A stretch of DNA of 23,726 nt from a virus, in the IMG/VR virus record IMGVR_UViG_3300010413_000171, positions 1-23,726 of that record; one strand, given 5' to 3'. Both the position numbers and the translations under genes were made by a program. The notes under the pieces were generated by a model, which was not told where the DNA came from, ran no database searches, and worked only from the letters and a program-made list of their open reading frames with translations. Shown one piece after another: positions 1-23,726 of the stretch (its first letter is position 1; each line of letters starts with the position of its first letter).

Positions 1-321
1 GCATATGGAAGAGAAAGGAATCATTCACTTTACAGTCCTAATACAGATATTGAATTCGACCTGATGTCTCAATTCTCTTCTCATGCCCTCGGTTGGAACA
101 TTGGATTTGGATTCTGCTGCTTTACAAACAAAGAGCACGCAAAACACTATATGCAATGGAATAGGGATTCTGTTTTAATCCGGGTAAAGATTCCTCGCTT
201 GTCAAAAATCCAAAAAGGTAAAATGAATATACGTTACTCAACAAACAGAACATTAAAGAATATCAAAGCAGTAGCCATTCGTGCTTACCTGATGGAATTC
301 GTTGAGGAGGTTTCATTATGA
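1..321 (+). CDS. 5'-truncated phage protein of unknown function
   Basis: The reading frame is open from the first base of the window, so the gene begins upstream; 106 residues are visible. An internal ATG at 64 would give 85 residues, but the open frame before it and the lack of a ribosome binding site there favour a truncated longer gene. The visible part is basic, with an aromatic, glycine-rich patch (GWNIGFGFCCF) followed by a Lys/Arg-rich C-terminal half. I do not recognise the family. Its TGA stop overlaps the ATG of the next gene (ATGA), so the two are translationally coupled. Confidence 0.75.
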   Translation, partial: AYGRERNHSLYSPNTDIEFDLMSQFSSHALGWNIGFGFCCFTNKEHAKHYMQWNRDSVLIRVKIPRLSKIQKGKMNIRYSTNRTLKNIKAVAIRAYLMEFVEEVSL

Positions 322-590
322 CAAAACAGATAGTATTCACAGGGCAAACGCCTAAACTATTAACACATGACAAAGGAGTAACGACAATGGCAACGGAAAA
401 CAAAGCAAGGGTCTTGACGTTCAAGGAACACATGAGCAACCTCAATGCTGAAGAACTCGCTCATAACATTGCAACTTGGAAGGCAGACCAAAAGAAACTA
501 GAGCAGAAGTTAATCAAGAAAAATTCTGAAGGGTTTAATCGTCCATTCGCAAAGCAGCTTGCTATGGTTCGTGCCAATCGTAAATCATAA
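318..590 (+). CDS. Small basic phage protein with two well-placed starts
   Basis: The protein is 90 residues from ATG 318, preceded by GAGGAGG at 304-310. A second in-frame ATG at 387 (MATENKARVL) has its own AAAGGAG at 372-378 and would give 67 residues. Both starts look usable and no stop lies between them. The C-terminal part is helical and charged (KADQKKLEQKLIKKN), which suggests a short coiled coil or nucleic-acid contact. The family is not recognised. The gene is coupled to its upstream neighbour by ATGA and to the downstream one by TAATG. Confidence 0.75.
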   Translation: MTKQIVFTGQTPKLLTHDKGVTTMATENKARVLTFKEHMSNLNAEELAHNIATWKADQKKLEQKLIKKNSEGFNRPFAKQLAMVRANRKS

Positions 591-1456
591 TGGTAGAGAA
601 AACAACAGAAGAACAAACGCCAGAAGAATACTTCCATGTATATACACCTTATCTTGAATGTACAGATGGACATAATAGTGTGCTACATTCAGGGGGAGAA
701 CCACCAATGGAGTTAGCTGTGTGTGACATGGAGTATAGTCAATTAAATCAATGGACAATGAACAGCAGGTTCATAATGGAGGTTATCCGAGCAATTAAGC
801 TCGGAATAAAAAAGAATCCATACAAAAACAAACGTGTCAATAATGTTACGTTATCAATGAGTCAATTTAAAATGTTCCAACAAGTTGTGTTCCCAAAGGA
901 TAAGGAACATTTTAGAATAGCAATACGCAACAACGAAACAAGCATCCGGCTTTTTACATTTGATATGAAGCGTGCCAAGCATTACCTTCATATCTTTGAG
1001 GATGCCATGAAGATAAATAAGACTAAAGTAACAACCTACATAGATCATTTTGAGAATATATATTTCTTTACTTCCGATCCTGTGTGGGTTAGCCAGCCTT
1101 TTCTATTAGACCTGTACTTTCACATCATCTTCTCAGGTGATACAGTTCTGATGGGTCAATCAATCTATTCCTTGCTGACTGAAATATCATATGGTGCATC
1201 TGTTACACAACCATACCTCAAAACACTGCATGACTATCGCCACTTCATATCAGAGTTGGCGTATGGTCATATAAAATATTTTGAAGGTAAGGATTTCTGG
1301 TCTGCACCACAGACAGCATATCAATTCACAGACACATATAATCTAATCACCATGCTCAGTGGTGGATTGATGCACTGCAATCGTGATAAAGGTTTATATC
1401 GTCCACTTAAAGCAGCAGCAGAAGCAGCTTTGGGTGTAGATGACGTGCCTTTTTAA
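590..1456 (+). CDS. Unknown 288-residue phage protein
   Basis: The gene starts at an ATG inside the TAATG overlap with the previous stop. The 288-residue product is soluble, with an acidic N-terminus and a mixed, aromatic-rich middle; no signal peptide, transmembrane segment or catalytic motif is evident. A central basic stretch (KLGIKKNPYKNKRVNNV, near residues 70-86) could bind nucleic acid, but that is a guess. The gene ends exactly at the first AAATGTACATTT palindrome, which overlaps its TAA stop. It sits just before the lipoprotein and amidoligase cluster and could belong to that unit or close the preceding one. Family not recognised. Confidence 0.8.
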   Translation: MVEKTTEEQTPEEYFHVYTPYLECTDGHNSVLHSGGEPPMELAVCDMEYSQLNQWTMNSRFIMEVIRAIKLGIKKNPYKNKRVNNVTLSMSQFKMFQQVVFPKDKEHFRIAIRNNETSIRLFTFDMKRAKHYLHIFEDAMKINKTKVTTYIDHFENIYFFTSDPVWVSQPFLLDLYFHIIFSGDTVLMGQSIYSLLTEISYGASVTQPYLKTLHDYRHFISELAYGHIKYFEGKDFWSAPQTAYQFTDTYNLITMLSGGLMHCNRDKGLYRPLKAAAEAALGVDDVPF

Positions 1457-1468
1457 ATGTACATTTAA
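1453..1468. promoter_or_regulatory. Intergenic palindrome, copy 1
   Basis: TTAAATGTACATTTAA is a perfect 16-bp inverted repeat overlapping the stop codon of the upstream gene. AAAGGAG follows within a few bases, then the lipoprotein start. The 12-bp core AAATGTACATTT recurs at 2890, 6418 and 14541, each time directly after a stop codon. It could be an operator for a dimeric regulator or an RNA-processing signal. As a hairpin it would be short and AU-only, so it is not a convincing terminator. Confidence 0.6.
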
Positions 1469-1485
1469 TTTTAAAGGAGACTCAA

Positions 1486-1896
1486 ATGAATAAGATAGTA
1501 AATGTAGTATGTGGTATTGTTATATTAGGCATAATAGCAGGATGTTCAACTGATGCACAGATAGCATCACGTAACCTGTCACTCAAGGCAGATAGCTTCC
1601 AGATTATGCGACGAATAGTATTCATTGACACATGGACTGATACGTATATGCTTGAGATAACTGGCCTATGTTCAATAAAGAGTGCCGGAGCAACTACAGG
1701 AGTTGATGGTGTAGCTGTTACTTGCAAGGTAGGGGAGAATGAGTTCAAGAAACATTACCTTGGAATGAGTGGGCAGGTAGCATATTTTTCTGAACAACTC
1801 GACCCTGCTAAAGTTGGCACATACCAGTATAAGGTTATATTCAAGCCGACCTCTATCCTGCCTGATGTAGATTTCAATACATATAACAACAACTAA
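1486..1896 (+). CDS. Phage beta-sandwich lipoprotein
   Basis: This 136-residue exported lipoprotein has a short basic N-terminus (MNK), a hydrophobic stretch to residue 18 and a lipobox ending I-A-G-C with C20 as the lipidated cysteine. The mature part matches, from memory, a small family often annotated in phages as beta-sandwich lipoprotein: a 'NLS..AD.F...RRIVFI..' block near residues 30-48, 'VTCKVG' near residue 80, 'KKHYLG' near 88, and 'V.FKPTSILPD.DF' near the end. The function is not established; a role at the cell surface during infection, such as superinfection exclusion, is possible. It has a strong AAAGGAG site, lies directly after palindrome copy 1, and overlaps the following membrane peptide (TAATG). 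Confidence 0.85.
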   Translation: MNKIVNVVCGIVILGIIAGCSTDAQIASRNLSLKADSFQIMRRIVFIDTWTDTYMLEITGLCSIKSAGATTGVDGVAVTCKVGENEFKKHYLGMSGQVAYFSEQLDPAKVGTYQYKVIFKPTSILPDVDFNTYNNN

Positions 1897-2027
1897 TGAA
1901 AACAATTTACGAAAAGATGGTTGATGTTTATACTATCAGCCATGCAATCTTCACATTAGTGGTTGCCGGATTAACTGCTCTGGCAATCTTAACAATAATC
2001 TTTTTCGCTAACTTAAATTGGAGGTAG
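1896..2027 (+). CDS. One-helix membrane peptide (43 residues)
   Basis: ATG lies in a TAATG overlap with the lipoprotein stop; the frame ends at TAG 2025-2027. The 43-residue product has a charged N-terminus (MKTIYEKMVDVY) followed by about 24 hydrophobic residues (AIFTLVVAGLTALAILTIIF) and a short NLNWR tail, which is a clear single transmembrane helix. The family is not recognised. Coupling to the lipoprotein suggests the two act together at the membrane. The AGG within its terminal codons (TGGAGGTAG, 2019-2027) also provides the ribosome binding site for the ATP-grasp gene. Confidence 0.6.
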   Translation: MKTIYEKMVDVYTISHAIFTLVVAGLTALAILTIIFFANLNWR

Positions 2028-2030
2028 CAA

Positions 2031-2891
2031 ATGTTGACAGCACAAATATTAAGAAGGAAAGGATTAGGCTTTGAATCAACCAAAATGTTGCATGATGAAT
2101 TACAAACTCATGGTATTGATTTAGGAGTAGTACACAACCATAAGGCGGTAGCAGATGCCAACATTATCTTTCGATGGGGCTGTTCCTCTACTGTCCATCA
2201 TGCTAACCCTCAGTTCATCTTCAATCCTGCAAAGGGGATGCACAGGGTAACTGATAAGCCGGGATTCCGTAAACTTTGTATTGATAATGGTGTGTCATGT
2301 CCTCAAACTTTCTTTCACAAAGACGAAGCACTTGGATGGTTTGATATACATTGGAATAAAAACTATACTCTTATTGGAAGGGAATCATATCATGCTGGCG
2401 GAAGAAATGCTGAACATATATATACTATGGAAGAATTAGAGAACAGCAAATCTGATTATTGGTCTGTTGTTATACCAAAGACAAATGAATATCGTGTATA
2501 TTGTGCATGGGGTCGTGTTGTTAGGGTTGATGAAAAGATTCCTAACGACCCAACTGCCCTGTTATGGAACCATGCACAGCAAGGCAGTAAGTTCGTTAAT
2601 ATTAAATGGGGAAGCTGGCCTTTGTATGTGGTGCGTGAAGCATTGAAAGCTCATGAACTGAGTAAGCTGGACTATGAAGGTGTTGATATTATTGCACTCG
2701 ATGGCAAGGCTTATGTGATAGAAAGTAATTCTGCTCCTTCTCTTGCCCCTTATGGTGCAAAGGTATATGGAAAAGCGTTTGCTTCTGTCATTGAATATGT
2801 GAGAGAACACTTACGTAAACCATCACACGCACCGCTGCCAAACGAGAACGCTACATGGCATGATTACATTCATCCTGCTGTAGCAAATTAA
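2031..2891 (+). CDS. ATP-grasp amide/peptide ligase
   Basis: This 286-residue protein has the C-terminal half of an ATP-grasp fold. It shows an H-A-G-G-R loop near residues 121-125, a conserved core strand pair with arginines (EYRVYCAWGRVVRVDEK, 153-169) and the magnesium-binding segment D-x-E-G-V-D-I near 214-220. The hallmark 'YVIESNSAPSL' at 228-238 supplies E231 and N233. ATP-grasp enzymes activate a carboxylate as acyl-phosphate and join it to an amine. The substrate is unknown. The GGAGG at 2019-2023 supports the ATG at 2031. The gene heads a run that includes two glutamine-synthetase-fold ligases and a glutamine amidotransferase, which suggests a shared amide-forming pathway. An unrelated ATP-grasp role, such as protein or tRNA modification, is not excluded. 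Confidence 0.85.
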   Translation: MLTAQILRRKGLGFESTKMLHDELQTHGIDLGVVHNHKAVADANIIFRWGCSSTVHHANPQFIFNPAKGMHRVTDKPGFRKLCIDNGVSCPQTFFHKDEALGWFDIHWNKNYTLIGRESYHAGGRNAEHIYTMEELENSKSDYWSVVIPKTNEYRVYCAWGRVVRVDEKIPNDPTALLWNHAQQGSKFVNIKWGSWPLYVVREALKAHELSKLDYEGVDIIALDGKAYVIESNSAPSLAPYGAKVYGKAFASVIEYVREHLRKPSHAPLPNENATWHDYIHPAVAN

Positions 2892-2902
2892 ATGTACATT
2901 TA
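2889..2902. promoter_or_regulatory. Intergenic palindrome, copy 2
   Basis: TAAATGTACATTTA is a perfect 14-bp inverted repeat that begins on the TAA stop of the ATP-grasp gene. A T-rich spacer and AAAGGAG follow before the next ATG at 2922. Arrangement and flanks match copy 1 almost base for base, although the flanking genes are unrelated, so the intergenic unit itself is conserved. Confidence 0.6.
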
Positions 2903-2921
2903 TTTTTAAAGGAGAACAAGT

Positions 2922-3881
2922 ATGACAGAACAAGAATTAAAAAAATGGTTTGAATCTATTCCGTTGGTTGACTTTCTGTTCATTGGCAGGGATGAACCCC
3001 TTGAACCGAAAGGTTCTTGTTGGTATGACCCTAATCACCAACGTGGGCTATACTCAATGGATGGATTTAACTGTTGTTTATTGTCAAGGGTATCTGCTAA
3101 ATCGTTCGAACAGCTTTATGAGTTTGCTTCATGTCGTAGCTGGACAACAGATATAATCCAAGCATATGTCAATGGACAACAAGCTCATAATTTTAATATG
3201 GAAAACATGAAACATCCATCAATGAATTATTTATTGCAAGGAATAACTGGTAATAATCGGGCCTTGCATTTGGGCCTTGTGTTTGTTACAGCAATGGAAA
3301 AATATTTTAATGTTAAGAATCCTACACAGTTATGGCGTGCAAGTGTTCCAAACAAACGAAAGAATAAACCAAATGTTGATATACTTATAGCTAAAGCAGA
3401 TCAACAGTTTGTTACCAACCCATTCCTTACTAATATGTATCAGTTGATGTGGAAATTAGCAAACACTTTTACACATAGAGAAAATTATGATTCGTTTATC
3501 AAAGATGGAAAACCCATAACTGATCTTGTTAAAATAATTGAGAAAATGAAATTTCTTGGTGTTGGTAAATACGATAACAGAAATGATAGGTTCATAGATG
3601 GACTGTACATTAGGCGAAATGTTCTCAATAAATTGGTGAAGCGAGTATTCCCAAAGACTGTTATTTGGAAAGGATACTATACAACAACAAAAGAAAAGAA
3701 TTATAGGGGGCCAATAGGAATACCTGACATACATAGTACAGCAGGGATAGGTAATCTTTGCCATTGTACTACATTTGACGAAGAGTTCAATAAGTTTCTT
3801 GAAAAGTTTTATGATACTCATTGCAAAAAGAAAAAAGCAACAAAGAAAAAAGGAGAATTATTACATGAAAGAAGATTATAA
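2922..3881 (+). CDS. Unknown protein within the amidoligase cluster (319 residues)
   Basis: The start at ATG 2922 follows AAAGGAG. The product is 319 residues, soluble and aromatic-rich, with cysteines at C33, C51, C52 and C71 and a very basic C-terminus (CKKKKATKKKGELLHERRL). I do not recognise the family and see no ATP-grasp, amidoligase or peptidase motif. Its place between the ATP-grasp and COOH-NH2 ligase genes, and its own palindrome-led intergenic unit, suggest it serves the same pathway as carrier, acceptor, scaffold or novel enzyme. The last 17 bases overlap the next gene. The poly-A tract coding for the lysine tail doubles as the neighbour's ribosome binding site. Confidence 0.8.
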   Translation: MTEQELKKWFESIPLVDFLFIGRDEPLEPKGSCWYDPNHQRGLYSMDGFNCCLLSRVSAKSFEQLYEFASCRSWTTDIIQAYVNGQQAHNFNMENMKHPSMNYLLQGITGNNRALHLGLVFVTAMEKYFNVKNPTQLWRASVPNKRKNKPNVDILIAKADQQFVTNPFLTNMYQLMWKLANTFTHRENYDSFIKDGKPITDLVKIIEKMKFLGVGKYDNRNDRFIDGLYIRRNVLNKLVKRVFPKTVIWKGYYTTTKEKNYRGPIGIPDIHSTAGIGNLCHCTTFDEEFNKFLEKFYDTHCKKKKATKKKGELLHERRL

Positions 3882-4722
3882 ATTTACAATAGGATGTGAC
3901 CCTGAATTTATCTTAACAAATAATGGAATGATATGTTCTGCTATTGGGATTGTTCCGGGTAGTAAACATAAGCCATATCAGCTTGATAATGGAGCAGGAT
4001 TGCAGACAGATAATGTGGCTGTTGAGTTTGCTTCTCCTGTATGCAGATCAGTGATAGAGTTTATTGATTCCATTAAAGTTACAATGGGATTAATACAACG
4101 CAACTTGCCAGAAGGGTATGGTCTTGTATCAAAACCATCGGCAATATTCCCTGACTCTGAACTTGATAACGACAATGCACGTGAGTTTGGTTGTTCTCCT
4201 GACTATAACTGTTGGACTGATGAAAAGAACCCAGTACCAAAAGCAACCAACTTAAACTTGCGTTCATTCGGTGGTCATGTACATATAGGCACACCAATTA
4301 TTCATGCACCAAAAGCAAAACTAATTGCTGCTCAGTTGTGTGATTTATTCATGGGTATACCAAGCCTATTGCTTGACAATACCAACGAATCTAAAGCACG
4401 TCGTGAGCTATATGGAAAAGCTGGTAGCTATAGGCCAACAAAGTATGGCATTGAATATCGTGTGCTATCTAATTTTTGGACAGCATCAGATAATCTAATA
4501 GCTTGGGTATATAATTCAGTTAATGATATTGTTGATTGTTTTATCAATGACAACTGGAATCAAATACTTAACGACTTCAGACCTTTTGAAATTGAAAGAA
4601 CAATTAATGATAACGATATAGTTAAAGCTGAATCACTATTAGATTATATAGCTTGCTTTATATCAGAAACAACACATGATGCTCTTATTAATGGAATCAC
4701 TATGGCAGCACATAGGGGGTAG
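3865..4722 (+). CDS. phiEco32-like COOH-NH2 ligase, type 2
   Basis: This 285-residue member of the glutamine-synthetase-like amidoligases matches, from memory, the Pfam family 'Phage phiEco32-like COOH-NH2 ligase-type 2' (PF14395). Visible signatures are GCDPEF at 10-15, DNVAVEFASP at 49-58 with E54 as a likely metal ligand, GGHVHIG at 136-142, RRELYGKAGSYRP at 179-191 and GIEYRVLSNFW at 195-205 with E197 and R199. Such enzymes are predicted to form an amide bond between a carboxylate and an amine using ATP. I chose ATG 3865 because AAAAGGAGA (3848-3856) lies just before it and family similarity starts at residue 6. An upstream ATG at 3775 would add an unlikely Lys-rich leader inside the previous gene. 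Confidence 0.9.
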   Translation: MKEDYKFTIGCDPEFILTNNGMICSAIGIVPGSKHKPYQLDNGAGLQTDNVAVEFASPVCRSVIEFIDSIKVTMGLIQRNLPEGYGLVSKPSAIFPDSELDNDNAREFGCSPDYNCWTDEKNPVPKATNLNLRSFGGHVHIGTPIIHAPKAKLIAAQLCDLFMGIPSLLLDNTNESKARRELYGKAGSYRPTKYGIEYRVLSNFWTASDNLIAWVYNSVNDIVDCFINDNWNQILNDFRPFEIERTINDNDIVKAESLLDYIACFISETTHDALINGITMAAHRG

Positions 4723-4725
4723 CCA

Positions 4726-6405
4726 ATGCCAAGAAAAAGAGAAAACTGTATTCGTTGTGGTAAAGTTGTCACACTAAATATAACTAGACTTGATGATGGT
4801 CATGTTTATTGTTTAAATTGCAGGAGAGAAATAGGAGCATTCAAATGTCCTCATTGTCATGAACATAAAAGAGGGAACCAACTTTTTGTTGATACTGATG
4901 ATTATTATTATAACATCAGAGACGAAAAGTTCATGGCTAGATTCTTTAAATATATTAAAAGAGGATCATGTTATGAATGTGCTACTCAATACATATATGA
5001 ATATAAAGACAATGCAAAACAATGCCCTAACTGTCGTTGTTATCATACAGAACACAATCAATACTGTGCTGAATGTGAAGCCAACTTAAAACCATGCATA
5101 TCATGTAAAACAGAAACTCATAAACGGCATCAAGTTGATGGTGTCATGGTTAATTTGTGTGATGATTGTGTAATATCAAAAGAATTAATCAAATGTTCAT
5201 GTTGTGGAAACTATACTAAACATACAAATGAATCATCATTACCAGAATACACAACTATATTATGTACAAAATGTCAAGATCGTTACCCTATCATGTGTCC
5301 TATGTGTCATAAGCCAAATAATCAGGAAGCAATGACTGATGTTATGGGACAAGAAATGTGTTATGAATGTTCTGACAATTTATCTAGGTGTAAGTTGTGT
5401 AATAAATTTGATGTATTAAATACTGTTAGAACAAAAGATGGGAAACTTGTATGGGTTTGTGAAGAGTGTGCAAGAACACATAATAAAGGAATCATGCAAC
5501 CCTGGAACTACAAACCCGGAAAACTAAAATATCATGGAAGAGATTACAGTAACCCTTTCTTGTTCTTTGGATTTGAAAATGAAACTTATATCAGGAGTAG
5601 ATTAGAACGAATTAAAACAAAACACATGGGAAAGATACTCCACTATTTCCCTATTGATTTGTTATATTCTAAATTTGATGGTTCAATAGGAGGTAATACA
5701 GATGTACTCGGTGGAGAACATGGTGCTCATGGGTTTGAACTTGTTTCACATCCAATGACGTTTGAATATTTTAAACAGTTTCCTAATTGGAAAAAAATGT
5801 TTACAATCCAAACAATTAAGCATGATACTTGTGGTATGCACATACATATAACAAGGGCAGCGTTTACTCCCTTACACTTATACAAGTTCATATCATTAGT
5901 TCATGCTAACGATTCATTTATTGAATACATTGCCGAGCGTTCGCTCAAGGGCAATAAGTACACTACCAATATTTCGGGAGAAAATATAGCTAAAGATTGC
6001 ATTAAATATAAGAAGGGCAAAGGAGGTCGTGAACAGATTTATCGTAGAGCAAAAGTAAATCTGTGTAATGACTTCACTATTGAGCTACGATTCTTCTCGA
6101 ATGTCACGAAAGTTGAGCAGCTTCATAAGAACATGGAGTTTGCTCACGCTCTATTCTCTTATTCAAGAGAACTTCCACAGAGTTATGCTACCGACATTGA
6201 TATGTTCATAGATTATATTAAAGAACATAGAAAGTTATATCCAGAACTTAATACATTTCTTGAGTGTATGCCTTGGGAAAGAAAAGAGAATACACTTGAG
6301 GACGATATTGCCAATAAAGAAGAAAGAAACAATATAGAAGAATATATTCCACATACTAATAATGGTATTGATTGGAACTTTGAATGGGTAACAGCAGAAG
6401 ACTAA
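4726..6405 (+). CDS. Seven-zinc-ribbon amidoligase (Amidoligase_2-like)
   Basis: This is a 559-residue two-part protein. Residues 1-250 hold fourteen CxxC pairs: 8/11, 29/32, 41/44, 82/85, 100/103, 114/117, 124/127, 145/148, 157/160, 180/183, 191/194, 212/215, 222/225 and 245/248. That is enough for seven four-cysteine zinc ribbons in tandem. Residues 278-460 carry amidoligase motifs: FGFENE (281-286), KFDGSIG (316-322), GFELVS (336-341), CGMHIHI (369-375) and IELRFF (452-457), as in the Amidoligase_2 family (PF12224). The tail after 510 is acidic. The predicted reaction is ATP-dependent amide ligation; the ribbons probably dock a partner, substrate or nucleic acid. The start is ATG 4726, four bases after the previous stop, with GGGGG upstream as a weak site. 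Confidence 0.85.
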   Translation: MPRKRENCIRCGKVVTLNITRLDDGHVYCLNCRREIGAFKCPHCHEHKRGNQLFVDTDDYYYNIRDEKFMARFFKYIKRGSCYECATQYIYEYKDNAKQCPNCRCYHTEHNQYCAECEANLKPCISCKTETHKRHQVDGVMVNLCDDCVISKELIKCSCCGNYTKHTNESSLPEYTTILCTKCQDRYPIMCPMCHKPNNQEAMTDVMGQEMCYECSDNLSRCKLCNKFDVLNTVRTKDGKLVWVCEECARTHNKGIMQPWNYKPGKLKYHGRDYSNPFLFFGFENETYIRSRLERIKTKHMGKILHYFPIDLLYSKFDGSIGGNTDVLGGEHGAHGFELVSHPMTFEYFKQFPNWKKMFTIQTIKHDTCGMHIHITRAAFTPLHLYKFISLVHANDSFIEYIAERSLKGNKYTTNISGENIAKDCIKYKKGKGGREQIYRRAKVNLCNDFTIELRFFSNVTKVEQLHKNMEFAHALFSYSRELPQSYATDIDMFIDYIKEHRKLYPELNTFLECMPWERKENTLEDDIANKEERNNIEEYIPHTNNGIDWNFEWVTAED

Positions 6406-6416
6406 TTATTAAAAAT

Positions 6417-6443
6417 TAAATGTACATTTATTTTTTGTACAAA
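6417..6443. promoter_or_regulatory. Intergenic palindrome, copy 3, with a second TGTACA palindrome
   Basis: TAAATGTACATTTA (6417-6430) is followed four bases later by another inverted repeat, TTTGTACAAA (6434-6443), which shares the TGTACA core and runs into the AAAGGAG of the amidotransferase gene. Two adjacent sites with the same core resemble a tandem operator. This copy lies 12 bases beyond the upstream stop codon, so here the palindrome is not formed by the stop itself. Confidence 0.55.
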
Positions 6444-6454
6444 GGAGATTTATT

Positions 6455-7366
6455 ATGTGTATTATTATGGTTAAGCCTGAAGGCAAATTGATTCCCGATA
6501 ATTATTTTGAAAACTCTTTTGAGATGAATCCGCATGGAATTGGATATTCATATATCGTTGGTGAAGGTGATGTAGCAAAGATAATAACAAAACGCTTTAT
6601 GAAATATAATAAATTTATAAAGCAATACAGAAAGGATGAAATAAATAATCTTCATGATACTCCATTTCTTATTCACTTCAGGGCTTGTTCAAGGGGTGTT
6701 GTTAATATTGACAATACACATCCATTTAAGATCAACGACGGTCAGGTGTTTGCACATAATGGAACTATCTATGGAATACCAGAGGATGAAAATAAGAAAA
6801 GGTCAGACACAAATATGTTCAATGAAACTTGTCTTAAGGGTTTACCTATTGGATGGGAAACAAATGAATCAATTAAGAATCTTATTTACGGAACAATAGG
6901 ATTCAGTAACAATCGTCTTGTTGTTCTTAATAAAACAAAAGAATATTTTATTTTTAATGAAGGTCTTGGTGTATGGGATGATGGAGTATGGTTTTCAAAT
7001 GACCATTATCTTGGTATCTATTGCCGTTTAGCTAATGGAAAGACTATACTTAAAAGTGCATTTGTTATTCCAGATAAAGATGATTGGGACAGATGGGAAA
7101 GAGATTATGATAATTATATTCCTGGATATCGTGAACCGGGAAAGATAGGGCCAACCCAGCAAACAATCTTTGGTGTAAAAGACATTGATGGCAATAAAAA
7201 AGATAATGATATGATTGATAGTGGTGAAGGATGTGACTTTTGCGGACAATTAATGGGAAATAAAAAAGTTGATGTTGTTAATGAAGAGTTTGGAGATATG
7301 TATGAAATGTGCAACTATTGTGCACAAACCCTAACATCTTTTGGAGGGATTAAGTATGCTAACTAA
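6455..7366 (+). CDS. Class II glutamine amidotransferase (Ntn hydrolase) with C-terminal zinc ribbon
   Basis: The 303-residue product starts Met-Cys, so removal of Met exposes the catalytic cysteine typical of class II amidotransferases. It has HFRACSRG at 74-81 with R76 (glutamine binding) and NTHPF at 87-91. FAHNGTIYG at 99-107 gives the Asn-Gly oxyanion pair, and SDTN at 117-120 supplies the substrate aspartate. These enzymes release ammonia from glutamine for a partner enzyme. The GAT domain ends near residue 205. Residues 260-289 form a zinc ribbon (C260, C263, C286, C289) not usual for the family. The start follows AAAGGAG at 6441. Context implies it feeds nitrogen to, or trims products of, the neighbouring amidoligases; a stand-alone peptidase-like role is the alternative. 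Confidence 0.88.
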   Translation: MCIIMVKPEGKLIPDNYFENSFEMNPHGIGYSYIVGEGDVAKIITKRFMKYNKFIKQYRKDEINNLHDTPFLIHFRACSRGVVNIDNTHPFKINDGQVFAHNGTIYGIPEDENKKRSDTNMFNETCLKGLPIGWETNESIKNLIYGTIGFSNNRLVVLNKTKEYFIFNEGLGVWDDGVWFSNDHYLGIYCRLANGKTILKSAFVIPDKDDWDRWERDYDNYIPGYREPGKIGPTQQTIFGVKDIDGNKKDNDMIDSGEGCDFCGQLMGNKKVDVVNEEFGDMYEMCNYCAQTLTSFGGIKYAN

Positions 7367-7550
7367 TCGCTGCATTTGTTGTAATAGAATATTGACTGAG
7401 TATGAAGCATCATATGATGCAATCATTAATGATTACAATGATATGTGTGGCTATTGTCTACGCACAGCAAGAGACATTAGATATATTGAAGATGAACCAT
7501 ATCCACCAATGGAGGTAGAGGTAGATGAAACAAACGAAGACATGGAATAA
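7356..7550 (+). CDS. Stand-alone zinc-ribbon protein, likely relative of the GAT tail
   Basis: ATG 7356 follows GGAGGG (7343-7348) and overlaps the end of the amidotransferase gene by 11 bases; an in-frame TTG at 7341 is less likely. The 64-residue product has CxxC pairs C6/C9 and C31/C34 and an acidic tail (EVEVDETNEDME). Spacing and the segment before the second pair (DYNDMCGYCLRT) closely resemble the amidotransferase C-terminal ribbon (DMYEMCNYCAQT), so the two ribbons are probably duplicates. Role unknown; protein-protein docking is plausible. Confidence 0.8.
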   Translation: MLTNRCICCNRILTEYEASYDAIINDYNDMCGYCLRTARDIRYIEDEPYPPMEVEVDETNEDME

Positions 7551-7881
7551 AACAAGAGGGTTAATGTACGGAGTACATCCAAGTGATATACTGAGAATGA
7601 TATTACATTTCTCTCAGTATAATGAGGATAGACTCCATAAACTTAGGATAATGTTTCTTCAGAAATGTGAGGAGAAGGATTATACTTTTAATGATTTATC
7701 TGTCAAGGGTTTTATTATTAATAATTTAGATGGAGGGTTTAAATACGGAATAAATTTTTATGATAAGGCAAGAGACAGAAGAATAAATATTTATGGCCCA
7801 CTTAAGGGACATCATTACAATTATTTGAAACGAAAATCATTTTATGGTGGCAAGCCCCTTGACAATTTGATGATGCTGTAA
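7525..7881 (+). CDS. Unknown 118-residue phage protein
   Basis: ATG 7525 follows GGAGG (7511-7515) and overlaps the zinc-ribbon gene by 26 bases. A second ATG at 7564 would shorten it by 13 residues. The product is basic (many Lys and Arg, pI probably above 9), with the pattern INNLDGGFKYGINFYDKARDRR in the middle and YNYLKRKSFYGG near the end; no cysteine motif or membrane segment. Family not recognised. Its 3' end holds the -35 box of the following promoter, so it closes the amidoligase transcription unit. Confidence 0.75.
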   Translation: MKQTKTWNKTRGLMYGVHPSDILRMILHFSQYNEDRLHKLRIMFLQKCEEKDYTFNDLSVKGFIINNLDGGFKYGINFYDKARDRRINIYGPLKGHHYNYLKRKSFYGGKPLDNLMML

Positions 7882-7887
7882 TATATT
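7859..7887 (+). promoter_or_regulatory. Consensus sigma-70-type promoter P1
   Basis: TTGACA at 7859-7864, 17 bases, then TATATT at 7882-7887, with the -35 inside the 3' end of the preceding gene. Transcription would start near 7894 and drive the small-gene block from 7947. The element layout and spacing are the same as in the promoter at 14567-14595, which supports both. Confidence 0.7.
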
Positions 7888-7937
7888 ATATATATAAATA
7901 AATAATAATTATATATTATATAATAATAAATAATATA
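7879..7937. other. 59-base stretch with no G or C
   Basis: From the end of the preceding stop codon to the ribosome binding site of the next gene, every base is A or T. The stretch contains the -10 element of promoter P1 and would melt easily. It may simply be a promoter-rich spacer; a DNA-unwinding role in replication is possible, but no iterons or initiator gene are visible nearby. Confidence 0.6.
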
Positions 7938-7946
7938 GGAGATACT

Positions 7947-8195
7947 ATGACAATAACAAATGAACAAGCAGAACTAATAAGGCATTTTGCAAGAAAGTCT
8001 TTTATGAATGGAGATAAAAAAGATTTTTATATATTATCTAAATTAGCAAGAGATTACAATATAGATATTTCACATAGTTCTATATACGAAAAAGAACTAT
8101 TAAATAAATATCAAAAATTAGTACGAGAACAGAAGATAGAATTAAATAAGAAGTTTGAAGAATTAATATATCCGCTCATACAGGAAGTATTATGA
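7947..8195 (+). CDS. Small charged helical protein
   Basis: This is the first gene after promoter P1; AGGAG (7937-7941) precedes ATG 7947. The 82 residues are almost wholly helical in character, with a Lys/Glu-rich second half (ELLNKYQKLVREQKIELNKKF) suggesting a coiled coil. No cysteines and no membrane segment. Family not recognised. Being first in the unit, it may be among the more strongly expressed early proteins. Its TGA overlaps the ATG of the next micropeptide. Confidence 0.7.
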   Translation: MTITNEQAELIRHFARKSFMNGDKKDFYILSKLARDYNIDISHSSIYEKELLNKYQKLVREQKIELNKKFEELIYPLIQEVL

Positions 8196-8266
8196 TACTA
8201 AGAGTTAGTTGTCTATTGTTTTTTATGTTGGCAGCAATAATATTAACTATGATGTTTGAGGATTAA
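8192..8266 (+). CDS. 24-residue hydrophobic micropeptide
   Basis: ATG at 8192 overlaps the previous stop (ATGA), and the frame closes at TAA 8264-8266. The peptide has MILR at the start, then about 18 hydrophobic residues and an FED end, so it would span or insert into the membrane. AGGAAG at 8182 could serve as ribosome binding site. The exact fit of the frame into the gap between two genes, three bases before the next ATG, supports it; its small size keeps confidence moderate. Confidence 0.45.
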   Translation: MILRVSCLLFFMLAAIILTMMFED

Positions 8267-8269
8267 TTT

Positions 8270-8488
8270 ATGAAAACAGTAGCTCTTAAAAAGATTGAAG
8301 AAGCTGGAAAGATATTAGATAAGATGGCTATTCATGCTATATATAAATTGAACTGCCCTAATTGTGGAAGGGTATTAACACTATATGTACATAAAAAACT
8401 AGAGCAACAGAAACACATGATGTATTGTCATGGTTGTGATTCAGCATATGAAATAATTATACCAAAGGAGGATATTAATGCAGAGTAA
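8270..8488 (+). CDS. Small zinc-ribbon protein
   Basis: The 72-residue product starts at ATG 8270 after GAGG (8258-8261). A basic helical N-terminus (KKIEEAGKILDKM) precedes a four-cysteine zinc ribbon: CPNCGR near residues 29-34 and CHGC near 53-56. Such ribbons bind nucleic acid or proteins. The family is not recognised further. The last 11 bases overlap the next gene, whose AAAGGAGG lies inside this reading frame. Confidence 0.75.
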   Translation: MKTVALKKIEEAGKILDKMAIHAIYKLNCPNCGRVLTLYVHKKLEQQKHMMYCHGCDSAYEIIIPKEDINAE

Positions 8489-8681
8489 TGTAAGAGGTTT
8501 TGAAATTAAATTTGATATTAACGGAGACATATTAATTATATCACAGGAAACTTTTGTTGATGATGTAATATTGCATCTGGAAGCTGAGGATGTAAATGTA
8601 AAGATGCCTGTTGATATTGAAGACTTAGCTAAAATTGGTCAGGCATTGATTGCAGTATCTAATATGGTGAGGACATATTAA
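8478..8681 (+). CDS. Small acidic phage protein
   Basis: ATG 8478 has a near-perfect AAAGGAGG site at 8464-8471. The 67-residue product is acidic and looks beta-rich at first (FEIKFDINGDILIISQETF) and helical at the end (DIEDLAKIGQALIAVSNMV). No cysteines and no membrane segment. I do not recognise it. The strong ribosome binding site suggests efficient translation. The stop shares its last A with the next ATG (TAATG). Confidence 0.7.
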   Translation: MQSNVRGFEIKFDINGDILIISQETFVDDVILHLEAEDVNVKMPVDIEDLAKIGQALIAVSNMVRTY

Positions 8682-8866
8682 TGGGTGATTGGGAAGAAGA
8701 TTGGCCTAGAATAAAGGACTTACCAAAAGATGAACAGAAAGAGTTCGAGCGTTTCTTAAGAGGACAGACGTGTCCATATATAGACGGTCTTCCGATTGAG
8801 GAGCAGGATGGATATTATCCTTGGGATTATACAAGATGGAAAGCTATTAAGGAGTTTAATAAATGA
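8681..8866 (+). CDS. Small acidic Trp-rich protein
   Basis: This 61-residue protein begins in a TAATG overlap, with GAGG at 8669-8672. It has five tryptophans in total, two in the first eight residues (MGDWEEDW) and others near YYPWDYTRWKA, and a single cysteine in RGQTCPYIDGLP. The motif 'QDGYYPWDYTRWKA' looks conserved in character, but I cannot assign a family. The last four bases (ATGA) overlap the next gene, so the two are coupled. Confidence 0.7.
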   Translation: MGDWEEDWPRIKDLPKDEQKEFERFLRGQTCPYIDGLPIEEQDGYYPWDYTRWKAIKEFNK

Positions 8867-9204
8867 GTAGAAAGACTCAAGCATGGAAGGATGGCTATAA
8901 CGCTTTTACTCCGGGTGAAAGTAAACCACTTCGGTTCTGTAAATACTATGATGAGTCTGGTGGTAAGTTGACTCTCCAAGTTGATAACTGGCTTGACGGA
9001 TGGAAGAAAGCAGAAGAACATTATATCATGGAAGAAGCAGAACTTGAAGGAAAAATTAATAAGATTGAAGAAGAAAAAAAGGAGTTTGATAATATTAAAC
9101 ACTCTTGTCCTTGGAATACAACAAATGGATATTCATGTATAGCAACTAAAGATGATTGTTTAGTAGATAAATGTGCAGTATGGTATATATTAAAGGAGAA
9201 ATAA
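8863..9204 (+). CDS. Ribosome-modulation-factor-like N-terminus fused to a Cys-rich tail
   Basis: In this 113-residue protein the first 50 residues (AWKDGYNAF.PGESKPLRFCKYY...NWLDGWKKAEEHY) follow the pattern of the RMF/CrpP-type fold, G-Y-x-A-x-x-x-G with a proline block and then W-x-x-G-W-x-x-A. RMF binds 70S ribosomes and drives them into inactive dimers, so a phage copy could alter host translation. Then come a Glu/Lys-rich coiled-coil linker (55-77) and a cysteine-bearing C-terminus (C82, C91, C98, C103). The RMF assignment rests on pattern only. ATGA overlap upstream; TAATG overlap into the RNA ligase. Confidence 0.7.
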   Translation: MSRKTQAWKDGYNAFTPGESKPLRFCKYYDESGGKLTLQVDNWLDGWKKAEEHYIMEEAELEGKINKIEEEKKEFDNIKHSCPWNTTNGYSCIATKDDCLVDKCAVWYILKEK

Positions 9205-10109
9205 TGAGCACAAAATTTCCTAAAGCGTGGGCATTGGGCCATCGTAATACACATGGTATATGGGATGGTCATGTTGAGATAACTGAGAAGGTTGATGGCT
9301 CTCAGTTTGGATTCGGAATCATAATGAATAATTTTACAGCACGGTCAAAGAACTGTGAGATACACAAGGATGCTGCTGGTATGTTTCATGAGGGGATTGA
9401 ATATGTACATAGTGCACAAGACAGACTCGACCCGAATATCTTTTACTATGCTGAATACCTGAAGAAGCCGAAGCACAACACTCTTTCATATGATAGGATA
9501 CCGAACAACCATCTTGCTTTGTTTGGAATAAAGTATCAGGATGGTACATTTGAAAAGAACTATTCAGTTCTATCAGCAACAGCAGAAGAAATTGGAATAG
9601 ATGTTGTTCCTCTAATATTCTATGGAAAAATCAACCATCCTGATGACATCAAAGAACTTCTCCAAAGAGAAAGCTATCTTGGTGGTGTGCCGATTGAAGG
9701 ACTTGTTGTGAAGAACTATGACAAGGATATGATTATTGCAGACCAGTGGGTTCCTTTCATCCAAGGTAAGTATGTGTCCGAAACATTCAAGGAGAAGCAT
9801 ATTAAAGGCTGGAAGAGTGGGCCTAATAAACTTGAAGCACTATTTCAGTCTGTTGAGAATGACAAGAACAGATGGGTAAAAGCTATCAATGCTATGCGTG
9901 ATGATGGTACACTAACTGATAGCCCAAGAGACATAGGCCCATTACTTCAGCACATAACCAATGACTTCCTTGAGGAAGAAAAGGAAGAGTTTAAAGAAGC
10001 ACTGTTCAGAATCTATGAGAAACAGTTGAAGAGGGTGATAGCACGTGGTTTCCCTGAGTGGTACAAGAATAGACTAATGGAGATTTCATTTGGTGCAAGA
10101 GATATGTAA
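9204..10109 (+). CDS. RNA ligase (Rnl2-like nucleotidyltransferase)
   Basis: This 301-residue ATP-dependent ligase has covalent nucleotidyltransferase motifs in order: motif I EKVDGS at 28-33 with K29 as the AMP-accepting lysine, ARSKN just downstream, FYYAEYL (motif III), IEGLVVKNY (motif IV) and a GKYV..TFKEKH segment (motif V). Absence of DNA-ligase OB or BRCT domains and the length favour RNA ligase. Such phage enzymes seal RNA breaks, classically host or phage tRNAs cut by anticodon nucleases. The C-terminal third is helical and acidic. I chose ATG 9204 because AAAGGAG lies at 9192; an upstream ATG at 9171 lies within the previous gene and lacks this spacing. Confidence 0.85.
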   Translation: MSTKFPKAWALGHRNTHGIWDGHVEITEKVDGSQFGFGIIMNNFTARSKNCEIHKDAAGMFHEGIEYVHSAQDRLDPNIFYYAEYLKKPKHNTLSYDRIPNNHLALFGIKYQDGTFEKNYSVLSATAEEIGIDVVPLIFYGKINHPDDIKELLQRESYLGGVPIEGLVVKNYDKDMIIADQWVPFIQGKYVSETFKEKHIKGWKSGPNKLEALFQSVENDKNRWVKAINAMRDDGTLTDSPRDIGPLLQHITNDFLEEEKEEFKEALFRIYEKQLKRVIARGFPEWYKNRLMEISFGARDM

Positions 10110-10194
10110 TTGGATTGTCGTTGGGCTATTTGTTCTAGCTATATGGGTAGTGTTCTATCCACAACCACCAGATAAAAAGGAGAATGACGAATGA
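10093..10194 (+). CDS. Small membrane protein with GTG start
   Basis: The frame opens at GTG 10093 (TTG 10090 is an alternative) with GGAG about ten bases upstream inside the RNA ligase gene, and ends at TGA 10192-10194 within an ATGA overlap. The 33-residue product has a short N-terminus, a clear transmembrane helix (NWIVVGLFVLAIWVVFY), a PQPPD turn and a charged tail (KKENDE). Without it the interval 10110-10190 would be empty. Family not recognised. Confidence 0.5.
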   Translation: MQEICNWIVVGLFVLAIWVVFYPQPPDKKENDE

Positions 10195-10367
10195 AAGTAA
10201 TTTTTAAAAATGGAGCTATGACTATTGTTCCAGAAAATAAAGATGAAAAATTTTACATGGAAACAATATTTGATAGGCTTATATTTATTTATAACCCAGA
10301 TGTTGAAACAGATGTATTAGGACAAACTATTATATTCCAAAAACCAAAGGAGAATGATAATGAATAG
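10191..10367 (+). CDS. Unknown 58-residue protein
   Basis: ATG 10191 lies in an ATGA overlap with the membrane peptide and follows AAAAGGAG at 10175-10182. The 58-residue product alternates hydrophobic and charged residues (MKVIFKNGAMTIVPENKDEK, then YNPDVETDVLGQTIIF), suggesting a small beta-rich fold; no cysteine and no membrane segment. Family not recognised. Its end overlaps the next gene and contains that gene's AAAGGAG. Confidence 0.65.
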   Translation: MKVIFKNGAMTIVPENKDEKFYMETIFDRLIFIYNPDVETDVLGQTIIFQKPKENDNE

Positions 10368-10545
10368 ATTCGCATGGATATTAAAGAGAGTATTTGATAT
10401 GACATGGTGGCGTAATCCTGATGGTTCATATGGAGCTAATGTTAGATATACAAAACAATCTGATCCTATAACATTTGAGAACCTAACTATTGAATGGGTA
10501 ATGAGAGACATTGAGCACTCTCTTATAGCAATAGAACATGAATAA
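10360..10545 (+). CDS. Small Trp-rich basic protein
   Basis: Of two in-frame ATGs (10354 and 10360) the second is preferred because AAAGGAG at 10345-10351 is too close to the first. The 61-residue product has an N-terminal MNRFAWILKRVFDMTWW segment that could be an amphipathic, membrane-associating helix, then 'RNPDGSYGANVRYTKQ' and an acidic end. Family not recognised. The stop region overlaps the start of a two-helix membrane protein, so the pair may work together. Confidence 0.65.
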   Translation: MNRFAWILKRVFDMTWWRNPDGSYGANVRYTKQSDPITFENLTIEWVMRDIEHSLIAIEHE

Positions 10546-10681
10546 GCTACTATGGTGTTTAACGGCAGGAGTCTTGTGGTTGTGGGGAGGATGGTTATTT
10601 ATCTTTCAACATTATCCACTTGGATTAATCATAGGATTGTGCGGGTCTTTCCTGTTCGCAATCGAAGTGTTAAAGGATTAA
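10538..10681 (+). CDS. Two-helix membrane micropeptide (47 residues)
   Basis: ATG 10538 overlaps the previous gene by eight bases; TAA is at 10679-10681. The peptide has two hydrophobic segments, LLWCLTAGVLWLWGGWLFIF and GLIIGLCGSFLFAIEVL, joined by QHYPL, so it should form a helical hairpin in the membrane. Small two-helix phage proteins include holins, but this location, far from any visible lysis gene, does not support that call. No gene family assigned. Confidence 0.6.
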   Translation: MNKLLWCLTAGVLWLWGGWLFIFQHYPLGLIIGLCGSFLFAIEVLKD

Positions 10682-10692
10682 AGGAGTAGGAT

Positions 10693-10989
10693 ATGGAAAG
10701 AGAATATCGTTTATCAGAGTCAAGATATAATGAATTAATGAGTCAAATAACCGAACTGAAAGCAGAGATTGAACAGCGAAAAAGTGATACTATTTTTTAT
10801 AAAGAATCTGCCGACTCATTTCAAAGAGTAGGGATTAAAACTTTAGCCAAACTCACCAAGGCAGAAGATATACTTAAAGAGCGTGATGGTGGTGGACATG
10901 ATGCTAATTGCAAGATATTTAGAATGGTAGCGAAGTGTAATTGTGGACATCAAGATGTCTTGGACTACTTCAAAGATAAATCTTATTAA
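10693..10989 (+). CDS. Coiled-coil protein with C-terminal His/Cys cluster
   Basis: AAGGAG at 10681-10686 precedes ATG 10693. Residues 1-65 form a heptad-like helix (ESRYNELMSQITELKAEIEQR). A Gly-rich turn leads to a probable metal-binding tail, HDANCKIFRMVAKCNCGHQ, near residues 69-87, with two His and three Cys. The 98-residue layout (coiled coil plus short metal knuckle) is common among uncharacterised phage small proteins. A role in oligomerisation plus nucleic-acid or protein binding is inference. Confidence 0.7.
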   Translation: MEREYRLSESRYNELMSQITELKAEIEQRKSDTIFYKESADSFQRVGIKTLAKLTKAEDILKERDGGGHDANCKIFRMVAKCNCGHQDVLDYFKDKSY

Positions 10990-11007
10990 CTTATAACAGG
11001 AGCAATT

Positions 11008-11175
11008 ATGGATTACCAAGAAGCTATTGAATGGATGGAAGGAATAAGGGACATGAGTAACCTTGTTCAACAAGAACCACACGAAACATGGAATGTCAGA
11101 GTTGAGCAAGCCAATGCTGCCAAAATGGAACAGGCTTATTGGTTTCTTCGTTACCATAAAGAACTCAAAGACTAA
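11008..11175 (+). CDS. Unknown 55-residue helical protein
   Basis: The frame runs from ATG 11008 to TAA 11173-11175, with CAGGAG at 10997-11002 as the ribosome binding site. The product is helical and acidic (MDYQEAIEWMEGIRDMSNLV, then VRVEQANAAKMEQAYWFLRYH), with no cysteines and no membrane segment. It fills an otherwise empty gap between two clear genes. Family not recognised. Confidence 0.6.
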   Translation: MDYQEAIEWMEGIRDMSNLVQQEPHETWNVRVEQANAAKMEQAYWFLRYHKELKD

Positions 11176-11194
11176 TAACACTTGGTATTGAATT

Positions 11195-11377
11195 ATGAAA
11201 TGTGCAGTTTGCGGAAATAGTAAACCAGATTCAAAATGGAGATATTGCTGTGATAATTCTATCGTTAATTTATCTGTAATTTTGATTCCGTTTAGAAGGG
11301 CTGCAAGGGATAGGGCTTTTCGCTCATTTTATATGGGAAACCCACAGCGTGCAGAAAAGTATCTTAAAGAGAAATAA
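11195..11377 (+). CDS. Small Cys-rich basic protein
   Basis: The 60-residue product has CAVCGNS at residues 3-9 and a CC pair at 18-19 that could complete a zinc knuckle, followed by a hydrophobic stretch and a strongly basic helix (RRAARDRAFRSFYMGNPQRAEKYLKEK). A zinc knuckle plus basic helix suggests nucleic-acid binding. The start lacks a clear ribosome binding site, so translation may be weak or coupled to the gene 20 bases upstream. Confidence 0.6.
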   Translation: MKCAVCGNSKPDSKWRYCCDNSIVNLSVILIPFRRAARDRAFRSFYMGNPQRAEKYLKEK

Positions 11378-11391
11378 CAGGAGTTAATAAG

Positions 11392-11580
11392 ATGAAGTAC
11401 GAACCAGAGTATTTAATAAAGGAAATTATAACATACGAGAAATCTTATAACCCAAACTATGGCGACAATAGAATTTGTGAATGTGGACACCTATATTATA
11501 GACATTTTGACACCTATGAAGATATGCTTCCCGTTGGTTGCAAATATTGCCAATGTTCTCTATTTAAAGAATCAAAATAA
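11392..11580 (+). CDS. Small phage zinc protein (CxCGH...CxxCxC)
   Basis: AGGAG at 11379-11383 precedes ATG 11392. The 62-residue product contains ICECGHLYYRH near residues 28-38 and VGCKYCQCSLF near 48-58. Two Cys and one or two His in the first block with three Cys in the second give a compact zinc site. I recognise this C-x-C-G-H ... C-x-x-C-x-C pattern as recurrent among uncharacterised small phage proteins, but no function is known to me. Confidence 0.7.
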   Translation: MKYEPEYLIKEIITYEKSYNPNYGDNRICECGHLYYRHFDTYEDMLPVGCKYCQCSLFKESK

Positions 11581-11591
11581 CAGGAGGAGTT

Positions 11592-11846
11592 ATGAAAAAT
11601 TTAATTATGGTTCTTTTACTTATAGTAGTTGTTACTAAACTTACACCAACATTATACGATTTTAGTCATAGAACTAAAAAACTTACACCTAATCAGATTA
11701 CACTTATTGAAAATATTAACGGTGTTCAATGGGTAGACCAGAATAGAGATGGCTATGAAATCACTGTTTCTATAGGCAAAGCATTTGATTGGAAAAAGGA
11801 TGGAATTGAGGAAGGGGTTATCAATGCCATTATGCTTAATAAATAA
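11592..11846 (+). CDS. Small exported or membrane-anchored protein
   Basis: A strong AGGAGGAG (11582-11589) precedes ATG 11592. The N-terminus is a hydrophobic signal-anchor (NLIMVLLLIVVV, residues 3-14) without a lipobox cysteine. The remaining 70 residues (HRTKKLTPNQITLIENING..WVDQNRDGYEITVSIGKAFDW) look like a small alpha/beta domain that would sit outside the cytoplasm or at the membrane face. Family not recognised. Confidence 0.7.
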   Translation: MKNLIMVLLLIVVVTKLTPTLYDFSHRTKKLTPNQITLIENINGVQWVDQNRDGYEITVSIGKAFDWKKDGIEEGVINAIMLNK

Positions 11847-11868
11847 CAAATAATATGAGGCAATATAA

Positions 11869-12231
11869 ATGGATAAACAAACTGCAATAGATATAATAGA
11901 AAACATAGCAGGATTTGAAGATGAATCAACAGCTTGCGGTGAAGCGTTCTCTTATTTATTAAATCAGATAGAATCATTAGAACTAAAAATTTGGTCTTAC
12001 GAATTACATAAACAGTTGTATGAAAAAGACTATGAAAAAATACATAAGGCATACACGCAACACCAATGGCTATCCAAACAACAAGCTGACTCAGATAGAG
12101 ACTTGATATTAAAACTTCAAGAGAAAGTAAAGAAACAAGAAGAGTTTATAAATAATATAGTAGAATATGAATGTTATGATTGTTTTGTTCAAGATGAAGC
12201 ATTAGATTTTTTAAAGGAGAACGATGCGTGA
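11869..12231 (+). CDS. Acidic coiled-coil protein
   Basis: GAGG at 11857-11860 precedes ATG 11869. The 120-residue product is helical throughout, with a long heptad-like region from LLNQIESLELKIWSYELHKQLYEK through LILKLQEKVKKQEEFINNIVEY, and four cysteines: C23 alone and the group near residues 100-105 (ECYDCF). No catalytic motif. Its last eight bases overlap the primase-helicase gene, whose AAAGGAG lies inside this frame, so the two are coupled and may be functionally linked. Confidence 0.65.
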   Translation: MDKQTAIDIIENIAGFEDESTACGEAFSYLLNQIESLELKIWSYELHKQLYEKDYEKIHKAYTQHQWLSKQQADSDRDLILKLQEKVKKQEEFINNIVEYECYDCFVQDEALDFLKENDA

Positions 12232-13930
12232 AGGTAGAGATATAATAGGAGATATGCCTTGCCCTCAATGTCGTGACATGGGGAGGGACAAAACAGGTAA
12301 TCACCTGATGGTATTCAAGAACGGATGGAAGTATTGCAATCGTTGTGGATACAAGGAAGCACCTGATGAAATTGAAACCAAACAGGAGAAACCAAAACCT
12401 ATGCCACAAAAGAATGTGATGGGTAAAAGACCTATCCCAGAAGCAAAGAAGAATGGATTGCCAGTTGGAGAAGAGAAGCACGCTGTTGTCCAGAAGATAA
12501 AGATGCAGCATACTGCTGGCGATATACCTGACAGGAGAATCTCAAAGAAAACTGCTGAAAGGTATGGAGTAAAGGTTCTTAATGATGCAAGGTATTACCC
12601 TATACACAGGAGAGGGAAGTTAGATAATTACAAGAAACGTGTACTGCCAAAGAAATTCTTTTTGGTTGGAGCTAAAGAAGATGACGAAGCAGAACTGTTT
12701 GGTCAGTCCTCATTCCCTGCTGGTGGTAAGTATATAATTATTACAGGTGGTGAAGAGGATGCAATGGCAGCGTATGAAATAATCCATGAGAAGTATAACC
12801 AAATAGAGCCAGCTTGTGTTGCTCCTGTGTATGGGGAGAATATGTTTAACATAGGCAAGAACATAAACTATATCATGTCGTTTGAAAATATTTATATAGC
12901 TGTTGATAATGATGAAGCAGGAGATAAGTTTAGAAAGAATCTTGCTGACTTGATAGGCGAGAAAGCGAAGATACTAAAGTTCTCTGAGAAAGATGTATCA
13001 GATATGAGACAGAAGAAAAAGGATAGAGAATTTATATCAGCATTTTTTAATCCTCAAAGTTATAGACCAGTTGGAATGATTACTCCTGTTGATGTACGTG
13101 AACAGGCTATCATGATTCCTAAATATGGTAAACCTTTCCCTTGGCCCACGCTAACAAAAGCAACGTATGGGAGGAGACTAGGAGACGGATACTATATAGG
13201 AGCAGGAGTTAAGATAGGAAAGTCTGAGTGGCTTAATCAAATGGCATCACATATAATCTCTGGTGAAGGAGCTAAGGCTTTCGTTGCAAAGCCAGAGGAA
13301 CTTCCTGCTCTTACAGTTAAGAAAGTTGCTGGCAAGATATATGGAAAACCATTCCATGACCCTGATGCGTACAAAGAGCGTCGATTCACTAGCGACGAAC
13401 TAGAAATGGCTATTGATTCGCTTGAAGATAAACTTATTATGTTCAATAGGTACGGCTCATTACAATGGGATGAATTGAAAGAATGTATTCGCCATGCTGC
13501 AGTTATTGAACGAGTCGAAGATGTATTCATTGACCCTATCACTTGCTTCACAGATGGTATGCCGTCTAACGATGCAGATACTTTACTGAAGCAGATTGTT
13601 CGTGACCTTGACAACATGAGTAAAGACCTTGGGTTTACGTTCTATTGTTTCTGTCACCTTAACAATCCACCAAATGGAGCACGACCCTATGAAGAAGGAG
13701 GAAGGGTTAAGAGTGCTTACTTCGCTAACAGTCGTGGCATGATGCGTGCTTGTCAGTATATGATAGCATTAGAACGAGACAAGTATGCTGAAGACCCACT
13801 TAAAAGAAACACAACTATCCAACGATTACTTGAAGATAGATTGTTTGGTAGATACGTAGAGTTTCCTACGTACTATAATGTAGAGACAGGAGAATACTTA
13901 GAACATTTAACAACGGAGGTTCCTTTCTAA
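12224..13930 (+). CDS. T7 gp4-type DNA primase-helicase
   Basis: A 568-residue replication enzyme. Its N-terminal zinc-binding domain has CPQC (13-16) and CNRC (38-41) and reads primase template sites. The TOPRIM domain shows ITGGEEDA (173-180) and AVDNDEAG (226-233), supplying the metal-binding Glu and Asp-x-Asp residues for primer synthesis. The C-terminal RecA-like helicase domain has Walker A AGVKIGKS (327-334), Walker B ending VFIDP, and an H-motif-like FYCFCHLNNP that pairs with it. Length and order match T7 gp4, a ring helicase that unwinds DNA 5'-3' and primes the lagging strand. AAAGGAG at 12212 supports ATG 12224. No DNA polymerase is visible, so that partner must lie outside the window. 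Confidence 0.92.
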   Translation: MREGRDIIGDMPCPQCRDMGRDKTGNHLMVFKNGWKYCNRCGYKEAPDEIETKQEKPKPMPQKNVMGKRPIPEAKKNGLPVGEEKHAVVQKIKMQHTAGDIPDRRISKKTAERYGVKVLNDARYYPIHRRGKLDNYKKRVLPKKFFLVGAKEDDEAELFGQSSFPAGGKYIIITGGEEDAMAAYEIIHEKYNQIEPACVAPVYGENMFNIGKNINYIMSFENIYIAVDNDEAGDKFRKNLADLIGEKAKILKFSEKDVSDMRQKKKDREFISAFFNPQSYRPVGMITPVDVREQAIMIPKYGKPFPWPTLTKATYGRRLGDGYYIGAGVKIGKSEWLNQMASHIISGEGAKAFVAKPEELPALTVKKVAGKIYGKPFHDPDAYKERRFTSDELEMAIDSLEDKLIMFNRYGSLQWDELKECIRHAAVIERVEDVFIDPITCFTDGMPSNDADTLLKQIVRDLDNMSKDLGFTFYCFCHLNNPPNGARPYEEGGRVKSAYFANSRGMMRACQYMIALERDKYAEDPLKRNTTIQRLLEDRLFGRYVEFPTYYNVETGEYLEHLTTEVPF

Positions 13931-14154
13931 TGGAAATAATAGTTGATTATATGGGTGATATTGTTTGTATGGAATGTGGGAATATGTTAGAATTTGAATG
14001 GAATAATAATAGACAAAGGATTGAGGTTGAGGGATGTCCAGATTGTTTGTCAGATAAAGGAAGAGAAGAATATGATAAAGGATATGAGGAAGGGAATAAT
14101 GCAGGATACGACGAAGGATACGACGCAGCACAAGCAGAAAAACATGATGAATAA
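13930..14154 (+). CDS. Zinc-ribbon protein with Gly-Tyr repeat tail
   Basis: ATG lies in a TAATG overlap with the primase-helicase stop. Of 74 residues, the first 40 carry a zinc ribbon (CMEC at 13-16, CPDC at 36-39). The remainder is a short repeat of Gly-Tyr/Glu units (DKGYEEGNNAGYDEGYDAAQAE), coded in part by two copies of GGATACGACG at 14104 and 14116. The repeated helix-like tail could mediate oligomerisation. Family not recognised. It is coupled to the replication gene before it. Confidence 0.7.
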   Translation: MEIIVDYMGDIVCMECGNMLEFEWNNNRQRIEVEGCPDCLSDKGREEYDKGYEEGNNAGYDEGYDAAQAEKHDE

Positions 14155-14296
14155 ATATTGGTATAAGTTTACTTGCTTCTATTGCCCTGTATGTGGTAGT
14201 GAGGATTGGATTAAAGAGAGGCAGTACACACCTAAACCTGAAGATGGAAACGAAAGATATGTACATGAAATACGATATGATTGGTGTGATATATGA
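14147..14296 (+). CDS. Small zinc protein (CxxCxxC)
   Basis: The likely start is one of two adjacent ATGs (14144 or 14147), overlapping the previous gene's end. The frame extends upstream as far as another ATG at 13994, but that part lies inside the preceding gene and looks non-coding. The 49-residue product reads FTCFYCPVCGSEDWIKER at residues 8-25 and a final cysteine in YDWCDI, giving a possible four-Cys zinc site. Tyr and Trp are frequent. The stop overlaps the next start (ATGA). Family not recognised. Confidence 0.6.
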   Translation: MNKYWYKFTCFYCPVCGSEDWIKERQYTPKPEDGNERYVHEIRYDWCDI

Positions 14297-14541
14297 AATG
14301 TGAATATTGTGGTAGAGAATGTGGCTATACGTGTGAACGCTCAATAGAGGGAGAAGCATATAAAGAAGGATTAGCTGCTGGAAGGAAAGAGAAGTCTCCA
14401 TTGCTTGAAGCAGCAAGGAATCAATTAGATGAAGCTAATGAAGTAATTAAGAAAGTAGATGAACTTTATGAGGGAGAAGGAATCGTCTCTCCATATTATG
14501 TTACTATGTATTTAGAAAGGTGGAATCTATTAAAAAAATAA
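14293..14541 (+). CDS. Small N-terminal zinc-knuckle protein with helical tail
   Basis: ATG in ATGA overlap. The 82-residue product begins with four cysteines (C3, C6, C10, C14: CEYCGRECGYTC), likely one zinc, followed by 'GEAYKEGLAAGRKE' and a long helix (LLEAARNQLDEANEVIKKVDELYE). The A-Y-x-x-G-x-x-A-G-R stretch recalls the start of RMF-like folds but is too short to call. It is the last gene before palindrome copy 4 and promoter P2, so it probably ends a transcription unit. Confidence 0.7.
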   Translation: MKCEYCGRECGYTCERSIEGEAYKEGLAAGRKEKSPLLEAARNQLDEANEVIKKVDELYEGEGIVSPYYVTMYLERWNLLKK

Positions 14542-14552
14542 AATGTACATTT
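14541..14552. promoter_or_regulatory. Intergenic palindrome, copy 4
   Basis: AAATGTACATTT begins on the last base of the upstream TAA stop and ends 14 bases before the -35 element of promoter P2. Here the flanks differ from the other copies and the symmetry is 12 bp. A position just upstream of a -35 box fits an activator or repressor site, and this is the copy that best supports an operator reading. Confidence 0.6.
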
Positions 14553-14566
14553 AATTATTTTTATAC

Positions 14567-14595
14567 TTGACAAGGGTACAATTCGTGTATATATT
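14567..14595 (+). promoter_or_regulatory. Consensus sigma-70-type promoter P2
   Basis: TTGACA at 14567-14572, exactly 17 bases, then TATATT at 14590-14595, in a true intergenic gap (14542-14617). Transcription would start near 14602 and read the SSB-like and exonuclease genes. The ribosome binding site TAGGAGG (14603-14609) lies so close that the leader would be very short. The same two hexamers and spacing occur at 7859-7887. Confidence 0.75.
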
Positions 14596-14617
14596 ATATG
14601 TATAGGAGGAATAAGTA

Positions 14618-14821
14618 ATGGAAAATGGAACAAATAAGTATAGATGGATTAGTGGTTGGGATAGGGACGATATGAATGATATGTATGAAGTTTTAATAAG
14701 ACCAGATGGAACAGAATTAGCTTTCTTAACTGAACCAGAAGACAGATGTAGCTATAGGGACTTATCACCTATTACTGAAGAGTTAAATAAATTATACAAC
14801 AACCAAAAGGAGAACAATTAA
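14618..14821 (+). CDS. Small acidic protein heading a replication unit
   Basis: This is the first gene after promoter P2, with TAGGAGG at 14603-14609. The 67-residue product reads WISGWDRDDMNDMYEVLIRPDGTELAFLTEPED and ends in a helical Asn/Lys-rich tail. The compact beta-like 'YEVLIRPDGTELAFL' is the most structured part. It has one cysteine and no membrane segment. Family not recognised. It lies two bases upstream of the SSB-like gene, and the AAAGGAG for that gene is inside its 3' end. Confidence 0.7.
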   Translation: MENGTNKYRWISGWDRDDMNDMYEVLIRPDGTELAFLTEPEDRCSYRDLSPITEELNKLYNNQKENN

Positions 14822-14822
14822 T

Positions 14823-15413
14823 ATGGCAATGACAATGAAGGGTAAACCAAGTGGTGAAACATTTGAGAAAGCATTACCGAAAGCAGGAGCACGTCCTGCT
14901 AGGCTGGTCAAAGTAATTGACCTTGGGATTCATAAGAGAGAATACAAAGGTGAAGCAAAGGAACCATGTCGTATGTTGGTTCTGGAATTTGATTTGGTCA
15001 GCGACCTACACACTTACAATGAAGAACTTGGGTCACAACCTATTCGTATTAACACAGGATATTTCTTTCCGTTAACTGTTGTATTCGGTGCTGATGGCAC
15101 GCCACATGAGAAGAGCAAGTTACGTCAGTACATCCGTGCACTTGACCCAACTAATGAATGTGACTACGACCTAACACGTATGCTTCTTCGTCCATGTATT
15201 CTTAATATCGAACTGAACAAGAAAGACGATAAGACGTATGCAAATATTGAATCTGCTGGCCCAGTTCCAGAGATTGAAGGGTTTAAGGTGGCAGAAACAG
15301 ATGCAATCCCATACTTCTTTGACCTTGATGATTATACTGAAAAGGAATGGGAAGAACTTCCTGACTTTATAAAAGAGATAATCCAGAAAGCTGAGAACTA
15401 TGTGGCTAAGTAA
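14823..15413 (+). CDS. Putative phage ssDNA-binding-type protein
   Basis: The product is 196 residues with AAAGGAG just upstream. The opening 'GETFEKALPKAGARPARLVKVIDLGIH' followed by a beta-rich core (RMLVLEFDLVSD..., PIRINTGYFFPLTVVF) and an acidic C-terminal tail (DLDDYTEKEWEELPDFIKEI) resembles phage proteins located in replication modules and often presumed to bind single-stranded DNA. An acidic tail is typical of ssDNA-binding proteins, where it recruits partners. Position directly before the 5'-3' exonuclease (TAATG overlap) and after the primase-helicase agrees. I see no diagnostic motif, so the function is inference; a recombination cofactor is an alternative. Confidence 0.7.
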   Translation: MAMTMKGKPSGETFEKALPKAGARPARLVKVIDLGIHKREYKGEAKEPCRMLVLEFDLVSDLHTYNEELGSQPIRINTGYFFPLTVVFGADGTPHEKSKLRQYIRALDPTNECDYDLTRMLLRPCILNIELNKKDDKTYANIESAGPVPEIEGFKVAETDAIPYFFDLDDYTEKEWEELPDFIKEIIQKAENYVAK

Positions 15414-16267
15414 TGAGCCTTCAAGTTAAACAAACATCTCACAAAAGCACAGGCGATGGGCCTGAATTATTAATAGATGGTGATATTATAATTCGTGCCT
15501 GTGCTTCCGCTGCCGATGGTAGAGGGTATAGAGTTGTTGGTTGTCAAGATTCGTTTAAGTATATAAAGGATGCCAAGAGTTACTGTCGAGCCAATAAACT
15601 TCCTTATGATACAATCGAATTAACCTATGACCCTGACCCTTTACCTTGGGCATTACATTCAGTTGATGAAATGATTCTTAGTATCATCAACGAACTTCAG
15701 AGCGACAACTATCAAATCTTTTTAACTGAAGGCAGTAACTTCAGATATGATATATATACTGAATACAAAGCTAACAGAAAAGATTATAGATTGCCAGCAC
15801 ATCTTCCTGATTGTAAGAAGCACATCAAAGAAAAGTGGGATGCAAGAAGCATTAAAGGGATTGAGGCTGATGATGCTATCCGTATTGAAGCAGTTAATAA
15901 TCCAGCGAGTGTGGTATGTAGTATAGATAAAGACTTTGATATTATTCAAGGTTGGCATTACAACTGGAATACAAACAAGATGTACTTTGTAACTGGGAGT
16001 GAAGCACTGCGTAACTTCTATACTCAAATGATTACAGGTGATACTGCTGATAACATCATAGCTCTTTCAGAGAAGAAACCAAAGAAGAGAACATACAAGG
16101 TTGAACCACTTCAAGATATGCAGTTCCAAGATGAAATGGAATGGTATGTATATTGTGGATATGTTCTTAAGTATGGTGAAGAGGAAGCGTTAAAACAAAT
16201 GAATCTTAATGGTCGTTTGCTCTGGTTATTAACAGGGATGGATGATATATGGGAGGCACATATATGA
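15413..16267 (+). CDS. 5'-3' exonuclease (FEN/T7 gp6-like)
   Basis: This 284-residue nuclease of the flap-endonuclease fold shows metal-binding acidic clusters in the right order: LLIDGD (19-24), YKANRKDYR (118-126, the basic arch entry), GIEADDA (149-155), CSIDKDFD (169-176) and GDTADN (209-214). Such enzymes remove RNA primers and degrade duplex DNA from 5' ends, making nucleotides for phage synthesis. Residue 1 shares an A with the previous stop. The typical C-terminal helix-hairpin-helix is not obvious beyond the GDTADN segment. The neighbouring SSB-like and primase-helicase genes form a T7-like replication set. Confidence 0.88.
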   Translation: MSLQVKQTSHKSTGDGPELLIDGDIIIRACASAADGRGYRVVGCQDSFKYIKDAKSYCRANKLPYDTIELTYDPDPLPWALHSVDEMILSIINELQSDNYQIFLTEGSNFRYDIYTEYKANRKDYRLPAHLPDCKKHIKEKWDARSIKGIEADDAIRIEAVNNPASVVCSIDKDFDIIQGWHYNWNTNKMYFVTGSEALRNFYTQMITGDTADNIIALSEKKPKKRTYKVEPLQDMQFQDEMEWYVYCGYVLKYGEEEALKQMNLNGRLLWLLTGMDDIWEAHI

Positions 16268-16614
16268 GTGCATTTGATACACAGGTAGGTGGTAGTCATT
16301 ACAAGAATTATAAGATACAACCGATGCAGTTCTTTATTGCTAACAATTTAAATTATCCTGTTGCTGCTATTATTAAATATGTAATGAGATATAAAGATAA
16401 GAATGGTATACAGGATTTAGATAAAGCAATTCATATTATTGAAATGCTAAAAGAGGAACTATTCAATGCACCACAAACAGTCGCACCAAAGAAGAAATGT
16501 AACTGCCTTAGTATTTATGATGAACCATCTGCTGAACTCAGGGTGGAGAAAGACAAAGAAAGGTATGTGGATGAAAGGCCAGATGCCTCCTACTACACTG
16601 ACTTCTGCATTTAA
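16264..16614 (+). CDS. DUF3310 protein (SaV-like, putative nucleotide kinase)
   Basis: This 116-residue protein has a first 65 residues that match the DUF3310 family (PF11753) closely: QVGGSHYKNYKIQPMQFF, then AAIIKYVMRYKDKNG and DLDKAIHIIEML. Members are sometimes annotated 'nucleotide kinase', but biochemical support is thin. The start is ATG 16264 (ATGA overlap) with GGGAGG at 16250; the ATG at 16249 contains that ribosome binding site and is not favoured. The C-terminal 50 residues (KKKCNCLSIYDEPSAELRVEKD) are outside the family core. Confidence 0.85.
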   Translation: MSAFDTQVGGSHYKNYKIQPMQFFIANNLNYPVAAIIKYVMRYKDKNGIQDLDKAIHIIEMLKEELFNAPQTVAPKKKCNCLSIYDEPSAELRVEKDKERYVDERPDASYYTDFCI

Positions 16615-16634
16615 TATTCAAACAAGGATAGATA

Positions 16635-16949
16635 ATGGGGAAGAGATTACCGAACACTCCACGCTCAAAAATAAAAGGAGCAATTCGTCAGCTATGGTTA
16701 AGGAGCAGAGAAAGGGCTGCAGCCTTAAAGCGAGAAGGATACAAATGCGAAAGGTGCGGAGCAAAACAGAGCAGAATAAAAGGAAAAGAAGTTTACTTAG
16801 AAGTACACCACAAAGACGGAATAGATTGGGATGGAGTAGTAGATATAATAGCAGAACGAATACTACAAACACCAGAAAATCTTGAGGTTACTTGCAAAGA
16901 GTGCCATGATAAGGAACATGGTAGGATAAAAAAGGAAACAGAGCAATGA
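16635..16949 (+). CDS. HNH endonuclease
   Basis: A 104-residue single-domain HNH nuclease. The zinc-binding cysteines are C38/C41 (CERC) and C87/C90 (CKEC). The catalytic block is LEVHHKDG at 55-62, followed by PENLEVTCKECHDKEH (80-95), giving the His-Asn-His set H58 or H59, N82 and H91. The N-terminus is very basic, suiting DNA binding. Free-standing HNH enzymes in phages can be homing endonucleases, packaging nickases or replication nucleases; the location here, away from terminase genes, favours the first or last. Weak AAGGA site; ATGA overlap with the next gene. Confidence 0.85.
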   Translation: MGKRLPNTPRSKIKGAIRQLWLRSRERAAALKREGYKCERCGAKQSRIKGKEVYLEVHHKDGIDWDGVVDIIAERILQTPENLEVTCKECHDKEHGRIKKETEQ

Positions 16950-17128
16950 GTTTAACATTCGATGAAATAAAAACGGCAATGATGGACAGAGAAGATGTTG
17001 ATACTTTGGTAGATTTCTTTCAGATAGATATTGATTCATTCGTTGAATCTAATCTTCTTGATGAAAAGATACTAGACTATTGGGACATTCTTCAAGACAT
17101 TTATGCTAATGGAGGGTCATTATCTTAA
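16946..17128 (+). CDS. Small acidic protein upstream of the nucleotidase
   Basis: The 60-residue product begins in an ATGA overlap with the HNH gene. It is very acidic and helical (FDEIKTAMMDREDVDTLVDFFQIDIDSFVE...DEKILDYWDILQDIY), with no cysteines. Its last codons contain the GGAGGG used by the nucleotidase gene, whose frame overlaps this stop. It may act as a small protein-protein adaptor; family not recognised. Confidence 0.7.
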   Translation: MSLTFDEIKTAMMDREDVDTLVDFFQIDIDSFVESNLLDEKILDYWDILQDIYANGGSLS

Positions 17129-17667
17129 AGATAGCTTTTGATATTGATGGAGTCGTAGCTAATTTCAATGAAGTGATGCAAAGAATTGTGCTTGACAAAT
17201 ACGGATTTGATATTAACAAAGACAACACAAGAGGATTCAAGTTTGAAGTTCCCGGTGTAAGTGATGACACAATTTATAGACTTATCGGGTATGTAATTAA
17301 AAACTTATCACATGAAATAAAACCATATGATGAAGCATTGGTTCCATTGTATGGATACTATGACAAAACAAAGAAGCCTTTATATTTTGTTACAGCACGT
17401 CATAGGTCAAATGAAAAAGTGACAAGGACGTGGCTTAATAAATATATAGATGTTCCATTTGATGTGGCTGTTGGTGTTGGATGCACTCATAAAGCAGGGC
17501 ATTTAATTAAACGAGGGTATAATGCTTTCGTTGATGACAGATACAAAACAGCTATTCATTTATCTGAAAGGATAGATAAAGTATTCTTATTTAATCGTCC
17601 TTGGAATCAAGGTAGAGAAGTTCCTAATAATGTTAAACGTATAGATTATTTAGGAGAATTGTTATGA
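17119..17667 (+). CDS. HAD-type 5'(3')-deoxyribonucleotidase-like phosphatase, non-AUG start
   Basis: This HAD-fold phosphatase has motif I KIAFDIDGVVANF with the DxD nucleophile pair, motif II VTARHRS and motif III FVDDRYK; FLFNRPWN near the end is typical of the 5'(3')-deoxyribonucleotidase group, which removes phosphate from dNMPs. No ATG, GTG or TTG precedes motif I in frame: a TAA at 17107 closes the frame, and only ATT (17119), ATC (17122) or TTA (17125) are possible, just after GGAGGG (17111-17116). The first in-frame ATG, 17173, would remove the catalytic DxD. I therefore infer a rare ATT/ATC start, giving about 182 residues. The end overlaps the next gene by ATGA. Confidence 0.8.
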   Translation: MILKIAFDIDGVVANFNEVMQRIVLDKYGFDINKDNTRGFKFEVPGVSDDTIYRLIGYVIKNLSHEIKPYDEALVPLYGYYDKTKKPLYFVTARHRSNEKVTRTWLNKYIDVPFDVAVGVGCTHKAGHLIKRGYNAFVDDRYKTAIHLSERIDKVFLFNRPWNQGREVPNNVKRIDYLGELL

Positions 17668-18209
17668 AAGATATAATGGTTGACCTTGAGACATGGTGTA
17701 ATGGAGCAAACGCTGTTGTAGTACAGATTGGTGCTTGTATGTTTGATAGAAATACAGGAGAGATTGGTAAAAAGTTTCTATCCCATGTCAATGCTGAAAC
17801 AGAAATGGATGCAGGGTTTGGTGTTGATGCTAGCACAATATATTGGTGGATGGAAAGAGAGAAACAAGCACAGGGTAGAGCACATGGGCTAAAGCACCAA
17901 AGAAAAACTAGCCAGATAGCATGGAGTTTATTTAATGATTTCTTGGGTGGAGCAACTTACATATGGAGTCATGCTACTTTTGACTATCCTATTATTATGA
18001 ATCACTTCTACAAATTAGGGATTAAGCCTAACATACACTATCGTAATGCACGTGATATAAGAACGCTAGTTGATATTGCTGGTCGTCAAGTTGCGTGGCA
18101 AAACAAAAGAGAAGGAGTACACCATGATGCTCTTGACGATGCAGTATTCCAAGTAGGTTATTGTGTTGAGTGCTTCTCTTATTTAAAGGAGAATATTCTT
18201 GGGGAATAA
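17664..18209 (+). CDS. DEDDh 3'-5' exonuclease (RNase T / Rv2179c-like)
   Basis: This 181-residue exonuclease has ExoI MVDLET (5-10, D7 and E9), ExoII WSHATFDYPI (101-110, D107) and ExoIII HHDALDDA (153-160, H154 and D159), which make up the DEDDh set of metal ligands. Length and the 'NAVVVQIGACMFD' strand fit the small Rv2179c-like/RNase T type exonucleases, acting on 3' ends of RNA or DNA. ATGA overlap with the nucleotidase suggests joint nucleotide recycling. The 3' end supplies the AAAGGAG for the next exonuclease gene. Confidence 0.88.
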   Translation: MKDIMVDLETWCNGANAVVVQIGACMFDRNTGEIGKKFLSHVNAETEMDAGFGVDASTIYWWMEREKQAQGRAHGLKHQRKTSQIAWSLFNDFLGGATYIWSHATFDYPIIMNHFYKLGIKPNIHYRNARDIRTLVDIAGRQVAWQNKREGVHHDALDDAVFQVGYCVECFSYLKENILGE

Positions 18210-19152
18210 AGCATATAAGGACAAGATGAAGACACTAGGGTTATGCGTTGATTGTGGTAAACCAGCATATAAAGACCACATTCGATGCTTAGAACATTAC
18301 AAGAAAGGAATACAAAAGTCAAGAGAGATAAAAGAAAAAACAAGAAAAGAAGAACTTGGATTAAGTTGTTATAGCAATATGAGAATATTAATACTTGATA
18401 TTGAAACTTCTCCAACTCTTGCTCATGTATGGAAGCTATGGAAAGAAAATGTAAACCTTGACCAAATAGTGGAAGCAACACAGATACTTTCGTTTGCTGC
18501 TAAATGGTACAAAGATGATTTAACTATATTCCGTTGTGAATTTACAGACGGAAAAGAAAACATGATGGCTGCACTGCATCAGTTACTTGATGAAGCTGAT
18601 GCTGTTGTTCATTTCAATGGTGTTCGCTTTGATATTCCACATATTAATCGTGAGTTTCTTGAACTTGGGTTAAATCCACCATCACCATACAAACAGATTG
18701 ATTTACTTAATTGCGTTAAGTCAAGGTTTAGATTCATGAGTAATCGTTTAGCTTACGTTGCACAGAAGCTAGGGATAGGTGTTAAGTATCCTCATGGAGA
18801 ATTTGCAGGACACAAGTTATGGTATGAGTGTGTTGAGAAAGATAATCCTATGGCATGGAAAGAAATGAAGACATATAATATCTATGATGTTGTCTTAACT
18901 GAAGCATTATATATAAAACTTCTTCCTTGGATACAAGGGCATCCGAATCATAACTTATATTCAGATGGTAGCAAACAGCTTTGCCCTCAGTGCGGAAGTG
19001 CCGATCTAAGTGAAGGCAAACCTGTGCCACTAACTGCTGGAATATATGAGGGTTTCGTGTGTAATAGTTGTGGAAGAAATATTAGAGGTAGATATACCTT
19101 AATTGAAGCTGATAATCGTAGGAATATTCTGCTAGGTGTAGCAGGAGGATAA
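18199..19152 (+). CDS. DnaQ/PolB-like 3'-5' exonuclease with terminal zinc modules
   Basis: TTG 18199 is taken as start because a perfect AAAGGAG sits seven bases before it; ATG 18226 is an alternative. Residues 14-34 form a small zinc knuckle (C16, C19, C30, H33). The exonuclease domain begins at 62: RILILDIETSP (D67, E69), VVHFNGVRFDIPH (136-148, D145) and YNIYDVVLTEALY (D230), as in RNase H-fold DEDDy-type or YprB/DNA-PolB-exo2-like enzymes. A C-terminal zinc ribbon follows (C262, C265, C288, C291). The enzyme probably proofreads or degrades DNA or RNA; the two zinc modules likely steer the substrate. It overlaps the previous exonuclease gene by 11 bases. Confidence 0.85.
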   Translation: MGNKAYKDKMKTLGLCVDCGKPAYKDHIRCLEHYKKGIQKSREIKEKTRKEELGLSCYSNMRILILDIETSPTLAHVWKLWKENVNLDQIVEATQILSFAAKWYKDDLTIFRCEFTDGKENMMAALHQLLDEADAVVHFNGVRFDIPHINREFLELGLNPPSPYKQIDLLNCVKSRFRFMSNRLAYVAQKLGIGVKYPHGEFAGHKLWYECVEKDNPMAWKEMKTYNIYDVVLTEALYIKLLPWIQGHPNHNLYSDGSKQLCPQCGSADLSEGKPVPLTAGIYEGFVCNSCGRNIRGRYTLIEADNRRNILLGVAGG

Positions 19153-19153
19153 T

Positions 19154-19405
19154 ATGGAAATTAACTTATTTAATTTTATATGGCAGCGTGGTATATTCTT
19201 GTTTGAAATACTACGACTACGTAATGATACATATAACACTGCACTGTTTGGAATATCTTGGTTACAAGGATATAATCCTTCAACAGACAAAACAATTAAT
19301 ATGTTTAATTTTGATATTTTGTTCCTGTCTTTTATAATGGGGCAAATCAAAAGTCTATTCGGAGGTAAAGAGAATGACGAATCTGCTGGGATTGACGAAT
19401 ATTAA
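19154..19405 (+). CDS. Unknown hydrophobic-aromatic protein (83 residues)
   Basis: GGAGG at 19144-19148 precedes ATG 19154. The 83 residues are rich in Phe, Leu and Ile (MEINLFNFIWQRGIFLFEILRL; FNFDILFLSFIMGQIKSLF) with an acidic end. It may be membrane-associated through the second hydrophobic segment, though no clean transmembrane helix of full length with flanking charges is seen. Family not recognised. It overlaps the next gene by 32 bases. Confidence 0.65.
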   Translation: MEINLFNFIWQRGIFLFEILRLRNDTYNTALFGISWLQGYNPSTDKTINMFNFDILFLSFIMGQIKSLFGGKENDESAGIDEY

Positions 19406-19601
19406 GAACAAAGTAAAAAGATATACTGTTACATTCAAAGGACAAAAGTTTATTATGATTGGTAGGAAGAACGAAGGTGGATTATTAACTGAAGAAGAGT
19501 ATGCTAACAATCATTATGGTAAATATTATCTATATGAAGATGGCAAGATAAGGAGCAATGGTGAGGTAGTTGGAACTATTAAAGATATAGAGTTCATGTA
19601 A
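19374..19601 (+). CDS. Unknown 75-residue basic protein
   Basis: GGAGG (19361-19365) precedes ATG 19374. The product is beta-rich in character (KVKRYTVTFKGQKFIMIGRKNEGG), followed by TEEEYANNHYGKYYLYEDGKIRSNGEVVGTIKDIEFM. No cysteine, no membrane segment. The alternating pattern suggests a small barrel or sheet domain; nucleic-acid binding is possible but not shown. Family not recognised. TAATG overlap with the next gene. Confidence 0.7.
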   Translation: MTNLLGLTNIKNKVKRYTVTFKGQKFIMIGRKNEGGLLTEEEYANNHYGKYYLYEDGKIRSNGEVVGTIKDIEFM

Positions 19602-19798
19602 TGGATGAAAACTACTTGAGTCCAAACTTTTACGACCTAGATGATGCTGCACTTTCATGGAAACATTATATCTCTCCTCAAGACATTGCTCATTGGGATG
19701 AATACCCAAAGGAATTAAAGAGGATGCTTTATAATCTTGCAAACAATATGATGCATCATCAGGTTGACTTACTTGACAGGGGGAGGATAGGTGAATAA
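19601..19798 (+). CDS. Unknown 65-residue acidic protein
   Basis: The start is in a TAATG overlap; no strong ribosome binding site is visible, so it probably depends on the upstream gene. The product is acidic with several histidines and aromatic residues (MDENYLSPNFYDLDDAALSWKHYISPQDIAHWDEYPKE, then NNMMHHQVDLLDRGR, where two adjacent His could bind metal). Family not recognised. Another TAATG leads to a hydrophobic micropeptide. Confidence 0.65.
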   Translation: MDENYLSPNFYDLDDAALSWKHYISPQDIAHWDEYPKELKRMLYNLANNMMHHQVDLLDRGRIGE

Positions 19799-19857
19799 TG
19801 TTATTAATAGCAATCTTTATAATAATTGTTTGTTTAAGTATTAGAATGGAGAGTTAA
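19798..19857 (+). CDS. 19-residue hydrophobic micropeptide
   Basis: ATG 19798 is in a TAATG overlap and GGGAGG at 19781-19786 lies upstream; TAA is at 19855-19857, two bases before the next start. The peptide MLLIAIFIIIVCLSIRMES would form a single short membrane helix. It exactly fills the gap between two genes, which argues for it, but a 19-codon frame can occur by chance. Confidence 0.4.
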   Translation: MLLIAIFIIIVCLSIRMES

Positions 19858-19858
19858 T

Positions 19859-20065
19859 ATGCCGATCTATGAATATGAATGTACTAAATGTAATGATAAT
19901 TCGATAACTGAAATTATTTGTCCTACTAAAGACTCTATCCCAGAGAAAGTAATATGCTTGGAATGTGGAAGTACGATGCAGAAGTTAATATCAAAATCTT
20001 CTTTCCATCTTCGGTGGGAGCAGCGTGCACGTGATGCAAAAGCAGGGAGAGTGCGTGATGAATGA
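19859..20065 (+). CDS. FmdB-like zinc-ribbon protein
   Basis: The 68-residue product begins MPIYEYECTKC, the hallmark of the FmdB/CxxC_CXXC_SSSS zinc-ribbon family (Zn-ribbon_8, PF09723), with C8/C11 and C33/C36 (CLECGS) and the typical 'LISKSSFHL' segment after the ribbon. Family members are described as putative regulators, but the biochemical role is unknown. The C-terminal tail is basic (RWEQRARDAKAGRVRDE). GGAGAG lies just upstream of ATG 19859. The end overlaps the next gene by eight bases. Confidence 0.88.
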   Translation: MPIYEYECTKCNDNSITEIICPTKDSIPEKVICLECGSTMQKLISKSSFHLRWEQRARDAKAGRVRDE

Positions 20066-20234
20066 TGCACGAATGGAAGGTGAAACGTATGAAGATTATC
20101 AAAAACGTCTTAAGTTTTGGGAGAAGGGAGTTAGGTGGTACACTAGTCATGGCACTCCTATATGGACAGCAAGACAAGGACAATATATTAAAACAGCACA
20201 TGGGCCTATAGGTCAGCAACGGAGGAAGAAATGA
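20058..20234 (+). CDS. Unknown 58-residue basic protein
   Basis: I chose ATG 20058 because GGGAGA lies upstream at about 20045 and the frame further upstream falls inside the FmdB-like gene. The product is helical at first (MEGETYEDYQKRLKFWEKG) and ends in a basic, Gln-rich tail (GPIGQQRRKK). Trp and Tyr are common. Family not recognised. The next gene starts in an ATGA overlap. Confidence 0.65.
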   Translation: MNDARMEGETYEDYQKRLKFWEKGVRWYTSHGTPIWTARQGQYIKTAHGPIGQQRRKK

Positions 20235-20437
20235 GTAACAAGGTAACACCTAGAGTATGGATGAATCCTATGCCACGAACATATATACGAACAGGAGCTA
20301 CTGTTACTTGTTATCATGGTGAGAATAAATTATTCAGTATTACTGTTGAAGCTAAAGATTTAAATGAATATGAGAAAGAACAATGTGCTAAGAAGGTAAT
20401 GGAAGACTTGTTCTATGGAGAATATAACGGTGGCTAA
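20231..20437 (+). CDS. Unknown 68-residue protein
   Basis: GGAGG at 20221-20225 precedes ATG 20231 (ATGA overlap). The product looks like a short beta domain (TGATVTCYHGENKLFSITVEA) followed by an acidic helix (KDLNEYEKEQCAKKVMEDLFYGEY). Two cysteines are far apart, so a zinc site is unlikely. Family not recognised. Its last bases overlap the following gene, whatever start is used there. Confidence 0.65.
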   Translation: MSNKVTPRVWMNPMPRTYIRTGATVTCYHGENKLFSITVEAKDLNEYEKEQCAKKVMEDLFYGEYNGG

Positions 20438-20702
20438 ACATAATTATGAGAATCTAAATGAGGCTGACTTTAAATTACCAGCTAATTACATTGAACTTAA
20501 AGTTGACGGATGGAAACAGTGGTACTGGGTACTGATGTCTAATGATTGGGAGTTAGCGAAAGGCACAAAGAAATATCCTAATAGACAAGAGTGCGAATTA
20601 GCTCTTAAGAGTATTCGTTCATTGATGCAGCAAGCAGGGTTCTGCCCAACAATCTACATGGAAGATTTTAAAAAGGAATCTAATGACGACAATAGCTTGT
20701 AA
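20430..20702 (+). CDS. Unknown 90-residue protein, GTG start preferred
   Basis: Two starts are possible: ATG 20415 with weak GGAAG at 20401, or GTG 20430 with GGAG at 20417-20420. I prefer GTG, which gives MAKHNYENLNEADF. The 90-residue product has a Trp/Tyr-rich beta part (YIELKVDGWKQWYWVLMSNDWELAKG) and a helical end. 'KYPNRQECELALKSIRS' resembles single-domain proteins where a helix packs on a sheet, but no family is assigned. It overlaps the Ntn peptidase gene by 20 bases. Confidence 0.65.
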   Translation: MAKHNYENLNEADFKLPANYIELKVDGWKQWYWVLMSNDWELAKGTKKYPNRQECELALKSIRSLMQQAGFCPTIYMEDFKKESNDDNSL

Positions 20703-21114
20703 TGAGTATGGAATGGCTTGTGATAGTATGCAGCATGGTAACTATATTGACAGAATATCTATTAAAAAAATATTCGAGATTAATGGATGTCTTGTTGGTG
20801 TAGCTGGCAATCCCGGCTATATGAAACAGTTCTTGAATTGGTACAGAACACAGCGTCATGAGTTTCCAGAACTAGGAGAAGATTTTGCAGCATTAGAATC
20901 TACACCAGATGGTCAATGTTTCTATTGGGATAGCATTGGAGTTCCACAAGAAGTTGGCTTCCCTGCTGCTATTGGTTCTGGTGCTAATATTGCTATCGGT
21001 GCTATGATGGCAGGGGCGACACCATCACAGGCTGTACGTATAGCAATGGAACTTGATATGTCTACTGGCGGAGACTTATATATATTAGGTAAAATGAAAA
21101 AGGGAGGGGCTTAA
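20683..21114 (+). CDS. HslV/proteasome-like Ntn peptidase
   Basis: The 143-residue protein begins Met-Thr-Thr-Ile-Ala, so loss of Met exposes an N-terminal threonine as in HslV and proteasome beta subunits. D14 (CDS) and the K28/K29 pair in ISIKKIF correspond in spacing to the catalytic Asp17 and Lys33 region. VGVAGNPGYMKQF, then AIGSGANIAIGAMMAGATPSQAVRIAMELDMSTGGD match the conserved strand-helix end of the fold. It would form oligomeric peptidase rings and needs an unfoldase partner, which is not present here. AAGGA precedes ATG 20683. It overlaps the reductase gene (TAATG). A non-peptidase Ntn hydrolase is possible. Confidence 0.82.
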   Translation: MTTIACNEYGMACDSMQHGNYIDRISIKKIFEINGCLVGVAGNPGYMKQFLNWYRTQRHEFPELGEDFAALESTPDGQCFYWDSIGVPQEVGFPAAIGSGANIAIGAMMAGATPSQAVRIAMELDMSTGGDLYILGKMKKGGA

Positions 21115-22820
21115 TGCAGTTAAGCGACAATGGAGGGCAGATAGGGATTAAAAGATACTTCCAGCATGAAGAGAATTGGGAAGGATGTAGTCTTAGATCA
21201 GCAGTTGCATCTGCTAATGTAGAAGCAGAACCCAATAAATGGATTGACCCTTTCCATGAAATAATTTATGAGCTAAAGTTCCTACCTGCTGGACGTATAT
21301 TGCGTAATAGTATGCTAGGTAAAGGTTCGTTGCTTAATTGTTACCATAAACCAATAGGAGATTCCATTGAAGAAATCGCAAACTTCATCAGAGATAGTCT
21401 CATACTATGGTCTGAAGGAGGCGGTATGGGAACAACTTTGTCAGGACTACGACCCAAAGGTGCTCGAATCGTTGGCAAAGGTGGAGAATCAAGTGGCCCC
21501 ATTTCTTTCCTTACCGCTACCGATGCAGTTGCCAGAACAGTTGAGTCGGGAGGGAGCAGGAGAGCAGCCGGACTTGGTGGTTTATTTGTTGGGCATCCTG
21601 ACATTTTTCAATTCATTAACGCCAAAAATGAAGATGGACTTATTGAGACATTCAACCTCTCAGTAGAAATTAATGAAGATTTCTTGGATGCCGTCACCCA
21701 AGATAAAGAATGGAACTTAACATTCAACCAGAAACTATATGATACAGTAAGGGCTAAAGATTTGTGGGATTTGATTGTTCATAATATGTGTCAGTATAGT
21801 GAACCGGGAATACTAAACTTAGACAATATGAGAACGAACAACTCATATTACTTTGCACCTATCTCTGGTGTTAATCCATGTGGCGAAGCTACATTATCAC
21901 GTGATGAAGCGTGTGACCTTGGTAGTGTTGTACTGCCTTCATTCGTAAGTGCTGGTGGATATACTAACTGGAAAGCATTAAAGGAAACAATCTATTTAGC
22001 TGTTAGGTTTCTTGATAACATTCTTTCTGCAAATAAATACACGCTTGACAATATCAAACAGGCTGTTTTTAGGTCACGTCGTATTGGCCTTGGAGTTATT
22101 GGTTTAGCTGAGTATATGTTTGCAAAGAAAGTAAGATATGGTTCACAGGAATCTATTAGATTAGTTGACCAGTTGTTTAAGTTTATAATGTGTTCAGCAT
22201 ATGAAGCGTCAATTAAACTAGCACAAGAGAAAGGGACGTTCCCTATGTTTGATATAATGCCATATAGTAAAGCTAAGTTTGTTCGTAAACTTCCTGCTTA
22301 CTTACGTAAAGATATTAAACAATATGGAATGAGGAACGTAACTGTTCTTGCTATGCCACCTACAGGCACAACATCATTGCTAGCTGATTCAACAAGTGGA
22401 ATTGAACCTCTTCCGGCTAAGGCATACATAAGAGAAGACAGGGTAGGTAAACGTGAATATATCCACCCATTATTCAAGCAGTATTATACTGAAGGTGATG
22501 TTCCAGAATGGTTAGTTGATTCACATGATGTATTGCCAGAGGAACACATGGAAGTACAAGCTGCTGTGCAGAAATATGTTGATGGTGCTGTTAGTAAAAC
22601 AATTAATTTGCCTAATGATTATAAGGACGATAAGTTATCAGAGATTATGCTTGAGTACGCTTATGATTTAAAGGGCGTTACTGTGTACAGGGATGGCTCT
22701 AAATTCGGTCAACCTATTGTCCGTATGACAGATACCCAAATAAAGAAAGCGTTGAATACAGCGTCAAATGACATGGTTGCTGAGGATGTTATGTGTTCGA
22801 CAGGGAGTTGCGAGATATGA
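21114..22820 (+). CDS. nrdJ: Class II (B12-dependent) ribonucleotide reductase
   Basis: This 568-residue reductase makes deoxynucleotides. Family signatures are FLPAGRILR (57-64), N75-C76 at the first active-site cysteine, NPCGE (254-258: N254, radical C256, E258), CDLGS (C267, redox partner of C76), MPPTGTTSLLADSTSGIEP and the late VYRDGS. The class II reading rests on NPCGE, GTTSL..SSGIEP-type motifs, the VYRDGS C-terminal element and the absence of a radical-generating small subunit or activase nearby. It would use adenosylcobalamin. The C-terminal CSTGSCEI (561-568) supplies the exchange cysteines. The protein is shorter than many bacterial NrdJ but normal for phages. GGGAGGGG precedes ATG 21114. 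The end overlaps the next gene (ATGA). Confidence 0.93.
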   Translation: MQLSDNGGQIGIKRYFQHEENWEGCSLRSAVASANVEAEPNKWIDPFHEIIYELKFLPAGRILRNSMLGKGSLLNCYHKPIGDSIEEIANFIRDSLILWSEGGGMGTTLSGLRPKGARIVGKGGESSGPISFLTATDAVARTVESGGSRRAAGLGGLFVGHPDIFQFINAKNEDGLIETFNLSVEINEDFLDAVTQDKEWNLTFNQKLYDTVRAKDLWDLIVHNMCQYSEPGILNLDNMRTNNSYYFAPISGVNPCGEATLSRDEACDLGSVVLPSFVSAGGYTNWKALKETIYLAVRFLDNILSANKYTLDNIKQAVFRSRRIGLGVIGLAEYMFAKKVRYGSQESIRLVDQLFKFIMCSAYEASIKLAQEKGTFPMFDIMPYSKAKFVRKLPAYLRKDIKQYGMRNVTVLAMPPTGTTSLLADSTSGIEPLPAKAYIREDRVGKREYIHPLFKQYYTEGDVPEWLVDSHDVLPEEHMEVQAAVQKYVDGAVSKTINLPNDYKDDKLSEIMLEYAYDLKGVTVYRDGSKFGQPIVRMTDTQIKKALNTASNDMVAEDVMCSTGSCEI

Positions 22821-22972
22821 CAATATATTGTTATGTTAAGGATTGTAAATATAATGTTGGAACTAACTGTCTAATTGACGATGAAGTTGTAATCGAAATG
22901 GATTGCACCAAATGGCAGTGGACAGGATTTTGTGAAAGCTACTCTCCAAGAGATGAAGAGGAGAAAAGATAG
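22817..22972 (+). CDS. DUF1540-like small Cys protein
   Basis: ATG 22817 is in an ATGA overlap with the reductase stop; TAG is at 22970-22972. The 51-residue product has CYVKDCKYNVGTNC (C5, C10, C18), then C30 and C39 in 'GFCESYSP'. The C-x4-C-x-Y-N-x4-C pattern and late 'C.S(F/Y)' closely resemble the DUF1540 small zinc-binding family. Function unknown. Coupling to the reductase could mean a redox role, but family members occur in many settings. Confidence 0.7.
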   Translation: MTIYCYVKDCKYNVGTNCLIDDEVVIEMDCTKWQWTGFCESYSPRDEEEKR

Positions 22973-22974
22973 AA

Positions 22975-23202
22975 ATGAAGATACCACATTATGAAAAATT
23001 TGTAGGAGAACCTCCGTGTTGTCATTACGTATGGAAGAAATTAAATCCAACCGGGAGATGGAAGATAACTACTAATTCTGATGGGGATTGTGCATTATGG
23101 ATTGAACATATTATTTTCTTTTGTTTTACGAAATGGATACATGAGTCAAAGATAGAATTAAAATATGAACAGACTGAAGAAATATTTGAGTGTGCAAAAT
23201 GA
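22975..23202 (+). CDS. Unknown 75-residue Cys/Trp-rich protein
   Basis: GAGGAG at about 22958 precedes ATG 22975. The product has CC at 15-16, three later cysteines and five tryptophans (PPCCHYVWKKLNPTGRWKITT; GDCALWIEHIIFFCFTKWIHES), then an acidic helical end. The cysteines and histidine are not in a clear zinc pattern. Family not recognised. It ends in an ATGA overlap with the next gene. Confidence 0.65.
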   Translation: MKIPHYEKFVGEPPCCHYVWKKLNPTGRWKITTNSDGDCALWIEHIIFFCFTKWIHESKIELKYEQTEEIFECAK

Positions 23203-23399
23203 AATGGGAAGATGTACATTGGATAGGTGAGTCAAAGTATAACGATGTGTATGATATGATTGATTATATTATGCACGGAGTGTATCTTGGAAAGATTACT
23301 TATGAGCAGGCAATAGATATTATCCATGATATTATAGCTGAGAAAAAACCAGATGGTTATTGCGCAAACAACCAACCCAAGGAGGACGAGAATGTTTAG
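23199..23399 (+). CDS. Unknown 66-residue acidic protein
   Basis: I chose ATG 23199, in an ATGA overlap; a GTG at 23190 would add three residues. The product reads KWEDVHWIGESKYNDVYDMIDYIMHGVYLGKITYEQAIDIIHDIIAEKK and is helical, with a histidine/acidic pattern that could suit metal binding. Family not recognised. AAGGAGG for the next gene lies inside its 3' end. Confidence 0.65.
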   Translation: MKWEDVHWIGESKYNDVYDMIDYIMHGVYLGKITYEQAIDIIHDIIAEKKPDGYCANNQPKEDENV

Positions 23400-23598
23400 A
23401 CCGAAGAATGTAGCAGATGTAATGAATGGATTTGCAAAGTTGATTAAAGGACTTGATGATGTAGCTCAGACCCATGTTAATCACGCAGCAGACAAAAGTG
23501 TTAAAGCTATTAACTTACAGAATGAAGCTATTGAGCATAACAAAGAGGCTCAGAAAGCTGCTAATATTTCAAAGAAATTACAAGAGCTTATATCATAA
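23392..23598 (+). CDS. Small coiled-coil protein
   Basis: ATG 23392 follows AAGGAGG (23379-23385) and overlaps the previous gene by eight bases; an upstream ATG at 23353 lacks such a site. The 68-residue product (MFRPKNVADVMNGFAKLIKGLDDVAQTHVNHAADKSVKAIN...) is helical with heptads and many Ala, Asn and Lys, typical of short phage coiled-coil proteins. No catalytic motif. Possible role in oligomerisation only; family not assigned. Confidence 0.7.
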   Translation: MFRPKNVADVMNGFAKLIKGLDDVAQTHVNHAADKSVKAINLQNEAIEHNKEAQKAANISKKLQELIS

Positions 23599-23687
23599 TG
23601 GTTGACTATTTAAATTGGAACTACCTTATAGTAGTGTTCAATGGTGAACAATGGGAAGTCATAGAAAAATGCCTGTTAAGCATTTAA
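23598..23687 (+). CDS. Possible 29-residue micropeptide
   Basis: The ATG is in a TAATG overlap with the previous stop and the frame ends at TAA 23685-23687. The peptide MVDYLNWNYLIVVFNGEQWE and its short tail have no recognisable features. Its last 17 bases overlap the probable tRNA, which makes a functional gene here less certain. Confidence 0.3.
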   Translation: MVDYLNWNYLIVVFNGEQWEVIEKCLLSI

Positions 23688-23726
23688 TGGATGATGTCCG
23701 GTCTTGTAAACCGGGGAAGGGGGTTC
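23671..23726 (+). tRNA. Partial tRNA-Thr (anticodon UGU), cut by the window end
   Basis: An anticodon arm is clear: CCGGT (23698-23702) pairs perfectly with ACCGG (23710-23714) around the seven-base loop CTTGTAA, which has U33 and A37 and anticodon TGT (threonine). Four variable bases and a GGGGG T-stem strand (23719-23723) followed by TTC fit the T arm. The D arm (GGAT-containing loop, weak stem) is poorly formed and U8 is not obvious. The 5' end at 23671 is my estimate from GCCTGTT as acceptor strand. The missing 3' half prevents checking that pairing. Confidence 0.6.

Follow-up and report, generated by a model that had tools for sequence, protein, structure and literature searches.

Amide-ligase cassettes in phages and the gene cluster of the window

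The presence in viruses of the gene set considered here has been known since about 2009, when it was predicted for phiEco32 (Iyer et al. 2009). In LUZ24, PaP3, PA11, the RIO-1-like podoviruses, tf and phiEco32, the set was named the 'peptidoglycan modification cassette', on the basis of a predicted role, in PMC5498523, which cites Hardies 2013 and Iyer et al. The cassette of phiEco32, RIO-1, PA11 and LUZ24 brings together an ATP-grasp ligase, a PF14395 COOH-NH2 ligase, an Amidoligase_2 protein and a class II glutamine amidotransferase (GAT-II) (PMC5498523; PMC3890496). In addition, amidoligase/GATase genes have been described in the OM43 phages (PMC10580990).

The stretch of viral DNA analyzed here, 23,726 nucleotides in length (the window), carries these same four enzymes in a packed single run on the (+) strand, in the order ATP-grasp ligase, an orphan protein of 319 residues (U319), COOH-NH2 ligase, amidoligase, GAT-II and a small zinc protein, with a ribosome-binding site ahead of each gene (Table 1). 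As in the phiEco32, RIO-1, PA11 and LUZ24 cassette, the run lies upstream of primase/helicase. The original prediction, which had placed the four enzymes and the 319-residue protein on one strand and had read them as functionally coupled, was right in its enzyme assignments, in the single direction of the genes (all five are on +) and in their coupling. Neither of the outcomes named as refuting it came about, since the profiles and the predicted fold agree with the enzyme families and the genes recur together elsewhere. Two points were not supported: the suggestion that a lipoprotein could be an envelope partner (see below), and the novelty of the general idea, which had already been published as the 'peptidoglycan modification cassette' and as the OM43 amidoligase/GATase genes (PMC5498523, PMC10580990). 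The general gene set being known, what is new here is the composition of the cluster. A megablast of the window against phages gave no match, and a promoter/terminator scan of the window performed no better than on shuffled sequences.

Table 1. Features of the cluster and of the genes immediately upstream
Feature	Position	Strand	Length (aa)	Matches and remarks
Phage lipoprotein, lipobox IAGC	1486..1896	+		PF25682 2.5e-43; phrog_478
Membrane peptide, single-pass	1896..2027	+	43	Between lipoprotein and ATP-grasp genes
RimK-like ATP-grasp ligase	2031..2891	+	286	phrog_2599 E=1e-12; SD GGAGG
Orphan protein U319	2922..3881	+	319	SD AAGGAG
phiEco32-like COOH-NH2 ligase type 2	3865..4722	+		PF14395 8e-10 (above cut-off); phrog_3815 E=7e-63
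Second amidoligase (Amidoligase_2, group C)	4726..6405	+	559	phrog_16683 2.5e-11
GAT-II, group C, C-terminal CxxC...CxxC knuckle	6455..7366	+	303
Small CxxC...CxxC zinc-finger-like protein	7356..7550	+		ATG start, inferred from SD

Co-occurrence of the enzymes and hybrid make-up

A survey of loci with the COOH-NH2 ligase, covering 80 viral contigs plus named phages, found the amidoligase and GAT-II in about 79-81 of them and the ATP-grasp ligase in 75. Because the same four families recur together in other viral loci and in named phages (see also PMC3890496), the four enzymes can be regarded as functionally coupled. The COOH-NH2 ligase is encoded in 312 records of the phage collection, with many Gram-negative hosts, so that the phages with this gene set number in the hundreds, lytic ones of E. 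coli and Pseudomonas among them.

The phage amidoligases fall into three groups, A (the phiEco32 type), B and C, in a quick tree with long branches, a division supported by profile scores. A protein of about 200 residues (U200), for which no Pfam family matched, accompanies the group A amidoligases in 66/67 loci and was found beside those of the other two groups in 0/11 and 0/6 loci. Most cassettes of group A, and many of group B, carry homologs of all four enzymes as a cluster. As for group C, the amidoligase gene lies next to that of GAT-II in the majority of 83 loci, generally with ~110 bp or less between them, and the two can therefore be considered to act as a pair; the COOH-NH2 ligase is absent from all 50 other records of this pair, and an ATP-grasp gene accompanies it in 7 of 89 loci, the window included. 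This sorting, in which the amidoligase/GAT-II pair appears as the shared unit and U200 as an accessory of group A, makes the question of product and target more tractable. Two of the alignments were too divergent for a pattern search.

The window amidoligase scores 187 bits with the group C profile, 14.6 with that of group A and none with that of group B, and its GAT-II scores 194 bits with group C and 33-38 with groups A and B. In tblastn searches against named phages, this pair led to Marvin/OM43-type phages and the ATP-grasp ligase to PA11/RIO-1-type phages. Since the pair is of a different group, and since none of the 50 other pair records holds a COOH-NH2 ligase, the cluster is, as judged from sequence comparison, a hybrid of a phiEco32-lineage ATP-grasp/COOH-NH2 ligase set and a Marvin/OM43-lineage zinc-ribbon amidoligase/GAT-II pair. 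With respect to the phiEco32-type cassette, the window differs in that its amidoligase and GAT-II are not of group A, in that the ATP-grasp gene comes first, which changes the gene order, in the presence of U319 and of a zinc-ribbon array, and in the lack of U200, which in that cassette stands between the COOH-NH2 ligase and the amidoligase (a six-frame search of the window for phrog_4877/11055 gave no match, best E 2.4). The pair itself agrees in groups, order and adjacency with Marvin gp105-106 and the OM43 phages MEP401/402 (PMC10580990), and CxxC motifs precede the amidoligase domain in part of this family, as in the window. In contrast, pairs of this type come without a COOH-NH2 ligase and mostly without an ATP-grasp gene, and the window has both.

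Such a mosaic origin was counted against a single pathway, as it could mean two separate ones that merely adjoin: amidation by the amidoligase and GAT-II on their own, and an independent route of ATP-grasp ligase, U319 and COOH-NH2 ligase. The different origin of the two halves by profile scores and the usual company of the group C pair would fit this arrangement. However, we regard it as quite unlikely, given that the window genes are packed in one run and that the joint occurrence of all four enzymes in group A and B cassettes argues that an amidoligase with its GAT-II is needed in the pathway.

Enzymes of the cluster and neighboring genes

Profile searches and fold comparison supported the enzyme families named in the original prediction, and the catalytic residues of all four enzymes are intact. 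The ATP-grasp family profile matches RimK-type alpha-L-glutamate ligases in the PDB at 6e-10, and the ExR (E153, R155), D219 and ExN (E231, N233) residues are conserved. The Pfam models RimK and ATPgrasp_ST score better than R2K_2/R2K_3 (E 0.02-0.12 only). The fold family and the ExR/ExN motifs are shared with RimK, LysX and cyanophycin synthetase, although the similarity to them is distant and seen at profile level only. The COOH-NH2 ligase retains the invariant DxE, HxH, R180 and YG.E.R residues; its longest ORF runs from TTG 3775, and its best start, inferred from the SD, is ATG 3865, with GGAG upstream.

The amidoligase also matches phrog_2443 (E~2e-10) and scores 20.9 bits with PF12224, slightly under the cut-off of 22, a model that 31 of the 45 members of its alignment match (best 4e-22). 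E284/E286, D318-S320, H372, E453 and R455 are conserved. An AlphaFold2 model, mostly with pLDDT >85 over residues ~280-520, predicts a fold whose top Foldseek matches all belong to the glutamine-synthetase superfamily (glutamine synthetase, YbdK, GmaS); glutamate-cysteine ligase is also among the matches, and Dop/PafA appear more weakly. Identity to YbdK, GmaS, glutamine synthetase and PafA/Dop is ~10%, and the window enzyme differs from them in being paired with a separate GAT-II. Its N-terminus holds 14 CxxC motifs (residues 8-248), the highest count among 86 group C amidoligases, of which 33, the window included, have at least two CxxC before the amidoligase domain. This ~250-residue array and the difference in lineage between the amidoligase/GAT-II pair and the COOH-NH2 ligase/ATP-grasp genes were missed by the original prediction. 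In GAT-II, Cys2, R76 and H101-N102-G103 are invariant, and its family profile matches GlmS/PurF structures in the PDB (7e-10); the score with PF13230 is 21.8, slightly under the cut-off of 23.

U319 is a real gene and not a chance frame, as the probability of a random frame of 319 codons remaining open at its GC content is P~3e-11. No relative was found in Pfam, PHROGs, PDB, phages (tblastn), viral_contigs or genome_contigs, nor by phmmer in all 176 loci; hhalign with the U200 profile gave a probability of 0.5%, and the single-sequence AlphaFold2 model (pLDDT 34) is uninformative for its fold. Further upstream, a protein of 288 residues (590-1456) has no relative in Pfam, PHROGs or the loci searched.

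Proposed pathway and its possible target

Our preferred reading, to which we give a probability of about 0.6, is that the cluster is a phiEco32-type amide-ligase operon, hybrid with a Marvin/OM43 pair, working as a single pathway whose steps we infer from the enzyme classes and from the residues found. GAT-II would hydrolyze glutamine at its N-terminal Cys and deliver ammonia to the adjoining amidoligase, which would activate a carboxylate with ATP and convert it into a carboxamide. The COOH-NH2 ligase would form a gamma-glutamyl-type bond and the RimK-like enzyme an amino-acid or Glu peptide bond on the same substrate, while the most likely task of the zinc ribbons would be to bind the substrate or to dock the partner enzymes. 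Successive peptide/gamma-glutamyl ligation and glutamine-dependent amidation is thus the likely action, and the product, made in the infected cytoplasm, would be either a short peptide that contains gamma-glutamyl units and is assembled without the ribosome, or a component of the cell carrying an amide modification. It is rather unlikely that the hybrid makes a product of neither parent, with the zinc-ribbon pair and U319 replacing the group A amidoligase, GAT-II and U200 in a combined pathway with its own substrate. Gamma-glutamyl chemistry was counted in favor of the pathway, in view of the GGCT genes of 48 loci, the C26 gamma-glutamyl-hydrolase-type genes of 57, and the 10 loci of group C in which GAT-II and a GGCT domain form one fused protein. 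Counted against it were the missing U200, the slightly sub-cut-off PF12224 and GATase matches, and the lack of GGCT and C26 genes in the fragment, although the fragment begins just 2 kb upstream of the cluster and may leave out genes that lie further upstream. Natural hybrids such as the window and the GAT-II-GGCT fusions reveal exchangeable parts.

Should the target lie in the envelope of the host or be one of its proteins, this would represent a new phage take-over chemistry. A modification of peptidoglycan or another envelope component that blocks superinfection (Iyer et al., Hardies et al., PMC5498523) is possible, though on the unlikely side. It is a published inference, with the exclusion of other phages as the presumed benefit, and the spread of the set over many Gram-negative hosts agrees with it. 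The chemistry does have a precedent in MurT/GatD, which carry out the glutamine-dependent amidation of peptidoglycan Glu (PMC3266927). However, signal peptides and membrane anchors were not seen on the four enzymes, and the folds of MurT/GatD are unrelated to theirs. MurT has a Mur ligase fold and GatD is a class I GATase. The adjoining lipoprotein, proposed earlier as an envelope partner, is not linked to the cassette either: its family occurs in just 3 of 176 loci, the window included, and it is probably not part of the system. The upstream membrane peptide of the same proposal does exist as an ORF.

The resemblance of the ATP-grasp ligase to RimK could also point to protein tagging, RimK- or Pup-ligase-like, by which Glu-like or amide groups would be placed on a host or phage protein with the zinc ribbons as target adaptors. 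Zinc arrays fit macromolecule binding, and the predicted amidoligase fold is weakly near PafA/Dop. Yet the matches to glutamine synthetase, YbdK and GmaS are stronger, and the GGCT and C26 partners of relatives, families whose substrates are small gamma-glutamyl compounds, point elsewhere, making tagging unlikely. The YbdK, GmaS and glutamate-cysteine ligase matches of the modelled fold would suit an auxiliary nitrogen or glutathione-like metabolism, with nitrogen stored or mobilized as gamma-glutamyl amides, a role proposed for Phage-ZRK32, which has a similar gene set (PMC10945688). We consider this distinctly improbable, since two amidoligases, an ATP-grasp ligase and zinc arrays exceed the needs of such a role and the only growth data concern the whole phage.

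DNA hypermodification as the purpose of the cluster was considered, because archaeosine-type base synthesis employs a class II GATase domain, and was rejected, as no base-modification gene was found among the window proteins examined. The small zinc protein is a possible member of the pathway; its family turned up in 30 loci when the COOH-NH2 ligase was surveyed and in 27 when GAT-II was, and in relatives it often sits between the cassette and the primase.

Enzymes and gene layout

The window is an entire 23.7-kb IMG/VR virus record from a tailed phage, and it also encodes a primase/helicase, exonucleases, a polymerase exonuclease subunit, a ribonucleotide reductase and an RNA ligase (phrog_548 family, 5e-19; 9171-10109, transcribed in the cluster direction). 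Coordinates, strand and packing bore out the original prediction of a one-strand cluster of four enzymes and an unknown 319-residue protein (U319): six closely packed genes share a single strand, each preceded by a Shine-Dalgarno sequence (see the table). Directly 5' lie two small envelope-like genes, one for a lipoprotein and the other for a single-pass peptide of 43 aa. The protein at 1486-1896 (PF25682/phrog_478) has a clear lipoprotein signal with an IAGC lipobox, and its PHROGs name, "recombination directionality factor", may be misleading. No relative of the 288-aa protein at 590-1456 came up in Pfam, PHROGs, the fetched loci or IMG/VR pattern searches, and its gene, in contrast to its neighbours, lacks an obvious Shine-Dalgarno sequence.

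Genes of the window cluster and fusions of the class II glutamine amidotransferase (GAT-II) to a GGCT domain in other viral loci
Feature	Position	Strand	Remark
ATP-grasp	window 2031-2891	same as rest of cluster	Shine-Dalgarno
U319, orphan 319-aa protein	window 2922-3881	cluster strand	Shine-Dalgarno
COOH-NH2 ligase	window 3865-4722	cluster strand	Shine-Dalgarno
Amidoligase	window 4726-6405	cluster strand	Shine-Dalgarno
GAT-II	window 6455-7366	cluster strand	Shine-Dalgarno
Small CxxC protein	window 7356-7550	cluster strand	Shine-Dalgarno
GAT-II-GGCT fusion	L153 2867-3952		C-terminal zinc knuckle
GAT-II-GGCT fusion	L162 10001-11104		C-terminal zinc knuckle
GAT-II-GGCT fusion	L170 10001-11119		C-terminal zinc knuckle
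GAT-II-GGCT fusion	L154, L163, L168, L169, L173, L174, L175		C-terminal zinc knuckle

Profile searches supported the four predicted enzyme assignments through families or structures. The COOH-NH2 ligase matches PF14395 and phrog_3815, the ATP-grasp phrog_2599 and RimK-type structures, and the GAT-II, with Cys2 and the remaining class II residues, GlmS/PurF structures. The amidoligase falls slightly under the PF12224 cut-off, and 31 of the 45 members of its alignment match that family. Its AlphaFold2 model, with pLDDT mostly >85 in the catalytic domain, best matches the PDB structures of glutamine synthetase, YbdK and gamma-glutamylmethylamide synthetase, followed by Dop, PafA and glutamate-cysteine ligase. 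The matches have low TM-scores (0.2-0.37), owing at least partly to the poor modelling of the zinc-rich N-terminal half. Conserved catalytic residues are present in all four enzymes, which, judged by sequence and modelling, are genuine.

Recurrence and earlier descriptions of the gene set

IMG/VR was scanned with a COOH-NH2 ligase alignment, and all ORFs of the best 80 of 272 loci and of named phages were searched with profiles built for this analysis. Amidoligase and GAT-II accompany the ligase in about nine loci out of ten and ATP-grasp in 75; U200, a family of ~200 aa (phrog_4877/11055), occurs in 66, a C26-type hydrolase/GATase in 57 and GGCT in 48. Annotation shows the same sets in phiEco32, PA11, RIO-1, phage KZY1-k141_1263260, Alcaligenes phage QDWS535 and UFV-P2 (PMC3890496). 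This recurrence indicates that the window cluster is no chance neighbourhood. One cassette (L084 4162-10087) has two ATP-grasp genes, the first immediately followed by a lipoprotein of the window's lipoprotein family.

The observation of an amide- or peptide-forming phage cluster was right and its biochemical reading reasonable, although the general idea had already been recognised (PMC5498523, PMC10580990). PMC5498523, with reference to Hardies et al. and Iyer et al., names the set a "peptidoglycan modification cassette" with a presumed role in preventing superinfection, a view repeated for OM43 phages in PMC10580990; PMC10945688 prefers a role in nitrogen metabolism. The literature found on the cassette contained no experiment on its product. 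Confidence in a peptidoglycan, protein or nitrogen role refers to the target, and overlaps partly with the best explanation, a hybrid amide-ligase operon, which covers no specific target. New here are this hybrid composition, the zinc array, the GAT-II-GGCT fusions and the strict association of U200 with group A, all described below.

Hybrid composition of the cluster

In a quick tree, the amidoligase domains fell into three groups: A (phiEco32, PA11 type), B (a Leptolyngbya phage and large phages) and C (Marvin, OM43 phages, a faecal phage, others and the window). Of the group A loci, 66 of 67 have U200, against 0 of 11 in B and 0 of 6 in C; the protein carries a conserved R..RQ...G motif (L042 10546-11238, L004 7862-8479 and 64 other loci) and matched no Pfam family.

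Since the tree has long branches, group assignment was rechecked with profiles built without the window proteins. For the amidoligase, the group C profile gave 187 bits, that of A 14.6 and that of B none, and for the GAT-II the C, A and B profiles gave 194, 33 and 38 bits, the group C sets being biased towards the window, as they were partly collected with it as bait. The COOH-NH2 ligase reached 268 bits with the A profile and 244 with the B profile, and the ATP-grasp 80 with A, 35 with B and 48 with the small set located next to group C members. Comparison by tblastn with named phages, free of that selection, agrees: amidoligase and GAT-II led to Marvin and MEP401/402, and ATP-grasp to PA11, RIO-1 and CVT22. 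The cluster is of mosaic origin.

Among the best 80 of 182 loci of a GAT-II survey, the genes for C-type amidoligase and GAT-II occur as a pair, as a rule no more than ~110 bp apart. No COOH-NH2 ligase was found in 50 of these records, each searched whole, and a search with the window's own ligase recovered it in the window. Conversely, the group C profile gave weak matches (17-64 bits, at most one per record) in 50 COOH-NH2 ligase records, consistent with the cassette's own amidoligase. Thus, among the best-scoring loci of each survey, in which many contigs are fragments, the window is the only locus combining both halves.

Proposed gamma-glutamyl chemistry and the zinc array

A fusion of GAT-II with a GGCT domain (PF06094, up to 6e-22) and a zinc knuckle occurs in 10 group C loci, in most of them near a group C amidoligase, and most A and B cassettes are accompanied by GGCT or C26 genes. 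GGCT enzymes free gamma-glutamyl groups in the form of 5-oxoproline, and those of the C26 family cut gamma-glutamyl bonds; given this chemistry, the most parsimonious shared substrate or product would be a gamma-glutamyl compound. Neither GGCT nor C26 genes were found in the window, which starts just 2 kb 5' of the cluster. The constant pairing suggests that GAT-II would supply ammonia to the amidoligase, while the family of the COOH-NH2 ligase and its GGCT/C26 partners point to a gamma-glutamyl-type bond; the ATP-grasp might add an amino acid RimK-style, and all the enzymes may act on a single substrate.

Over its N-terminal ~250 residues, the window amidoligase carries 30 cysteines in 14 CxxC motifs. 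At least one CxxC precedes the catalytic DGS motif in 35 of 86 group C amidoligases, the window protein having the highest number, and in 0 of 67 from group A. One further knuckle lies at the GAT-II C-terminus, and the 64-aa protein encoded next constitutes another. The array likely binds substrate or partners. In L152 (8757-15114) the amidoligase/GAT-II pair is duplicated in tandem, and the first amidoligase copy bears eight CxxC motifs.
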